Of a stretch of 64,000 nucleotides of DNA, positions 1-64,000 are shown piece after piece. Where the stretch lies: positions 1 through 64,000 of the forward strand of contig JAOZHR010000024.1 of the NCBI GenBank assembly GCA_026014805.1, in the 5' to 3' direction. How positions within the stretch are numbered: position 1 is the first letter of the stretch; the number at the start of each line of letters is the position of its first letter. The translations under genes and the position numbers were made by a program. The DNA comes from Candidatus Bathyarchaeota archaeon (lineage in GTDB: Archaea; Thermoproteota; Bathyarchaeia; Bathyarchaeales; SOJC01). Below the pieces are notes generated by a model. It ran no database searches. It had not been told where the DNA came from and saw nothing but the letters and a program-made list of their open reading frames with translations.

Positions 1-792
1 GGACTCTACACACCTCAAGAACCCTATCTAATCCCGCTAAGCCAGAAAGTGAACAACACCATGACCTTCGGCCTACTCATTGCGTTCACGTTTCCAGCCA
101 TAGTTGAATTTAACAACTATAGATGGGGCAGAGAAGTAGACAGAAACATTCCAAGGCTTCTTCGAGACGTCACTGAGGCAATCCGATCAGGGGTAACGCT
201 TCCAAGAGCCCTTGAGGAAGCCTCCCAAAGAGACTATGGACCTCTCTCAAAAGAACTTGAACACGCCATTTCCAGGTTCATCTTAGGAACAAGCTGGGAA
301 GATTCCCTCATGTCGCTTGCTCAACGCCTTGGACGCCCAATCGCCATAAGATTTTCCACCATACTCATTGAGGCACATCAGACAGGAGGCAAAATGATCG
401 AGGTCCTCGATGCAAGCGTCGACCTCTTCTCAAGCCTCGACGAGTACAAGGAAGAGCAATACAGCAACATGAAACCCTACACCATGACAATCTACATGTC
501 TGCAATCATATTCATGATAATCGCCTACGTCGTATTGCACCAATTTCTAGCTCCACTATACGAAACATCAACCAGCGCAGCCACCGCAGCAGTGAAGGAA
601 TCTGGACTGCTAGAAGGAATTCTCGACATCAACTATTATACTTCAATCCTCTTCTGGGCCTCAATCGTCGAATCAATCTTCGGTGGTCTTATAGCAGGGA
701 AAATCGGAGACAGAACCCTCTCTGCTGGTCTACGTCACTCAGTCATCCTCATCATCGCCACACTTGCCTTCTTCAACACACCAAGCTTTTAG
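1..792 (+). CDS. Type II secretion system F family (TadC/FlaJ-like) membrane protein, 5'-truncated by the window edge
   Basis: This is an inner-membrane platform protein of the type IV pilus/archaellum assembly machine, which works with a secretion ATPase. The frame is open to base 1; a GTG at 49 gives 247 residues but is probably internal. A T2SF domain covers about residues 30-140 (cytoplasmic helices with GTSWEDSL and HQTGGKMIEVLD). It is followed by hydrophobic segments near 143-165, 195-215 and 225-245, as in family members. The gene ends 6 bp before a TackOD1 protein and is probably in the same operon. Whether it serves a pilus or an archaellum cannot be decided because the ATPase and pilins lie outside the window. 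Confidence 0.85.
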   Translation, partial: GLYTPQEPYLIPLSQKVNNTMTFGLLIAFTFPAIVEFNNYRWGREVDRNIPRLLRDVTEAIRSGVTLPRALEEASQRDYGPLSKELEHAISRFILGTSWEDSLMSLAQRLGRPIAIRFSTILIEAHQTGGKMIEVLDASVDLFSSLDEYKEEQYSNMKPYTMTIYMSAIIFMIIAYVVLHQFLAPLYETSTSAATAAVKESGLLEGILDINYYTSILFWASIVESIFGGLIAGKIGDRTLSAGLRHSVILIIATLAFFNTPSF

Positions 793-798
793 GGAGAC

Positions 799-1788
799 TT
801 GAAAATGGAACAAACACAAAAAACGATGCAAAAAAATGTTCAAAACGAAAACCACGAGCAGGAACTATTAGGCAAGCTGATTAAACGAGGAGTCTTGGAG
901 CTCAAACCGCGTCTAAGCGATGTGGGAGTCCACTATATCGAGGCTGAAGAAACCTTGCAGACTGAGGATCCAGCTCAGGTTAAAGGCATACTCAAAAACT
1001 TGGAGAGAAAAGGAGCTCTCGTAGCCCAATTCGTAGACCGAGTCCTAACGTGTCCAGACTGTGGTTCACCAGAGGTCTTCTCAAAATACGCCTGTCCAAA
1101 ATGCAATTCCATCAACGTAGAGTACACAGAACTCCTTGAACACATGAAATGCGGATACATGGGCTCAAAAGACAAATTCACTAAAGCTTCATCTCTAATC
1201 TGTCCAGAATGCCAAACCGAACTCGTAGATGACGCCCTACAATACCGCAGGATAGGAAACTGCTACCAATGCGAAAAATGCGGACACCGCTTCGACACAC
1301 CAGAAGTCATCCACTTCTGTCAACAATGCAAAAGAAACTTCACACATCGAGAAGCAAAATATATCAAAATATACGCATACAAGATAGCTGAAGAAACAGT
1401 AAACAAATTCTCGAAAGACCTACCACTCTACGAAAGCGTAGAAGAAATCCTCCGCGAAAAAGGGTATGACATCCAATTTCACAGTCAGATAACAGGGACA
1501 TCCGGAGTACAGCATCCCTTCGACATCGTAGCGAAAAAACAAGACGTTCTCTTGGTCGCCGACGTATCCCTCACCGGAGACAAAAACGACGCCGTCTCCC
1601 TCCTTGGAAAGAAGATGGACATAAACCCCACAGAGTGCCTCTTAATCGACCTGTCCGACCGTGAAGAGCTCCTTTCTCTAGGCAAAGTATACGGCATAAC
1701 AATCCTAAAAGGCGGAAACGAAAAACAACTCAAAAGAAAACTACGTGATTTTCTTGCCATCCTCGATTCGCCCACGCAAACTAGTTAG
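799..1788 (+). CDS. TackOD1 (thaumarchaeal output domain 1) zinc-binding protein
   Basis: 329 residues. The N-terminal part (about 20-80) looks like a winged helix. It is followed by a cysteine-rich region of several zinc ribbons (CPDCGSPEVFSKYACPKC near 86-103, then CPEC, CEKCG, CQQC), the arrangement of the TackOD1 family found in TACK archaea. The last about 110 residues (VLLVADVSLTGDK) look like an alpha/beta nuclease-like fold with no clear catalytic set. Six bases separate it from the pilus platform gene, which suggests a regulatory or accessory role in surface-structure assembly (inference). The biochemical function of the family is unknown to me. Confidence 0.7.
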   Translation: MKMEQTQKTMQKNVQNENHEQELLGKLIKRGVLELKPRLSDVGVHYIEAEETLQTEDPAQVKGILKNLERKGALVAQFVDRVLTCPDCGSPEVFSKYACPKCNSINVEYTELLEHMKCGYMGSKDKFTKASSLICPECQTELVDDALQYRRIGNCYQCEKCGHRFDTPEVIHFCQQCKRNFTHREAKYIKIYAYKIAEETVNKFSKDLPLYESVEEILREKGYDIQFHSQITGTSGVQHPFDIVAKKQDVLLVADVSLTGDKNDAVSLLGKKMDINPTECLLIDLSDREELLSLGKVYGITILKGGNEKQLKRKLRDFLAILDSPTQTS

Positions 1789-2019
1789 AGTTCTTTATTG
1801 TACTAGTAACAGGGATCTAGGTTTCGTTAAGAACGCCCACTTCATGTTTCTCCAACAGACAATCGGTTGCATAATAAGAGAATCGCTCCACCTAATGTCT
1901 ACTTGCAGCAAATCTTGAGTTTGTCCTAGCCGCTTTGCATAAGCGTTGCAGGAGACTTTCTTCTGAATTTAACATCAAGAACGCGTTGCTTTTCGATTTG
2001 GTGAGTATTGATTATAACC

Positions 2020-2526
2020 AAAAGCTTAAGGGGAATTTCATTGCACTGGATCATGGCAAAGTAGAATGGCGCGCGCGCATTGAATCATCCACAGAAAAGA
2101 GGAACCCCACGCCGGTTTAAACTAAGTAGCACCTTAATGGCAAGGCTTAGCAAGCTGCCTCCAAGGTCACGCAAAATCTTCGGAATCAAATGGAAAAACG
2201 CCATTGGCATCAACTTCAGACGCAACGCAAAAGAATCGCTGACAAACTGCAGAACCCCAGAATACTACGCCTAACGTTCCACACGTTCAGACATTGGAAA
2301 GTAACAACAGAATACCACAAAACCAAAGACATACTCCGTCAAACAGCTGCTAGGACACAAGAACATCAACAACACCCTGGTCTACATTCAGCTAGTCACC
2401 TTCGAATCTGACGAATACCATGCCAGAACTGGCAAAACCGTAAGAGAAGCATGTGAACTTGCAGAAGCTGGCTTTGAATACTTCACAACCATGGAAGACG
2501 TTTAGATCTTCCGAAAACGCAAATAA
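2020..2526 (+). pseudogene. Decayed tyrosine recombinase (integrase), C-terminal half
   Basis: Pieces of an archaeal XerC/D-like recombinase are scattered over several frames. An N-side fragment with LDHGKVEW starts near 2022, a PRRFKLSS fragment follows near 2110, and the catalytic FHTFRHWK box lies near 2277-2300. A frameshift near 2338 leads to LLGHKNINNTLVYIQL (tyrosine in VYIQL), then a TAG at 2503 and a final stop at 2524. In the shifted frame the C-terminal tail ends IFRKRK. At least three lesions make it inactive. A related remnant lies on the other strand at 4231-4500, on the far side of the thiolase pair. The 230 bp before 2020 hold nothing recognisable. Confidence 0.75.
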
Positions 2527-2557
2527 GAGTATAGCTTAAACAGACAAAAACACAGGT

Positions 2558-2565
2558 TATATATT
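2558..2565 (+). promoter_or_regulatory. TATA box of the thiolase operon
   Basis: TTATATAT lies about 65 bp before the thiolase start in an otherwise gene-free stretch. A GGAGG ribosome site follows at about 2616-2620, 8 bp before the TTG start. This fits an archaeal promoter with a short leader. Confidence 0.5.
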
Positions 2566-2627
2566 CGTTTAAACTATACTCTCTGCTCTCCCGAAAATCC
2601 ATATTTCACCTATTTGGAGGAAACTCA

Positions 2628-3800
2628 TTGACTGGAAAACCATTAGTTTCCATAGTTTCTGCTGGTCTTTCAAAATTTGGAAAGCGAAAAGGACTATACG
2701 GCAGAGAACTTTTCGTCGAAGCCGCAAGCGAAGCGTTCGAGAGATGCCCTAACCTAGACCCCAAAAAAGACATCAAAGCAGCGTTCATAGGCATGATGGG
2801 CGAATCTTTTGAACACCAAGGTCACACAGCACCAACTGTCATAGACTGGGTAGGATTACTACCCATGCAAGCAGTAAGAACCGAAGGAGCATGCGGCTCT
2901 TCAGGCGTGGCCATACGTTGCGGAATCTTTGCGGTTCTCTCAGGTCTCGCAGATGTTGTGATGGTTGGAGGCGTTGAGAAAATGACCCACAGAGCCACCG
3001 CAGACGTCACAGAATACCTAGCCATGGCATGTGATTTCCCCTTTGAACAGTGGAATGGCTTAACCTTCCCCGGACTCTTCGCCATGGTAGCTACATCTCA
3101 CATGCACAAGTATGGTACAACCGAAGAGCAAATGGCTCTAGTGGCAGTGAAGAATCACCATCACGGCGCTATGAACCCAAAAGCCCACATGCAAAAAGAG
3201 ATAACGTTGGAGAAAGCTATGTCTTCGCGTGTTATTGCGTGGCCCCTTAAGCTTTATGATTGCTCGTTAATAACTGACGGTGCGAGCTGTCTAATTCTAA
3301 CCAAGCCAGAACTTGCCAAAAAATTCACGGACGCACCTGTCCACATAATTGGCTCAGGACAAGCGAGCGACACTATTGGACTGTACGAAAGGAAAGAATT
3401 TACAACTCTGAGAGTTGGCAAGCTTGCAGGAGAAGAAGCCTACAAGATGGCTGGCGTCGCTCCTTCTGACATAGATGTTGCAGAAGTACATGACTGCTTT
3501 ACAATCGCAGAAATTGTGGCTTATGAAGACCTCGGCTTCTGTAAACCAGGAGAAGGCGGCCCCTTCATAGAGGAAGGACATAGTCAAATCGGTGGTAAAG
3601 TAGCCGTATGCACAAGCGGTGGATTGAAATCAAAAGGACATCCCGTAGGGGCAACCGGCGCAGCTCAAGCGTATGAGATATATTTACAATTAACTGGACA
3701 GGCAGGAAAAAGACAAGTTAAGGGCGCTGAGATAGGTTTAACCCACAACGTTGGAGGCTTAGGCGCAACAGGCGTTGTAAACATTTACAGGAGGGGTTAA
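2628..3800 (+). CDS. Archaeal thiolase (acetyl-CoA C-acyltransferase family)
   Basis: 390 residues, TTG start chosen from GGAGG just upstream. It condenses or cleaves acyl-CoA by a thiolase mechanism. The nucleophile is Cys89 in TEGACGSSG; EVHDCFT (near 288) and KSKGHPVGATGA with the catalytic histidine (near 335) follow. The C-terminal box is THNVGG instead of the CxG of degradative thiolases, as in archaeal/SCP-x-type members. The gene is 2 bp from a DUF35 zinc-OB protein, its usual archaeal partner. In many archaea this pair joins HMG-CoA synthase in the mevalonate pathway. That gene is not here, so the substrate is open. Confidence 0.9.
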   Translation: MTGKPLVSIVSAGLSKFGKRKGLYGRELFVEAASEAFERCPNLDPKKDIKAAFIGMMGESFEHQGHTAPTVIDWVGLLPMQAVRTEGACGSSGVAIRCGIFAVLSGLADVVMVGGVEKMTHRATADVTEYLAMACDFPFEQWNGLTFPGLFAMVATSHMHKYGTTEEQMALVAVKNHHHGAMNPKAHMQKEITLEKAMSSRVIAWPLKLYDCSLITDGASCLILTKPELAKKFTDAPVHIIGSGQASDTIGLYERKEFTTLRVGKLAGEEAYKMAGVAPSDIDVAEVHDCFTIAEIVAYEDLGFCKPGEGGPFIEEGHSQIGGKVAVCTSGGLKSKGHPVGATGAAQAYEIYLQLTGQAGKRQVKGAEIGLTHNVGGLGATGVVNIYRRG

Positions 3801-3802
3801 AA

Positions 3803-4210
3803 ATGACAGAGAAACCAGAACTTTTCACCATCGAAAGCTTCTACAAATTTGTGAAGGAAGGAAAACTTATGGGCGCCAAATGCAACAAATGTGGAGCACT
3901 GCTGGTACCTCCAAAGCCAATGTGCCCAAAATGCTTCTCCAAAGACTTGAAATGGAAAGAACTCCAAAAACAAGGAAAACTGCGAACCTACACCGTGATT
4001 CATATCGCGCCCAAAGAATTCCAGCAATCAACGCCCTACGCAGTTGGGATAGTTAAACTAGAAGATGATGCGCAACTGCCAGGAATGATAAAAAGTATAG
4101 CCTTAGATAAGATTAAAGTGGGCATGGATTTACGCGTTGGCTTTGAGAAAGAACCAGTATCCGAGGAGTGGCCACAATGGCCAAGATACTACTTTAAACC
4201 CTTGACATGA
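3803..4210 (+). CDS. DUF35 zinc-ribbon OB-fold protein, thiolase partner
   Basis: 135 residues. A rubredoxin-like zinc ribbon at about 27-47 (CNKCG ... CPKC) is followed by an OB fold (about 50-125, TYTVIHIAP). In archaeal thiolase-HMG-CoA synthase complexes this family bridges the enzymes and helps bind CoA. It starts 2 bp after the thiolase stop and is certainly cotranscribed. The protein is of normal length and appears intact although the flanks carry integrase debris. Confidence 0.9.
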   Translation: MTEKPELFTIESFYKFVKEGKLMGAKCNKCGALLVPPKPMCPKCFSKDLKWKELQKQGKLRTYTVIHIAPKEFQQSTPYAVGIVKLEDDAQLPGMIKSIALDKIKVGMDLRVGFEKEPVSEEWPQWPRYYFKPLT

Positions 4211-4230
4211 TTTTTAAAACCTAGGCTCTT

Positions 4231-4500
4231 TCACTTTCTCTTTCGGTAGATTGCAACGTTTCCTCTGTCGTCAAAGCGTACAAATTCAAAACCAGCTTGG
4301 ATAAGTTTGTCCTCTTCATCTAAGGTTTCCGCGTGCGCTACGTGCCACTCGTCGCTTTCAAAGTTAATTAGCTGTGTGTAGATGATGGTGTTTTCAATGC
4401 TACGATGTCAAGCTTTTTCTGCACAAATAATATGTCTTTGGTTTTATGGCATTCTATTGTTGTTTTCCAGTGGCAGAAAGTGTGAAAGGATATTCTCAGT
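4231..4500 (-). pseudogene. Decayed tyrosine recombinase, C-terminal fragment on the minus strand
   Basis: Read leftward, the sequence gives ISFHTFCHWKTTIE (the usual HTFRHWK box with Cys for Arg), KTKDILFVQKKL, then after a frameshift IENTIIYTQLINFESDEW and a tail ending YRKRK with a TGA at 4231-4233. The order and spacing match the integrase remnant at 2277-2526. The two tails differ in sequence, so they are paralogues and not a recent duplication. The catalytic arginine is lost and the frame is broken. It converges on the thiolase/DUF35 pair. Confidence 0.7.
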
Positions 4501-4597
4501 AGCCTAGAGTTCTGGAGTTTGGCTGCTACCTTGACCCAGTTGGCCTAGTTGAACCATGTTAAGGTTTACCTCTTTTAGCAGAAACGAGTGCGCGTAA

Positions 4598-4789
4598 CTA
4601 AAGCTCACGCAAAACAATCCTTTTAGCTCGCTCAAAATAGCCAGCCTCTCTCAGCTCAGATCGTTCTGGACGTAACCCACGAAGGCAAGCTTCAGGATGC
4701 TCCCACATATAAAGCTCTTCGGCCTTACGCCAAATCTGCTCACGAACAGCAGGCCAAAACGAACCCCTTACTTTCCGTGGCAAAGCCAT
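4598..4789 (-). CDS. Small conserved-looking protein of unknown function
   Basis: 63 residues from an ATG at 4789 (a start at 4825 would overlap the preceding small frame). It is arginine- and tryptophan-rich (RGSFWPAVREQIW, LRGLRPERSELREAG). After the TAG, the same frame continues as LRALVSAKRGKP before a second stop, which could mean a slightly truncated reading frame. No function is recognised. It sits next to the integrase remnant, so it may belong to the same old element. Confidence 0.4.
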   Translation of the reverse strand: MALPRKVRGSFWPAVREQIWRKAEELYMWEHPEACLRGLRPERSELREAGYFERAKRIVLREL

Positions 4790-4796
4790 TCCCACT

Positions 4797-4895
4797 CTAC
4801 TCTTCTGAAACCTTGACCTTCTCAACCTTCTTTAGCCATGCATGCAGGTCTTCCGTCTCTATAACCCTCAAATTCACAACCTTACCCTCAAGCAA
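4797..4895 (-). CDS. Possible 32-residue peptide upstream of the small unknown gene
   Basis: A TTG at 4895 opens a 32-residue frame (GKVVNLRVIETEDLHAW near the start) that ends 7 bp before the ATG of the 63-residue gene, as in a two-gene operon. It could equally be the tail of a decayed longer gene. The coding look (charged, regular) is the only evidence. Confidence 0.25.
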   Translation of the reverse strand: MLEGKVVNLRVIETEDLHAWLKKVEKVKVSEE

Positions 4896-4924
4896 TTCCT
4901 ATCACCACACAAATTGTCAATCTA

Positions 4925-5233
4925 TTGTTCGTTAATTACGTCTTCTGCTTCAGTTTTTATGATTTGTGGAAAAAAACTCCAGAGAAATCAATTAAAGCTG
5001 TAATTCATCTAACTGAAAATCATGAGATTATGTTCATCGTAACTTATTTTTATAATGTTCTCAAGAACAAGGTCAGACAGTTTCTTGACATAAAGAGAAG
5101 AGCAAAGAAGGTCTACTTCAGACATGGTTGTATGGATTATGAAATCTTCAGGAGTGATAACGATAGTGCTTGGAGATTAATAGATTCAGAAGCAAAGAAC
5201 ACTATGGTTAAAGAACACATTTTAGAACCTTAG
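4925..5233 (+). CDS. Doubtful 102-residue hypothetical protein
   Basis: TTG start, no clear ribosome site, A+T-rich. It is convergent with the P-type ATPase and overlaps its last 12 bp. Its composition is mixed hydrophobic and basic (KNKVRQFLDIKRRAKK). No family is recognised. It may be a real accessory gene of the integrase-scarred region or a chance frame. Confidence 0.3.
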   Translation: MFVNYVFCFSFYDLWKKTPEKSIKAVIHLTENHEIMFIVTYFYNVLKNKVRQFLDIKRRAKKVYFRHGCMDYEIFRSDNDSAWRLIDSEAKNTMVKEHILEP

Positions 5234-7168
5234 TTTTGTGAGACGAAGTGTATTCAAGAGTGTTAGCATGGTTAGGCCGTCGTCTCCTAGGGCTACTGTG
5301 AACCAGAGAGGAGTGAATCCCATTAGTCCAAGTGCGCCGAGAACTAGTTTTACTCCAAGGGAGACCGCTATGTTTTGTTTGGCGATTCTTACTGTCATTT
5401 TGCTTAGCTTGTGTAATGTGGGAATTTGAGCTAGTTCGTCTTTGACTAAGATTATGTCCGCTGACTCCAAGGCGACATCTACTTTTCCTCCGCCCATAGC
5501 AATGCCTACATCTGAGGCTGCCAACGCGGGTGCATCATTGACACCATCTCCCACCATTGCTACTAGACCATGTTTTTCTCTTGTCTTGGCTATAATTTTC
5601 AACTTGTCTTCTGGAAATAGCTTAGCGTAAACTTCAGCAATTCCTATACGTTCAGCGGTTTCTTGAGCTATCTCAGCCTTGTCTCCAGTTAATATCGCTA
5701 TATGTAATCCTGCTTCTTTTAGAGCCTTTACAGCTCGAACAGCGTCTTCACGGACATCGTCAATTATACATATTAAGGAAGTTGCTGTTTCGTCTAAAGA
5801 GACACAGACTGCAGAATGCTTCTCGTTCTCATAGGCTTCACTAATGGACTCACAATCACTGCCATATTGTTTCAGCAAATCCGTGCTTCCCACTATTACT
5901 CGAGTGCCATCTACGTATCCCATTATGCCTTTACCTGGGATCTCCTTCACATTCTTTACATCAAGCTCTCTGAAGTTAAGATTGCTATCTGCTGCGCTTT
6001 TTGTGACGGCTTGAGCAAGAGGATGATTAGAGAACTGCTCTAGTGCTGCTGCGTACATCAAAGCCTTTTCATCCAATTCAGAGACGCCTTTAATACAATG
6101 GACAACCGGTTTGCCAAGAGTCAACGTGCCGGTTTTATCAAATAAAACAGCCCCTATTTTATCCATTTTTTCTACGTAGACTCCACCCTTAATGACAACT
6201 CCTCTTCTCGCAGCAAGCGTAACAGCAGTAAACATCGTTGCTGGAACAGATATGATGAAGGCGCTGGGACACGAGATCACAAGAAGTATCAAGGCACGGT
6301 ATAGCCAAATTTCAAAGGACCCAGAAAGAATACTAGGCATGAAGAAAGCCGTGAATAGGGCAAGAGAAATAACGATTGGAACGTAGAATTTGGCGAATCT
6401 ATCAACAAGTTTTTCGATAGATGCCTTTCTTTTTCTAGATTGTATAACAAGTTTCACTATCCTCGAGACCAGTGTATCTCCAGCTTTTTTGCTAACAGAA
6501 ATTTTTAGAACACCACTTGTGTTCAAAGTACCAGCATAAGCATTGTCGCCAAACTTCTTCAAAACAAAAGCCGATTCACCAGTCACCAAAGACTGATCAA
6601 CGTAAGAAACACCATCTGTTATAACTCCGTCAAGAACAATTCTCTCCCCAGGCCTAATAAGAACGGTTGTCCCTGGCAAAACAGCCGTCACATCTACATT
6701 TTCCTCTTTGCCGTCATCAGTTATTATCCGCGCCTTGTCAGGCATAAATTCCGAAAGCTTTTCAACGGTTCTTCTGGCTCTGTCTTGAATGTACCCCTCA
6801 AAATACTCCGCTAAAGAGTACAGAAACAAGACGGTAACAGCTTCAAAGAGGAAAGCCAAGTACATGGCACCGAAGGCAGCGGTCGCCATCAGAAACTCCA
6901 CTGAAAATCTTCTCTCAAAAATCAGTTCTTCAAAGCCCAAAACTCCGATGTAGCTGGCTGCAACGACAATTGTGGTGTAGTAGATGATTGTTGATACTGT
7001 AGCTTGTTCGTTCAGCAGAGGTATCACGAAACCCAGAGGAACACCTTGGACGAAAAAATCAAGTAAAGCAGCAGACGCCATTGTAAATGCCAAAGCGATA
7101 GCCATTGGAATCCAAATTCGCCTGTCTTTTTTGTCCTCAAAGTCTCCTTCTTTGATTCTAGAGACCAT
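5222..7168 (-). CDS. P1B-type heavy-metal translocating ATPase with a CPS membrane motif
   Basis: 648 residues from an ATG at 7168 preceded by GAGGT; a TTG six bases earlier would lie on the ribosome site. It pumps a transition metal across the membrane using ATP. Visible parts are several N-terminal membrane segments, TGES actuator, a metal-site helix ISCPSAFIIS (about 299-308), DKTGT with the phosphorylated Asp (about 344), SNHPLA of the P1B nucleotide domain and GDGVNDAPAL. There is no N-terminal metal-binding domain. The usual CPC is CPS, so the ion cannot be assigned by motif. It is divergent from a NikR-like regulator, which suggests control by nickel or a related ion. Confidence 0.92.
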   Translation of the reverse strand: MVSRIKEGDFEDKKDRRIWIPMAIALAFTMASAALLDFFVQGVPLGFVIPLLNEQATVSTIIYYTTIVVAASYIGVLGFEELIFERRFSVEFLMATAAFGAMYLAFLFEAVTVLFLYSLAEYFEGYIQDRARRTVEKLSEFMPDKARIITDDGKEENVDVTAVLPGTTVLIRPGERIVLDGVITDGVSYVDQSLVTGESAFVLKKFGDNAYAGTLNTSGVLKISVSKKAGDTLVSRIVKLVIQSRKRKASIEKLVDRFAKFYVPIVISLALFTAFFMPSILSGSFEIWLYRALILLVISCPSAFIISVPATMFTAVTLAARRGVVIKGGVYVEKMDKIGAVLFDKTGTLTLGKPVVHCIKGVSELDEKALMYAAALEQFSNHPLAQAVTKSAADSNLNFRELDVKNVKEIPGKGIMGYVDGTRVIVGSTDLLKQYGSDCESISEAYENEKHSAVCVSLDETATSLICIIDDVREDAVRAVKALKEAGLHIAILTGDKAEIAQETAERIGIAEVYAKLFPEDKLKIIAKTREKHGLVAMVGDGVNDAPALAASDVGIAMGGGKVDVALESADIILVKDELAQIPTLHKLSKMTVRIAKQNIAVSLGVKLVLGALGLMGFTPLWFTVALGDDGLTMLTLLNTLRLTKLRF

Positions 7169-7186
7169 TTTCAACCTCTGCCTTCC

Positions 7187-7283
7187 TTAACATGTTCAAC
7201 CTAGAAGAATCATATTAACATAGTGTTAAAAAAACGGATAGGAATATTAGTAGGATAGTATTAGGTTCTGATTATGTTAATAT
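7187..7283. promoter_or_regulatory. Shared operator region with TTAACA/TGTTAA boxes
   Basis: Between the ATPase and the NikR-like gene there are repeated half-sites. TTAACATGTTCAA is at 7187-7199. A perfect TTAACA-TAG-TGTTAA palindrome is at 7215-7229. An 11-bp inverted repeat has arms ATATTAACATA (7212-7222) and TATGTTAATAT (7273-7283). Such paired sites are expected of a tetrameric ribbon-helix-helix regulator; binding by the neighbouring NikR-like protein is inferred. Confidence 0.55.
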
Positions 7284-7296
7284 AAAGTGGTGTCCA

Positions 7297-7695
7297 ATGA
7301 CTGTTGTTAGTATAACTCTTCCTGGAGAGCTTCTTAGAAAGTTTGATGAGTTTACCAAAGCCAGAGGATATTATAGCCGTTCTGAGGCTTTCAGAGACGC
7401 TATTAGGAGTCTAATCGCTGAAGCAGAAATCGCTCGGCTCGAGAAGGGCCGAGTTGCAACAACCATTATGATCATATGTGACTATGCAAGAAAAGATGTG
7501 GACAGGCACGTTTCTGAGGTAAGACATGAGTACGATGATGTGGTTGTTGAGAACGTTCACAGGCACATTGAAGAGAAATATTGCTTGGAAATTTTCATCG
7601 CTGAAGGAAATTATCAGAGAATCTTGGACTTAGTTGGTCGAATTAGAGGAATGCGGGGAATTCTCGAAGTAAAAGCCCTGTTCATGCCTTTATGA
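7297..7695 (+). CDS. nikR: NikR-like nickel-responsive ribbon-helix-helix regulator
   Basis: 132 residues. An N-terminal ribbon-helix-helix (VVSITLPGELLRKFDEF; YYSRSEAFRDAIR) is followed by a C-terminal ACT-like ligand domain. The nickel site is complete: His77, His88, His90 and Cys96, one residue offset from E. coli NikR His76/His87/His89/Cys95. It is expected to bind DNA when nickel is bound. It is divergent from the metal ATPase with palindromic boxes between them, so the ATPase and its own gene are the likely targets. Full length; start ATG at 7297. Confidence 0.88.
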   Translation: MTVVSITLPGELLRKFDEFTKARGYYSRSEAFRDAIRSLIAEAEIARLEKGRVATTIMIICDYARKDVDRHVSEVRHEYDDVVVENVHRHIEEKYCLEIFIAEGNYQRILDLVGRIRGMRGILEVKALFMPL

Positions 7696-7738
7696 CTATG
7701 CGAATCTACTGTTCAAACACGTTCAGGCAAACATTCCT

Positions 7739-8347
7739 CTATTTTAGGCTCTGCCGTTCTTTGCCATGTGAAAAAATGTATACGGCATCTTTGACAGCGC
7801 GAAGTTTGTCAATTGACTTCAAAGCTTGGTCTGCACGGTAAAGTACGCCTGGGATGTTTCGTTTTTCCAAGTTTTCTCTAAGAGGTGCGGCATCGCCGCA
7901 ATAAACAAACTTGTCAGCGCCGTACTGGATTATTGCCGATTGATGACCGATTGAGTGCCCTGATGTTGGCATAATTGTCACACTGTCGGTTACTCGGTAT
8001 TTTCCTTTAACCAATTCATAATTTACATCAACATCAAAAAATTCTCGAAGATAGGCGGCGTTCTGAAAACGGTCTGGAGCATAGGCATATCGTATCTCAT
8101 CAGCTTGAACATAAAAACGCGCGTTTTTAAACAGTTTATTGTTACCGCAATGGTCAAAGTGCAAATGAGTATTGATAACAACTGTTATATCTTCCGGCTT
8201 TAATCTGAAATTTTGCAGCTGCATTTGCAAACTTTGGTCTCGACTTCTCTTAACCGTGTGGAATCTTCTATATTGCGGAGGGAGTTCTCCGATTCCGGTA
8301 TCTGCAAGAACTTTTTCTCCTTCACATAGCACAAGCAAAGGCTTCAA
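7739..8347 (-). CDS. Metallo-beta-lactamase-fold hydrolase, probable frameshift in the N-terminus
   Basis: 202 residues from a TTG at 8347. It belongs to the lactonase/glyoxalase II type MBL superfamily. THLHFDHCG holds the HxHxDH zinc motif (about 59-67), GHSIGHQ gives the next His, CGDAAP the bridging Asp and FSHGKE the last His. The substrate is unknown. The start is unusually close to the first strand. Upstream in the same frame, good coding sequence continues (LVYSKYQRETYEAALKP) but has no start; one extra base after the second codon of an upstream ATG at about 8445 would join it. This is either a recent frameshift or a sequence error. Confidence 0.8.
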   Translation of the reverse strand: MKPLLVLCEGEKVLADTGIGELPPQYRRFHTVKRSRDQSLQMQLQNFRLKPEDITVVINTHLHFDHCGNNKLFKNARFYVQADEIRYAYAPDRFQNAAYLREFFDVDVNYELVKGKYRVTDSVTIMPTSGHSIGHQSAIIQYGADKFVYCGDAAPLRENLEKRNIPGVLYRADQALKSIDKLRAVKDAVYIFSHGKERQSLK

Positions 8348-8463
8348 TGCTGCTTCATAAGTTTCCCTTTGATACTTAGAATAGACGAGAAACCCTTTAT
8401 CTAGAGTAAAATAGCCATTGCTGAGTAATTGACTTTCATTTTTTTAGCCACTGAAAATAATCG

Positions 8464-9150
8464 TCAGCCTTCGTTTTTGTTTAGCTTAGTTATCAGAATG
8501 GGCAAATCGGTTATTGACTCAATTGTGTGCACAGCGCCTGCGTGGTTTAATTTTCTAATCGCGTCACTTTCTTTTGCTATACCAACAGCGGTGGCATTCA
8601 ATGCTTTAGCGCTTCTCATGTCTACGACGCTGTCACCCACCACAATCGTTTCATTAGCATTCATATTCAGAGCTTTCAGGGCAGCAGCGAGGTGAGACGG
8701 GTGGGGTTTTACATTTGAAACGATTTCTCTTGTGATCGTAGCATCGAAGAATTGCCTAAGGCAAAAGTTGTCGAGGATATAGTCTGTTGATTTTTCGCTG
8801 TTAATTGTGAAAATAGCTAGCTTCAAGTTCATCTTCTTCAACGTTTTTAATATTTCAAATACACCTGGCAGAAGCGAGGTCTCACGAGCAGCTTTAATCT
8901 CATGTTTGCCTGCCATGGAAAGAACATGTTTTTGAATAGTAGAGAATTCCCGTTCTTTTCTACCGTTGTTTCTCATGTAAACTTTGGCTTTTTTTAGCAT
9001 TTCGAAGATGCTTTCATTTATAGAAAATATAGAGGCTGGCAAACCTTCGTTTGTCAAAAATTGCATTACTTCAGCTCTTACGGTTTTGTAGTCAAGGTTG
9101 AATTCAGCAAGAGTTCCATCCAAGTCAAAGACGACAGCTTTTATGGTCAC
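8464..9150 (-). CDS. HAD-superfamily phosphatase (phosphoglycolate phosphatase-like)
   Basis: 228 residues. Motif I is FDLDGTLAEF (Asp9 nucleophile, Asp11), motif II TINSEK near 120, motif III Lys in KPHPSH near 152, motif IV VVGDSVVDM near 173. A helical cap lies between motifs I and II (about 15-85). Family members dephosphorylate small phosphorylated metabolites such as phosphoglycolate; the exact substrate is not visible. It lies upstream of the MBL gene on the same strand but about 115 bp away. Confidence 0.85.
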   Translation of the reverse strand: MTIKAVVFDLDGTLAEFNLDYKTVRAEVMQFLTNEGLPASIFSINESIFEMLKKAKVYMRNNGRKEREFSTIQKHVLSMAGKHEIKAARETSLLPGVFEILKTLKKMNLKLAIFTINSEKSTDYILDNFCLRQFFDATITREIVSNVKPHPSHLAAALKALNMNANETIVVGDSVVDMRSAKALNATAVGIAKESDAIRKLNHAGAVHTIESITDLPILITKLNKNEG

Positions 9151-9259
9151 GTGAAGCCTCCGAATGTTCCTATGGCTGGGCGATAGTGCAATGTATTATC
9201 TGATATAGGTTTCGGTTGGGAAAGGTTCCTAGGAAATTCTCTGGAGAAATGCTTGATAT

Positions 9260-9811
9260 TTAGTCTTCTACTACATATCGGTAGGAAACATATTTTCCTG
9301 CTGTGGCGCTGTCCCGAAAGATTTTAACGATGTCGCCTGTTTTTGCGCCTATGGTTATTACTGCTGGGTCAGAAGTCTTTATTATTGGTAGTTGATAAGG
9401 TTGAACATGATATTGGGCCAGCAGTTTCTCGCGTTCGTCTGGTGGCAGAATTTCGTGTTTTGGCACAAGCTCATGGTCAAAAAGATTGAAAATTGGGAAA
9501 ATTCGCGGAATTAGCTCTACCCCGTTTTTCTGTGCAGTTTTTCTAGCGGCCTGTGTATAACGTCCACCTGTGACTACTATTGCTCTTTCCAGTTTTTCCT
9601 CTTCCATTGTCTTCACTAAGTCTTTTATGAACTGAACTCCTACAGTGCGTTGAGATGGAATACAATAAATCATATTTTTGCCCTCTGGTGTTTTTACGAA
9701 GAATCCAATGGCATTTTTATATTCTTTCTTTTTCAGAAGTTTGTAGCCTCTCATTTTGATGAGGATTTTTACTCTTTTCTCTTCCAACGGTGTCGTTGCT
9801 TCATTACTCAA
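9260..9811 (-). CDS. rpoH: RNA polymerase subunit H (Rpo5) with an N-terminal jaw-like extension
   Basis: 183 residues; most archaeal RpoH proteins have about 75-85. The C-terminal about 75 residues are canonical RpoH/Rpb5 assembly domain (LFDHELVPKHEILPPDE, TGDIVKIFRDS, YVSYRYVV). The first about 105 residues have an endonuclease-like alpha/beta pattern (KILIKMRGYKLLKKKEY, AIVVTGGRYTQAARK) resembling the Rpb5 jaw of eukaryotes. The gene is not next to rpoB, its common archaeal place, and lies divergent from the CoA operon. ATG at 9811. Confidence 0.85.
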   Translation of the reverse strand: MSNEATTPLEEKRVKILIKMRGYKLLKKKEYKNAIGFFVKTPEGKNMIYCIPSQRTVGVQFIKDLVKTMEEEKLERAIVVTGGRYTQAARKTAQKNGVELIPRIFPIFNLFDHELVPKHEILPPDEREKLLAQYHVQPYQLPIIKTSDPAVITIGAKTGDIVKIFRDSATAGKYVSYRYVVED

Positions 9812-9973
9812 ACATGTAACCTCTAATTAGCCGAATACTGAAAGACAACACCTAAATAGCCCTTAAACTTTGTGCTTACTGAGATTAGAACGTCTTTAAA
9901 CACGTATAAACAAATCATACGTAATTCTTATTTTCGACACACTCTTCATATATCACTCGAAAGGTTTGGAAAC

Positions 9974-10879
9974 ATGAAAACTGCGGAAGCCTTTGCTCCA
10001 GCACATATTACGGGCTTGTTCCAGATATGCGATGAATCAGCCGACCCGCTATACAAAGGTTCGAAAGGCGCAGGAGTCTTAATGAAACATGGAGTAAAAA
10101 CCAAAGTAACCCTAAAAAACGCTCCGGAAAACAATCTGGAAATATGGATAAATGGGCGTAAAACGGTTTCCGCAAACGTTTCCGAAACCGTAGCAAAAGA
10201 TTTCCTATCCAAACTCAAAGAAAAAATCGCGGTGACAGTTGAACATGCCGTTCATGTGCCGATCGGCGCGGGTTTCGGCTCAAGCGGAGCTGCAGCTTTA
10301 AGTCTCGCTCTAACACTCAACAGAGCTTTAAATTTGGGCTTAACTAGCATAGAAGCCGCTCAAACGGCGCACACAGCAGAAATTCTGTGCAAAACAGGGC
10401 TGGGCACGGTCATAGCCGAAACTTGCGGCGGATTAGAAATACGCACAGAGCCAGGAGCATCCGGAATCGGAAAGGTTCAGCACATTCCAATAAGCGACGA
10501 CTATAAGGTCGTTTGCCTAAGCTTCGGAAGTCTATCAACCAGAAAAGCTTTGACCGATACGAAGCTTCGCCAACGCATCAACGAGTGGGGCGGAAAACTT
10601 TTAGAAAGTCTCATGGAAGAGCCAAACTTGAAGAATTTTTTGAGGTTCTCTAAAAGGTTTGCAGAACATACGGGGCTAATCACAGAAAGGGTTCGTCGGG
10701 TTTTAAACGAAACAGATGCTTCAGGAATTGTTTGCAGTATGCCCATGTTCGGTGAAGGGGCCTTTTCTATAGCCAAAAAAGACGATTTGGAAACGCTTCT
10801 CGAAATCTTTCGGAGACATGGCTCTGCAGATAAAATCCTCGTCAGCGAAATCGACTTTGGAGGAGCGAGACTATTATGA
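9974..10879 (+). CDS. Pantoate kinase (GHMP family), first gene of the CoA operon
   Basis: 302 residues from ATG 9974 (AEAFAPAHITGLFQI is the family N-terminus; earlier starts add an unrelated tail). It phosphorylates pantoate to 4-phosphopantoate, the archaeal replacement for the bacterial pantothenate kinase route. The GHMP ATP loop is PIGAGFGSSGAAAL near 95-108; a CSMPMFGEGAF box lies near 255. It overlaps the next gene by 4 bp (ATGA), and the pathway order of the whole operon supports the call. Confidence 0.92.
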   Translation: MKTAEAFAPAHITGLFQICDESADPLYKGSKGAGVLMKHGVKTKVTLKNAPENNLEIWINGRKTVSANVSETVAKDFLSKLKEKIAVTVEHAVHVPIGAGFGSSGAAALSLALTLNRALNLGLTSIEAAQTAHTAEILCKTGLGTVIAETCGGLEIRTEPGASGIGKVQHIPISDDYKVVCLSFGSLSTRKALTDTKLRQRINEWGGKLLESLMEEPNLKNFLRFSKRFAEHTGLITERVRRVLNETDASGIVCSMPMFGEGAFSIAKKDDLETLLEIFRRHGSADKILVSEIDFGGARLL

Positions 10880-11682
10880 AAATTAAGATTTCAGAGAGGC
10901 ATCCTCGTGCTGAATCGTTGCGGATACGTGAAAAGCTCATAGAAGGGTTCGAAACGGGCGTCGTAGCACATGCCGGGCTCATAGCTCACGGCAGAGGGGA
11001 AGCCTTCGACTACCTTTTGGGCGAAAAAACCGTTCCGCCAGCATCTAAGGCTATAAGAGCTGCAGCCGCCCTGTTATTGACGGCGGAGAACCCGGTTATC
11101 TCCGTGAACGGAAACACAGCTACGTTAACAGCAAAAGAAGTAGTAACGTTAGTCGGAATTGTCAAAGCAAAAATAGAGGTAAATCTCTTCTACCGAACAG
11201 CCGAAAGAGAAGAAGCAATCAAAAACCTTTTAGAAAAAGCTGGGGCGAAGTTAGTTTTAGGCGTGGGCGAGAAAGCTTCAGCGCGTATTCCGGAAATAGG
11301 AAGCGAAAGGCGTCGTGTAGACCCGCGGGGGATGCTCGTGGCCGATGTGGTTCTAGTTCCTCTCGAAGACGGAGACCGGACCGAAGCTCTTGTCAAAATG
11401 GGAAAGAAAGTTATAGCCATCGATTTGAACCCGCTTTCCAGAACAGCAAAAAAAGCCTCAATCACTATTGTAGACAACGTCATAAGAGCTATGCCATTGC
11501 TTGTGGAAACAGCAAAAAAACTTCAAAAAGAAAACAGAGAAAAACTTGAAGAAATTCTGCAAGGGTTCAACAACACGGAAAACCTTAGCAAATACATAGG
11601 TCTAATCAGGGAAAGACTGAGCGAACTAGCTGCTAAAGGAAAATTCCTCGACTTGGAAAAAGTGGAAAAGTATGGACGCTGA
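10876..11682 (+). CDS. 4-phosphopantoate--beta-alanine ligase (phosphopantothenate synthetase)
   Basis: 268 residues, archaeal-specific family. It joins 4-phosphopantoate and beta-alanine with ATP to give 4-phosphopantothenate. It begins KIKISERHPRAESL and has the family boxes GLIAHGRGEAFDYLLGE (about 34-50), ISVNGNTATL and VIAIDLNPLSRTA. It overlaps pantoate kinase at the start and ketopantoate reductase at the end (11 bp), so translation is probably coupled. Confidence 0.93.
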   Translation: MKIKISERHPRAESLRIREKLIEGFETGVVAHAGLIAHGRGEAFDYLLGEKTVPPASKAIRAAAALLLTAENPVISVNGNTATLTAKEVVTLVGIVKAKIEVNLFYRTAEREEAIKNLLEKAGAKLVLGVGEKASARIPEIGSERRRVDPRGMLVADVVLVPLEDGDRTEALVKMGKKVIAIDLNPLSRTAKKASITIVDNVIRAMPLLVETAKKLQKENREKLEEILQGFNNTENLSKYIGLIRERLSELAAKGKFLDLEKVEKYGR

Positions 11683-12580
11683 CAAGATTTTTGTTTTGGG
11701 TGCTGGAGCCATTGGAAGCATTTACGGCGCATTACTGTCAAGGAAGAAAGACGTTACTTTGATTGGAAGCCAAACACACGTAGAAGCCATACACGCTCAA
11801 GGCTTGAAGTTCACGGGTGATATAGATCAAAATTTCCGTTTAAAAGCAGATATAAGAATCACCGAAATTCCATCCAACACGCTCATTCTCTTGACAACCA
11901 AGGCTCATGATTCTGTTCGAGCTGTAAGCCAGATAAAAAGAATGTTAAGGAAAGACACAGTCATACTTGTTTTGCAGAATGGCTTAGGAAACGAAGAAAT
12001 CGTCAAAGAACTAGTTGGCGACGAAGTTGAAGTTTTGCGGGGCTTAACGATGATGGCTGCCGAATTCCTAGAACCCGGAAAAATCCGGGTCTGGAAAAAT
12101 GAAACAGTCATAGCGAAAAGCAAAACAGCTCAAGAAATAGCCGCCCTTTTCAACGATTGCGGCTTGGAAACACGTATTTCAAGAAACATCACAAACGAAG
12201 TCTGGAATAAACTCGTTTTAAACAGCGTCATTAACCCCCTAACAGCGCTTTTCCACATTCGAAACCATAAAATAGCGTCTGACACGCTCAAATGGGTTAG
12301 ACACGAAATCGTGCAAGAATGCCTCGCCATAGGAAAAGCAGAAGGAATAGATCTCAAAATAGACCTAGATGAGCTTGACCGCAGGATTCTGAGCTACACC
12401 AACCTTTCTTCTATGTGTCAAGACGTAATGAAGAAGAAAAAGACAGAAATCGACTTCCTAAACGGCAAGATAGCAGAACTCGGACATAAACACATGATTC
12501 CGACGCCTGTAAACCAGACATTGACTTGTCTAACAAAATTCTTGGAGGAAAAACCAGTTGGAGCTCGAAGACAAGATTAA
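11672..12580 (+). CDS. panE: 2-dehydropantoate 2-reductase (ketopantoate reductase)
   Basis: 302 residues. It reduces 2-dehydropantoate to pantoate with NAD(P)H. The N-terminal Rossmann loop is VLGAGAIGSIYGALL (about 8-22). The C-terminal ApbA domain has NEVWNKLVLNSVINPLTAL with the catalytic Lys near 180-198 and a later SSMCQDV box. The final 23 bp overlap panB. Normal length. Confidence 0.94.
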   Translation: MDADKIFVLGAGAIGSIYGALLSRKKDVTLIGSQTHVEAIHAQGLKFTGDIDQNFRLKADIRITEIPSNTLILLTTKAHDSVRAVSQIKRMLRKDTVILVLQNGLGNEEIVKELVGDEVEVLRGLTMMAAEFLEPGKIRVWKNETVIAKSKTAQEIAALFNDCGLETRISRNITNEVWNKLVLNSVINPLTALFHIRNHKIASDTLKWVRHEIVQECLAIGKAEGIDLKIDLDELDRRILSYTNLSSMCQDVMKKKKTEIDFLNGKIAELGHKHMIPTPVNQTLTCLTKFLEEKPVGARRQD

Positions 12581-13328
12581 GCAAAAGAAAGGAAAAGACA
12601 AAATCGTGATGTTGACGGCTTACGATTATCAAATGGCGAAAATCCTCGATGAGGCTCTCTTAGATCTAATCCTCGTAGGCGACAGCCTCGGAATGGTTTT
12701 CCAAGGCTGCAAAGACACAAAAAGCATCACGATGGAAGATATGGTTTACCACACAAGAGCAGTGGCACGAGGAGCTCAAAACACACCTATTATCGGAGAC
12801 ATGCCCATACATAGCTATGACACTGTGGAAATGGCGCTAGAAAACGCCAGGCGATTTTTGGAAGCTGGAGCCAACGGCGTAAAAATAGAGGGAAACAAGC
12901 CAGAAATAATCAAGGCGTTACTAGACGCGGGCATTCCAGTTATGGGACATGCGGGACTTTTACCTCAAACAGCAGAAGCCTATAGGATGCGAGGTAAAAC
13001 TCCAGAGAAAGCTGAGCGGATATTTCAGGACACTTTTGAAATCGACAAATACGGCGTCTTTTCCATAGTTTTAGAATGCATCCCAGAAAGTTTGGCGAAG
13101 AAGATTACAGAAAACGTTAAGGCGCCAACGATTGGCATTGGTGCTGGAAAATTCTGTGACGGCCAGGTTTTAGTCATAAACGATATGCTGGGACTCGATG
13201 AAAGTTTTGCACCTAAGTACTTGAAAAAATACACAAATTTGAACAAAATCATTAAAGACGCTGTAGAAAGGTTTACGGAAGAGGTGCGTTCAGGCGCCTA
13301 TCCAGATGAGGAACATACCTACCATTAA
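12558..13328 (+). CDS. panB: 3-methyl-2-oxobutanoate hydroxymethyltransferase
   Basis: 256 residues. It transfers a hydroxymethyl group from methylenetetrahydrofolate or a C1 analogue to 2-oxoisovalerate, the first committed step to pantoate. Family boxes seen are TAYDYQMAKILDEA, VGDSLGMVFQG with metal-binding Asp near 39, DMPIHSY with the second Asp, KIEGNKPE, GHAGLLPQ and IGIGAGKFCDGQVLVI. It has the TIM-barrel length expected. It is followed 15 bp later by a PLP decarboxylase that supplies beta-alanine. Confidence 0.95.
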   Translation: MELEDKIKQKKGKDKIVMLTAYDYQMAKILDEALLDLILVGDSLGMVFQGCKDTKSITMEDMVYHTRAVARGAQNTPIIGDMPIHSYDTVEMALENARRFLEAGANGVKIEGNKPEIIKALLDAGIPVMGHAGLLPQTAEAYRMRGKTPEKAERIFQDTFEIDKYGVFSIVLECIPESLAKKITENVKAPTIGIGAGKFCDGQVLVINDMLGLDESFAPKYLKKYTNLNKIIKDAVERFTEEVRSGAYPDEEHTYH

Positions 13329-13343
13329 GGGAGCGGAGCATAA

Positions 13344-14507
13344 ATGAGAGAGAAGGGATTGCCAGCCGAAACTGTTCTGAAAGAGATAGAGGCTAAGCTC
13401 GGCAGAGATTTCGCGTTTGGATCTGGCAAGATTCTAGGGTCTATGTGCACTTCGCCTCACGCTCTGGCCCAGCAAGCATACACCAAGTTCTTAGAGAAAA
13501 ATCTAGGTGACCCTGGGCTTTTCCCAGCTACTGCTCAACTGGAAAGGGAAGCCATCCAAATGTTAGGCTCGCTTCTGTCAAATCCAGACGCTGCCGGAAA
13601 CATTGTCACTGGAGGAACTGAAGCCAATATACTCGCCCTCTGGGCCTTCAAAAATTCAAAAACGAAAAACGGCGGTGAAATTATCGTGCCTGTCTCGGCA
13701 CATTGCTCCTTTGACAAAGCTGCGAGTCTACTAGGCTTCGAAATAGTTAGAGTGGGGTTGAACAGTCGTTTTCAAGTGGACGCGGAAACCGTTAGGCGGG
13801 CGGTAAACGCTAAGACAGTGGCAGTAGTGGGCATAGCCGGAACCACGAGCCTAGGCATAGTAGACCCCATTGAAGAGCTTTCAGAAATAGCCCGAGAAAA
13901 CGGCTTATTTCTACACGTGGACGCAGCCTTCGGAGGATTCGTCATCCCATTCTTGGGGGAGTTGGGATACAAAGCGCCCGAATTTGACTTCCAACTGTCC
14001 GGCGTCTGTTCTATCACCATAGACCCGCACAAGATGGGTTTGGCTCCTATTCCAGCTGGCGGAATTCTTTTCAAGAATTCGGATTTGAAAGAGGCGATAA
14101 CGTGGAAGGTTCCATACTTGGCTGGAGGCGAAACCGAGCAAGCAACTTTTGTAGGCACGCGTTCCGGGGCTTCTGTAATAGCGGTTTGGACGTTGCTCCA
14201 GCATTTGGGAAGGGAAGGCTACAGGAAAATCGTTAAGCGTTGCATGTGTTTAACATGGAAACTCGCTGAAGAAATTAGGCAAATCCACGAGTTAGACATT
14301 ATGATAGAGCCTACTACGAACGTTGTGGGCATAAAATCTGATGTTTTTGACGTTAAGCAAATAGCTGGAAAACTGCTAAAACGAGGGTGGGCGGTTTCGC
14401 TCTTTCCACGGCATATAAGAATCGTAGTCATGCCACATACACGAGAGGAACACTTGGAAAGTTTCCTAAAAGATTTAAGAATAACAGTCAAAAAGTTAAA
14501 CGGTTAG
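13344..14507 (+). CDS. mfnA: PLP-dependent L-aspartate decarboxylase (MfnA family)
   Basis: 387 residues, group II decarboxylase fold. Archaeal MfnA proteins decarboxylate tyrosine or aspartate. Inside a CoA operon the role is most likely aspartate to beta-alanine. VTGGTEANILAL binds the cofactor region, VDAAFGG has the PLP-contacting Asp, and IDPHKMGLAPIPAG carries the PLP lysine (about 226-240). No pyruvoyl-type PanD is in the window. Twelve bases separate it from coaBC. Confidence 0.88.
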   Translation: MREKGLPAETVLKEIEAKLGRDFAFGSGKILGSMCTSPHALAQQAYTKFLEKNLGDPGLFPATAQLEREAIQMLGSLLSNPDAAGNIVTGGTEANILALWAFKNSKTKNGGEIIVPVSAHCSFDKAASLLGFEIVRVGLNSRFQVDAETVRRAVNAKTVAVVGIAGTTSLGIVDPIEELSEIARENGLFLHVDAAFGGFVIPFLGELGYKAPEFDFQLSGVCSITIDPHKMGLAPIPAGGILFKNSDLKEAITWKVPYLAGGETEQATFVGTRSGASVIAVWTLLQHLGREGYRKIVKRCMCLTWKLAEEIRQIHELDIMIEPTTNVVGIKSDVFDVKQIAGKLLKRGWAVSLFPRHIRIVVMPHTREEHLESFLKDLRITVKKLNG

Positions 14508-14519
14508 AAGTGTAAAAGT

Positions 14520-15767
14520 TTGAAACAGCATCCATCAAAAGACATAATCGGAACCAAAAGTGAAGAACTGGGGGAAAAACGGGTAGTTCTATGCGTTACC
14601 GGAAGTGTAGCCGCGGTTCGAAGCCCAGAAATTGCTAGAGAACTCATGCGTCGAGGAGCCAAGGTCTACCCCGTGATGTCCCAAACCGCTCAGAAAATCA
14701 TCCACCCTTACCTAATGGAGTGGGCAACTGGAAACCACGTAGTCACCGAGCTAACCGGAAAAATTGAGCATGTGGCTTTGGTTGGCGAACGTCCTGAAAA
14801 AGCGGACTTGGTGCTCATTGCACCTGCCACAGCTAACACCATAAGTAAGATAGCCGTTGGAATAGATGACACAACCGTCACTTCCGTGGCTTCCACAGCC
14901 ATGGGTTCTGAAACGCCTATAATGATAGTTCCAGCCATGCACCAATCAATGTATAAGCATCCCATACTTGAAGAGAATATCCAAAAACTTAAGGCCCTAG
15001 GCATACAATTCGTCGGACCCAAAATCGAGGAAGGAAAAGCGAAAATTGCGGACACAGGAGAAATAGTTGAAGCCATCATCCGCAAACTCGTGGCTGAACA
15101 AGACTTTCGTGGAAAACGTTTCCTAGTCACTGCGGGACCAACAATCGAATACATCGACAACGTGAGGGTTATTACAAACAAGAGTTCGGGTAAAATGGGT
15201 GCAGCCATAGCTAAAGAAGCCCAGAAAAGAGGCGCGGAAGTCACCCTCGTTTATGGCTTGGGCACGGCTATTCTGCCTTTCAAAGCGAAGGTTTTGAACG
15301 TAGAAACAACTGAGGAAATGCGACGCACGGTTTTAGAAGAGCTAAGAAACGTAAATTACGACATTGCAGTCGCGGCTGCAGCGGTTTCGGACTGGACTTT
15401 GGCAAAGCCGTATAAAGGTAAGGTTTCCACATGGAAGGTTTCTTCGCTTACTTTGAAGCTGAAGCCTACCTCCAAAATCGTCGACAAAATAAAAAAGATA
15501 AGCCCAAAAACCTTTCTTGTGGTTTTTCGAGCTGGATACAGAGTTTCTGACAAAAAACTAATCGAAAGCGCTTATAAACGGTTAAAGCGAGCCAATGCAG
15601 ATTTGGTCGTGGCAAACGATGTTTCAAGAAAAGGCGTGGGCTTCAGAACCGACACCAACGAAGTTTTCATAATAGACAAGAAAAAAAACGTTGTTCATGT
15701 GCCGTTAAGTTCGAAGTGTTTTGTTGCGAAGAAGATTCTGGACATGCTAAAAGGAAAAGTCAGCTAA
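14520..15767 (+). CDS. coaBC: Bifunctional phosphopantothenoylcysteine decarboxylase/phosphopantothenate-cysteine ligase
   Basis: 415 residues from TTG 14520. The N-terminal half (about 20-195) is the flavin-dependent CoaC decarboxylase: VLCVTGSVAA, an active-site His near 62 (IIHPYLMEW), and PAMHQSMY. The C-terminal half (about 200-410) is the CoaB ligase: LVTAGPTIEYIDNVRVITN, SSGKMGAAIA, AAAVSDW and a Lys-rich substrate loop. It makes 4'-phosphopantetheine from 4'-phosphopantothenate and cysteine. Confidence 0.94.
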   Translation: MKQHPSKDIIGTKSEELGEKRVVLCVTGSVAAVRSPEIARELMRRGAKVYPVMSQTAQKIIHPYLMEWATGNHVVTELTGKIEHVALVGERPEKADLVLIAPATANTISKIAVGIDDTTVTSVASTAMGSETPIMIVPAMHQSMYKHPILEENIQKLKALGIQFVGPKIEEGKAKIADTGEIVEAIIRKLVAEQDFRGKRFLVTAGPTIEYIDNVRVITNKSSGKMGAAIAKEAQKRGAEVTLVYGLGTAILPFKAKVLNVETTEEMRRTVLEELRNVNYDIAVAAAAVSDWTLAKPYKGKVSTWKVSSLTLKLKPTSKIVDKIKKISPKTFLVVFRAGYRVSDKKLIESAYKRLKRANADLVVANDVSRKGVGFRTDTNEVFIIDKKKNVVHVPLSSKCFVAKKILDMLKGKVS

Positions 15768-15876
15768 AATAGGCTTATAAGCAGGGCGAATGTATGCATT
15801 TATGCTCCCATAAGCGAACGCAAATGCACGCACATCACACAGTAAGGATTGACTTTCAGGCTATGCGTCTACTGAG

Positions 15877-16362
15877 ATGAAAACGTTGAGCAAACGCTTC
15901 AAGATTGTGGCTGTTGGTGGAACTTTCGACGAGTTTCATAAAGGTCATCGAGTTTTACTTAGAAAAGCCTTTGAAGCCGGTGAAAAGGTTCTGATAGGTT
16001 TATGTACAGACGACTTCGTGGAAAAAATGAAAAAACCTCATGAAATCGCGCCTTTCGCTGTGAGACTGGAGGAGCTAAGAGGGTTTCTGAGAAAACATGA
16101 TTGGTTTGAACGCGCAGAAATCGTGCCTCTGTACGATCTACATGGGCCTGCATCAACCAGCAGGCGAATAGAGGCACTAGTTGTAAGCCAAGAAACTAGG
16201 CAAGGAGCCTGCGAAATAAACGGAAAGCGTAAGGCTGCCAATCTTCCACCCTTAGATGTTATTGTTATAAACATGGTATTGGCAGAAAACTGTGACCCTA
16301 TTTCCACAACTAGAATTCGCCGCTTGGAAATTGACCGCGAAGGGCGACTGTTGAAGCGGTAG
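15877..16362 (+). CDS. coaD: Archaeal phosphopantetheine adenylyltransferase
   Basis: 161 residues. It adenylates 4'-phosphopantetheine to dephospho-CoA. The nucleotidyltransferase motif is VGGTFDEFHKGHRVLL (HxGH form, about 13-28), and ISTTRIRR near 145 is the ISSTR-like ATP box. It lies 109 bp after coaBC; that gap contains a TATA-like GCTTATAAGC near 15773, so it may have its own promoter. The only CoA gene not found in the cluster is dephospho-CoA kinase. Confidence 0.92.
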   Translation: MKTLSKRFKIVAVGGTFDEFHKGHRVLLRKAFEAGEKVLIGLCTDDFVEKMKKPHEIAPFAVRLEELRGFLRKHDWFERAEIVPLYDLHGPASTSRRIEALVVSQETRQGACEINGKRKAANLPPLDVIVINMVLAENCDPISTTRIRRLEIDREGRLLKR

Positions 16363-16423
16363 ACCGGCTTGAAAAAAGGATTTCAAGGCATAATACGTCT
16401 ATTATTAGTGTATTAGGGTGGAT

Positions 16424-17317
16424 GTGTTGAAGAGAACTGGCGTGGCAAGGCTTCCGCTTCATTATGGCAGAGCACCAAGATGGCTTGTTGCACGGATGAT
16501 TAAGCTGGCAGATGCAATTGTCACAATAATCATTGACGAATATGGTCAAGACTAGTTCTTACAGCGCATTTCAGACCCGTTTTGGTTTCAAGCATTGGGC
16601 TGCGTTTTGGGCTATGATTGGCATTCTTCTGGAGTGACGACAGTCTTGACGGGCGTGTTGAAAAACGCAGTTAAAACAGAGAAGCACGGGGTTGCTGTTT
16701 GCGGAGGAAAAGGGAAGGTGTCACGGAAAGCACCTAACGAAATCCGTTTGGCGGGCGAGAAGTTTGGTTTCTCGAAATCCGATGTTGACCGACTGGTTTA
16801 CTCGAGCTAAATGAGCGCAAAAGTAGACAACACAGCCATTCAAGCTGGCTATCCCCTATACCATCACGCCTTCTTCCTATCAGAAGAGGGAAAATGGGCT
16901 GTTGTTCAGCAGGGAATGAGCGCGGAGGACAGAACGGCGCGAAGGTATCACTGGCTTTCTGACCGTGTGAAAGAATTCGTGGTTGAACCCCACGAAGCCA
17001 TTGTAGGCGACACAAAAAGAGACACCGTGTTGAACATGACAGCTAAAGAATGCAGAAAAGCCTCAGTTGACATATCTAAAGAGAAGCCCACAAAATTCAA
17101 GCACTTGCTAGAATCAGCCAGACCCGCATATCAAAAGTCTCTACGCCAATGGATGCCAAACACAAACGACTATGCAATCAACATTCTATCTATGCCCGAA
17201 GAATCAACTGGAATGCACTACGCAAAGCTTACGAGTTTCAGCCAAGAAAAAGTCGCTGAGTTCATCGAAACACGAGCCAAAGAACTAGAAACAATGATCC
17301 ACAAGAAAACGCCATAA
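16424..17317 (+). pseudogene. DUF763 protein gene with two in-frame stop codons
   Basis: One frame reads the whole DUF763 family pattern: [19 protein letters not shown] at the start (GTG 16424 or TTG 16427), then a TAG at 16553-16555, SDPFWFQALGCVLGYDWHSS, then a TAA at 16808-16810, then MSAKVDNTAIQAGY, HHAFFLSEEGKWAVVQQGM and a C-terminus ending at 17317. There are no frameshifts. Family members are about 350-370 residues and are conserved in archaea and some bacteria; the function is unknown to me. Two different stops argue for recent inactivation more than for recoding. It follows coaD by 61 bp. Confidence 0.75.
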
Positions 17318-17536
17318 CACACCATAAAGACCCATTTTTATTTCTATATTGAAAGAGACAATCGAAGTAGCGACAACCACAAAGTTCCATAAAGAGTGAA
17401 TCATCTCCAAAACAAAATGTCATAAATCTCACTCGACATCAAAACAATTTTTCTCCTCCATCTACAGCACCTTCACACTTGAGCTAATGGGAGCACATAA
17501 CAGAAGGCCTAGCCTAAGATGGACGAACGATTTTTA

Positions 17537-17809
17537 TTAACTGTACAAGGTCAACACTTTTCGTATACCCATCACAGAAACATGATACTTGTCAGCCCCA
17601 TCCTTCTTAACAAAATGCACATACCCAAGCTCCTTAAGCTTTCGTAAATGCTCCAGAATAGTGGAAAGCTCCTTATCTGTCCACTTCGCAATCTCCCCTA
17701 CCGCAAGTGACCTTTCAGCGTTAATGGCGCCCACATTATGCAACATGCATAAAAACCTGAACTCTTCAGGCAACTCTGGACGAGGCGAAACAGGAGGATA
17801 CCCACTCAT
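17537..17809 (-). CDS. Winged-helix transcriptional regulator (MarR/ArsR-like)
   Basis: 90 residues; helices and wing match VGEIAKWTDKELSTILEHLRKL and LGYVHFVKKDG. It lies 3 bp downstream of the glycosyltransferase, so it ends the alpha-glucan operon and may regulate it. No ligand domain is present. The 220 bp between this gene and the DUF763 remnant hold no recognisable gene. Confidence 0.7.
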   Translation of the reverse strand: MSGYPPVSPRPELPEEFRFLCMLHNVGAINAERSLAVGEIAKWTDKELSTILEHLRKLKELGYVHFVKKDGADKYHVSVMGIRKVLTLYS

Positions 17810-17812
17810 AAC

Positions 17813-18979
17813 TTATCTCTCTCCTAAAACTCTCTTATAAACATCAACAGTTTGCTTCGCAACAGCCTTCCAACTAAACCTGCTCTTGACGGTCTCATAC
17901 GCATTTTTGACCAACCAATCCCTATAGCCTTTATCAGACAAAACGCGCTCAACCCCCCATGCAATCGAATCAAGACTACGAGGATACACATGAACGCCCG
18001 TTCTATCATGTTCCACCACCTCTGCCAAGCCACCCACCTGACTAGCCACCACAGGCACCCCCGCCGCCATACCCTCCAACGCAACAATCCCAAACGGCTC
18101 ATAGACCGAAGGCACAACCATCACATCTGCGCCCTTAGTCAAAGCAATTAAATCATTATCAGAAATAAACCCAGTGAAGTTGATCCGCCACCGTTGCCCA
18201 GACTGATCGGCTAACCACTCTAAATGCCCCTTCATCCATCCTTCACCAACAACAATAAACTTCGCCTCAGGAAAACGCCAGCTAATACGCGGCACAGCTC
18301 TAATCAAAAATTCAACCCCTTTCTGTGGCACCAAACGCCCAACATAAAGCACCATTTTCTCATTATCTCCAACTCCAAAACGTCTCCTAACAGCCCACTG
18401 GTCAACACCAACATCATACTTTTCAACTTCAATCGCGTTCGGAATAACATCCACCTTCTCTCCAGGCACATGAAAATGACCACAAACCTCACCCTTCATA
18501 GAATTGCTTGTCACAATTACACGAGCTGGTTCATAACATGCCCACCACTCCATTCCATCAATCGTATAAGAACCAGGATCATGCAAACTTGACCGCCCAT
18601 GCTCAGTGCTATGCATCGTACAAACCAAAGGCTTGTTCAAAAAATGTTTGAAACCAATACCCGCAGGCGCCACAAGCCAATCGTGGATGTGGATCAGATC
18701 AAAATCAATGTCTCTGTTTGCCGCGGCTAAGCGTTTCTCCAAGAAATGGTTGAATAAAAAAGTCCACGTAAGGAAGTTTGGATGCCCAACTTCGGTTTTA
18801 GAACGGTAAACCTTGAAACCCTCAACCTCTTCATAGTCTGGTGTTCCCGGAAAATCCAACGTAACAACGCCTACATCGTTTCCATCTTTCGTCAACGCCT
18901 TTGCCAACCCAAAAACGTGACGGGCAACCCCCCCGACAATTCGAGGTGGAAACTCCCAAGACAACAAACATATTTTCAT
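17813..18979 (-). CDS. Glycosyltransferase family 4, glycogen synthase-like
   Basis: 388 residues, GT-B fold. The N-terminal domain starts ICLLSWEFPPRIVGGVARH, the glycine-rich acceptor side of starch/glycogen synthase relatives. The C-terminal donor domain has VLYVGRLVPQKGVEFLI, VPSVYEPFGIVALEGMA (the E-x7-E motif) and VGGLAEVV. It probably extends an alpha-glucan from NDP-glucose. It is 3 bp from the GH57 gene stop, and the GH57 and debranching neighbours support a storage-glycan role. Confidence 0.85.
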   Translation of the reverse strand: MKICLLSWEFPPRIVGGVARHVFGLAKALTKDGNDVGVVTLDFPGTPDYEEVEGFKVYRSKTEVGHPNFLTWTFLFNHFLEKRLAAANRDIDFDLIHIHDWLVAPAGIGFKHFLNKPLVCTMHSTEHGRSSLHDPGSYTIDGMEWWACYEPARVIVTSNSMKGEVCGHFHVPGEKVDVIPNAIEVEKYDVGVDQWAVRRRFGVGDNEKMVLYVGRLVPQKGVEFLIRAVPRISWRFPEAKFIVVGEGWMKGHLEWLADQSGQRWRINFTGFISDNDLIALTKGADVMVVPSVYEPFGIVALEGMAAGVPVVASQVGGLAEVVEHDRTGVHVYPRSLDSIAWGVERVLSDKGYRDWLVKNAYETVKSRFSWKAVAKQTVDVYKRVLGER

Positions 18980-18982
18980 AAA

Positions 18983-20554
18983 TCACACTTTGCCATTCGC
19001 TGCTAATGATTCAAGTTGCTTCACTCTAGCTTCAACAACTGCTACAAGTCTTTTGCGAAGTGTTTTACCAACTAATTCCTCACTTGTTATGGACGATATT
19101 TTTTCCGCAAGCTTTTTGTCGCCTAAAACTTGACTCAACCACCTCTCGAAGTCGCCCCTTTCTGTATGGTATTTGAGCGACTGAATAGTGACCATATTGA
19201 GGGCCCTAGCAAACTCGAACATATCATGGGTTGTCACATTAGTTGGTCGTGCAAACTCGTAGAAGAATGTGAAGCCCTTATCGGTGGGCAGTCGCCGCAG
19301 AATCCACTTGGCCGCAAGCTCAGGTTTCTGAAGCTCCTGCAAAATCCTAGCCTCAAAATCGGAGATCACATTAGAAAACGAAACGAAAGCATCGATCGGG
19401 TTTCCCGAAGGATTAAAGTAGCAATGTACGTCGCCAGGTCCTCCACCCTTCACGCTCATATAATACAAGTGATCGCTCATCTGGAAATACCGCCAAAATC
19501 TCAGCCAAAACTTATCTCCTAAACCCTTCACAAAAGGTTCCAAACCCTTCAAGAATTCGTAAGAAACCCTCTGCATCGAATTGCTAATCCAAGCGCTTGG
19601 ATCACGTTCAAGATCAGCCCACGAAATAGTATCATACTCGTGCACATCTATTTCTCCAACCGGCTGATGGAGACGTACAACCTCGGAAGGAGTTCGCCAA
19701 TACAAATGTTCCCACTTAAGGACTTCACCCGGCAGCCATCTGAGAAATTCATGGATTCCAGTCTCGGGCCAATGGTGCTCCCCAAAAGTCTCATAATCGA
19801 TAAAGATAACAACCGTTTGTCCTTCTATGGCCGCTATCCAGCTCGCGTATCTCTGAGCTGTCAAAGGCCATTCGTTCCACCACGTTGAAGAGAAACGGAA
19901 GCCAATGTCATCTGAGAGACGGTAGTTGCGAACCAGAACAGGAATAGAAGAACCCTTTGCCTTATATACGTAGTTTGGGCTTCGCCAATCAAGGATTCGT
20001 TCAACACCTTCTGTTATTATTGCCTTGTAGCCCATATCCGCGACAGTTTTAGCGATGGCATTGTTGTAGAGGCATTCGGTGTTTTCAAATACTTTTGGTT
20101 CATAATCAAACAGGTCTTTCATTAGTTGTCGATGCATCTTTACCTGTTCGATAAATTCAGATCGGTTGATGCCGAATAGGCTGGCGAGAGAATGATAGTA
20201 TGTTTCGTCTAGAAACTCTACGCATCCGGTTTGCGCCAACTGCTTAAACGATTCGAGGAGACTTGGATTCCAGCTTTTACACTGCTCGATAAAGACTCCT
20301 GAAATTCCATAGGAAACCTTGAACTGCTTCTTTTCTCGTTTGAATTTTTCAATCTCGTTGAGGATTATGTTATTTGCTGGGAAATAGCATTTCCTAGCTG
20401 CACGGTCGAAAATGTGTTTGTTAAGAGCATTATCGAAGTAGAGTTCGAAGAGGTCTTTCTTGGATTCTGGGGGTCTTGCCAGTAGGTCTTGGTGGAAATT
20501 GGGGTTTAGCCGCAGTGGCTGGTGGACCTCGAACATGAGACAGATGTCAGTCAA
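18983..20554 (-). CDS. Glycoside hydrolase family 57 alpha-amylase-like enzyme
   Basis: 523 residues. The N-terminus ICLMFEVHQPLRLNP is the GH57 first strand. A candidate catalytic Glu lies in IITEGVERILDW (about 180-190), and a second acidic pair lies in FIDYETFGEHHWP (about 275-287). There is no signal peptide, so it acts in the cytoplasm on alpha-1,4-glucan or as a transferase. It is in one operon with the GT4 and GDE genes. Confidence 0.88.
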   Translation of the reverse strand: MTDICLMFEVHQPLRLNPNFHQDLLARPPESKKDLFELYFDNALNKHIFDRAARKCYFPANNIILNEIEKFKREKKQFKVSYGISGVFIEQCKSWNPSLLESFKQLAQTGCVEFLDETYYHSLASLFGINRSEFIEQVKMHRQLMKDLFDYEPKVFENTECLYNNAIAKTVADMGYKAIITEGVERILDWRSPNYVYKAKGSSIPVLVRNYRLSDDIGFRFSSTWWNEWPLTAQRYASWIAAIEGQTVVIFIDYETFGEHHWPETGIHEFLRWLPGEVLKWEHLYWRTPSEVVRLHQPVGEIDVHEYDTISWADLERDPSAWISNSMQRVSYEFLKGLEPFVKGLGDKFWLRFWRYFQMSDHLYYMSVKGGGPGDVHCYFNPSGNPIDAFVSFSNVISDFEARILQELQKPELAAKWILRRLPTDKGFTFFYEFARPTNVTTHDMFEFARALNMVTIQSLKYHTERGDFERWLSQVLGDKKLAEKISSITSEELVGKTLRKRLVAVVEARVKQLESLAANGKV

Positions 20555-20607
20555 AGTTGTTCCGACCTACTGGAATTTTTTGGTCGTTCCATAGTAATAT
20601 CTCCCAT

Positions 20608-22719
20608 TTATTTAGTTTCACTACTAGAAAATTTTTCTAGAACATTTCTTTCAAAGTTCGGTGCGTCGAGCAACACATCCTCAACATAAGCTCTTAAAGG
20701 TTCAGCCACGCTCCATGCTTGAGATATGCAACCTCTAGGATAATGTGGTGGTTCACCATCGAAGATTTCACTTAACGTTCCAAGTCCAGCATACAACATC
20801 TGCTTCTTAAAAAAAGGTTGAAGAAAGCTTTCAAAAGCAAAGTTTCGCCACTCTGCATCAAAGTTTTTGACTTCCATGAACGCTGTGACGAACGGTCCAA
20901 TCAACCAAGGCCATACTGTACCGTTGTGATAAGCATAGTCTCGCTCAGCCCAGTTTCCAGAATATCTTCCGCGATATTTCGGGTCGTCCTCGGACAGGGT
21001 TTTCAGCCCATAAGTTGCCCAAAGTTTTTCGTGTACAGTAGAGACTACTGCTGCTTGCTTTGTTTTATCAAGCATAGAAAAGTCGAGAGAAACAGCGAAT
21101 ATTTGATTTGGCCTAAGTGACGCATCCTCAAATTCATCGTTTATGACGTCGAAGAGACAGTGCTTCTGAGCATTCCAAAATTTTTCATTAAAGCTCTTCT
21201 CAGCTCTTTCCGCGATGTCTCGATATTTTTCAACCAAGTCGCGGTGCTTGAAACGGCTTGCGAGAAGCTCCATTACTTTTAACGCGTTATACCATAATGC
21301 TTGAATTTCAACTGCTTTTCCATCTCGAGGGGTAACTGGGTTGTTGTTTGTCATGGCATCCATCCACGTTAGCTGCGGTCCATGCATGAGCAAACCATCA
21401 ATGTCTAAGTGTATGTCGTTTATTGTTCCTTGTATGTGATGGCTAATTACAGACTGCAACATTGTCCAAAGTTTTTGCTGGACGAAGGTGATGTCACCTG
21501 TGTATTTTAGGTATTGAAGAACGGCATTGAAATACCACAAAGTCGCATCAACAGTGTTGTAAACTGGTTTTTCTCCAGCCTTGTCTGGAAAACGGTTTGG
21601 AACAACACCATTACTGCAGTAATGCTTGAAAGTTAGAAGAATTTCTCTTGCGTCTTCAAAACGTCCAGTGACGAGAGTTAAACCTGGCAGAGAAATAAGC
21701 GAGTCGCGCCCCCAATCTTCAAACCAATGGTAGCCCGCAATAACAGTTTTTGTTTTTGTGGATGAACGGTTTGCAATGAAAGAGTCAGCGGCTAGAATGA
21801 GCCATTTTAACCAGTCTTGCTGAGTCGCTCTTGGATGTTGGTCGTAGAATCTTGTTAAGAGAGAAACTGATCTGTCGACCTCTTTTTGGTAAGAGCTGTT
21901 GAGACTTTTCAATCCTCTACAGAGGGATGAATGAACATTTTCAGCGTCTTCTCCGTCTTCACTCGCCACAGCAATAATGTAAAATTCTGTTTTTTCACCA
22001 GATCTTACGGGAATTTCAAATCGTCCAGGTATGTAACAATCATCAAAACAACTGGTTCCTTGGGAACTGTCTGTCCTAAAGAATATGTCTTCAACCCATT
22101 TGTCTCCTTTGGAGATGTACTGTCCCAAGTTCGTAGACATAACCAGTGTGGATTGAGGTTTGGCTATCTGAAGTATTGTTTTTTGTGCAGATGGTTTCTG
22201 AACGAAGCTCCATCCAAGGTTGTTTTTATCGGTAACTGAGTGGAAGTGTCTCGAATTGATGAAGGGAAAAATCTGTAAGGCTACTTTTTCCTTGAGCGGA
22301 GAGAAAACTTCGTAAAAAACAACTATGGCGTTCTTTTGGTAAGGCATAAAAATTGTCTTGCGAAGCTTCAATTTGTTCATATTATAAGTGAAAGTGGGGA
22401 ATAGAAGCAGCAAGAAGTTTTTGAGATATTTGTAACCTTGTGGATGTATGCCGTGTCTGAATTCGTTGGCACCTAAGGGAAAGGCTTCGCCGTCAACAAG
22501 AAGTTCTTCGTCGAGCTTTGAAAGCACAACTCTCCTATCAACGGGAGGATTAAAAGACGCAACTAAGAGCCCATGGTACTTGCGCGTGTTGATTCCCAAA
22601 ACACTGGAAGAAGCATACCCGCCTAAACCATTTGCCACAACCCATTCTAATCTGATTGCCCTTTCCAAGTTAGAGAGAAAGCCACTGCTCAATTCGATTT
22701 TTGGCAAACTGTTTTCCAT
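20608..22719 (-). CDS. Amylo-alpha-1,6-glucosidase (glycogen debranching enzyme)
   Basis: 703 residues. The N-terminal beta-rich domain (about 15-260) has VVANGLGGYASSS and GINTRKYHGLLVA. The C-terminal (alpha/alpha)6 barrel has GYHWFEDWGRDSLISLPGL, VDATLWYFNA, HNGTVWPWLIGP and a final ISQAWSVAE. This is the archaeal/bacterial GDE family that removes alpha-1,6 branch glucose. It is the first gene of the glucan cluster; GH57 and GT4 follow. Confidence 0.92.
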   Translation of the reverse strand: MENSLPKIELSSGFLSNLERAIRLEWVVANGLGGYASSSVLGINTRKYHGLLVASFNPPVDRRVVLSKLDEELLVDGEAFPLGANEFRHGIHPQGYKYLKNFLLLLFPTFTYNMNKLKLRKTIFMPYQKNAIVVFYEVFSPLKEKVALQIFPFINSRHFHSVTDKNNLGWSFVQKPSAQKTILQIAKPQSTLVMSTNLGQYISKGDKWVEDIFFRTDSSQGTSCFDDCYIPGRFEIPVRSGEKTEFYIIAVASEDGEDAENVHSSLCRGLKSLNSSYQKEVDRSVSLLTRFYDQHPRATQQDWLKWLILAADSFIANRSSTKTKTVIAGYHWFEDWGRDSLISLPGLTLVTGRFEDAREILLTFKHYCSNGVVPNRFPDKAGEKPVYNTVDATLWYFNAVLQYLKYTGDITFVQQKLWTMLQSVISHHIQGTINDIHLDIDGLLMHGPQLTWMDAMTNNNPVTPRDGKAVEIQALWYNALKVMELLASRFKHRDLVEKYRDIAERAEKSFNEKFWNAQKHCLFDVINDEFEDASLRPNQIFAVSLDFSMLDKTKQAAVVSTVHEKLWATYGLKTLSEDDPKYRGRYSGNWAERDYAYHNGTVWPWLIGPFVTAFMEVKNFDAEWRNFAFESFLQPFFKKQMLYAGLGTLSEIFDGEPPHYPRGCISQAWSVAEPLRAYVEDVLLDAPNFERNVLEKFSSSETK

Positions 22720-22732
22720 TCTGATTTAATCC

Positions 22733-23620
22733 TTAGGGCTTTACCAGTTTGGCGACGTTTTTTCCTCGCGCAACCCCATAGTATCTAGCAACTGGGTTGC
22801 ACTTTGTCCTTAACAGGAAAGCATGAGGCTGTCGCAATTTTAATTCCGTGAGCGTTTCAGCGAATCCCATACCCTTAGCGACCACAAAGTCAGTTTCATC
22901 ATAGGCCTTAATGAACTCTCCTGAACGCTCGTCTGGCAAAGGCAATCCAACAGCGTCAGCCCCAGTTGTGATGGTGGCATCTGCTAATTCATACATGCCA
23001 ACAGCTTTAGCATCTTCTAAAGTAGCATCGTTCAAAATGGGACCGCCCTTCACTACAACTATAACCTTTGCACCCAGCTGCTTCAATTCGCTAACTAGAA
23101 GCTTGTCTAGAGCTATTTCCCCAGCATTGTCTATTAGATAGAGAATGTTGCTCGCCTTCGCAGCTTCTTCGTAGATTTTTGATATGTCATCAATTACCAA
23201 TTCCTTTTCAGCGTCAGCAATCAATTGGTCCAGTTGATCAAAATCGACTTCGTGTTCAGGAATGTCAAATTCGATGATATTGCCCACAATCGCAGCTAGA
23301 CAGGCCTTTCGAAACCTTTCCTCTGATGATTTTTCTTTTTCAATCATGCCTCGAAGCGAAGGAAGCAGTTCCAAAGCCACCTGATTACTCTCACGTTTCT
23401 TAGCTGCATAAACATCTGGATTACCTGAGATTTGTTTGATCATTCGATCACGTGTTGTCCCAAGAAAGGCCGCAACTGCGTCTGGTCTAAACTCCTTTGC
23501 CATGTATTCTAGAAGTGCTGACGCCGCTTTAAATTGCAAGTCAGGATTTTTTGTGGCTTCTGCAATCTCCAAATAGCCGCGGTGAATTATGCACGAAAGG
23601 CATTCGATTTCAACCTTCAA
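22733..23620 (-). CDS. DUF89 (ARMT1-like) metal-dependent phosphatase
   Basis: 295 residues, archaeal AF1104-type. The N-terminal IECLSCIIHRG has the conserved cysteines. The DUF89 core has LYLIDNAGEIALDKLL (about 158-173, metal-binding Asp/Asn), VVKGGPILNDAT and AKGMGFAETL. Members of this family act as damage-control phosphatases on sugar and cofactor phosphates. It lies 13 bp after the TIM gene and may clean up phosphorylated side products of central metabolism (inference). Confidence 0.85.
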   Translation of the reverse strand: MKVEIECLSCIIHRGYLEIAEATKNPDLQFKAASALLEYMAKEFRPDAVAAFLGTTRDRMIKQISGNPDVYAAKKRESNQVALELLPSLRGMIEKEKSSEERFRKACLAAIVGNIIEFDIPEHEVDFDQLDQLIADAEKELVIDDISKIYEEAAKASNILYLIDNAGEIALDKLLVSELKQLGAKVIVVVKGGPILNDATLEDAKAVGMYELADATITTGADAVGLPLPDERSGEFIKAYDETDFVVAKGMGFAETLTELKLRQPHAFLLRTKCNPVARYYGVARGKNVAKLVKP

Positions 23621-23632
23621 ATACGAGCACCC

Positions 23633-24334
<702 letters not shown>

Positions 24335-24374
24335 TTATAGCATAAAGAGATAGCGTTAAAACAGTTTTGCAGAA

Positions 24375-26168
24375 TTACTTTTGGTTTTCCGCCACATAAT
24401 AGTACTCGCCTATTTTGCGCTGATGCTTGTCGGTCCTTGAACCTTCCTTGTTTACTCGTGGTCTTTTTGTCGTTGGGTCTCGTCGAAAAGTGACTTTCAT
24501 TTTTTTCAGAAAAGCATTCATGCCTTTTCTGAGAGTTGTTGGAGGGTTAGCAATACCTTTTACACCTGGCTCTCCATCGAAGACCATCAACCGGTCAGCG
24601 ATGAAATCTTGTGCAACTACATCGTGTTCTACAACAAATGCTGTGGCGTTTTTGTTTTCAATGACTCTTCGAATGGTGCGAGCCATGTTCAAACGTTCTT
24701 CAACGTCTAGATAAGCGCTTGGTTCGTCAAGCAAGTACAGTTCAGCTTCACGGGAAAGACATGCCGCAATGGCGACTCGTTGAAGCTCACCCCCACTTAG
24801 TTGACTCACATCGCGATCTAACAGTCCTTTCACATTGAGAGGTTGCAAAACTTCGCTATGATACCAGCTTGCCGTGAAATCTTCCTTTTTGATGCTTCTT
24901 AGCAGCTCTTCTGCGGTGCCCTCATATGCCGCAGAGATGTATTGCGGTTTATAACTTACTGCTAATTCGTATGATGCAGATGTTGTTCCCTTGTCGGGTT
25001 TCTCAATTCCAGCCAAAAGCTTTATGAAAGTTGTTTTTCCAATACCGTTTGGACCTAAGATTCCAATAACTTCTCCTTTCTTAACCTCTCCTGGCTCCAC
25101 TCCTAAAGTGAAACCTTCGTAAGACTTTATCATTTTCTCCCATTTCAGTACAGTTTCGCCAACACCCCAGCTTACTGTTGGAGGTTTTACGTGGAAAACT
25201 ATCGACTCCTTTCTGAACCGAACGTTTTCATCTGAAATAAACCCTTCCAAGTAGATGTTTATGCCCACACGCACTCCGTGAACGTGGGAGATGATGCCGT
25301 AAACACCCGGTTCTCCATAGAGGACACAGATTTGATCTGACAAATAGTCGAGTATGGCGAGATCATGTTCTGCAACAATCACCATCTTATCTTCTTTTTT
25401 CAGGCTTCGTATTGCGCGAGCAACTTCCAGACGCTGTTTGACATCCAGATAACTTGAAGGTTCGTCGAAAAGGTACACGTCAGCCTCTCTGGATATGGCG
25501 GCGGTCACAGCGACTCGTTGAAGCTCGCCGCCGCTTAAGATGTCCAAAGCGCGATTCCAAATCGGTCCAAGTTGTAGCTGCTTGGCAACTTTCTTCAACT
25601 CATCTCTTTCATCAAGCCTCTCCAATAGTTCATAAACTTTGCCAGTGACTACTCGGGGAATCTTGTCTACGTACTGTGGTTTCTGGGCGACTTTCAAATT
25701 GTTTTGGCTTAGCTTCAGGAAATATTCTTGAATGGTTGAACCTCTATAATGCTTAATGATCTCTGTCCAAGGTGGGGGGCTGTCGTAGTAACCAAGATTT
25801 AGGTCAATTTCGCCAGACAAGATTTTAATTGCAGTGCTTTTCCCAATACCGTTTTGACCTAGCAACCCGAGTACTACGCCTTGCGATGGAGTTGGCAGAC
25901 GGAAAAGCTTGAAGGCGTTTGGTCCAAAACGGTGGCTGCATTCTACTTCAAGTTCATCTGGCAAATTGACGATTGCAAGGGCTTTGAAGGGACACTTTTT
26001 GACGCAGATGCCGCATCCTACACAAAGGGCCTCGACAACTCTGGGTTTATCTTCTTCAAAAGCTATGGTCTCAACCTTGCTTCTCACTTTAGGGCAAAAG
26101 CGATAACATTCTCTATTGCAACGTTTGGATTTACATCTATCTTTGTCGAGTACTGCGATTCTAATCAT
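24375..26168 (-). CDS. Ribosome recycling ATPase ABCE1/Rli1
   Basis: 597 residues from ATG 26168 (family proteins start at IRIAVLDKDRC). It splits terminated ribosomes. The N-terminal iron-sulfur domain has two cysteine clusters (CKSKRC...CYRFCP, CVGCGICVKKCP, about 9-65). Two ABC domains follow: Walker A GQNGIGKST and GPNGIGKTT, signatures LSGGELQRVAV and LSGGELQRVAI, Walker B VYLFDEPSS and LYLLDEPSA. It appears intact. Confidence 0.96.
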   Translation of the reverse strand: MIRIAVLDKDRCKSKRCNRECYRFCPKVRSKVETIAFEEDKPRVVEALCVGCGICVKKCPFKALAIVNLPDELEVECSHRFGPNAFKLFRLPTPSQGVVLGLLGQNGIGKSTAIKILSGEIDLNLGYYDSPPPWTEIIKHYRGSTIQEYFLKLSQNNLKVAQKPQYVDKIPRVVTGKVYELLERLDERDELKKVAKQLQLGPIWNRALDILSGGELQRVAVTAAISREADVYLFDEPSSYLDVKQRLEVARAIRSLKKEDKMVIVAEHDLAILDYLSDQICVLYGEPGVYGIISHVHGVRVGINIYLEGFISDENVRFRKESIVFHVKPPTVSWGVGETVLKWEKMIKSYEGFTLGVEPGEVKKGEVIGILGPNGIGKTTFIKLLAGIEKPDKGTTSASYELAVSYKPQYISAAYEGTAEELLRSIKKEDFTASWYHSEVLQPLNVKGLLDRDVSQLSGGELQRVAIAACLSREAELYLLDEPSAYLDVEERLNMARTIRRVIENKNATAFVVEHDVVAQDFIADRLMVFDGEPGVKGIANPPTTLRKGMNAFLKKMKVTFRRDPTTKRPRVNKEGSRTDKHQRKIGEYYYVAENQK

Positions 26169-26437
26169 GATCTTGCCCATTATTTAATGTTGACTCTTAT
26201 AGAGTATATGGGAAATTTATAGCTGTTAGCTATTTAACTATTCAAAACCAAGATTTGCATGTAGAAAACGCGTATTAAGTTTTGATTTCTGTTATATTGT
26301 GTCGTGTATTATTTTGAAGACGCGTGCGCATCTGAAAAGTCCGCGCTGCAGTTGTATTTGTGTTGTACATTTAGACGCGAAGGTTTATTAAATCGTAATA
26401 TATGCTTTTATTTACCAAAGCTAAAGAGATCACCAAG

Positions 26438-26770
26438 ATGGCCCTACAGATTTGCAAAAAAACAAGCAGATACGAAGAAATACTCAACAAAGCAGTAAAT
26501 AAGACACTCAACCGAGTTTTCGGGACCACAGCAGCCAATGTCATTTACACATACTTGGAAGATTACCATTCTATAAGGAAAAACGAAATCGCCGAAAACC
26601 TTGAATCTTTCAGTCAAGCAATGCAAGAATACTTGAATTCAGGGGCAACAGTCGTGCAGAAAGAGATACTCGAAAGCTTCTACTCTGGTCTAAGCCTGTT
26701 TCAACACGTTGAACTTGAAGAAAACACAAACAACGAGTTTGTCGAACGCCTTAGGACACTACTGCCTTAA
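26438..26770 (+). CDS. NitrOD5-like small protein
   Basis: 110 residues from ATG 26438; an ATG at 26402 sits on the TATA-like stretch TTATTAAATCGTAATATATG and is less likely. The pattern LNKAVNKTLNRVFGTTAANVIY ... IAENLESFSQAMQEYL resembles the helical NitrOD5 output domain of TACK archaea (recognised by eye, moderate certainty). It probably belongs to signalling or regulation. The about 260 bp between it and ABCE1 form a divergent promoter region with no other gene seen. Confidence 0.5.
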   Translation: MALQICKKTSRYEEILNKAVNKTLNRVFGTTAANVIYTYLEDYHSIRKNEIAENLESFSQAMQEYLNSGATVVQKEILESFYSGLSLFQHVELEENTNNEFVERLRTLLP

Positions 26771-26976
26771 TAGGAAAGGCAACGCCAATCGTTTTTAGTT
26801 TTTGAAGCAAGAAATCATCCTAGCAGAAGATTACACAGGAATCTTGATAGCTTCTATTCATAAGCCCAGAAGACAAGCTTCCTATAAGACAAAAGTCTTT
26901 TCCGATCGTGAAAGCTTTTTACAGTTTTAATAAGATGTAATGAACATGAAAGCTTAGAGTTAAGCTGGGACACTTA

Positions 26977-28401
26977 ATGAGAGTTCTTTTCGTAGAACCG
27001 CCGAAAGAATATTGGTTTGTCATGGGCGAATATCTTCCTCCCCCTCTTGGAATCCTTGAACTAGCTGCTTACCTTGAAAGCCAAGACAGAAACGTTGAGA
27101 TAGAAGTGCTTGACTGCCAAGGTGAAGGATTAGGTTGGAAAGAGTTAGAAAGGCATATCGAATCATCGAACCCCGATATAGTGACTCCAAGCGCCCTCGC
27201 AACATGCAACGCCTACACAGTTCTCCGCACAGTAGAGACTGCGAAAAAAATAGACCAAAACATCACAACAATTGTCGGAGGACAACACTTCACAGCCACA
27301 GCGCAGGAAAGCCTCGAAAACTATCCAGAAATCGACCTAATTGTGCGCGGAGAAGGCGAACAAACCTTCAGAGAGCTAGTGCAGGAATTTAAGAAGAAGA
27401 AACCTTCCCTTTCAAAAATCAAAGGCATCTCCTTCAGGCATAGGGGAAAAATCGTTCACAACCCCCCACAACCTTTAATTGAAAACTTGGATGACTTGCC
27501 CTTGCCAGGCTACCACTTCGTAAAAGAACACATGAACAAGTATCATTTCACTATGATGGCCAGCGCAAAACCATACGCTCTCATTGAAGGCTCGAGAGGG
27601 TGCCCCCACAAATGCACTTTCTGCTCTCAATGGAAACATTGGCAGGGCACATGGAGAATCAAATCGGCAAGGCGAATAGCAGACGAATTTGAATACTGCT
27701 ATAACGAGTTTGGAAGCAGATTTCTTTGGCTAACTGACGACAATTTCGATCTAGGAAAACACGCCGATGACTTGTGCAACGAAATAGCCAAGCGGGGAAT
27801 TGCCGACGACATAATGTGGTTCATGCAGGCCAGATGCGACGACGTCATTAGGCACAAGGATGTTTTGCCTAAGATGCGGAAAGCTGGAAACCGTTGGATA
27901 CTCACAGGGATAGAGAGCGGCAACAAGGCCACACTAGAGAGGTTCCACAAAAAAATAAGTCCCAAAGACGCCGAAGAAGCGATAAAACTGCTAAAAGAAA
28001 ACGACATCTTCGCCCAAGCCACCCTCATCATAGGGGAACGAACAGACTCAGCTAAATCGATCGCTAAGTTGAGAGAATTCGTAAACCACATCGACCCTGA
28101 TTTGGCAATCTTCATGATTCTAACACCGTTTCCCGGAACCGAACTTTACGAAACTGCTAAACAAAACGGGTGGATAGAAGACACGAACTGGGCAAACTAT
28201 GACATGACTCACGCAATAATGCCTACCGAAACCTTGTCCAGAAAGGAGGTACAAGAAGAACTGTACAAATGCTACCGCAGCTTCTACGGTTCCATGGGCA
28301 GACGGTTCAAAGGACTCTTCTCCCCAAACAAGCTGAAAAGAAAAACCTATAGATACCTTGCAAGCCAAGGTCTTTTGAAAGCGTTAAGGGACCTGTTTTG
28401 A
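26977..28401 (+). CDS. B12-binding-domain radical SAM protein
   Basis: 474 residues. The N-terminal cobalamin-binding Rossmann domain (about 1-140) has EPPKEYW and TIVGGQH. The radical SAM barrel (about 180-400) has the CxxxCxxC cluster in GSRGCPHKCTFCSQW near 208-222. A C-terminal helical region follows. Members methylate or rearrange unactivated carbons, but many are uncharacterised. It overlaps the next gene by 4 bp. Confidence 0.88.
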   Translation: MRVLFVEPPKEYWFVMGEYLPPPLGILELAAYLESQDRNVEIEVLDCQGEGLGWKELERHIESSNPDIVTPSALATCNAYTVLRTVETAKKIDQNITTIVGGQHFTATAQESLENYPEIDLIVRGEGEQTFRELVQEFKKKKPSLSKIKGISFRHRGKIVHNPPQPLIENLDDLPLPGYHFVKEHMNKYHFTMMASAKPYALIEGSRGCPHKCTFCSQWKHWQGTWRIKSARRIADEFEYCYNEFGSRFLWLTDDNFDLGKHADDLCNEIAKRGIADDIMWFMQARCDDVIRHKDVLPKMRKAGNRWILTGIESGNKATLERFHKKISPKDAEEAIKLLKENDIFAQATLIIGERTDSAKSIAKLREFVNHIDPDLAIFMILTPFPGTELYETAKQNGWIEDTNWANYDMTHAIMPTETLSRKEVQEELYKCYRSFYGSMGRRFKGLFSPNKLKRKTYRYLASQGLLKALRDLF

Positions 28402-29123
28402 GAACACGCCACAACTTTGCCACTATATTTTTCCTCACATTCTCTTTTTTAGGACTAATCCTCATCGCCGTATTTGCAAACGTGGCGCCAACAACACAAA
28501 ACGAAGTTTCTTGGCGAAAACCCCTCGTCGGTACTGTTTTCAGCATTGTCTGCGTCCTAGGAATTCTTGCTGGCGCATTTCCTTCAAAATGCTCAAAAAT
28601 GTTTCATTTTAGAAAGATAAAGCAGGAAGGGTTTGCTCACGAATCAGCTGGTTCGCTGGAAAAGCACGCATTTCGTGGGCATCACCCTAATTGCGGAAAC
28701 TTTGGTGCTCACGTATTTCGAGTGGGCAACAGAGTTTTTTGCGCTGGTTGCGTGGGATTGATTCTAGGCGCTGTTCTTTCTCTCCTTGGAGTTGCACTGT
28801 ACTTCTTTGCCAATCTACCAATTTGGTTGAACCATTGCCTGGTTTTTTGGATCGGTCTCATAGGAGTTTCTTGTGGGCTGCTTCAGTATCACCTGTTTAA
28901 CTGGGGCAAAAGCTCTATTCACCTCTCAGTGAATACTTTCTTTATCTTTGGTATGTTTCTACTTCTTGTTGGAGTCGACGCAATAACTCAGAATGTCATT
29001 GTCGATTTTTATCTGATTGCCTTAAGCATTTTTTGGCTCTATACCAGAATACTGCTTTCTCAACTCGACCACAAAGAAATTTGCGATGCTTGTCCCATTG
29101 AAGAATGCGGAATTTTGCCGTAG
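28398..29123 (+). CDS. DUF2085-like membrane protein
   Basis: 241 residues from TTG 28398, overlapping the radical SAM stop. Two N-terminal membrane segments (about 8-30, 40-60), then a HHPNCG ... VFCAGCVGLILG box near 95-120 that resembles DUF2085, then about four more membrane helices. The C-terminus has a CDACPIEECG cysteine cluster. The function is unknown. Coupling to a radical SAM gene hints at an envelope or lipid modification system (inference). Confidence 0.5.
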   Translation: MRTRHNFATIFFLTFSFLGLILIAVFANVAPTTQNEVSWRKPLVGTVFSIVCVLGILAGAFPSKCSKMFHFRKIKQEGFAHESAGSLEKHAFRGHHPNCGNFGAHVFRVGNRVFCAGCVGLILGAVLSLLGVALYFFANLPIWLNHCLVFWIGLIGVSCGLLQYHLFNWGKSSIHLSVNTFFIFGMFLLLVGVDAITQNVIVDFYLIALSIFWLYTRILLSQLDHKEICDACPIEECGILP

Positions 29124-29141
29124 AAAAAGCGTGGAAAATGA

Positions 29142-29498
29142 CTAGTGTCTGCGCCGCATTCCGTAGAGCGCGCCAGCGATAAGCAGTATGCCAACAATAA
29201 CTATTATGAGTGGCCACAAGTAACTCCATACATTAGCAAGCCCTAACAAGATCGCCAGCCCAAAGAAGACAATCATAACTCCAAAGATTATCCCCGCTAT
29301 AGCCCCCCCGTGAGGCAACCCAAAACATTCATCTTCAACATGATGGCGTTCACGCGACCCAAAACATTCATTGTCCGAGCGATACTTTTTTTCCGGACGA
29401 GATACTCGCAGTGGCGCACCACAATCCGCGCAGACCTTGGCATCGTCCTCGTTTTTGGCTCCACATTTAGTACAGTAAACCAAGCCTGTTCTCTCCAT
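29142..29498 (-). CDS. Zinc-ribbon membrane protein
   Basis: 118 residues. An N-terminal zinc ribbon (CTKCGAKNEDDAKVCADCG, about 9-27) is followed by a charged linker with two copies of a DECFG-like segment, and two C-terminal membrane helices (about 68-112). This architecture is common in archaea without an assigned function. It converges with the preceding gene. Confidence 0.75.
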   Translation of the reverse strand: MERTGLVYCTKCGAKNEDDAKVCADCGAPLRVSRPEKKYRSDNECFGSRERHHVEDECFGLPHGGAIAGIIFGVMIVFFGLAILLGLANVWSYLWPLIIVIVGILLIAGALYGMRRRH

Positions 29499-29605
29499 AA
29501 TCCAAACACTTGATTGGCTGATTCGTTTTTAAGATTTTGGGTAGCTTTAACGGCTCAGCGAACCTCGTTTCACGATTTTAAGCTGCAAAAAGCTGGAAAT
29601 TGCGA

Positions 29606-30103
29606 CTAAACTATGTATTTCTGGTTCGTCTTTTCAAAATCCTTCACAATTTCCATCACACGTCTTGGCGCCTTCAAAGCATCCAACGGGACCCCCCGCA
29701 GTAGAGACCAAGGACCTGACTTCGCCAGCCGCGTGGCAACATGTTCCTCACCGAAGCACGCTTTAGAAACCCTGTGCACGAGGGGTCGCACTTCAGCTTC
29801 CGAGATGTACCCTAAGGCGTGAAGGTACTCATGAAGTAGTAGTGTATAGACGAAAGCGTTTAACAGCTTTCTAGACTTCGTGGTTGATTCAACTATTTGG
29901 ACAAGAACACGGTTTAAAACTATGTTGTTTGTTCCTAACGGATGGTACGCCCCAAGCCTGAGAGGCATGTCATCGAGGAAAAGCATCATTCCTCGCCTTT
30001 GTTGCTTCAAAACAGCCTTCGCGTTGTCTTTTACTATCTCCCACACTTCGCTGTATCCCTGCGCATTATCCAACCACTTTCGGTTCGCTTCTATCTTGTC
30101 CAT
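29606..30103 (-). CDS. Putative zinc metallopeptidase with an HEYLH motif
   Basis: 165 residues. LLLHEYLHALGY near 88-99 fits an HExxH zinc site within a helix, the signature of gluzincin/metzincin-like peptidases. A third ligand may be Glu in ISEAEVRPLVH about 10 residues later. There is no signal peptide, so it acts in the cytoplasm. No named family is recognised. It stands alone between unrelated genes. Confidence 0.55.
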   Translation of the reverse strand: MDKIEANRKWLDNAQGYSEVWEIVKDNAKAVLKQQRRGMMLFLDDMPLRLGAYHPLGTNNIVLNRVLVQIVESTTKSRKLLNAFVYTLLLHEYLHALGYISEAEVRPLVHRVSKACFGEEHVATRLAKSGPWSLLRGVPLDALKAPRRVMEIVKDFEKTNQKYIV

Positions 30104-30172
30104 GGATCCTTCAACTTATCTGAAGTGAAAAATCGGTGTTTTCCTTCTTTAATCTTTTGCAGCATTACAGTT

Positions 30173-30619
30173 TTAGGGCTTCGGTGACACCGCGACGAAG
30201 ACCACAACGCCGACAATAGCAAGGCCCACTATAACAAAAAGGAGAATATACTCTTGCGGAAAACCAAAAATGTAATGTTGCACGTTGTAGTTGAGAGTTA
30301 CGGATTTGATTTCTTCTGAGAACCGGTTTTCAAAGCTGAAGCTGTACGTGCCTGTTTTCGCGGCGGTAAATCGAAAGTTTGTTGGGTTAGCAATTGTGTA
30401 GTTCAGGATTATCATACCATCGGGATCGGAAACAGAGAAGTTAATTGCGTTGCCCAATACAATTACTTGTCCAGAAAATTCGTCTCCCTCGTTCAGGTTT
30501 ACAGTCCTAATTTCGCTTTTTCCTCCTGGCAGTTCTATAGTCTCAGAATATGCAATGGCAAATCCACACGCTGAGACGAAAGCAAGGAGAACGCAAAGAA
30601 CAGCAAGAAGGCCCTTCAT
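30173..30619 (-). CDS. Secreted, membrane-anchored beta-sandwich protein
   Basis: 148 residues. A signal peptide (LLAVLCVLLAFVSACGFAIA, about 3-22) precedes a beta-rich domain of about 95 residues (GQVIVLGNAINFSVSDP, GTYSFSFENRF) resembling emp24/GOLD-type sandwiches. A C-terminal membrane anchor (about 122-144) ends in a short tail. It is probably displayed on the cell surface. The function is unknown. Confidence 0.6.
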   Translation of the reverse strand: MKGLLAVLCVLLAFVSACGFAIAYSETIELPGGKSEIRTVNLNEGDEFSGQVIVLGNAINFSVSDPDGMIILNYTIANPTNFRFTAAKTGTYSFSFENRFSEEIKSVTLNYNVQHYIFGFPQEYILLFVIVGLAIVGVVVFVAVSPKP

Positions 30620-30702
30620 ACTCTTAGCTACCGTGTTCTAGTAGGAATCTTGAGAGAAAAGAATTATGAAAACCAAATATGAATCAGCAATACAGCAAGT
30701 CA

Positions 30703-31713
30703 TCACAACATTATCTTAGCATAAGGATCCTCAGCCTCTTCCGGAAAATCCACTTTCTTTCTCACCTGCCGCATCACCCGTTTTCTATTCTTCGTGAAAG
30801 TACCTATCAAACTAGCTTCTATACCCTGTTTTTGCAATTCCCGAAGCGCTTGCTCTCTTTTCTCAGGGTCGACTGCAGCTAGAAGAGTGCCAGTAGAAGA
30901 GATTGAGAGAAGCTCTCTTTGCGAAAAATCAAAGTACTTCCGAAGAATCTGTGCCTCTTCCAAAATTGGAAACTTATCCGAATCCACAGTAAAGCCGAGA
31001 TTTGAATTTTCAGCCATTTCGTTCAAAGCTGCTACCAGCCCTCCTTCAGTGGTATCATGCATAGCGTGAACTCCTCCGAGATCAGCAAGAAGAAATGCCT
31101 CTTTGACGCATGTTTGCTTGTTTACTAGGTTTTGAAGCGCTCGGGTTCGAGCGGTAGTGAAGAGTTTCTCTGCAAGGGTTCTGTGCGTGAGAGCGAAGTT
31201 GACAACTGTTTCGAGGCCAATTTGCTTAGTGCAAAGTATATGGTCTCCAGCTTGGGCGCCTCCTGGAGTAATCAGCTTATCTTTGTGAACTACACCATAA
31301 GCAGTGCACGCTCCAACAAGTGTTGAAAGCCCATCATAGGTCCCCGTGTGTCCAGTTACAATCGTCATGCTAAGCTCCTCTGCTGCCGTACAGACTTGCT
31401 TCATAACTCTTATGAAAGTGTTCGCTTTCATTGACGGGGGGCCTGTCAGCGTTATTGTGCAAAATTCTGGCTTCGCGCCGAACAAGGCTACGTCTGATGC
31501 TGCATAGTGTATGAGTAGCCAGCCAAACCATTTCTCCGGTACGCCGATGCAGGGATCTGTGGATACAACGAGATATTCGTTTTCGTTTATTATGTGAACG
31601 CCTGAGTCGAAGCCAGGCGCGGGTGGGATTATGGTTTTTGGGTGTTTCTTTATGCATTTAAGCAGTTTTCTTAGCTCGTTAGTATGGAGCTTTCCCACTT
31701 CAACCATGTCCAA
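30703..31713 (-). CDS. AIR synthase-related (PurM/ThiL/HypE superfamily) protein
   Basis: 336 residues. PurM-type N domain with VVSTDPCIGVPEKW, HYAASDVALFGAKPEF (the SD-AAxGA box of ThiL/HypE relatives) and VTGHTGTYDGL, then the PurM-C domain with HAMHDTTEGGLVAALNEMA. The family uses ATP to activate or phosphorylate small molecules. It is the last gene of the TPP-riboswitch operon, 5 bp after the KaiC-like gene. ThiL (thiamine-phosphate kinase) belongs to this superfamily, so a thiamine-related role is worth testing. Confidence 0.8.
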   Translation of the reverse strand: MDMVEVGKLHTNELRKLLKCIKKHPKTIIPPAPGFDSGVHIINENEYLVVSTDPCIGVPEKWFGWLLIHYAASDVALFGAKPEFCTITLTGPPSMKANTFIRVMKQVCTAAEELSMTIVTGHTGTYDGLSTLVGACTAYGVVHKDKLITPGGAQAGDHILCTKQIGLETVVNFALTHRTLAEKLFTTARTRALQNLVNKQTCVKEAFLLADLGGVHAMHDTTEGGLVAALNEMAENSNLGFTVDSDKFPILEEAQILRKYFDFSQRELLSISSTGTLLAAVDPEKREQALRELQKQGIEASLIGTFTKNRKRVMRQVRKKVDFPEEAEDPYAKIML

Positions 31714-31718
31714 AGGAG

Positions 31719-32426
31719 CTATATTTTCAACATTTTAACGCCTTTACTGGTTATTTTGAAAGGCAACCATTCCAACGGATGGTCGCAGCCTTCTATCTTC
31801 ACTATACGCAGTTCTCTGCAACATTTCTCTTCATTAAACCTGAAGAAGAAAATGTTATGGGATTTGTTTAGGTCGAGATCGGTTGCCCGCTGAGTTGCAA
31901 CGTCTTTCTGCGTAGCCTCGGTCATTATATCTATGTTGACAATGTTGTCGAAGTGGCACCAATTGATGGTCCAATCCTCCACTGGGTCCATATACTTCAA
32001 ATCGTATAAGGAGAAGAGTTGTTCGCTGAAATCCCCAGCTGCGAATCTTGTCACCTTCTTTTCTGAAAGCAAGTTATCGATACGTTTCATTTCCTCAAAG
32101 TTGTCTAGACCGAAGTAAATTACTCTTGGGTCTTTTGGGTAAGGTTCAAAATGGGGAAAGGCTTGTATAGCGATTAGTTTTCCTGCCTTCTCGTAGGGTT
32201 CTATGTTCCATCCAAAGGATTTGAAGTATGCTCTCAACCGTGGAAACGGCTTATCCATAACGTCGAAAGCAACGGTTTCCCCTTCTTGCAGTCCTTGCCA
32301 AAGAAACTGCATGGCAAAAACGGTTTTTCCAGCCCCCACAGGTCCATAAAGAATGTTTCGCGAACCAGACTCGATTCCGCCGCCTATTAACTCGTCAAGC
32401 CCTTTGATTCCAGTTTTGAGTTTCAC
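31719..32426 (-). CDS. KaiC-like RecA-fold ATPase
   Basis: 235 residues. TGIKGLDELIGGGIESGS is the KaiC/RadA start, Walker A is YGPVGAGKTVFA near 28-39, followed by FLWQGLQEGE. The Walker B region is weak (IVNIDIMTEAT). Archaeal KaiC-like proteins are common and mostly uncharacterised. This one lies between thiT and the AIR synthase-related gene with 20 and 5 bp gaps, so it shares their riboswitch. Confidence 0.8.
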   Translation of the reverse strand: MKLKTGIKGLDELIGGGIESGSRNILYGPVGAGKTVFAMQFLWQGLQEGETVAFDVMDKPFPRLRAYFKSFGWNIEPYEKAGKLIAIQAFPHFEPYPKDPRVIYFGLDNFEEMKRIDNLLSEKKVTRFAAGDFSEQLFSLYDLKYMDPVEDWTINWCHFDNIVNIDIMTEATQKDVATQRATDLDLNKSHNIFFFRFNEEKCCRELRIVKIEGCDHPLEWLPFKITSKGVKMLKI

Positions 32427-32445
32427 TACGCTTACCGCTTTCTGT

Positions 32446-33198
32446 TCATTTATATATTCCTATCATGCCGCTTTTGGCAAGCAAATATATGAAATAAGCA
32501 CTAACGAGAAGCTCTGGTACTATGTAGGCGCCGTTATAGATAGCAGAGTAAATAATGGGGCTCATTCCCTCAGGAGCATAAGAGCCAAAAAAAACTATTC
32601 CAGAAACAAAATGTGCCAAGAACCTACCAAAGATTCCTATAGTTGCTCCAATAAGCGCTGGAGTAACATTTCTTTGCTGTTCCCCTTTTCTATTGGTTCG
32701 TATTTTGTCTTCTAGCCACAATAGAAAGATGAAACTAAACGCAAAAATCCAAGAAAAGAACAAAGTCTCACTTAGCTTATATTGCGTCAGCTCGTAGCTG
32801 AAAAGGAAGAAAGTAATAACGCAAAGCAACACTGCGATTAACCGGTCTATGGTAATAGTTGTCCCTTTGCCCAAAGATGGGCGCCTTTGAAAGAAGCCAG
32901 TGAGTCCGAGGGCTCCAAAGGCTATTGGATAATCGAGCAACGCCTGCATTGGATGATAGACAAAAGGTTCGACTACTAACTGAACGAGTCCATAGAGTGC
33001 ACCGGCAAATAGACCTATTTTTGGGCCTCTTCTCAACGAGAGCCATATAATAGGCACCATTGAACCGGCTGTTACCGAGCCTCCTTGTGGTAGACTGAAT
33101 ACCTTTACGTAACTTAGTGCAGTTGAAACAGCAACAAAAGCAACTATTTCAGCGATTATCTTTGTTTGAAATATGGCCTTACTTTCACTCAACTTCAT
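32446..33198 (-). CDS. ThiT-like thiamine ECF transporter substrate-binding subunit
   Basis: 250 residues from ATG 33198; a longer open frame upstream only translates the riboswitch. The substrate subunit of an energy-coupling-factor transporter for thiamine. VKVFSLPQGGSVTAGSMVPI is the family's thiamine-site region, then RRGPKIGLFAGALYGLVQ. There are about six membrane helices plus two to three extra C-terminal ones, longer than the usual ThiT. The ATPases are elsewhere. GGAGGG lies just 1 nt before the ATG; an in-frame TTG at 33192 would have normal 7-nt spacing. Confidence 0.85.
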   Translation of the reverse strand: MKLSESKAIFQTKIIAEIVAFVAVSTALSYVKVFSLPQGGSVTAGSMVPIIWLSLRRGPKIGLFAGALYGLVQLVVEPFVYHPMQALLDYPIAFGALGLTGFFQRRPSLGKGTTITIDRLIAVLLCVITFFLFSYELTQYKLSETLFFSWIFAFSFIFLLWLEDKIRTNRKGEQQRNVTPALIGATIGIFGRFLAHFVSGIVFFGSYAPEGMSPIIYSAIYNGAYIVPELLVSAYFIYLLAKSGMIGIYK

Positions 33199-33294
33199 TC
33201 CCTCCGCCAGTATTACCTGGATCAGGTTCAAAGGGTTAATGGGTTTCACCCATCTTCTCAGCCGGGTCACGTTCCCAGCTCCCCTGCTAGAGCA
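33199..33294 (-). ncRNA. TPP riboswitch (THI element)
   Basis: Read on the minus strand the RNA contains the THI-box landmarks in order: GCAGGGGAGC, GGCUGAGA, GGGUGAAACCC hairpin, CCCUUUGAACCUGAUC, CAGGUAAUACUGGCG and GGAGGGA. It ends one base before the thiT ATG. The ribosome site GGAGGG (33200-33205) lies in the 3' strand of P1 and can pair with CUCU at the 5' end, so thiamine pyrophosphate binding should block translation. Confidence 0.93.
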
Positions 33295-33308
33295 TAAAAA
33301 AGGAATCA

Positions 33309-33317
33309 AATATATAA
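33309..33317 (-). promoter_or_regulatory. TATA box of the thiT operon
   Basis: TTATATATT on the minus strand lies about 20-25 bp before the first base of the riboswitch aptamer, so the transcript would begin almost directly with the aptamer. The divergent DUF3795 gene begins about 80 bp away. Confidence 0.5.
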
Positions 33318-33395
33318 CAGTAACGATGCAAATGGCAGTCTGCCAAAACATAGAATAGGGGAGACTCCTTTAAGCACTGAAAAGGAGTTCTCGCC

Positions 33396-33866
33396 TTGGT
33401 CAACACTGGTCTTGTCGGAAGATGTGGTCTTTATTGTGGTGCTTGTGAGATTTATAGAGCTCATAAAGACGGTGGGAAGTATCGTCAACGAGTAGCAGCT
33501 TTTCTTAAGTGCCCTCCAGAGAAAGTGCGATGCGAAGGTTGCCAAGTTTTAACTCCTGAATGCTGGGGCAACGATTGCAAAATCCTCCAATGCTTAAACG
33601 CGAAAGGATTCAAGTTTTGCTATGAATGCCTTAACTATAAGGAGCATGATTGCGAAAAATTCGAGAGGTTCTCGGAAGCATACTTGAAAGAAGACGGAGT
33701 AGATTTGAGAGCTAATCTATCGAGAATTGAAGCAGGCGAGGTTGAGGATTGGCAAAAGAAGTCTAAGGAGAAGTTCCGCTGTCCATATTGCGGTAAACCC
33801 CTGTCTTTCGGCGCATTTAGAAAGAAGTGCTACCACTGCGGTAGAGACCTTCACATTAGAACATGA
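33396..33866 (+). CDS. DUF3795 cysteine-rich protein with a C-terminal zinc ribbon
   Basis: 156 residues. The DUF3795 pattern (GRCGLYCGACEIY, CEGCQ, CKILQCL, KFCYECLNY) covers about 8-95 with about ten cysteines. A rubredoxin-like CPYCG...CYHCG ribbon lies at about 129-150. The family may bind metal or Fe-S, function unknown. It is divergent from the thiT operon and is followed 15 bp later by a small peptidase-like gene. Confidence 0.8.
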   Translation: MVNTGLVGRCGLYCGACEIYRAHKDGGKYRQRVAAFLKCPPEKVRCEGCQVLTPECWGNDCKILQCLNAKGFKFCYECLNYKEHDCEKFERFSEAYLKEDGVDLRANLSRIEAGEVEDWQKKSKEKFRCPYCGKPLSFGAFRKKCYHCGRDLHIRT

Positions 33867-33881
33867 TATGGCGGTCGCATA

Positions 33882-34268
33882 TTGAAAATCCATTTTCCAT
33901 TTAAAGCGAAAATAGTCTACTTAATCTTATCCAAAAAACCAGAAGAAGCGTTAGAGCAGCTTAGCAGGTACTACAATGTTGAAATTCCTAAAGTGAGAAT
34001 CGGCATGCCGAAGGGCCACGCGAAAAATCGGGGTTGTTATGTTGTTAGAAAGAAGACAATATACTTCTCAAACCAAGATGCTCTTTATAACCCACATGTT
34101 GTACTCCACGAATTCTATCATCACTTACGCACTCGAGGAGAAAAACATAGAGGCACCGAAAAACTAGCTGATGCATTCGCTAAAAATTTTCTAGAAGTTT
34201 ATAGACAGATGCCCGGCATCCACGGTGACCAGATAGAAACCGATACAAATAGCATTCAACAAATATAA
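33882..34268 (+). CDS. Small putative metallopeptidase (HEFYH motif)
   Basis: 128 residues from TTG 33882. VVLHEFYHHLRTRG near 76-89 has an HExxH helix, with EKLADAFAKNF after it where a SprT-like protein would carry further ligands. It is basic and lacks a signal peptide. No family is certain. It probably shares a transcript with the DUF3795 gene. Confidence 0.5.
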   Translation: MKIHFPFKAKIVYLILSKKPEEALEQLSRYYNVEIPKVRIGMPKGHAKNRGCYVVRKKTIYFSNQDALYNPHVVLHEFYHHLRTRGEKHRGTEKLADAFAKNFLEVYRQMPGIHGDQIETDTNSIQQI

Positions 34269-34332
34269 TGTACTGATTCTCAATAAAGAAGCTTGAAAAC
34301 AAATCTTAAAGGACTCAGACCAAGCTCTCACA

Positions 34333-34770
34333 TTAGAATCTCTTTGTGCACCAAGCCATTATACACCCCAAAGTTCCAGCGGCCACGTCAATTGCACCAT
34401 CAATGTTATGCAATGTGATTGGCAATGTAAAGAATGGGTTGTACGGGACCTCAAACATAGGAAAAAGAAATCGTTCACTTAACTCCCATAATAAGCCGCC
34501 AACAAGTAGGAATCCAAGTAGTCGGATTAGTAGGTCTGTGTAATGCAGGCTTTCTTCATCGAACTTGCTCATTAGATGCTTATCCAAGCCCATAACGTTT
34601 GCTAACTTGCTTGCGGATTCTGACAATACGAAGCCGAATAGAAAGTGTTCAGGTATGTCAAGCTCCGGAAAAATTCGGTTTAGAAAGAGAAAATCTATAA
34701 AGACAATTGCCAAAAGCAGAAAGCCTGGTAAAACCACCCTTTTATCAAGCAAAACCGCTTTAATCATCAT
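34333..34770 (-). CDS. Four-helix membrane protein of unknown function
   Basis: 145 residues with hydrophobic segments near 12-32, 40-58, 85-103 and 120-138. It begins MIKAVLLDKRVVLPG and ends CMAWCTKRF. The pattern DIPEHFLFGFVLSESA resembles small DUF2238/YjdF-like integral membrane proteins but is not certain. Confidence 0.5.
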   Translation of the reverse strand: MMIKAVLLDKRVVLPGFLLLAIVFIDFLFLNRIFPELDIPEHFLFGFVLSESASKLANVMGLDKHLMSKFDEESLHYTDLLIRLLGFLLVGGLLWELSERFLFPMFEVPYNPFFTLPITLHNIDGAIDVAAGTLGCIMAWCTKRF

Positions 34771-35102
34771 CCAAAATTTTTCTTTCCATCATCCTCATCT
34801 TTCTTTTTAATCTGTAACATTTTTTTGCATATCTTTTAGATTATCGTAGTTCAAGAATTTATACTCGAGGCGTTCTTAAAAATGGTGACAAGGGGCTTTT
34901 TCTTGTCTGATTGTTAAGTACAGATGGATGTCGCACATGTCTTGGATATTAAGTTCAGATCTAATTTGTGACAGAGCTTTGAACTTTAGGAAGGCTTATT
35001 CTTAGGTCGCAGACATCACCCATAGAATCTGGTGGTGAACTTCTGAATTTACGTTATTTTTATAGGCGAGTAGCCTCTCCTTTTCGAGTAAGGCGTACAA
35101 AA
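34771..35102. other. Intergenic region, divergent promoters
   Basis: This 332-bp stretch lies between the divergent membrane protein and riboflavin kinase genes. It holds a TATA-like ATTTTTATA near 35055, suited to the kinase gene. No structured RNA or FMN-type aptamer landmark was recognised. Confidence 0.4.
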
Positions 35103-35804
35103 ATGAGTATTTCCCACTCCAATCCACAATCGTGGAGACAGCAATTTATGCTATACAAACTTGCTGAGATAGGAGCTTACCACAGAACTGTGAAGGTCTC
35201 TACCCAACATATGGCGGAAAAGGTCGGGATTTCCCAACAGACAGCCTCTCGCCACCTAATAGAACTCGATAACCTAGGCTGGATCAACCGGTCAATCACG
35301 CCTGAAGGTTGCCTAATTAGGCTGACCGATTTGGGGAAGGCGCAGTTGAATAATCTACACTCGAAGTTGAAAGTCATTGTAGAAGCTGCTCATCCTCTTT
35401 CAGTAACACTCGAAGGGGTGGTGTTTAGCGGTCTAGGCGAAGGTGCCTACTACATCAGGCAGGATGGCTACAAGAAGCAGTTCATTGAAAAACTTGGATT
35501 TGCCCCGTATCCCGGTACTTTAAACGTTAGACTAACCTCCGACTATGACATGAAAACCAGACAGGAGTTAGAAGGCTACCCAGCTGTGGAAATTAAAGGC
35601 TTCGAAGATGAGTCGCGGACCTTTGGCCCAGTCAAATGTTACCCAACTCTTATAAATAACAAGGCGAAAGGCGCCTTAATATTTGCCCTTCGAACCCACT
35701 ACGACTCATCTGTGCTGGAAATTATTGCGCCTCAATACTTACGTAATCAGCTTAAAATCAAGGACGGCCAGAAGGTGAAGTTTGAAGTCTTCACGATGCC
35801 CTAA
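35103..35804 (+). CDS. ribK: CTP-dependent riboflavin kinase with N-terminal HTH
   Basis: 233 residues. A winged-helix domain (about 10-95: VSTQHMAEKVGISQQTASRH) is joined to the archaeal RibK barrel (about 100-230: GVVFSGLGEGAYYI, PYPGTLNVRL, KGFEDESRTFG). It makes FMN from riboflavin using CTP. The HTH suggests that it also regulates transcription, as in the RbkR family. The FAD synthase gene lies about 1.5 kb downstream on the other strand. ATG start. Confidence 0.92.
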   Translation: MSISHSNPQSWRQQFMLYKLAEIGAYHRTVKVSTQHMAEKVGISQQTASRHLIELDNLGWINRSITPEGCLIRLTDLGKAQLNNLHSKLKVIVEAAHPLSVTLEGVVFSGLGEGAYYIRQDGYKKQFIEKLGFAPYPGTLNVRLTSDYDMKTRQELEGYPAVEIKGFEDESRTFGPVKCYPTLINNKAKGALIFALRTHYDSSVLEIIAPQYLRNQLKIKDGQKVKFEVFTMP

Positions 35805-36394
35805 TAGCCCATTCTATGAGCCAAATAGATTTTCCGACTTTTCGCTAGGTAATATCCAATTCCTAATCCTGCAACAAGTCCGCCAAAATGAGCGAATACG
35901 TTTGTGCTTGTGGACATAGTAATGATGAGGAACATGAAGACGAAAACCAGAGCGCTCACTATAGAGCGTTCAACCATCTTTCTCATATATATTATGACAG
36001 CGCCGAATAAGCCAAAGATGGCGCCAGACGCTCCAGCAGATATAGTTAATGGAGGCAAAAGTAAGCTTAGAAGGTTACCTGCAAGTCCAGACATCAAATA
36101 AACAAGATAGTATTCAGTGTCAGTGAAAAGTTCTTCCGCTCTTAACCCGAATATCAACAAAAAGAACATGTTGCTGAAAATGTGAACTATGCTTACGTGG
36201 ACGAACATGGATGTAATTAGCTGCCACCACCAACCATAATGGAGAACTGCATAATTGTATTGACCATATATCGCCAAGACATTGCTTGAAGCGCGAATAA
36301 AGTCATTTCCTATTAGAGACGTATAAATGTAAACTGCCACGTTGACAGCTACCAAGATGAACGTTGGCGAAAACCTACAAGTCGTACTTCTCAA
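35801..36394 (-). CDS. Rhomboid-family intramembrane serine protease
   Basis: 197 residues, six membrane segments. SAGASGAIFGLFGA (about 118-131) carries the catalytic Ser, and FAHFGGLVAGLGIG near 168-181 the His. A conserved Asn/His turn is VHVSIVHIFSNMFFL. It cleaves membrane proteins within the bilayer. It overlaps ribK's end by 4 bp convergently. Confidence 0.88.
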   Translation of the reverse strand: MRSTTCRFSPTFILVAVNVAVYIYTSLIGNDFIRASSNVLAIYGQYNYAVLHYGWWWQLITSMFVHVSIVHIFSNMFFLLIFGLRAEELFTDTEYYLVYLMSGLAGNLLSLLLPPLTISAGASGAIFGLFGAVIIYMRKMVERSIVSALVFVFMFLIITMSTSTNVFAHFGGLVAGLGIGYYLAKSRKIYLAHRMGY

Positions 36395-36482
36395 TCAAAC
36401 GCCTTCTTTATTCCTAGTTCTAAATGCGCAAGTACGTAATGAAGTCTTTTATTTATCAAAGGCAAATAAGAAGCGGTCTACA

Positions 36483-37304
36483 ATGAAGGTTTTCATTTCA
36501 GCGGACATGGAAGGAATTTCAGGTATAACACATGCCGAACATGTACTCCGAAGCGGAAAAGAGCATGAACGTGCCCGAAAACTTATGACCGAGGAAGTAA
36601 ACGCCGCTGTCGAAGGCGCTTTTGAAGCAGGAGCCAGAAAGATAGTAGTCAACGATTCTCACGGCACTATGAAAAATATAATCCCAGAAGAACTCCATGA
36701 AAACGCAGAACTCATAACTGGCTCACCTAAACCCATGTTTATGATGGAAGGCCTCGACGCGTCGTTCAACGCTATATTTTTCATAGGCTATCATGGAATG
36801 CGAGGCGCCTATCCAAGCATTCTTGAACATACATACAGCAGCCGGGTAGTATACAACATATCCATAAATGATAGACTAATGGGCGAAACTGGCATCAATG
36901 CTGCAATAGCAGGGTATTATGGTGTGCCCATTGCGCTAGTCACTGGAGACCAAAAACTGATAGAAGAAGCACACACATTCCTCGGAAAAGTTGAGACTGT
37001 AGTTGTCAAGAAAGCTGTGGGAAGAACCGCTGCCCGTTGTCTCAGTCCAGTCAAAGCTAGACAGCTAATAAAGAAAGGCGCGATTAAAGCTTTGAAACAA
37101 ATTGGCAACCTCACACTTTTCAAGATAAAGCCGCCGATAAATCTTGAAGTTGCATTCATCAATCCGGGAATGGCTGAAATGGCAGCCTTAGTGCCAGGTT
37201 CAAAGCATATCAATGGCAGAACTATCTCTTTTAGCTCAGAAGATATGATAGAAGTTTACAAGGCTTTTCTGGCGATGATTACGCTGGCTGGAACAACAGT
37301 CTAG
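36483..37304 (+). CDS. M55 family metallopeptidase (D-aminopeptidase DppA-like)
   Basis: 273 residues from ATG 36483 (KVFISADMEGISG is the family start; the longer frame overlaps the rhomboid gene). Zinc ligands are visible in SADMEG (Asp, Glu), VNDSHG and GYHGMRG (His), and MGETGINAA. Family members form decamers that release N-terminal D- or L-amino acids. Its physiological substrate here is unknown. Confidence 0.9.
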   Translation: MKVFISADMEGISGITHAEHVLRSGKEHERARKLMTEEVNAAVEGAFEAGARKIVVNDSHGTMKNIIPEELHENAELITGSPKPMFMMEGLDASFNAIFFIGYHGMRGAYPSILEHTYSSRVVYNISINDRLMGETGINAAIAGYYGVPIALVTGDQKLIEEAHTFLGKVETVVVKKAVGRTAARCLSPVKARQLIKKGAIKALKQIGNLTLFKIKPPINLEVAFINPGMAEMAALVPGSKHINGRTISFSSEDMIEVYKAFLAMITLAGTTV

Positions 37305-37777
37305 GACCTACGTTTGTACAGTTGGATTATTTTTCTCTTGATTTCAGAGCTGCTATTAAGCTCGTCTTCACTGAACTTCCCAATTTTTACAACCTTTATT
37401 TCAAGGCCTTTATTCACAATAGCCTTTCTCACAATTTCTCCAATACCTTTCTGGTCATGTCCCAAAGCGATAATGTCTGGCTTTATCTTTTCAACAACCT
37501 TGTCTATGCTAAATTTTTCGTACCCTAGAATCGCTTCATCCACAACCTCTAAGGATTCCACCAACGCTCGACGTTGGTTCTCAGACATTACTGGTTTCTC
37601 GCCTTTCCTATTTTTTACAGTCTTGTCTCTTGCAACAATGACAATTAGCTCCACGTTTTTTCCACCCATCTTTTTTGCTTCTTCTAAGAACTTAACATGC
37701 CCAAGATGAAGCAAGTCGAACACGCCTGCCGTTAGAACTATAGGGCGCTTCTTTTCTACTTGTTTTCTATTGGCCAT
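37301..37777 (-). CDS. ribL: Archaeal FAD synthase (RibL, cytidylyltransferase-like)
   Basis: 158 residues. GVFDLLHLGHVKFL (HxGH near 24-27) binds ATP; later boxes are SENQRRALVESL and IALGHDQKG. It adenylates FMN to FAD, completing the route begun by RibK. The gene overlaps DUF357 upstream by 22 bp and M55 downstream by 4 bp. A related glycerol-3-phosphate cytidylyltransferase role cannot be fully excluded. Confidence 0.88.
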   Translation of the reverse strand: MANRKQVEKKRPIVLTAGVFDLLHLGHVKFLEEAKKMGGKNVELIVIVARDKTVKNRKGEKPVMSENQRRALVESLEVVDEAILGYEKFSIDKVVEKIKPDIIALGHDQKGIGEIVRKAIVNKGLEIKVVKIGKFSEDELNSSSEIKRKIIQLYKRRS

Positions 37778-38016
37778 TGAAACTCCACCATTTCTAGTAA
37801 TTTTAACGCTTCGAGCAAGCCTTCACAATACGCCACCGAGGCGAGAGCGGTCTCAAATCTTTTTTGGTCACGATAATATAGCGCATCCTCCAAGTATCTC
37901 TTCGCATAATCCAAAACCTTTTCGCCCCCTCCTTTATGGAAACTTCCTTCTTTTATTTGTTTGAAAACTTGCTGAGTGTTTCTTAAATATTTTTCAACTA
38001 ACCCTTCAATAGTCAT
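37756..38016 (-). CDS. DUF357 helical protein
   Basis: 86 residues, all alpha, with YAKRYLEDALYYRDQKRFETALASVAYCEGLLEAL, the DUF357 pattern split over two helices. The function is unknown. It sits between dphB and ribL with overlaps on both sides, so it is cotranscribed. ATG 38016 overlaps the dphB stop. Confidence 0.85.
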   Translation of the reverse strand: MTIEGLVEKYLRNTQQVFKQIKEGSFHKGGGEKVLDYAKRYLEDALYYRDQKRFETALASVAYCEGLLEALKLLEMVEFQWPIENK

Positions 38017-38816
38017 TTAATCAGCTTCTTTACGCTTTCAGGTGCATTTGTGAGCTCAATGAGAGCTTCTGCCTCTACAAAATGAAGTTTTCCTGGGAAA
38101 ACGAGTGTGTGCGGAGGACTACCGAAATCATAATCTAATGCTTCGCCGAGTAGACAGGCTTTAACAACCGGGTTCATGGAACCGGCTCTTGCTATACCCA
38201 CAACTAATGTACAGTATGTAATTATTGACTCTCTCCTTCTTTTCTCTGTTACCAGAAGCGTTTCCAGCGCCTCCTTTATAGTCATAAATCGCTTTTCCTC
38301 TGCTCTGACGTCTAGGAAGCAAAGTGTATGTAATCCTGCCTCTAGGTTCGTTTTCACCACGTTGTAGGGCGTTTCTGAAACAATGCAGCCGTCGGTAAAG
38401 GGGATTGTTACGCTTCTCCCAAACTTGTAGTTCTGCAAGCCTGACATCCCTATTGCTGCGGAGACTATAGAAGCGCCATGGACTAGGTGCGTTTTAATTC
38501 CCAATTTTTTTGCTTTTATCCGTAAATTCACATGTGTGGTGGCAATCAGCGGATCCCCAGGAACAAGAAAAACCGTTCTGCCTTTCTTTGCCACAGCAAG
38601 AATCTGCCGCCCATTATCCTCTTCAAGCATTTTCCTATTCACCACAACAATCTTCTTCCCCGTAAGATTTTCCAGTTTCTCAATATTCAGCCCCTTCATT
38701 AGACTGGTGTATAATTCCACGAAGACAAAATCTGCCTTTCTCACTTCTTCTAGACCACGTAGTGAAACATCGTTTTCGTCGTGTAATCCCAAGCCAACAA
38801 ACACAAGCTCACCCAT
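38013..38816 (-). CDS. dphB: Diphthine synthase
   Basis: 267 residues. SAM-dependent methylation step of diphthamide synthesis on elongation factor 2. It begins ELVFVGLGLHDENDVSLRG, then VELYTSLMKG, VPGDPLIATTH and YKFGRSVTIPF, all typical DphB motifs. It is the first gene of the dphB-DUF357-ribL operon. Confidence 0.95.
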   Translation of the reverse strand: MGELVFVGLGLHDENDVSLRGLEEVRKADFVFVELYTSLMKGLNIEKLENLTGKKIVVVNRKMLEEDNGRQILAVAKKGRTVFLVPGDPLIATTHVNLRIKAKKLGIKTHLVHGASIVSAAIGMSGLQNYKFGRSVTIPFTDGCIVSETPYNVVKTNLEAGLHTLCFLDVRAEEKRFMTIKEALETLLVTEKRRRESIITYCTLVVGIARAGSMNPVVKACLLGEALDYDFGSPPHTLVFPGKLHFVEAEALIELTNAPESVKKLIK

Positions 38817-38890
38817 TTAAGTCACCACTAGCTTATGTGCAATAACGAAAAATATTAGGGTAGCTATGCTACAAAAGGATTGGAGAACTT

Positions 38891-38934
38891 GTGGGCCCGT
38901 AGCTCAGCAAGGCTAGAGCGGCGGACTCTTAATC
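38891..38934 (+). repeat. attL: truncated tRNA-Lys 5' half, 44-bp direct repeat
   Basis: The repeat is identical to 45481-45524. It contains the acceptor 5' strand, D arm, anticodon 5' stem and the CTCTTAA loop, then diverges. The original tRNA promoter region (AAAAATATTA near 38850) still lies upstream, so this end may give a truncated tRNA-like transcript. Confidence 0.92.
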
Positions 38935-38984
38935 ATCTTTATAATCCTAAAAAGAGCTTAGATTGGGCTTCTTTTAAGGAAAAC

Positions 38985-39779
38985 ATGTTGAAAAACCGTT
39001 CTCGTAAACATGCCAAAGACGTAACAAACTATGCTAAGAAGTATTGCCATTGCTTGCTGAAGGAAGATTTCTCTGAGCTTCGCAGCTTCTCTCCTTCTAA
39101 AAGAAGACATGTTCTAGCTGCACTCTCAAACTTGAGCAAGTTTCTAGGAAGATATGAAGATTTCAAGAAACTCATTAGAAACTACGGTTTGAAATGGGAA
39201 TCGGTTAAAGTTGAGGATTTGCTTATTTCACGTCTTAAAAGGTTTGATGCTCAAGGCTCTGTTTTAGAATGGGTGAAGGTGATCAAAGAGAGGTTCTCAC
39301 AGTTTAGCGTATTCATGGATTTCGTCACTGTCAGTGGCTTGAGGCTTGTGGAAGCTATTGAATCTTACAATTTGATGATAGACTTGTCTGACAAGGGAAA
39401 ATTAAACGAGTATTATGACGTTGAAAGAGAAGTTTTGGAGCATTTCAGATTCAAACAACTTTTCATAAGGAACAATAAAAAGGCTTTCGCAAGCTTTGTT
39501 CCTAAACAGCTAGTTAAAAGAATCAGCAGAGAAGAAAGGCTAACAATTTCCAAAATCTACAACCGCATAAAAAGGAAAGGTTTCAAGCCTAGATTTAGCG
39601 ATGTTAGAGAATACTACGCTACTTACATGACGAAGTATCTAACGCAGTCAGAGATTGACTTTCTGCAGGGCCGTGTTTCTGGTAGTGTGTTTATGCGTAA
39701 CTACTTCAACCCGGCATTATTGGATGATTTGAAAGAACGAGTTTTCAAAGGAATCAAGAATTTGAAGGTGTTAGCCTGA
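38985..39779 (+). CDS. Catalytic piece (Int-C) of the partitioned tyrosine recombinase
   Basis: 264 residues from ATG 38985, which has AAGGA at good spacing; the frame is open back through attL to TTG 38880. Archaeal SSV-like integrase catalytic domain. In the 38880 numbering: Arg155 in SGLRLVEA, Lys201, Arg243 in DVREYYATYM, LQGRVSGSV, nucleophile candidate Tyr275 in RNYFNP. The canonical HxxR histidine is not obvious. In the integrated state it lacks the N-terminal RHH piece found at 45236-45529. Confidence 0.85.
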   Translation: MLKNRSRKHAKDVTNYAKKYCHCLLKEDFSELRSFSPSKRRHVLAALSNLSKFLGRYEDFKKLIRNYGLKWESVKVEDLLISRLKRFDAQGSVLEWVKVIKERFSQFSVFMDFVTVSGLRLVEAIESYNLMIDLSDKGKLNEYYDVEREVLEHFRFKQLFIRNNKKAFASFVPKQLVKRISREERLTISKIYNRIKRKGFKPRFSDVREYYATYMTKYLTQSEIDFLQGRVSGSVFMRNYFNPALLDDLKERVFKGIKNLKVLA

Positions 39780-40006
39780 TGCAGAAAGCCGAAGTTAGAT
39801 TTGATAACTATCTACTGCCTCATTTTCTACGCAAGTCAGTGGTTGCTAAAACGGAATCTGGCGACATAATGGGCGTTCTCAGAAGGTTTGAAATGGGAAC
39901 ACAGACTTCGCATAAGCCTACTGTTCTGATTATGGAAATAGAAGATACTCTGCTAATCGTTAGAGCTTGGGATACTATAGCGACAAATGAGAGGATAAGG
40001 TTTTGA
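39779..40006 (+). CDS. Small element protein of unknown function
   Basis: 75 residues, ATG overlapping the Int-C stop. It has a beta-rich look (AEVRFDNYLLPHFLRKSVV, VLIMEIEDTLLIV), similar to a small single-domain barrel. No family is recognised. It overlaps the next gene by 4 bp, so it is part of a four-gene operon headed by the integrase. Confidence 0.55.
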   Translation: MQKAEVRFDNYLLPHFLRKSVVAKTESGDIMGVLRRFEMGTQTSHKPTVLIMEIEDTLLIVRAWDTIATNERIRF

Positions 40007-40458
40007 GTCAGCAGTTTTATGAAAGGTTTGTCAGCTTATTTTTTGGCTTTATTATTCTTTTAATGCTGGTTTTCGTGACAGCAGAGCTAATCTTCTTTTA
40101 TTTTTCCATGCAAAACATCATTTTCTACTATGCTTATTTAGGAATGCTATTGTCTGATTTTTTCTATTTCATAAAGTATTATTTGCAGTTTAGAGATTTC
40201 AGAGAAGCTCTGAGTCAAGGCTTGCTTTTTCCATCAAACAACGAAAGCCCTTCAGATTTAGAACCATTAGAAACAGATGGATTAGAAGATGTTTCTTTGA
40301 AAGTTTGTCTATTCTATCGAAATGGGGCTAGTTTGAATGACATAGCTAAAGATTTTGGTTTCAGCCATCCTACTCAAGCGAAAAGAGAGTTGATTAAAGG
40401 CTTGGATATTTTGCTCAAAAGTTATGAAAAACACGAGAAAAAGGTGAGTGAAAAATAA
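40003..40458 (+). CDS. Membrane protein with a C-terminal HTH-like region
   Basis: 151 residues, TTG start at 40003. Two membrane helices (about 8-32 and 38-58) are followed by an acidic linker and a helix-turn-helix-like segment (GASLNDIAKDFGFSHPTQAKRELIKG, about 108-133). It looks like a membrane-tethered DNA-binding protein. It overlaps the second recombinase by 1 bp. The HTH call is by eye. Confidence 0.5.
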   Translation: MSQQFYERFVSLFFGFIILLMLVFVTAELIFFYFSMQNIIFYYAYLGMLLSDFFYFIKYYLQFRDFREALSQGLLFPSNNESPSDLEPLETDGLEDVSLKVCLFYRNGASLNDIAKDFGFSHPTQAKRELIKGLDILLKSYEKHEKKVSEK

Positions 40459-41105
40459 TGCCTCAAGCATGGCTTCAGAACGTTAAACGTAGAACGAATG
40501 AAGATATTAAAGAGCGTTTAGGGATTCAGCAAATTTACTACATGGTAACAGCTAACTCGTGGCCCTATAAGACAAACATGGAATTCTACATTAAAAGAGA
40601 CAAAGCCTTAATGAGCTTGCTATTTCTTACTGCAGGCCGAATCTCTGAAGTGTTATCACTAAATAAGGAGCAGTTTGATTTTCAAGCTGACAAAAACTTC
40701 ATTATCATACGAAACATGATTCTAGTTAAGAGGTTAAAGACAAGAAAGGGTAAACCAGTTAAGCATAGAACTGCTCCTATTCGTGACGAGGTTCCGCTTG
40801 CGCTTAAAGGCCCACTATCCAAATTCACGAGGCTTGTTCAAGACTATCTCAATCTGATTGAAGAACCTAAAGAGAAGTTATTCAAGTTTAAGCGTCACCG
40901 TGCATGGCAAATAGTGAATAATGTAACTGGACAGTGGTGTCACTGGTTCAGGAGCCAAGCTGAAAGCTACTATGGAAAATACGTTTTTAACACACCCTTC
41001 GCACTAAGAGATTTTGTGGGAGTATCAGATATTGAAAGCTTGGGGCCATATGTGAAGACTCAATGGAGAGACTACCAAGGCAAATTGCTCGGAAAAACAG
41101 ATTAA
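40458..41105 (+). CDS. Second, divergent tyrosine recombinase
   Basis: 215 residues. Only the catalytic domain is visible. Box I is LFLTAGRISEVLSL (Arg61), followed by a beta-hairpin with RTAPIRDEV; CHWFRSQ gives His162 and Arg165 in HxxR form, and Tyr198 or Tyr206 in PYVKTQWRDYQG is the candidate nucleophile. The core-binding domain is short or absent. It could resolve multimers or control excision. It ends the left operon. Confidence 0.7.
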   Translation: MPQAWLQNVKRRTNEDIKERLGIQQIYYMVTANSWPYKTNMEFYIKRDKALMSLLFLTAGRISEVLSLNKEQFDFQADKNFIIIRNMILVKRLKTRKGKPVKHRTAPIRDEVPLALKGPLSKFTRLVQDYLNLIEEPKEKLFKFKRHRAWQIVNNVTGQWCHWFRSQAESYYGKYVFNTPFALRDFVGVSDIESLGPYVKTQWRDYQGKLLGKTD

Positions 41106-41178
41106 ACCATTTCGAAAACTGACTCAATATAGAAAAATGGGGAAACTGAGCCGAAAATGATTTACTGACTAGAGTTTT

Positions 41179-41367
41179 CTATACTGTTATATCTGCGATT
41201 TGAGCTTTGGGAGCATTCGTTTTGACTGAGTAAATTCCGTTTTTGCATCCGTCTTTTGATTCGTAGGCTTCGCTGGAAGCTATGACTTCACCATTGGGAG
41301 CTTTTAATCTCCATCTGAATTTTTCGGCAGCATCTTTATAGATTTCGAATTTTGGCATTGCTGACAA
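41179..41367 (-). CDS. YegP-type DUF1508 protein
   Basis: 62 residues forming one DUF1508 repeat: KFEIYKDAAEKFRWRLKAPNGEVIASSEAY with the ending typical of the family. Host and element genomes use it widely; function unknown. It lies alone facing the integrase operon, so it may be cargo. Confidence 0.85.
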   Translation of the reverse strand: MSAMPKFEIYKDAAEKFRWRLKAPNGEVIASSEAYESKDGCKNGIYSVKTNAPKAQIADITV

Positions 41368-41582
41368 AATAATCGCCTCGCTGTAATAGTAGGCGTTGTT
41401 TAAAAATGCCCCTTAACACACACATGTCAATGACGAGCCATCAAACTATGGACGTTTCTTGTGCGTCTATTGAATATATAAGTCTCCTCTAGCATTTTGG
41501 CGTGGAATCTAATTTTCAATCGATTCTCGACATATTAAAGAGATTGAAATAACCTCCTTCAAACCGTTAGTGGCTAGATATC

Positions 41583-41834
41583 TTGTGGTATTGGTTGGAA
41601 GATAAATACAAGAGCGAGTTGTTAACACTCTTGAAGATTTTTAAGGGGGATAGGATTATTGCTTTTTCCTACGAACAGAAAGATGATTTGTGGAGTCTAT
41701 TTATTCATCTCTCCAATGGTGTCATTCAGGTTAGGGGCAACAAAAAACACACGTTAGAAAGAACTCTTTACATCTCACCAATAGTCGAAACTGTTCCTTG
41801 GAAAAACCGAGCAAACTCTTTCCTCAATATTTAA
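41583..41834 (+). CDS. Small element protein of unknown function
   Basis: 83 residues, TTG start. A TATA box GAATATATAAG at 41471-41481 lies upstream. The beta-rich sequence (RIIAFSYEQKDDLWSLFIHL, VIQVRGNKK) suggests a small fold without known relatives. It is followed by a strong hairpin. Confidence 0.45.
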   Translation: MWYWLEDKYKSELLTLLKIFKGDRIIAFSYEQKDDLWSLFIHLSNGVIQVRGNKKHTLERTLYISPIVETVPWKNRANSFLNI

Positions 41835-41873
41835 CGACTAAACCAACTTGTGTCTTTTGAAAGAATCCAATGC

Positions 41874-41901
41874 ATTCTACAATATGCCTCTATTGTAGAA
41901 T
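41874..41901. terminator. Perfect 11-bp hairpin between convergent genes
   Basis: ATTCTACAATA (41874-41884) and its exact complement TATTGTAGAAT (41891-41901) are separated by 6 nt. It lies 40 bp after the rightward gene and 117 bp after the leftward block. It may be a terminator, an operator or a replication/recombination site. Confidence 0.45.
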
Positions 41902-42017
41902 AAATGTTGATTGGAAGGGCTTAATGAACAGAGATAGAGTTATTCTATAGACTATAAGCCTCTCGCACTAGTCGTATAGGCGTTTGTTCGGTTGTTTGCT
42001 TGTTTCTTTTGGTTTAA

Positions 42018-42653
42018 TCATCTCTTTTTCGCTTTGAACAACACGAAATCCTTTGATGCGTCAGCAATATCAACTGGAGAACCATTGTCGTCTAGGATGA
42101 ATCCAATTTGGTGGAATAATCGTATATCTCTTCCGTTATGCGTATCCATCAACGCATACAAAATCGCTATAGCCCCTAGTGAATGAAGAGCGTTATCTAA
42201 ATTGCCACTCTCAAGCGTCACTACCTCTGAATGCTTCACATCAGTAAAAGCACTCCACCATTCGAATTTACCATTCTCTTTGCGAAATGGATATAAGACA
42301 TACTCACCTAACCCTGCAATACCAACGGCAACTAGATGAATGTTCTCTATCTCTTTGGATAGCCATTCTTGGTAATTTTTTATGTTCAGCGTATTTTCCT
42401 TCTGATTTGCTGCTTTTACCAACATATCCATAATAGAGCTGAAAACACTTCCACAATCTCTAAGAATACTAGCAAACTCGTAAGAGAACACCTCAAAGTT
42501 AGCGTGGTGGAAATCAACATATCGGCTTGCTTCAATCATTCTACTCTCAATCGCAGCATAGCGAAGTGCTGTGTAATCTAGAGTATCTGGAAACCAATTT
42601 CTTTTTGAGAATTTTCTCCATAGTAGCTGTGTTAGTCTCCTGTACCTTGGCAT
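42018..42653 (-). CDS. Element protein of unknown function
   Basis: 211 residues, largely helical, ending FVLFKAKKR. Conserved-looking parts are FHHANFEVFSYEFASILRDC, VAVGIAGLGEYVLYP and SLGAIAILYALMD. No membrane helices and no family recognised. It is the last gene of the leftward block, 21 bp after its neighbour. The helical, His-bearing N-part could be a HEPN-like or Abi-like domain, but that is a guess. Confidence 0.5.
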   Translation of the reverse strand: MPRYRRLTQLLWRKFSKRNWFPDTLDYTALRYAAIESRMIEASRYVDFHHANFEVFSYEFASILRDCGSVFSSIMDMLVKAANQKENTLNIKNYQEWLSKEIENIHLVAVGIAGLGEYVLYPFRKENGKFEWWSAFTDVKHSEVVTLESGNLDNALHSLGAIAILYALMDTHNGRDIRLFHQIGFILDDNGSPVDIADASKDFVLFKAKKR

Positions 42654-42674
42654 TCTAGGATAGTCTCCCTTTTT

Positions 42675-43184
42675 TCATGGGAATACATATTTTGCCTTTT
42701 CTTTTTGACTTTTTCCCTCTAGTTTCTGCTTTTCTTCCTTAATCAACTGTTCTAATGCGATCTCCTTAGCCTTCTCACGTAATTGAACATCTGCTAGCAG
42801 TTTCTTAGCTTTAGGTTCCTTCTGCCTAATTGCTTCATGAATGCTTGCCTTACTCCTACAAAACACAATACTGAGTTGATCGTATGAAAACCCCTTCCAC
42901 CCTGCATCTTTATCTTCAGGATCAACATACGACTTGCTTTCAAAATAGACTAACGCAATTAGTACTTTATGCTCTTCCGACATATGCCGATTACACATAG
43001 AAACTGGATAATCACGCAATAATTCTAGGAAGAAACATTCATTCATTTCTTCTTCATTGGTTTTATCTTTTCTACGATAGAATTCTCTTATTTTCTTAAT
43101 GAGCTGCTCTACCGTAATGTTAGAATAGTCAGTTTCAATAGGCGGTAATTGTATGCCCTTTTTCCTCAGAAGCCATAGACTCAT
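42675..43184 (-). CDS. Element protein with a possible HTH
   Basis: 169 residues. GFSYDQLSIVFCRSKASIHEAIRQ (about 107-130) looks like a helix-turn-helix, followed by a Lys/Glu-rich coiled C-terminus. It may regulate element genes or act in copy control. It follows the 112-residue gene by 7 bp. Confidence 0.5.
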   Translation of the reverse strand: MSLWLLRKKGIQLPPIETDYSNITVEQLIKKIREFYRRKDKTNEEEMNECFFLELLRDYPVSMCNRHMSEEHKVLIALVYFESKSYVDPEDKDAGWKGFSYDQLSIVFCRSKASIHEAIRQKEPKAKKLLADVQLREKAKEIALEQLIKEEKQKLEGKSQKEKAKYVFP

Positions 43185-43191
43185 AGAGCTT

Positions 43192-43530
43192 TCACTCCAA
43201 AATCGCCTCTAATCTATCATTACTGCTCAAAACTCGAGAAGCCTTCTTTCGCTTGTCAATAACTATGAGTTTCTTAGTCTTACGATACAGCTTAAACTTT
43301 TTCAGAACAGTGTCTAAAGGCACTCCTACAGCTACACAGTTTATCGCACTCAGAAGCATACCCTTACCCAAATATCCATTAGAAACCGGATAATAACTAT
43401 GCTCACTGTCAAAATAGTGCTCCAAAATAAATAGCAACTCATGAAAACTTAAGGGTTCACCGTAAGCTGTGACAAGAACAAGAGTGTCGTTTTCACCTTT
43501 TTGGCCGTCAACAAGCTCAAACAGAACCAT
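43192..43530 (-). CDS. Element protein of unknown function
   Basis: 112 residues, ATG overlapping the stop of the upstream gene. It has a mix of helices and strands (LFELVDGQKGENDTLVLVTA). No motif of a known family. The tight coupling on both sides suggests a shared task with the 149- and 169-residue proteins. Confidence 0.5.
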   Translation of the reverse strand: MVLFELVDGQKGENDTLVLVTAYGEPLSFHELLFILEHYFDSEHSYYPVSNGYLGKGMLLSAINCVAVGVPLDTVLKKFKLYRKTKKLIVIDKRKKASRVLSSNDRLEAILE

Positions 43531-43979
43531 TAAGGGTTAACCTCACCTTCAAGAGCTGGTTTTTCATGCAAATCTAAAATCAACTGTGCTGAAGGAACCC
43601 TGTCTTTCCACTCTTCAGCTAGAATAAACACTTTATTACGCCAAGAAGGTTGAGGGTGGATATCCCATTGATCCAGCACCCTTTTGAAGTATATCTCCTT
43701 ATGCTCCAAAATCTGTTTTTCGTGGATTTGTTCTGCGGTTAACGGTGGATCCAAAACTAATTTTTGGCTGTATTTCTTAATGTGCTCTTCATAAACTTCT
43801 TTTGAAATATAACCCAGCCGATACATTCCTTCAGTAAAGGGTAATAGGCCAGCATAACTTCTCCCTAGGCCTTTATCTGCTTGTAGTCTAATGAAACCCA
43901 CATATAGAGGTTTTGAAAGATAAAGCATGACTCCATGTTCTCTGAAATTACCCAATAGAAACGCCTCTCGGGAAAACAA
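43530..43979 (-). CDS. Element protein of unknown function
   Basis: 149 residues; the first about 17 may not be translated, since an inner ATG starts MLYLSKPLYVGFIR. GLLPFTEGMYRLGYIS and WRNKVFILAEEWKDR look like a folded helical domain. No family is recognised. It overlaps the 61-residue gene upstream. Confidence 0.5.
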   Translation of the reverse strand: MFSREAFLLGNFREHGVMLYLSKPLYVGFIRLQADKGLGRSYAGLLPFTEGMYRLGYISKEVYEEHIKKYSQKLVLDPPLTAEQIHEKQILEHKEIYFKRVLDQWDIHPQPSWRNKVFILAEEWKDRVPSAQLILDLHEKPALEGEVNP

Positions 43980-44133
43980 TGAATGGTAGAAGTTTGGGGC
44001 TATAGTAGCTAGTTAGATACAGTATGCGTTTTAGCAGTATGCGTTTTAACAGCTTACCACTGAGCTGTTCATGTCTTCTGGTTTCGGATTCTGTGACAAA
44101 AGTTTTAAACAGTTTTGTGTATATTTCATCCAT
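43948..44133 (-). CDS. Small basic element protein
   Basis: 61 residues from ATG 44133, chosen because AGGAGGTG lies about 10 bp upstream. It contains a five-residue duplication LLKRILLKRI, encoded by a 15-bp tandem repeat at 44020-44049. It may bind nucleic acid or membrane; unknown. Confidence 0.45.
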   Translation of the reverse strand: MDEIYTKLFKTFVTESETRRHEQLSGKLLKRILLKRILYLTSYYSPKLLPFIVFPRGVSIG

Positions 44134-44168
44134 TGAGGCCCCCACCTCCTTTTTTGTGAGCTTGCTTG

Positions 44169-44267
44169 TTAGCCTCCTTTCTGAGCCTTCTTACCAGCAC
44201 GATACCTTCGTTTTTGATCTCTCCAGAATTTTCGCAATTCTGGGCCATGCTTGAATCCTCGAGCCAT
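44169..44267 (-). CDS. 32-residue basic peptide
   Basis: MARGFKHGPELRKFWRDQK and a KKAQKGG end. A TATA element (CTATTATATATGG on the minus strand, 44299-44308) lies about 32 bp before the ATG, so the mRNA would be nearly leaderless. Its net charge is strongly positive. It heads the leftward block. Too short for an ORF caller. Confidence 0.35.
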   Translation of the reverse strand: MARGFKHGPELRKFWRDQKRRYRAGKKAQKGG

Positions 44268-44320
44268 TTTTATCAACTATAGTCTTGAGGACAAGCCATA
44301 TATAATAGAATCTACGTTAA

Positions 44321-44407
44321 AGTCTAATAGACTAGAACCGCAATAACGGTGTGAAATATGAAAAGAAGCATGAAAGTCTTTCCTAGTCTAATACAATGTC
44401 TATTAGA
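44321..44407 (+). promoter_or_regulatory. Two AGTCTAATA operator-like palindromes before the RHH gene
   Basis: AGTCTA-A-TAGACT is at 44321-44333. TCTAATA (44387-44393) and TATTAGA (44401-44407) flank the start codon of the RHH gene, and both sites share AGTCTAATA. A divergent TATA stretch is at 44299-44308. This fits autoregulation by the 82-residue RHH-like protein. Confidence 0.45.
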
Positions 44408-44644
44408 GGGCTGAGCATTTTGGGAAAGAATATTAGCATTTACTTAACTGACGAAAACTTGGAATTTCTTGATCAATTATGCAAGGCTTGGAAAATGGGA
44501 AGGAGTCCAACAGTCCAATACCTTCTTGACTATATTCGGAAAATGGCACCAATGATGCTTCAAATAATGAAAGAAACACAATCTCCTTTAACTGATCACT
44601 TAACTAAGATATTTCCAGAATCGGAAAGAGGTGTTAAGCCATGA
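44396..44644 (+). CDS. Small ribbon-helix-helix-like regulator
   Basis: 82 residues. NISIYLTDENLEFLDQL (strand plus helix A) and GRSPTVQYLLDYI (helix B) fit a ribbon-helix-helix, with a helical tail. Its start codon is inside a palindrome, and its stop overlaps the next ATG. It probably controls the right operon or the leftward block. Confidence 0.55.
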   Translation: MSIRGLSILGKNISIYLTDENLEFLDQLCKAWKMGRSPTVQYLLDYIRKMAPMMLQIMKETQSPLTDHLTKIFPESERGVKP

Positions 44645-45219
44645 GTATTGAAGATTTCACTCAGGAGAAACCCAACCTGAATAATGCTTGGGAGACTTGG
44701 TTATCAATTGGGTTAAAAAGTGAGATCACATCAATACAGCAGTTACATCAATTGAGCCTTCAGATAATAAAATCAAAGATATACCCTATGATTACTGCAC
44801 TAATTGGGGATGGACTGATAAAATGGTATTGCTTCCTTATCCATGGCAGAAACAACGATCCTAATCTTTACTTTCATATAAGATTCGAACCCCAAGAAAG
44901 AATAGAGAAAAGAGAGGAAATAGAAAGGTTCCTTCCGGAATATTGTGAGCATACGAAGACATTTTTAGAAGGTGCTAACGAAAGAAATGATGATCCCAAA
45001 AAAATAAGCGATATTGACGAATCTCTCTTTGAGCAAGGAGAGATCGAAGAAGCTTGGAGAATAATTGGAGAGCAATCTGGATGGATTATGAAGTTTTTGA
45101 ATGCACATAAAAATGATGTAAACATTCTAGATGCTCAATTTGTGCAATTCCTACATTTCTTTACGAACATGGTAGGATTAGGGAACCAATTTACATATCG
45201 CAATATCAGGAGATTCTGA
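44641..45219 (+). CDS. Element protein of unknown function
   Basis: 192 residues, mostly helical and acidic (LYFHIRFEPQERIEKREEIERF; SLFEQGEIEEAW). The gene is translationally coupled to the RHH gene (ATGA) and is 16 bp before the Int-N gene. No family is recognised; a lysis, defence or partition role is equally open. Confidence 0.5.
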   Translation: MSIEDFTQEKPNLNNAWETWLSIGLKSEITSIQQLHQLSLQIIKSKIYPMITALIGDGLIKWYCFLIHGRNNDPNLYFHIRFEPQERIEKREEIERFLPEYCEHTKTFLEGANERNDDPKKISDIDESLFEQGEIEEAWRIIGEQSGWIMKFLNAHKNDVNILDAQFVQFLHFFTNMVGLGNQFTYRNIRRF

Positions 45220-45235
45220 GTTTGGGTGAAAAGGC

Positions 45236-45529
45236 ATGACTGGGATTTATAGAAAAAGTTACTCGAGTGAAAGTATTCAAAATACTCGAGTGAAAGTAAT
45301 CCGCAAAACCGTAGGCATTACATTGCCACAGAGTCTAGTCAAAAAAGCTCGAAAACACAAGCTAAACATAAGTAGAATCACAGAACAAGCCCTAAATAGC
45401 ATTTTAGACTATCTTGAATCCCCAAACAAAACCGAAAGCTCTAAATTTCTTAATTCACGTTCTTTTCTGAAAGAAAGTGAGTGGGCCCGTAGCTCAGCAA
45501 GGCTAGAGCGGCGGACTCTTAATCCGTAG
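45236..45529 (+). CDS. RHH (CcdA-like) N-terminal piece (Int-N) of the partitioned recombinase
   Basis: 97 residues from ATG 45236, GGTGA at good spacing. A ribbon-helix-helix part (KTVGITLPQSLVKKARKHKL, NISRITEQALNSILDYL, about 25-62) resembles CcdA/CopG-type proteins. It then runs into attR: the tRNA sequence is translated as WARSSARLERRTLN, the same as in the attL frame, and stops inside the tRNA gene. In the excised circle it would continue into Int-C to give one 377-residue protein. Confidence 0.8.
   Translation: MTGIYRKSYSSESIQNTRVKVIRKTVGITLPQSLVKKARKHKLNISRITEQALNSILDYLESPNKTESSKFLNSRSFLKESEWARSSARLERRTLNP
45260..45298 (+). repeat. 16-bp direct repeat with 23-bp period inside Int-N
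   Basis: TACTCGAGTGAAAGTA occurs at 45260-45275 and 45283-45298. The 23-bp spacing is about two helical turns, suited to tandem protein binding on one face. It may be an operator or arm site of the RHH-integrase. It lies in the first codons of the gene. Confidence 0.6.
45481..45524 (+). repeat. attR: 44-bp direct repeat forming the 5' half of the complete tRNA-Lys
   Basis: Identical to 38891-38934. It is brought in by the element and completes the tRNA. A TATA-like CTAAATTTCTTAA at about 45441-45453 inside the element lies at a distance similar to that of the original promoter on the left side. Confidence 0.92.
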
Positions 45530-45560
45530 GTCGCGGGTTCAATTCCCGTCGGGCTCGCCA
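45483..45560 (+). tRNA. tRNA-Lys(CUU)
   Basis: All four arms fold: acceptor GGGCCCG with CGGGCTC, anticodon stem GCGGA/TCCGT around loop CTCTTAA (anticodon CTT), T stem GCGGG/CCCGT around TTCAATT. CCA is encoded at 45558-45560. It is intact only because the element supplied an exact 5' half. Its 5' part doubles as the end of the Int-N frame. Confidence 0.95.
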
Positions 45561-45814
45561 TATTCTTCCTCAAAACATGGATCAAGTATAGTTTGGAATT
45601 TCGTATCGCCACATTACGATTTCGTTGTTTGTCAATTTGTATCTGTCAGCGCCAGCATCGTCATATTTCCATGTTTCCTGTTCATTATTCTAGCGATGCC
45701 GCATCCAGAAAAAAGAACCTCAACTTGCGAATTTACCTAGCTCATATGATTATGCATACAGAGCATTTAATCTTAAATACGAAATCCCTGAAACAATTAG
45801 TCAGGTGTGACAAA

Positions 45815-46606
45815 ATGACTATTGAAAAGCCTTCACACGAATTGTCCGTCGGCGAAATCCTTTCGCTAACGTTCAACCTTTACCTTTCCAAGTTTTGGCA
45901 GTTTTTCTTGCCTTTTCTAGTTGCCGGAATAATAATAGGGCTTTCCACATATGCAATAACTTCGTCTTTTCCTCTGCCAGCACAGCCAATCTCGACAGTC
46001 TCTTATGAAGAACTAGTAGAATGGCTTTTTGCTTTCTTTTCAGTAACCATCACAATAGGTGTTTTGTCGGGTCTCGTTTCGTGGATTGTAGGTGCCATCA
46101 CTGTTGGAGTTGTTATCAAATGTGCTTCTGATCAAATAGAGAAAGGTACTTCAAATCTTGGCGTCAGCTTTGACTTTGCAATTTCCAAGCTTCCATTACT
46201 GCTCGTGGCTCAACTTGTTGCTGGAATCTTGACTCTAGTCGGATTGGTGCTTTTCGTAGTGCCTGGCATAATTATCGCCATAATGTTTTCGCTGATAATC
46301 CCCACAATAATTGTTGAGCAAAGAGGAGCCTTTGAAAGTCTGGGAAGAAGTAGGAGGCTCGTAAGTAATCGCTGGCTGAAAATCTTTGCTCTCCTATTGG
46401 TCTTAGGCATAATTGTTGGCATCGTCACCGGTGTCGCAATCATGTTAGCAATGCCATTCAACACTAGCTATCCAGTCATTGGTCCCCTTATCACAAACGT
46501 AATACCCGCCTTTGTAAGCCCAATTTATCCAATTGCGATAACCTGCCTCTATTATGCAATGGTTGCCAGAGAAATTCCACCGCCTCCACCACCTCCCACC
46601 CTTTAA
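45815..46606 (+). CDS. Six-helix membrane protein, YciC/GPDPase-membrane-domain like
   Basis: 263 residues from ATG 45815; the longer frame reads through the intergenic region. About six membrane segments, with LSVGEILSLTFNLYLSKFWQFF at the N-terminus, EQRGAFESLGRSRRLV before segment 5, and a proline-rich tail. The family is often near lipid genes. The function is unknown. Confidence 0.6.
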   Translation: MTIEKPSHELSVGEILSLTFNLYLSKFWQFFLPFLVAGIIIGLSTYAITSSFPLPAQPISTVSYEELVEWLFAFFSVTITIGVLSGLVSWIVGAITVGVVIKCASDQIEKGTSNLGVSFDFAISKLPLLLVAQLVAGILTLVGLVLFVVPGIIIAIMFSLIIPTIIVEQRGAFESLGRSRRLVSNRWLKIFALLLVLGIIVGIVTGVAIMLAMPFNTSYPVIGPLITNVIPAFVSPIYPIAITCLYYAMVAREIPPPPPPPTL

Positions 46607-46716
46607 TCTACCGTCGCTTGAGCCTTGCCGGTAATGTCCATACGTGATGGTTGGCGTGGTTGTCTAGGAGGGAAACATCGAGGTCTCCGAAATATCGTCG
46701 AGCTTTCAAGGAAGAA

Positions 46717-46902
46717 CTATTTTTTTGTCTTCACTTCTCTCTTTAATCTCTCTATTTCTTTTCTTAGATTTAAGATTTCGAAAAACAAGAATAAAGTGCC
46801 ATGTTTTGCGAAATGCTCCACTTTCTCAGTTGTAGACTGATCACCCACTCTATCTCCAACTTTCTTAACAACTTCTTTCAAAAATAATTCCTTTTGACTC
46901 AT
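46717..46902 (-). CDS. Small hypothetical protein
   Basis: 61 residues, ending RKEIERLKREVKTKK, a short coiled-coil. KELFLKEVVKKVGDRVGD suggests an amphipathic helix. No family is recognised. The 218 bp before the DUF371 gene hold nothing else seen. Confidence 0.4.
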   Translation of the reverse strand: MSQKELFLKEVVKKVGDRVGDQSTTEKVEHFAKHGTLFLFFEILNLRKEIERLKREVKTKK

Positions 46903-47120
46903 TGCAAATCATCATAGAAGACACTCAGTTTTATGATAAGAGTTATGAAGTTTGAAACCTTATTCAAAATCTGAAATATCTGTGTAAGAAAGATGTGACT
47001 TGTGAAAATTACGGAAAGCAATATTGTGTGTTATCACGAATTTGACGACTACTCCAACTTGCATCGCTAAATTCGATTTATCACAACAGCAGAGCAGTTG
47101 AGTGGATCGTAGGCTAAAAA

Positions 47121-47552
47121 TTATGTGGCATCCTCAACAGTTAACATCACGTCGATTTCCTGTTGAGAGTTTCTTAGCTTTGTCACGAAAGACCTTGAGA
47201 AATCTATGGCTGCTTTGTTAGCCTTTATTGCAAGCGTCCTTTCGCAGATATAGTTGCTTTTACGAACAACCAGATCAGTGGGATGATTAAATGTAAGTCT
47301 TGAGTTTCCCCGAGCTACAACTACTTCCTTTTCGCCGCCAACTTGAATTACAACGGTCAGTTTAGCGTCTTTTTTCCTCAGAATCTTCTTGAATTCATCA
47401 CTCAAGTCTTTTATTCCTTTGCCCGCTCCCACAGCGATTATGCAATCGCCTCGTTTGGTTAGATAAGTATCCTTTGTAATTTCGAACGTGCTCTTGTTTG
47501 TGGCAAGAATTTTTTCATGGCCTCGTGCAATTATGGCCTCAACTGCTTTCAT
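47121..47552 (-). CDS. DUF371 protein
   Basis: 143 residues from ATG 47552. The family starts with AIIARGHEKILATNKSTFE and includes RGDCIIAVGAGKG and FNHPTDLVVRKS. It is archaeal with unknown function. It overlaps the acetyltransferase by 14 bp, so the two are coupled. Confidence 0.85.
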   Translation of the reverse strand: MKAVEAIIARGHEKILATNKSTFEITKDTYLTKRGDCIIAVGAGKGIKDLSDEFKKILRKKDAKLTVVIQVGGEKEVVVARGNSRLTFNHPTDLVVRKSNYICERTLAIKANKAAIDFSRSFVTKLRNSQQEIDVMLTVEDAT

Positions 47553-48015
47553 GGCTGTTCGTCTTTGATAATATGAGTTCAAGTATTATGGCGTCATGGC
47601 CCATACCGAAGAAGTTGCGCCCGATGCCGGATATTCTAAATCCGTGTTTGTAATAGAAGGGAATTGCAGAGGCACATTTGTAATGTACTTCTGCTACAAT
47701 GATTTTTGTTTGACTGTTTTTTAGCGCTTTGAGCTCGGTTTCTAAAAGCAGTGTTCCGATGCCTTGATGTTGGTGAGCTAAATCTATGGCTATGTCTTCT
47801 AGTACACCGTGACCATTGGTTACATCGCCCATCACGTAGCCTACAACTTTGTGGTCCTTGACTGCTATAAAAGCCAGCTCAGGCTTGCCTTCTAGTTCTT
47901 CTTCAATATGTCTTTTATACCCTGCCTTCTCGGCGAAGGGGTTAGCCAGCATCGCTAGTTCAGAAACGATTTCTAAGTCGCTTTTCCGCATTTTTCTTAT
48001 GATTATTTCTTTCAT
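47539..48015 (-). CDS. GNAT N-acetyltransferase (RimI-like)
   Basis: 158 residues from ATG 48015. Acetyl-CoA motif A is IAIDLAHQHQGIGTLLLE (Q-x-x-G-x-G/A near 93-98), with VVGYVMGDV before and a motif B FYYKHGFRISG. It acetylates an amine, perhaps a protein N-terminus. It is encoded with DUF371. Confidence 0.85.
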   Translation of the reverse strand: MKEIIIRKMRKSDLEIVSELAMLANPFAEKAGYKRHIEEELEGKPELAFIAVKDHKVVGYVMGDVTNGHGVLEDIAIDLAHQHQGIGTLLLETELKALKNSQTKIIVAEVHYKCASAIPFYYKHGFRISGIGRNFFGMGHDAIILELILSKTNSHESS

Positions 48016-48033
48016 GCTTTTATGCACACGCCG

Positions 48034-49014
48034 CTATTCGAGTACTTCTACTGAGTCAACTTTCCCATCGCCGTCCAAATCAAAACCTTGAATAATCACG
48101 CCAAAATTATCTTCACCTTGATAATTCTTTAATGTTTGTTTCCAAAACTTCGCAAATGCGAGGACACATGCCTTGGTACCTACAGCTTTGTTGCCTGCAA
48201 AAACTATAACTCTCTTGTCTTTGGCCCACGGGTTTACTATCTTCGCAATTAGCCCCACGGTGTCAGCAGTATACACATTCTTAGTCTTTTGAGAAACTAG
48301 ACCACCGAAAAGAAAACCATGCTCTGAAGGCGTCATATTAAACCTTATGGGAAGATGATCGTTAATTTCTTGGGTAATAAGATTGGTGCCTGGACCACCT
48401 ACTAGAATCAGGTTGTTTTTTTCCTCTTTTTCAGCCTTTACATCTACATCCAGCTTTATGGCAAATTCATCTGGTAGCTCTGCATATCGCCCGAGAAAAA
48501 ATGTCAGATAGGATGCATAGTGGCCATCACGAGCACTTGTTTTGAAGGCCCCGTGAGGATCAGGGCTCCCTACCACAATTTTGCCATCGAAGAGACCATC
48601 TTTCAGAACAGGATGTAAGAATAAAGATGTTTTTCTGTCGATAAAAGAGGGTAAAATCATTTTTTGCTTTTGACCGCCGAAAGGCAATTCCACTCCGAAA
48701 GCTGGAAAGCTTGCCTTGTAGTATTTTGCGATTGCTCCTTTCCTTTCCTCTTCTTTCACCTTTCTTATAACGTTCGCTTTTGCCAGCTTTCTCATGTGGT
48801 AATAGACTTTTTGCTCGTGAATGTTCAGCTTTTTAGCTATTTCCATTGGGTACATTTCTTTTTTACTGAGCAACAGGAGAATTTTCCATGTTAGCTTGCT
48901 TAGAACTGGCTTCAGTTTTTCGGGATGCTTATAAATGACAATTTCTTTGACTTCTCGCCATTTTCTGTCTTCACTGATCAGCATTTTTTTTTCCAATGTT
49001 CTTCTTTTGAGCAT
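48034..49014 (-). CDS. Winged-helix protein with an S-layer-like C-terminal domain
   Basis: 326 residues. A winged helix (about 40-105: MEIAKKLNIHEQKVYYHMRKL) is joined to a domain with ILVGGPGTNLITQEINDHLPIRF and VIVFAGNKAVGTKACVLAFA, which resembles the archaeal S-layer C-terminal domain; the last residues, GFDLDGDGKVDSVEV, look like an EF-hand-type calcium loop. Neither signal peptide nor anchor is seen. A TATA box (49026-49033) is close to the annotated start, so ATG 48984 may be the true one. Confidence 0.6.
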   Translation of the reverse strand: MLKRRTLEKKMLISEDRKWREVKEIVIYKHPEKLKPVLSKLTWKILLLLSKKEMYPMEIAKKLNIHEQKVYYHMRKLAKANVIRKVKEEERKGAIAKYYKASFPAFGVELPFGGQKQKMILPSFIDRKTSLFLHPVLKDGLFDGKIVVGSPDPHGAFKTSARDGHYASYLTFFLGRYAELPDEFAIKLDVDVKAEKEEKNNLILVGGPGTNLITQEINDHLPIRFNMTPSEHGFLFGGLVSQKTKNVYTADTVGLIAKIVNPWAKDKRVIVFAGNKAVGTKACVLAFAKFWKQTLKNYQGEDNFGVIIQGFDLDGDGKVDSVEVLE

Positions 49015-49241
49015 AAACCAGTTCCTTTATAAATATTTTATTAATGCCTCAGAGATTAAATATGGCCGGGAGGCTGTGGCTTTAATAGTTGATGTTACGT
49101 TTTCGATGAACGTATGAAAACCATTAAAAAAATGCTTTTTAGGCTAAGAGGTTTTTCCTAAAAATGCTTATAGAGCCCCCTTACTTACTAAGTCTTGAAT
49201 TTCAGCGATTCAGCAAAGAGTTTGAGTGAGGCAATAAAAGA

Positions 49242-51098
49242 ATGTGTGGAATATTTGGGTGTATTCTCAAAAACGGCAGTGCTGCGCCAGTAATTCACGC
49301 TGCTTTAAAACGACTTGAATACCGTGGCTACGATTCCGTGGGCGAAGTAACAATAGAAAATGGAAAGCTATTCGTGAAAAAAGATGCGGGAAAAATCGAC
49401 GATGTCCATGCCATACGGAACCTTGATGACTTACCTGGGAGAATTGGCGTTGGACACACTCGTTGGGCGACACATGGAGCACCACTTCAAGTGAATGCAC
49501 ATCCCCACTTTGACTGTTCAGACCCGCCTAGAATAGCAGTCATTCATAACGGTATAATCGAAAATTTCACCGAACTCAAAAAGGAATTAGAAGACAGCGG
49601 GCATGTTTTTAGATCAAAGACTGACACTGAGATAATAGCTCATCTGATAGAAGAGAATCTTAAAAAGAAGGAGTTTACATCAAAAGTTACTGCCGCTTCA
49701 GACTTTGAGAATGCAGTGATTAGCGCTATTGAGCGTCTTCAAGGTTCTTACGCAATCGCAGTCGTTTCAACTTATGAACCTAACAGAATTATCTGTGTGC
49801 GCAACGAAAGTCCTCTTGTTCTAGGCATCGCTGACGATGCTTACTACTTTGCCTCTGATATTCCGGCGTTCCTACCTTTAACAAATAAGGTTGTTTTCGT
49901 GGAAAATGGAGAACTGGTAACTCTAAGCGATGAAGCCTATGAGATAAAGAAGCTGGTTGATGGTAGCACCGTGGTTCGCGAACCGAAGCTTGTTGACTGG
50001 ACATCTGAAATGGCTGAGAAACAGGGGTATCCACATTTTATGTTGAAAGAAATTCATGAACAACCGCTTTGCCTTCGCAATACATTGCGGATTCAAGATA
50101 AGTATTTGGAGTTGTTGACAACTTTTCTTGATAGATCTCGCGAGGTAATTATGGTGGCTTGCGGCACATCCTATCACGCTTGTCTAGCGGCATCCTACAT
50201 GTTCTCAAAACTGTCATTCTTGGCTACTCACCCAGTAATAGCCTCAGAGTTTACTGAGCAACATGGCAAATCGGTTAACATTGACAGCACAATTCTTGCA
50301 GTCAGCCAATCGGGTGAAACAGCCGACACTTTAGCTGCGGTTGAAACTGCAAGACAAAGAGCCGCCACAATTCTTGGATTGACAAACGGTGTAGGCTCCA
50401 CTTTAACTCGCGTCTCTAGAGTTTACATTGGTCAACAATCTGGTCCTGAAATCGGCGTAGCAGCAACTAAAACATTTACGTCTCAACTCTCGGTTCTTTC
50501 GCAGTTAGCAATCAGGTTGGCTAAGAAGCGAGGTAAGGTTTCTCAAGAAGAAATTGATCTTCTGGACGAGAAAATCGAAGAAATTCCAGATATCACGGAA
50601 AAAATAGTTAAGACACAAGAGGAAAAAGTAAAGGCATTGGCCAAAAAATACAGGAATAAGCGTTGCTTCTTCTTTCTAGGCAGAGGAATAAGCTACGCAA
50701 CTGCTCTGGAAGGTCGCTTGAAACTTATGGAGATCGCTTACGTGCCATCCATTGCTTTTCCTGCTGGCGAAAGCAAACACGGTCCCATCAGCCTTATTGA
50801 GCAAGGGTTCCCAGTGATTTTTGTTTGTCCTCCGGATGATACGCGGAAGACCCTAATAGGGAATATTATGGAGATGAAAGCTCGGGGGGCCTCCATTATT
50901 GCCATTTGTGAGGAAGGTGACGAGGAGATAATGAAGTTGGCCGATGATTACGTTGAAGTTACGAGAGGGATTCCTGAAGTTTTATCGCCTATACCTTACG
51001 TGGTGCCCCTTCAACTTTTTGCCTACTACATGGCCATCGAACGTGGCTATGACCCAGACATGCCTCGTAACCTAGCAAAGTCAGTAACAGTAAAGTAA
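49242..51098 (+). CDS. glmS: Glutamine--fructose-6-phosphate aminotransferase
   Basis: 618 residues. It makes glucosamine 6-phosphate, the entry to amino-sugar and glycan synthesis. The N-terminal glutaminase has nucleophile Cys after the initiator Met (CGIFGCI) and GHTRWATHG; two SIS domains follow (VACGTSYHACLAA, SQSGETADTLAA; FFLGRGISYATALEG). The C-terminal DMPRNLAKSVTVK is the family end. ATG start, TATA near 49165. Confidence 0.96.
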   Translation: MCGIFGCILKNGSAAPVIHAALKRLEYRGYDSVGEVTIENGKLFVKKDAGKIDDVHAIRNLDDLPGRIGVGHTRWATHGAPLQVNAHPHFDCSDPPRIAVIHNGIIENFTELKKELEDSGHVFRSKTDTEIIAHLIEENLKKKEFTSKVTAASDFENAVISAIERLQGSYAIAVVSTYEPNRIICVRNESPLVLGIADDAYYFASDIPAFLPLTNKVVFVENGELVTLSDEAYEIKKLVDGSTVVREPKLVDWTSEMAEKQGYPHFMLKEIHEQPLCLRNTLRIQDKYLELLTTFLDRSREVIMVACGTSYHACLAASYMFSKLSFLATHPVIASEFTEQHGKSVNIDSTILAVSQSGETADTLAAVETARQRAATILGLTNGVGSTLTRVSRVYIGQQSGPEIGVAATKTFTSQLSVLSQLAIRLAKKRGKVSQEEIDLLDEKIEEIPDITEKIVKTQEEKVKALAKKYRNKRCFFFLGRGISYATALEGRLKLMEIAYVPSIAFPAGESKHGPISLIEQGFPVIFVCPPDDTRKTLIGNIMEMKARGASIIAICEEGDEEIMKLADDYVEVTRGIPEVLSPIPYVVPLQLFAYYMAIERGYDPDMPRNLAKSVTVK

Positions 51099-51183
51099 TA
51101 CGCTTCCTCGCCCTCCACTTCTCCAATTTCAAGTACTTAAGGAACCTTAGCAATATTGTAAAGTGAGAGGAGCCTGCTAAGAG

Positions 51184-51867
51184 ATGAAAAGAGATACAAG
51201 TGCTTGGGAGCAACTGGTTGACAACCTTGCTAACGAGAAGGCTCTCCGTTCCTTGGACGCCATTCGTGCAATGAAACAAGTGCCCCGCGTCCTCTTTTTA
51301 CCCGAACGTTCGGTCGAATATGCGTCAGTAGATGCACCATTGCCGATAGGCAACGGACAAACAGTTAGTGCGCCTCACATGGTTGCGATTATGAACGAAG
51401 CGTTGGAGTTGGAGTTGGGGCATCGTGTCTTGGAGGTTGGCGCTGGCTGTGGGTGGCATGCCTCAACTATTGCAGAGATTGTGGCGCCGAAGGATGCCTC
51501 AAGATCGGGGCGGGGACACGTTTACACTGTGGAAATTGTAGCTGAGTTGGCACGGCTTGCTAGGGAGAATATTATGCGTCACGGGTTCGGTGATCGCGTG
51601 ACTGTGATTCATGGAGACGGTTCATTAGGCTATCCCGATCAGAGTCCTTATGACCGCATTTTAGTAACTGCAGCCGCTCCTGAAATCCCTCCTCCTCTTG
51701 TGAAACAGCTTAAGATTGGGGGTGTTTTAGTTACTCCTGTTGGTAATGTTCACTTGTTTCAGTCTTTAATTCGTATACGTAAAGGTGCTGATAGTAGTTT
51801 GGCTAGAGAGAATTTGGGTGGAGTGGCTTTTGTGCCCTTGACAGGGCGTTTTGGTCATAAGGTTTAA
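51184..51867 (+). CDS. pcm: Protein-L-isoaspartate O-methyltransferase
   Basis: 227 residues. It repairs damaged aspartyl residues using SAM. Family boxes are VPRVLFLPE, DAPLPIGNGQTVSAPHMVA, LEVGAGCGWHAS (SAM loop), VYTVEIV and GDGSLGYPDQSPYDRILV. It ends 5 bp before FEN1 on the other strand. Confidence 0.94.
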   Translation: MKRDTSAWEQLVDNLANEKALRSLDAIRAMKQVPRVLFLPERSVEYASVDAPLPIGNGQTVSAPHMVAIMNEALELELGHRVLEVGAGCGWHASTIAEIVAPKDASRSGRGHVYTVEIVAELARLARENIMRHGFGDRVTVIHGDGSLGYPDQSPYDRILVTAAAPEIPPPLVKQLKIGGVLVTPVGNVHLFQSLIRIRKGADSSLARENLGGVAFVPLTGRFGHKV

Positions 51868-51872
51868 GCGTT

Positions 51873-52910
51873 TTACCCGAAGAATGCATCAAGAGTGGTT
51901 TTGGCTTTCTCTTCCTTTATTCCCTTACTCATCTTTTCTAAAGCTTTCCTTACTCTGCCTTCTGTGAAGTCATGTTCTCTGCAAAGAAAATCCACAACGC
52001 CTCCTGTGTCAGGCTCGCGCCATTCTAGGCTGTAATTATCTGTGACTTTTGGGTGGAGAAATATGTCTTTTATTCGTTGATGGTTGGCTGGGAATTCTTT
52101 ATTTTTTAATGATGTTCGTAGCAATTCATCAAGGCTACCGTGTTCTTTGATGAGTTTTAGGGCTGTTTTTGGACCGATGCCTTTTACTCCTTTTGGGTTG
52201 TAGTCTGTGCCGACAAGGATACCTATTTCTACCAGCTGCTCGTGTGTTATGCCCAGTTCGGCTAAGACTTTGCTGAGTTCAATGACTTCTGGAACGACTT
52301 CTACATATACTGGTTTTCTTGGAAGTTTGCGTCTGCCGCTTATTGTTACGTTGCGGATTAGAGTTGGGGCGCCGAATAGAAGTGAATCATAGTCTTGGCT
52401 GGCGCAGAAATCTGAGACTTCTTTTTTAGTCATGTACGCTGCTTGGGCTTCTCCTTCGCTTGGTGCTTGAATCCATGGAATGCCCATGAGCGTTAAGAGT
52501 CGTTTGCTATCCTGTTCCATGTAGTCTTTCAGTCGGGATGTGGCTTGAGCGTAGGTGCGGGCTTCTTCAATCCTGCCCTCTGCCAAAGCTTTTTCATACT
52601 TGACAGTAGCTTCTTCTTTTGTCTTTATTCGCCGTTTGATTTCAACTTTTTTTAGGGCTGGTGGGGCACCATCGAAGACATAGGCGACTTTTATACCCAT
52701 TTCGACGAGGTTTGAGGTGCGGTAGAGCAGACCGCTAAGATGGCTGGTGACTCTGCCAGTGTTATTCTTCAGTGGAGTGCCGTCAGGTTGGCGGATAATT
52801 GCCAGAAATTGGTAGAGAGCATTGTAGGCGTCGATAGCGATGGATTTTCCAGCGAGGTTTTGCAGATCAACTTGAGTTTTTGGCACTAAAACCTTAAGGT
52901 TAACTCCCAA
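51873..52910 (-). CDS. fen: Flap endonuclease 1
   Basis: 345 residues from TTG 52910. It removes 5' flaps during replication and repair. N and I domains have IAIDAYNALYQFL (metal Asp), YVFDGAPPALKK, QAPSEGEAQAAYM and QDYDSLLFG; HhH region GTDYNPKGVKGIGPKTALKLI. The C-terminal TTLDAFFG is a PCNA-binding PIP box. Confidence 0.96.
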   Translation of the reverse strand: MGVNLKVLVPKTQVDLQNLAGKSIAIDAYNALYQFLAIIRQPDGTPLKNNTGRVTSHLSGLLYRTSNLVEMGIKVAYVFDGAPPALKKVEIKRRIKTKEEATVKYEKALAEGRIEEARTYAQATSRLKDYMEQDSKRLLTLMGIPWIQAPSEGEAQAAYMTKKEVSDFCASQDYDSLLFGAPTLIRNVTISGRRKLPRKPVYVEVVPEVIELSKVLAELGITHEQLVEIGILVGTDYNPKGVKGIGPKTALKLIKEHGSLDELLRTSLKNKEFPANHQRIKDIFLHPKVTDNYSLEWREPDTGGVVDFLCREHDFTEGRVRKALEKMSKGIKEEKAKTTLDAFFG

Positions 52911-53108
52911 AGCGTGGCACCATTTAATAGAAACGTCGAAGACACAAAATAAGCCTTACCATAAGCTCGCAAAATGGCTATACGAAAAAGGTTAACTACC
53001 ATTCTTGACCGGGTATTCTGACATGCGAACTTATACGAAAAGGTTTTTAGTATAGCATGCTGATTCTTGTCAAGCAAATGAGTAATGTCTGCATGAGGTG
53101 AAATACAG

Positions 53109-53831
53109 TTGTCAATATTTGCGGCACCAGGAGCATACGACCGAGCCATAACCGTGTTCTCCCCAGATGGCCGCTTATTTCAGGTAGAATATGCCCTCGA
53201 AACAGTAAACCGAGGAGCAACCATACTAGGAATAGTCTGCCCAGAAGGCGTAGTTTTAGGTGCAGAAGAAAAAATTGAATCAAAACTACAAGACTCAAGC
53301 TTCACATGGAAAATCTTCGCAGTAGACAGCCACATCGGCGCAGCAGTTGTCGGCTTAGGCTCTGATGCACGGATTCTAATCGACCAAGCACGCGTATACT
53401 GCCAAAGTAACAGATTAATGTACGACGAGCCCATTGATGTTGAAGTAATTTCCAAACGCATAGGCGACATAAAGCAACTTTATACACAGCACGCCGGAGT
53501 GCGTCCCTTCGGAGTCTCTATAATCTTCGGCGGCATCGACAAGACAGGTAACCGCCTCTTTTCTACAGACCCCAGCGGAACATACAGAGCCTACAAGGCA
53601 ATTGCGGTGGGCGTTGGAAGAGAAACAGTTGAAGGCATCCTGAAAGAGGAATACCGCGAAGACTTAGGCTTGGAAGACTCCATAAAACTCACCGTGAAAT
53701 GTCTCAGAAAAGCGCTCGAAGCCCGGGAAGAACAGCTTAGAGCCAAGATCAGCATAGTACCCACAACTACAAAAGCTTACCACGCACTGCCAGACGAAGA
53801 AGTCGAGAAATATATGAAGACCGTAGAGTAG
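53109..53831 (+). CDS. psmA: Proteasome alpha subunit
   Basis: 240 residues from TTG 53109 with GAGGTGA upstream. Outer ring subunit of the 20S proteasome. The N-terminal YDRAITVFSPDGRLFQVEYA gates the pore and binds ATPases; FGVSIIFGG is the family core. It heads the superoperon with SBDS and the exosome; 14 bp to the next gene. CDC48 lies downstream on the other strand as a possible partner. Confidence 0.96.
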   Translation: MSIFAAPGAYDRAITVFSPDGRLFQVEYALETVNRGATILGIVCPEGVVLGAEEKIESKLQDSSFTWKIFAVDSHIGAAVVGLGSDARILIDQARVYCQSNRLMYDEPIDVEVISKRIGDIKQLYTQHAGVRPFGVSIIFGGIDKTGNRLFSTDPSGTYRAYKAIAVGVGRETVEGILKEEYREDLGLEDSIKLTVKCLRKALEAREEQLRAKISIVPTTTKAYHALPDEEVEKYMKTVE

Positions 53832-53845
53832 AGTGAAATGCTGAA

Positions 53846-54532
53846 ATGAGTGAACGATACACCGTTGCGCGCATAACCCGCGACGGTGAACGCTTCGAAA
53901 TCCTAGTTAAACCGCAACCCGCCCGAAACTATACAATGGGCAGAACCACGTCAATATCTGAAGTCTTAGTTACAGACACAATATTTACTGATGCTGACAA
54001 GGGCACAAAGGCAAGCGAAGGCAAACTTGAAACTGCTTTCAAAACAACAGACATTCTGAAAATCGCGGAAATAATACTGAGAAAAGGAAATCTACAGCTG
54101 ACAACAGACCAGAGGAGACAACTAACTGCAGAGAAACGAAGACAGATAATTGTTTTCATAGCACGTCAAGCGGTTGACCCTAAAACAAACCTGCCTCATC
54201 CACCCTTACGCATCGAACAAGCAATGGAACAGATCCACTACTCAATAGATCCTTTCAAAGAAGCTGAAGAACAAGCAAAAGACATAATCAAACTTCTACG
54301 TCCGATTCTCCCACTCAAAATAGAGCAAATCCAAGTCAAAGTGCGAATCCCCCCAGAATACGCCGCAAAAGCCTATGGAACAGTCAAAGGTTATGGCACG
54401 ATTAAACGTGAAGAATGGCGCGCAGACGGCTCATGGTTCTCCATAATCGAAATGCCAGCAGGTCTCTACGGACCATTCTTGGACAAACTTGGAGAACTAA
54501 CAAAAGGAACGGCAGAAGCAAAAAAGACGTAA
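53846..54532 (+). CDS. SBDS-family ribosome maturation factor
   Basis: 228 residues. Three-domain SBDS: FYSH domain (about 1-90: YTVARITRDGERFEILVKPQ), middle helical domain (about 95-160: NLPHPPLRIEQAM) and a ferredoxin-like C-domain. It releases aIF6 from the 50S subunit in eukaryote/archaeal models. In the superoperon between psmA and rrp4. Confidence 0.94.
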   Translation: MSERYTVARITRDGERFEILVKPQPARNYTMGRTTSISEVLVTDTIFTDADKGTKASEGKLETAFKTTDILKIAEIILRKGNLQLTTDQRRQLTAEKRRQIIVFIARQAVDPKTNLPHPPLRIEQAMEQIHYSIDPFKEAEEQAKDIIKLLRPILPLKIEQIQVKVRIPPEYAAKAYGTVKGYGTIKREEWRADGSWFSIIEMPAGLYGPFLDKLGELTKGTAEAKKT

Positions 54533-54564
54533 AAAAAGGTTAAAAAAAGGAATGGTGGCGAAAA

Positions 54565-55269
54565 ATGCCCACATTTTATGAAAGACGACAACTTGTAACT
54601 CCTGGCGATTTAGTAGCCGAAGGAAACTACATAGCCGGTGAGAACACATTCAAAGAAAATGAAAAACTGTACGCAACTCGTGTTGGACTAGTAGAATATG
54701 AAGAACGAAAAGTCAGCGTTGTCGCTTTGAAATCGTTCTATATTCCAAAAGTTGGAGACACCGTAATCGGAAAAGTGATGGAAATAACATTAGGAGGATG
54801 GATTCTAGATATCGATGCACCTTATCCAGCGGTCCTACGTGCTTCAGACGTCATGGAACGGTCATACCGCCCTCAGAAAAACGAACTATCATCCATCTTC
54901 GATATTGGAGACCTAGTTATAGCCAAAATTGTGTCTTACGACAGAACCCGCGACCCGCTTCTGACAGTACGAGAGCCTGGTCTTGGAAAAATTACTCGTG
55001 GTCAAATCATTGAAATCACTTCAACGAAAATTCCGCGAATTATCGGCAGGAAAGGTTCAATGATAAGCATGATAAAACGTGAGACAGGATGTCACATTCT
55101 TTTAGGCCAAAATGGAGTGGTGCTTATAAGCGGCAAGAACTTAGAAGACGAGCAGCTTGCAGCTATGGCTATCCGCAAAATAGAAGACGAGTCCCACACA
55201 AGTGGTCTAACCGATCGCGTAGCAGAAATGTTGAAAAAAGAAAAGGAAGGTGAAATTAAAAATGCCTAA
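54565..55269 (+). CDS. rrp4: Exosome RNA-binding subunit Rrp4
   Basis: 234 residues. N-terminal domain with [12 protein letters not shown]1 domain (about 65-140: [21 protein letters not shown]), KH domain with [19 protein letters not shown]. It forms the cap of the archaeal exosome. It overlaps the start region of rrp41 by 8 bp. Confidence 0.95.
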
Positions 55270-55999
55270 AGCAGAAGGAAAATTGATTGACAAAGATGGT
55301 GTTAGAATAGACGGAAGGAAATTTAACGAGTTAAGACCAACAACGATACAAATTGGCATTCTTAGCAATGCAGACGGCTCAGCATATATTGAGCAGGGGA
55401 AGAATAAGATTTTAACGGCAGTTTATGGACCTCATGAAGTTCATCCAAAACATCTTGCTTTACCCGACCGTTCTCGATTGAGATGCCGATATCACATGGC
55501 GCCTTTTTCCGTGGATGAGAGAAAGTCGCCCGCTCCTTCAAGAAGAGAAGTAGAACTTTCGAAAGTGATACGAGAGGCCTTAGAACCATCAATCTTTCTA
55601 GAATACTATCCTCGAACATCCATAGACCTCTTCATAGAAGTCCTACAAGCAAACGGCGGCACAAGATGCGCAGGAATAACAGCGGCTTCATTAGCTTTGG
55701 CAGATGCAGGTGTTCCCATGCGAGACTTGACAGTCGCTTGCGCTGCAGGAAAATTAGAAGGGCAGCTTGTGCTTGACTTAAATGACAGCGAAGACAAAGA
55801 AGGGGAAGCAGACGTTCCTCTAGCGTATATGCCAAACCTAAACGCCATAACACTGCTTCAGATGGACGGTCAATTAACGCTTGAAGAATTTGAAAAAGCC
55901 ATTAAGCTCTCTCTTGAGGGTTGCACACAACTCTATAAGATCCAAAAAGAAGCGTTAAAGGCGAAATATGTGGTCGTAAAGGAGGAAGTGAAAGAATAA
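55262..55999 (+). CDS. rrp41: Exosome catalytic subunit Rrp41
   Basis: 245 residues from ATG 55262 with GGAAGGTG just upstream (an earlier start at 55250 is less likely). RNase PH fold. It degrades RNA phosphorolytically. [10 protein letters not shown] and [15 protein letters not shown] contact RNA and phosphate; [10 protein letters not shown] has the catalytic Asp. It overlaps rrp42 by 1 bp. Confidence 0.96.
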
Positions 56000-56787
56000 T
56001 GTCAATGATTATACGTGTAAAACAGCAACAAATCGCCCAACTAATGAGTAAAGGTAAGAGATTAGACGGAAGAGAGTTAAACGATTACCGTGAAATCAAA
56101 GTGGAAATGGGCGTCATCGAAAAGGCAGAAGGCTCAGCACGTGCTCTTTTGGGTAAAACTGAAGTCTTGGTGGGAGTAAAAATTGGAATCGGCAAACCTT
56201 TCCCAGACACTCCAAACGAAGGGGTCTTAACAGTAAACGTTGAGCTTGTTCCCCTGGCATCACCAACATTTGAACCTGGTCCCCCAAAAGAAGACGCTAT
56301 TGAACTCGCAAGAGTAACAGACAGAGGTATACGAGAGTCAAAAGCCATAGACCTTGAAAAGCTCTGCCTAGAACCAGGGAAAAAGGTACTCATAGTATTC
56401 GTTGATGTCTATGTGCTCAACTATGACGGAAATCTCATTGACGCTTCAGCTATCGCAACGCTAGCAGCTTTATTGAACACAAAGATGTTCAAGTACGAAG
56501 TTGAAGAAGGAGAAGTCAAGGTAAAACCAGGCTACACTCCATTACCGATACAAAACTACCCCATAGCAGTAACGTTCGCAAAGATAAATGGCAAACTTGC
56601 TGTTGATCCTTGGCTAGAGGAAGAACAGGTTATGGACGCTAGACTGACGATAACCATTGAAAAAGAAGGAAAAATATGCGCCGTTCAGAAGGGAGGAACT
56701 GGCTATTTTACCACAGAATATATCTTGGAAGCAGCAAAAATCGCTAAAGAAAAAGCTTCAGAAATACGCAAACTGCTGGTGAAGTAG
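55999..56787 (+). CDS. rrp42: Exosome non-catalytic subunit Rrp42
   Basis: 262 residues. RNase PH fold lacking the catalytic residues; pairs with Rrp41 in the hexameric ring. RLDGRELNDYREIKVEMGVIE, GKTEVLVGVKIG and LDASAIATL-type core (NLIDASAIATLAALL). ATG overlaps the rrp41 stop. Confidence 0.95.
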   Translation: MSMIIRVKQQQIAQLMSKGKRLDGRELNDYREIKVEMGVIEKAEGSARALLGKTEVLVGVKIGIGKPFPDTPNEGVLTVNVELVPLASPTFEPGPPKEDAIELARVTDRGIRESKAIDLEKLCLEPGKKVLIVFVDVYVLNYDGNLIDASAIATLAALLNTKMFKYEVEEGEVKVKPGYTPLPIQNYPIAVTFAKINGKLAVDPWLEEEQVMDARLTITIEKEGKICAVQKGGTGYFTTEYILEAAKIAKEKASEIRKLLVK

Positions 56788-56789
56788 CA

Positions 56790-57059
56790 ATGGGAAAAAC
56801 AAAGAAGATCGGCCCAACAGGAGGGTTGAAGAGCCGATACGGTGCAACTGTAAGGAAAAGATACATCGAAGTGGTGACAGAGACCAAAAGGCGACACAGA
56901 TGCCCTCAATGCCACGCGTCTACTGTGAAACGCCAAAGTGTTGGAGTTTGGGAATGCAGAAAATGCGGGTTTACCTTCACTGGAGGAGCCTATACACCTT
57001 CAACTAAACTAGGCGCTACGGCAAAACGAGCAGCAAGAGGGGCTTCCACAGAAGGTTAG
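56790..57059 (+). CDS. rpl37ae: Large subunit ribosomal protein L37Ae
   Basis: 89 residues with a zinc ribbon CPQCHASTVKRQSVGVWECRKC split as CPQC and CRKC (about 38-57). GLKSRYGATVRKRYIEV is the family start. The gene follows rrp42 by 2 bp, a common archaeal order. The tail is a little longer than in some species. Confidence 0.95.
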   Translation: MGKTKKIGPTGGLKSRYGATVRKRYIEVVTETKRRHRCPQCHASTVKRQSVGVWECRKCGFTFTGGAYTPSTKLGATAKRAARGASTEG

Positions 57060-57094
57060 AAAGGAGAATAACAAAAATCAACAAAGCCGCGTTC

Positions 57095-57343
57095 TTACGT
57101 ACTTTTTCTTCTCCTCACTTTGCGCAATTCCACTCGTCGTTTGCCTCTTCCAAGAGCAGAAACATGGATTATGCCCTCTATTTCCAATCGCATTAGCTCC
57201 TTGTTCAAGACGCTGAATCCTAAGTCACCACGAACTTCCCTGACCATATCGTGCAGTTCAGCATCAGTTGTAGGTCCTTTGCGCTGTAGTAGCTCTACGA
57301 TTACCGTGGAAAGAGGGTGGGGTTTCCAAGTTTTGGCACTCAT
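57095..57343 (-). CDS. Winged-helix DNA-binding protein
   Basis: 82 residues. STVIVELLQRKGPTTDAELHDMV and FSVLNKELMRLEIEGIIHV fit a winged helix, followed by a basic tail RRVELRKVRRRK. It lies 14 bp downstream of CDC48 and is likely cotranscribed. No named family. Confidence 0.65.
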   Translation of the reverse strand: MSAKTWKPHPLSTVIVELLQRKGPTTDAELHDMVREVRGDLGFSVLNKELMRLEIEGIIHVSALGRGKRRVELRKVRRRKST

Positions 57344-57357
57344 TTTAACAACATCTC

Positions 57358-59529
57358 CTACGCCACAGGTGTTGTAGGCTTCTGCACTCTTCTTATCTGT
57401 TTGACAAATCCTTTATACCATATTTCCATATCAGGTGAAATTGTTGGCCCTATCTGATTTACTGCGGCCTTGAAATCCGCTAGTGTCACCAGTTCGGAAG
57501 TTATACTTTTTCTCAGAGCATTCAACCCAGCCTCACGGCAGAGTGCTTGAATGTCCGCTCCACTGTAACCCTTCGTTGTCTTAGCGTGAGCCTCTAAATC
57601 AACATCTTCAGCCAAAGGCATGTCTCTTGTATAGATTTTGAACATCTTCAGTCTAGCCTGCTCATCTGGCTCGGGTACATAGACAAGTCGGTCAAAGCGT
57701 CCCGGACGTAGCACAGCACGATCTATAATGTCAGGTCGATTTGAGGCCGCGATGACAACTACATCTTCCAAGGTCGTTATGCCGTCCATCTCTGTTAGAA
57801 GCTGACTGATAACGCGTTCTGTGACGCCGCTATCGGAGAGACCCATACCTCTTCTAGGTACGAGAGAGTCAAATTCATCAAAGAAAATCACTGCTGGTGC
57901 GGCCATTCTCGCTTTCCGGAATACTTCTCTTATGGCTTTTTCCGACTCTCCAACCCACTTACTGAAGACCTCTGGGCCTTTTATTGTAATGAAGTTTGCT
58001 TCGCTTTCTGTTGCTACTGCTCTTGCCAGCATAGTCTTGCCGCAGCCAGGCGGCCCAAATAAGAGAATGCCCTTTGGCGGTGTTATGCCCAACCGGCTGA
58101 AAACTTCTGGGTTTTTTATGGGCCATTCAACTGCTTCTATTAGCTCATGTTTTATCTCTTCCAACCCGCCTATGTCAGTCCAGTTCACCGTGGGTGTTTC
58201 TATATATACTTCTCGCATAGCAGTAGGAGTTATTTCTTTGTAGGCGTTAAGAAAGTCTTCCATACGTACTTCCATCTTTTCTAAAACTGCGGGGGGAATA
58301 TGTTCTTCTTCTAAGTTTATTTCGGGGAGATATCGTCTCAGAGACTTCATTGCTGTTTCTCTGCTCAAGGCAGCCATATCTGCTCCTGTGTAGCCATGGG
58401 TCATTCCAGATAGTTTCTTCAGGTCAACGTCTTCTGCTAGGGGCATGCCGCGTGTGTGAATTTGCATGATTTCGTGGCGGTCCTTCTTATCTGGAACACC
58501 TATTTCTATTTCTCGGTCGAAGCGGCCTGGTCTTCGAAGTGCAGGATCAAGGGCTTGGGGTCGGTTGGTGGCACCTATGACGATCACGTTCCCTCTTCCG
58601 CTCAAACCATCCATGAGAGCTAAGAGTTGTGCAACTACTCGTCTTTCAACTTCACCTGTGACCTCTTCCCTTTTTGGCGCAATTGCATCTAACTCGTCGA
58701 TAAATATGATGCTTGGAGAGTTTTGCTGCGCTTGCTGAAAAATCTCGCGTAGTCTTGCTTCTGATTCACCATAGAATTTGCTCATTATTTCTGGACCGTT
58801 TATAGAAGCGAAATTTGCTTCTGATTCATTTGCCACGGCTCTTGCTAGCAAGGTCTTACCGCAACCGGGTGGACCGTGGAGTAGAACACCTTTAGGAGGA
58901 TCTATTCCTAGACGTTGAAAAAGTTCTGGATGCCGCAGTGGCAGCTCTACCATTTCTCTTACACGTTGCATTTCTTCGTGTAGACCACCTATGTCTTCGT
59001 AAGTGGTGTGAGGAAGTCCTTTTGTTTCTGGAGCTGGTTCGGTAAGTATTTGGAAATGTGTGTCTTTTGTGATGCGAACTATTCCATGAGGACGGCTTTT
59101 TGTTACTGTGAATGGTATAGCGTGTCCGAGCATCATCACTAGTGTTGTGTCACCTTCGACGAAGGTGCGTTCCATTAAACGGTTTTTAACAAAGTTTGTA
59201 AAGTCCTCGTCTACGTTTAAGCGCATATCGACAGGCGCTAGAACTACATTTGTCGCGTTCTTTACCGCAGCTGGTTTGATTGCAACATATTCGTTTATGG
59301 CAACACCCGCGTTTTTGCGTGTGAAGCCGTCTACGCGGATTATGCCCCGATCTTGGTCTTCGCTGTACGCGGGCCAGGCAATGGCGCTCGTTGTTCGTTT
59401 GCCTGTGATTTCTATGACGTCGCCAGCGCTTATGCCAAGTTTTTGCATAGTTTTTTGGTCTAGGCGGGCTATGCCACGACCTACATCTCGTTGTTTTGCA
59501 TCCCCTATGCGGAGCTGTATTTCACTCAT
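57358..59529 (-). CDS. CDC48/VAT AAA+ ATPase
   Basis: 723 residues. N domain with double-psi barrel (about 1-180), D1 Walker [15 protein letters not shown] near 223 and D2 [14 protein letters not shown] near 497, with [12 protein letters not shown] and [12 protein letters not shown] as Walker B. It is a segregase/unfoldase and may feed the 20S proteasome. Full length. Confidence 0.96.
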
Positions 59530-59616
59530 GTTTATGCCTTCTTTTTTAATGTGATTGTGAAGTTTACGAAGTCGAAAAGGGTCATGTGACTTATAAATAT
59601 TACAAGCTAATAGGCA

Positions 59617-59892
59617 TTAGCGTGTTCTTCTCACCATAAGCGTTTGAATCTGGCTCACTGTTGGAATTTTTTCTATATTTTTTTCCACTTCATCTAAGAT
59701 GCCAGTTTCATCCTCTGGAATTCGAATGTAGGCTATAAGGGCGTTTAGGCCAAAAGCAACGGGCTCTGTCTGGTAATCAGCGTAAATTTTTGCTTGAGGC
59801 GGAAGGGCTTTCTCTATTTGCTTTTGCAGCTTATTAAAGTCTACTTCTATCCCTGTTGGAAAAATTTTGTAGCTTATTACTACGTTTGCCAT
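59617..59892 (-). CDS. Translation elongation factor aEF-1beta
   Basis: 91 residues from ATG 59892 (ANVVISYKIFPTGIEVD); a start at 59925 would overlap the zinc-ribbon gene. Nucleotide exchange factor for aEF-1alpha, ferredoxin-like fold, ending IQTLMVRRTR. Two bases separate it from the zinc-ribbon gene. Confidence 0.94.
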   Translation of the reverse strand: MANVVISYKIFPTGIEVDFNKLQKQIEKALPPQAKIYADYQTEPVAFGLNALIAYIRIPEDETGILDEVEKNIEKIPTVSQIQTLMVRRTR

Positions 59893-59894
59893 TT

Positions 59895-60092
59895 TTATGG
59901 CCCCGTAAATCCGCATTTTGGGCATCTATAATGACGCCCGAATTTGCGGCATTTTTGGCATCGCCAGATGATTATTTCGTTACAGTTTGGGCAGTTGAAT
60001 TTTGTGGCTTTTGTGCCTGTGAGTATGGTGCGGTTGCAGCTGGTGCAGATGGGTGCTTGTATCGTAGTTGTGGTTTTGGTTGCGGTGCTCAT
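59895..60092 (-). CDS. HVO_2753-type zinc ribbon protein
   Basis: 65 residues from ATG 60092. Two CxxC zinc knuckles: CTSCN ... CPNCNE and WRCQKCRKFGRHYRCPKCG, the small zinc finger protein gene often found before aEF-1beta in archaea. It probably binds RNA or protein; function unknown. Confidence 0.88.
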   Translation of the reverse strand: MSTATKTTTTIQAPICTSCNRTILTGTKATKFNCPNCNEIIIWRCQKCRKFGRHYRCPKCGFTGP

Positions 60093-60314
60093 GGTGAGGT
60101 TTTCCTTTGTGAATTTGGATTTGTATAATGAAGGGTTACTTATATTTGCTGTGTTTAAGATGCATCCTGAAGGAAAATGAAAACATAAGGAATGCATAAT
60201 TTTTGCTATTCGTCATCCATTCATGCTGTAGAATGATATCCATACCTAGTGTCTGTTGGCTGCCTAGCTGAAACTAAGTAAAATCTAGTGATCTCTAGAA
60301 GGCGAACGCACACG

Positions 60315-60983
60315 TCATTTCCTCTTCTTAGCATGCGATATCGGTAAAGCTGCCAACATCACCGCTCCACTGTCCACCGCAGGTTTCAGCAAATTCTCGC
60401 CACAGTAGGGACATATTCTAAACTCTGCCAATACCTCTCGCCCACAAGCTGGGCACAACTTATATTTCTTAACCTCCCTCTCCAAGCGTTTCATCATCTT
60501 CTTCAACCTTTCAACATCATTTTTCAACCCTTCTACGCTCTTGTTTAAGGGCCTAATATTCAAGACCTCGCTACGCACATTAAAAACAACGTCTCGCAAC
60601 CCAGATAACAACCTACTGTTGTTTTCCAAAGTTTCACTCATCATTTCCAAAATACTCGTTTTGGCCTCTAACAACTCCACATCAGATTGATTTTCCTTCT
60701 TCCCGTCTTCTAACACTTTTCCCAGAAATGTTTCAATAGGATTTTGCAGTGCGATTAATGTTGTTCCACCCCAAAGAAAGAATACCGCCACTAAGGAACA
60801 AATCAAGTAAACAATTGGATCAATGGTCTCTAACAGCCGAGTGAATGGGTAAATCGCTAAGAGTAGCGGTTCACTTTCATCGCCTGTCAACCATAGAAAA
60901 CTGTCTAGAACATGTAACCCAGCTATAAAAGTCAAAGAACCTAAAATCCAAACAGCAACACCCTTCCTGACCACGATGAACAA
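60315..60983 (-). CDS. Membrane protein with coiled coil and zinc ribbon
   Basis: 222 residues. Two membrane helices (about 8-28 and 55-78), a long coiled coil (about 85-165: VEGLKNDVERLKKMMKRLE) and a zinc ribbon CPACGREVLAEFRICPYCG (about 178-196). It appears to be an inner-membrane scaffold or sensor. No named family. Confidence 0.6.
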   Translation of the reverse strand: MFIVVRKGVAVWILGSLTFIAGLHVLDSFLWLTGDESEPLLLAIYPFTRLLETIDPIVYLICSLVAVFFLWGGTTLIALQNPIETFLGKVLEDGKKENQSDVELLEAKTSILEMMSETLENNSRLLSGLRDVVFNVRSEVLNIRPLNKSVEGLKNDVERLKKMMKRLEREVKKYKLCPACGREVLAEFRICPYCGENLLKPAVDSGAVMLAALPISHAKKRK

Positions 60984-61138
60984 CTCCTCTAGATAATAAC
61001 TCTAGAAGAAAAATACACTTCTCATTAATTAAGCCAGTATTCTCAGAGAAAACATATGTCAAAAACCGATATATGTCGGTCAGAAGAGTTGGGCTAATTT
61101 TAAATACAGCTGTTCTTTTTTGTGAATGTGTGATTTAC

Positions 61139-61486
61139 ATGGGATTCAAAGCGCTGCATTTTTCAGAAGTAGAGGCAGATGAAGTAACGGAGAGTGGTGC
61201 TGAGGGAGTTAAAGTTCGTTGGCTAATAACCAAAGACGACGGGGCAGAACATTTCGCTATGCGCTGCTTCGAAATTGCTCCAAGAGGGAGCACCCCTCAT
61301 CACTCTCACAAATGGGAGCATGAGGTTTTCATATTGGAGGGTGAATGTTTAGTTGTCTGTGGTGACCAACGAAAAAAAGTTGGCCCCGGCTATGTAGCTT
61401 TCATTCCGCCGAACGTGATGCACCACTTCAGAAACGAAGGAAGCGGGGTTTTAAGGTTTCTCTGTCTTGTCCCCCATCATGAATAA
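61139..61486 (+). CDS. Small cupin-domain protein
   Basis: 115 residues from ATG 61139. Cupin motif 1 TPHHSHKWEHEVFILEGE and motif 2 GYVAFIPPNVMHHF hold the metal-binding His/Glu set. Single-domain cupins can be isomerases, dioxygenases or sensors; the function is not decided. Confidence 0.85.
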   Translation: MGFKALHFSEVEADEVTESGAEGVKVRWLITKDDGAEHFAMRCFEIAPRGSTPHHSHKWEHEVFILEGECLVVCGDQRKKVGPGYVAFIPPNVMHHFRNEGSGVLRFLCLVPHHE

Positions 61487-61979
61487 TCAGCTAATTTTCC
61501 TTTTCCCTTGAAATTGGCAACTTCACAGCTTATAGCCCGTCTTCGCCCTAACTTATTTACCAACAAGGCAAACTTCTAGAGCTTGTAGCCATTTTAAGTT
61601 CATCCACTGCTGGATTTATAACAAATAGCGCAGTTGCGTTCATGAAAACTAGCAAGTCAAGGTCATAACGAAGAAAATCGCGAGTTTTGCGCTCTCAACC
61701 CATTGGTGCCTTCTTCCATGATTGAGTAGACTCTTTCTCGTTGTGCTCAACCTCACAGTTGTATTTGATCTGCGTACAAACACGCGTTTGATCCCATCGA
61801 CTTATGTTGCCAGCAACGCAAGATGCTTCTTATAACTCCTGTTGGATTACTCTCTGAGCAATTATTGAATGTTAATTATGTGTTTGAATCGAGCAAAGAA
61901 AATGTATTTTTAATATGTATTTTCAAGTCGTAAAGGTTAATGGTTTGCCCTCTTCATTTTTTGGCTGAGGTGAAATCAT
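61487..61979. other. Gene-poor stretch of about 490 bp
   Basis: Nothing is firmly recognised. On the minus strand at about 61580-61810 a frame is open apart from one stop and gives a charged sequence, which may be a decayed gene. The right end has A+T-rich promoter-like sequence (GTATTTTTAATATG near 61904) before the next gene. Confidence 0.35.
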
Positions 61980-62186
61980 TTGAACAGTGTTTTGTTTGAC
62001 GCTTCTAAGGATTTAATTGACGATGCCAAAGCTGGATGTGCTGACTTGGTGTTCAAAGAAGTCTGTTTAGAGATTTTAGCACGCGCGAAAAATGTTTTGG
62101 ATGATGGAGAGTTTAAGGCTTTATTGAAGTATGCATCTGAACGAATGCAAGAGAAAACTGTCATCTCAGTTGATGCAGTAAGGTAG
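61980..62186 (+). CDS. Small helical hypothetical protein
   Basis: 68 residues from TTG 61980, with GAGGTGA just upstream and a TATA-like element about 70 bp before. It is all helical (KDLIDDAKAGCADLVFKEV). No family is recognised. The ribosome site makes it likely to be real. Confidence 0.55.
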   Translation: MNSVLFDASKDLIDDAKAGCADLVFKEVCLEILARAKNVLDDGEFKALLKYASERMQEKTVISVDAVR

Positions 62187-62493
62187 CGTCAGCTTCAATC
62201 ATCCTTTTTTGTTCTTTTCTTAGTTTGTGTAGCAGTAATACGTGCTCTTTTGGGACTCTGTGCTTTAGGTTTTCTATAGACTACCAGTGTTCTTCTCCGG
62301 CATATGCGCGCGCGCGAAATGAAACTAAAGGACCGAAGAAGAGGGGTAGATATACTAAGGAAAGTTAAACCCTTAGAGAAAAAAGCTATCATAAACATGA
62401 AGAAGGCACTTGAGGAATGGGAAACGCCATGAAAAGCTTTACGCACCCAACAATCTCCATTTTTTTCACTGAAAAGATGTAAGAAAGCGAAGG
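62187..62493. other. Stretch of about 300 bp with a possible 42-codon frame
   Basis: A rightward frame from ATG 62303 to a TGA at 62431 would give a basic helical peptide (MKLKDRRRGVDILRKVKPLEK). It could be a small gene or a fragment. A GC-repeat GCGCGCGCGCG lies at its start. Nothing else is seen. Confidence 0.25.
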
Positions 62494-63351
62494 TCAGAAC
62501 TTCCTAGGTATTCTTGTCAAAACTTCCTTGTTATACCCACCAAAGACATTAGTGGCAAGCTTGAGATAATCAATCGTTTCAGGGTCTACACCCATTAATT
62601 TGGCTGCAACCGCATCAGCCTCCATCGAGTTTTTACTTCCCACAAAAATGCCCGATTCCTTTATCTCGTTAATCCAGTAGCACGGTGAGAAGAGGCTGCG
62701 GTAGATTTTATTAATGTCTACAATGCTTCGGGATAGGTGGCTGTCGTTTTTGCCATGCCATTTTCCATATCGTGCAGGGTCAGGGATCAAGCCGAACAGA
62801 TTTTTGGTTGAGAGCGAGATTTTTTCGCGGATTCGCCAGCTATTGTTGAGGCTGATGAGGACGCTGTCTCGAAGTTCATAGATTTTGGTGGGTACAAAAC
62901 TGTACAACTCTTGGCTAACAAGTATTCCGTATTTGTTATCAACGAACTCTCTAACCTCGTTGGGATCGAGGGTTCTCGTTAACCAGATTTCTTCTGTGAC
63001 GTTTATGTACTCAACATCATGCTTTGCCAAGATTTCATCGATGCCGCTGTATTTGAGAAACCACTTGTCTTGTTCTTTAATCCACTGCCACTTCGCTTTG
63101 GCGTTACTCGGAGTTATGACATCTCTTGGTTCTGGTCCAGTATTAAGTTCGTTTCTCCACGCTGAATAGCCCTCAATCACTTTGATTCTGCCTTGCAATG
63201 TAGAAAAAAGCTTGTCAAGCGTCTCAGCTGAAGTAAAAGTATGCGCGTTGCTCCAGTTTGGTTTTACTACGAAAACCACGCTTTTGACATCAAGTTCTCT
63301 AAGGAAGTGATAAAAGTCTTTTTTACTTCTGAGCTTACCGACCACAACCAT
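62494..63351 (-). CDS. DUF362 family protein
   Basis: 285 residues. VFVVKPNWSNAHTFTS is the DUF362 opening; SLNNSWRIREKISLSTKNLFGLIPD and the AKLMGVDPETIDYLKLA tail match the family. Some relatives are fused to ferredoxins; no 4Fe-4S motif is visible here. The start was chosen from the ATG before VVVGKLRSK. Function unknown. Confidence 0.75.
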   Translation of the reverse strand: MVVVGKLRSKKDFYHFLRELDVKSVVFVVKPNWSNAHTFTSAETLDKLFSTLQGRIKVIEGYSAWRNELNTGPEPRDVITPSNAKAKWQWIKEQDKWFLKYSGIDEILAKHDVEYINVTEEIWLTRTLDPNEVREFVDNKYGILVSQELYSFVPTKIYELRDSVLISLNNSWRIREKISLSTKNLFGLIPDPARYGKWHGKNDSHLSRSIVDINKIYRSLFSPCYWINEIKESGIFVGSKNSMEADAVAAKLMGVDPETIDYLKLATNVFGGYNKEVLTRIPRKF

Positions 63352-63538
63352 AGAGTAGCATCTCTACAAGACTACGACTACAGAATATCCAGATTTATTA
63401 AAATAGTGTTTCATTTCTCTAGAAATCCCTACTTACATTTGGAACCTATCAAGCTCCCGTTCAGAGCTCATAGTGGAGAATCAAGCCACGCACAAACATT
63501 CAAGCTTCTTCCACATTATTGGAACATCTAACATTGAG

Positions 63539-63955
63539 TCAAGCACACTTTTTCTTTTTAAAGAACAACCAATTCTTTTTACCCTTAAATCTAAGGAGAA
63601 AATAGATTCCATTCAGCTTTTCGCCATGAATGTCAACAACTATTTTGTTATCCTTCCGTTCCAGAAGCGTGTAGCTCCCGCTATCCCAGATTTCCACCGT
63701 ACCAGCACCGTACTCACCTTCGGGTATTTCACCTTCAAAACTAGCGTATTCAATAGGGTGGTCATCCACCTCCACAGCAAGCCTCTTGATTCTTGGCTGG
63801 GTTGGAGGAACCTTTGGAACCGCCCAACTCTTCAGGACACCGCCCATTTCTAATCTCAAGTCATAGTGAAGATGGGTTGCATCGTGCTTTTGAATCACAT
63901 ATATGTTCCCTTCATCTAACTTCTCCTCACCTGTTGGCTCATTTGTCTTACTCAA
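63539..63955 (-). CDS. Stand-alone LigD-type 3'-phosphoesterase domain
   Basis: 138 residues. [17 protein letters not shown] holds the HxxxxHYD metal/catalytic set (about 23-39); [20 protein letters not shown] and [18 protein letters not shown] follow. It trims 3' ends of DNA in bacterial NHEJ; archaeal copies often stand alone beside Ku-less repair genes. No ligase or Ku is in the window. Confidence 0.9.
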
Positions 63956-64000
63956 ATCTCTCTTCTTCCTACACTTCTTAAGCCCCTAGCTGCCATCACT

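Follow-up and report, generated by a model that had tools for sequence, protein, structure and literature searches.

A suicidal integrase with a ribbon-helix-helix module and a candidate portable tRNA promoter beside its att site in an integrated element of Bathyarchaeia

Integrases whose genes are split by integration are a known class, the suicidal integrases, that includes the arrangement of pTN3 with its att in the 5' half of a tRNA gene; PF16795 is a domain of the archaeal members (PMC8371274). In the fuselloviral (SSV1/SSV2-type) integrases, an attP of ~44 bp of tRNA sequence lies inside int, and the gene is split into int(N) and int(C) at integration; the catalytic domain is PF16795, a palindrome lies beside the att, and the N-terminal module is PF07935 (SSV1_ORF_D-335; SSV1, SSV2, and SSV5). 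PMC8371274 places their att in the tRNA 3' half. In the pTN3-like integrases of the Thermococcales, the native tRNA promoter is displaced and the active site has the pattern R..K..AxxR..Y (PMC8371274, PMC5495485); the criterion for membership is ≥30% identity across 60% of the protein length, and expression of the tRNA after this type of integration has been ascribed to the integrase promoter (PMC8371274). For the pT26-2 family, Badel et al. modeled a reassortment of Int(N) and Int(C) in which the two halves have different histories (reviewed in PMC8371274). Finally, in ICEKp1 the promoters that flank a tRNA att are exchanged by integration, that is, int switches promoter with the state of the element, and the tRNA promoter drives int (PMC13023037).

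The integrase that we describe shares the embedded tRNA att, the split, the PF16795 domain, and the adjacent palindrome with the fuselloviral enzymes, and the 5'-half att, displaced promoter, and active-site pattern with the pTN3-like enzymes. It differs from the fuselloviral enzymes in having a CcdA/ribbon-helix-helix (RHH) N-terminal module with no PF07935 and an att in the tRNA 5' half, and its identity to them is ~25% at best over a short stretch. The pTN3-like integrases belong to another host lineage and are compared here by description only; neither an RHH module nor a promoter box in int(N) is described for them in PMC8371274 or PMC5495485. The window (64,000 nucleotides; contig JAOZHR010000024.1 of a Candidatus Bathyarchaeota archaeon) contains, at 38891–45524, an integrated mobile element of 6590 bp (~6.6 kb) in a Bathyarchaeia chromosome. 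The relevant features are:

38845–38859, + strand: native tRNA-Lys promoter, ACGAAAAATATTAGG, left outside attL and now pointing into int(C) (comparison with G189, G190, and G183)
38880–39779, + strand: int(C), catalytic integrase part, PF16795 (Phage_integr_3; Pfam 3.3e-9)
38891–38934, + strand: attL, 44-bp copy of the tRNA-Lys 5' half (repeat comparison)
40458–41105, + strand: second tyrosine-recombinase-like ORF, reduced, 215 aa (PF00589, 2.7e-6)
45236–45529, + strand: int(N), N-terminal integrase part with RHH module, ending in the tRNA (CcdA PF07362, 1.2e-5)
45302–45406, + strand: RHH core, CcdA match, residues 23–57 (Pfam)
45432–45448, + strand: BRE/TATA-like sequence CCGAAAGCTCTAAATTT within int(N), at −51 relative to the tRNA 5' end; candidate portable tRNA promoter (promoter matrix, recoding test, scars)
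45455–45480, + strand: inverted repeat directly adjoining attR, TCACGTTCTTT-TCTG-AAAGAAAGTGA, putative hairpin or accessory site (covariation, fusellovirus comparison)
45481–45524, + strand: attR, 44-bp repeat, tRNA 5' half (repeat comparison)
45483–45560, + strand: tRNA-Lys(CTT), rebuilt by the integration (no second close match in the genome)

The two att copies form a perfect direct repeat that is the 5' half of the tRNA-Lys(CTT), within the 40–50 bp that is the criterion for a tRNA att. We found no second close copy of this tRNA in the genome, and in an Rfam search the tRNA was the sole match. In the sister species G189 the site is unoccupied: a single BLAST alignment crosses the reconstructed junction (3006 columns, 94.3% identity), and a dph-like gene (ORF 38013–38816 in the window, by our own reading) is located ~73 bp from the tRNA in G189 and likewise ~73 bp from attL in the window. 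Because the repeat matches the tRNA, the G189 site is uninterrupted, and the spacing of the dph-like gene is the same, these comparisons identify the 6590 bp as an insertion by site-specific recombination. The G117 element carries a 57% identical counterpart of the second recombinase-like ORF of this insertion.

The int(C) ORF (299 aa, with codons inside the element from 38935) scores 37.3 bits against PF16795 (cut-off 27) and matches PHROG 5127, integrase (2.4e-13); the catalytic R/R/Y residues, in the columns GLR, DIR/DVR, and NYF, are invariant in the alignment of the integrase family. The CcdA match of the int(N) ORF (97 aa) is above the Pfam cut-off, an RHH sequence in common with the CcdA/CopG proteins; unlike these, the RHH sequence in the window would be fused to a tyrosine recombinase, and we saw no toxin partner. 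Seven other N-modules also match CcdA above the cut-off. The first-pass annotation had proposed that the two frames join across the repeat into 377 codons, and this is confirmed: both ORFs translate the 44 bp in the same frame (WARSSARLERRTLN), and their junction gives 1134 nt, that is, 377 codons plus a stop with no stop in between. These observations support the assignment of the enzyme to the known suicidal integrases of the SSV/pTN3 type, here carrying an N-terminal RHH module, and of its gene as one that would be whole only in an excised or otherwise rejoined form; we regard our explanation as a whole, including the promoter and the module exchange discussed below, as very likely.

In a search of 257 genomes of the same class (Bathyarchaeia), matches were found in 72, and forty stretches were examined. 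The N fragments of the relatives adjoin tRNA genes and the C fragments are located at the far border. In 19 other elements, direct repeats of 25–59 bp link the two fragments, and joining across the repeats restores open frames of 319–406 aa. With the window's own element added to these 19 from other genomes, the longest frame that enters attR coincides with that of int(C) in 19 of 20 elements, more often than chance predicts (binomial test against 1/3, p = 1.2e-8, with independence incomplete because of the relatedness of the elements). An uninterrupted RHH-integrase of 364 aa is encoded by a contig of a Bathyarchaeota MAG (JALHSQ010000203.1; L073/L039), with CcdA/RHH and PF16795 both above the Pfam cut-off in a single protein. 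Its embedded att matches a tRNA-Gly(GCC) that is intact elsewhere in the same MAG and has no int fragment beside it; therefore, the L073 contig is probably an unintegrated element. Together with the empty site in G189, the frames and this intact gene support the earlier proposal that integration partitions the integrase. The RHH module is absent from the fuselloviral integrases tested (SSV1, SSV2, and SSV5), which have PF07935.

The uninterrupted homologue that the first-pass annotation called for was thus found in a MAG contig; none came from the viral, phage, and plasmid collections. Viral contigs gave no relatives in single-sequence or alignment searches, tblastn against plasmids and phages gave none beyond a marginal match to SSV5, a sequence search of the PDB with the joined protein gave no match, and terminal overlap as a proof of circularity was absent from the L039, L034, and L058 contigs. 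In a predicted structure of L073, the catalytic part resembles the SSV1 Int catalytic domain (TM 0.67–0.69 by target length, Foldseek E 0.05–0.09) and also XerA, with Foldseek E for SSV1 integrase and XerA of only 0.001–0.09. The AF2 model of the RHH region in the window is of modest confidence (pLDDT 82–94 in residues 21–60): the monomer has two helices (residues 32–40 and 45–61) with no strand formed, and Foldseek with this region gave no PDB match.

The same catalytic family carries three kinds of N-terminal part, that is, RHH, a CxxC module, and a third type; by our reading of its sequence the CxxC module looks like a Zn-ribbon, with no significant Pfam match. Mapped onto the int(C) tree, these N-types require five or more changes (the minimum is 2), and RHH as a single clade is rejected. 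Two genomes of one genus have uninterrupted integrase genes (L034 and L058) that share 81% DNA identity over the N part and the att, and the similarity stops exactly at the end of the att; in protein, the N parts are 75% and the C parts 32% identical. As judged from these alignments, the embedded att is the seam at which N-modules are swapped on one catalytic family, and RHH is one of at least three such interchangeable modules; the swap between elements would occur by recombination at the att because the att sits between the modules. These exchanges extend the model of Badel et al.: whole N-domains of different families are swapped here, and the DNA breakpoint falls exactly at the att. Tandem integration yielding an intact hybrid gene, N_A-att-C_B, was considered; no clear tandem was seen.

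In G189, G190, and G183, where the tRNA-Lys is unoccupied, the native promoter found outside attL recurs before this tRNA with unchanged sequence and spacing (−48). We learned a promoter matrix from the upstream sequences of 84 native tRNAs (consensus GAAAAnnTTTAA, median start −48). Some family members have the att in the orientation opposite to that of the window element, and in these anti-oriented elements the tRNA retains its own promoter. The int(N) sequences of the 12 co-oriented elements have a mean score of 6.49 (native, 6.51), and the 14 anti-oriented elements have a mean score of 1.70 (shuffled, 1.49). The co- vs anti-oriented difference gives p = 1.7e-4 and synonymous recoding of the same peptides rarely attains the observed scores (combined p = 5e-6), both p-values being too small because the elements share ancestry, and several of the single p-values exceed 0.05. 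The RHH and CxxC genes have the same promoter arrangement with different codons; in the RHH integrase the codons of the box specify a conserved linker, TESSKF. One co-oriented element (L051) is without the box, and it is lost in an anti-oriented relative whose int(N) is 77% identical in DNA (L066). Six decayed RHH-type scars, one of them at a tRNA-Ala in the window's own genome, keep 15–17 of the box's 17 bases, located at −52 to −44, with the neighboring palindrome decayed; in three of the six (L108, L109, and L054), similarity to int(N) starts at or just before the box. When the att is the tRNA 5' half, the int codons just upstream of it thus resemble a native, correctly spaced tRNA promoter of archaea. 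In the literature searched, which took in only a minority of subscription papers, we found neither a promoter inside int(N) nor an RHH module in suicidal integrases.

We propose that, in the free circle, a single gene would encode the RHH module, the linker, ~14 residues from the tRNA half, and the catalytic domain (377 aa), with attP within it. Integration into the 5' half of tRNA-Lys(CTT) would cut the gene, leaving int(N) just 5' of the rebuilt tRNA and int(C) at the other border; the whole enzyme would be lost, and the host's tRNA promoter would stay at attL with int(C) behind it. The single-copy tRNA-Lys would remain expressed because the int(N) codons just before the att contain a replacement BRE/TATA promoter, ~50 bp from the tRNA; both the promoter activity of the box and the enzymatic activity of the integrase are predicted from sequence. 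In contrast to ICEKp1, an int-borne promoter would then drive the tRNA. The RHH module, by analogy with Int(N) of SSV1 and SSV2 (PMC8371274), probably provides DNA contact and oligomerization, perhaps acting at the palindrome that abuts the att. Excision would need the integrase in trans, as demonstrated for SSV2 and pTN3/TKV4 relatives (PMC8371274), or a rejoined gene, and recombination at the att would also swap N-modules between elements.

In most RHH-type genes, an inverted repeat of 2 × 11 bp immediately precedes the att, in both orientations. In 13 elements that were picked for a visible repeat (L036, L069, and L070 show no clear one), 128 of 143 pair cells are Watson–Crick, with several pair types per position, and none of 5000 shuffles is as good. 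The palindrome as a feature of all N-types was rejected, as it is absent in the CxxC and third-type genes; palindromes lie beside the att in seven of the eight fuselloviral integrase genes that were examined. Our best guess is that the palindrome serves as an accessory site that attP contains, that one side retains after integration, and that attB lacks, and we prefer to read it as a binding site for the integrase (RHH); an RNA hairpin is possible.

At the level of the gene, two other explanations bear on these data. The RHH ORF and the integrase might be two separate genes that share a frame by chance or because one frame is open in tRNA 5' halves; indeed, each ORF has a start codon of its own, an ATG preceded by GGTGA for the RHH ORF and an upstream TTG for the int(C) ORF. 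However, the frame is kept in 19 of 20 elements, the N remnants adjoin tRNAs with the C remnants at the far border, and the uninterrupted fused gene of L073 contradicts this explanation, making it extremely improbable. Alternatively, as the first-pass annotation suggested, the integrated element could retain int(N) as an independent RHH regulator. At some tRNAs, intact RHH int(N) ORFs do occur with int(C) not found in the stretch examined, sometimes ~18 kb (L066, L068, and L069), and SSV1, according to work cited in PMC4158269, uses a separate RHH regulator, F55; however, several solo N copies carry stops and the promoter box explains retention equally well, so we judge such a regulator to be decidedly unlikely.

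The remaining alternatives concern the box. If the integrase were an ordinary suicidal one, as in SSV1 and pTN3, transcription from the integrase promoter would simply run on through the tRNA, and the box would be coding sequence only; this agrees with the conserved linker that the box encodes, but we consider it unlikely given that the box equals native tRNA promoters in sequence and spacing, recurs in the CxxC-type linkers in other codons, is lost in L066 despite the similar N DNA, and survives in scars without int(N). That the conserved box and palindrome are both integrase (RHH) binding sites, with no promoter, we regard as very unlikely. RHH dimers favor palindromes, both sequences adjoin attP, and fuselloviruses also have palindromes beside the att; however, the box depends on tRNA orientation, which is unexpected for a protein site, and outlives the integrase in scars while the palindrome decays. 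The reading that we favor, that 5'-half suicidal integrases carry a portable tRNA promoter before attP, so that insertion is harmless and leaves a permanent scar, and that the att is the seam at which N-domains are reshuffled, is in our estimation probable.

If true, the box would be dual-use DNA, protein-coding in the free element and a promoter when integrated, that lets a single-copy tRNA survive the replacement of its promoter; the scars suggest that some archaeal tRNA promoters may be relics of lost elements. The data directly support an att inside the gene as a point of domain shuffling, relevant to how self-destroying integrases persist and change specificity, and the elements described here bring a new archaeal lineage and a new N-module to the suicidal integrases.

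The same type of integrase has left scars (decayed insertions beside the tRNA) at tRNA-Lys(CTT) in G182, G184 and G185 (L107, L108 and L109, respectively), that is, in three further genera within the family; tRNA-Lys(CTT) is, therefore, a recurrent target of this integrase type. A decayed relative is also located in the window's own genome (G000):

G000:C3:17587-18620 (L136), decayed element of the same family as the window's element, at tRNA-Ala(CGC)

L136 retains the C-tail of the integrase, a broken N-terminal half, int(N), and the promoter box; contig C28 of the sister genome, G189, contains a matching remnant. The CxxC-type int(N) linker upstream of the G000 tRNA-Arg(CCT) (L137), with a promoter-like box, is probably another scar.

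Two ORFs within the 6.59-kb element:

40458-41105, reduced tyrosine-recombinase-like ORF (PF00589), 215 aa
44396-44644, small ORF weakly resembling RHH_1 (E 0.27)

The former, with a counterpart in the G117 element (L046; 57% identity), could be an accessory or directionality factor; the latter may encode another RHH protein.

In the fuselloviral integrase genes (L191, L197, L190, L199, L200, L192 and L201), palindromes adjoin the embedded att site (e.g., TTAGGGGG-nnn-CCCCCTAA), mostly on its upstream side and, in SSV2 and SSV4, downstream. When the L038 and L045 integrases are compared, the linker and palindrome before att (GGSAETPSGFSQ) are nearly identical, whereas the remaining N and C parts have diverged; this suggests additional exchange points.
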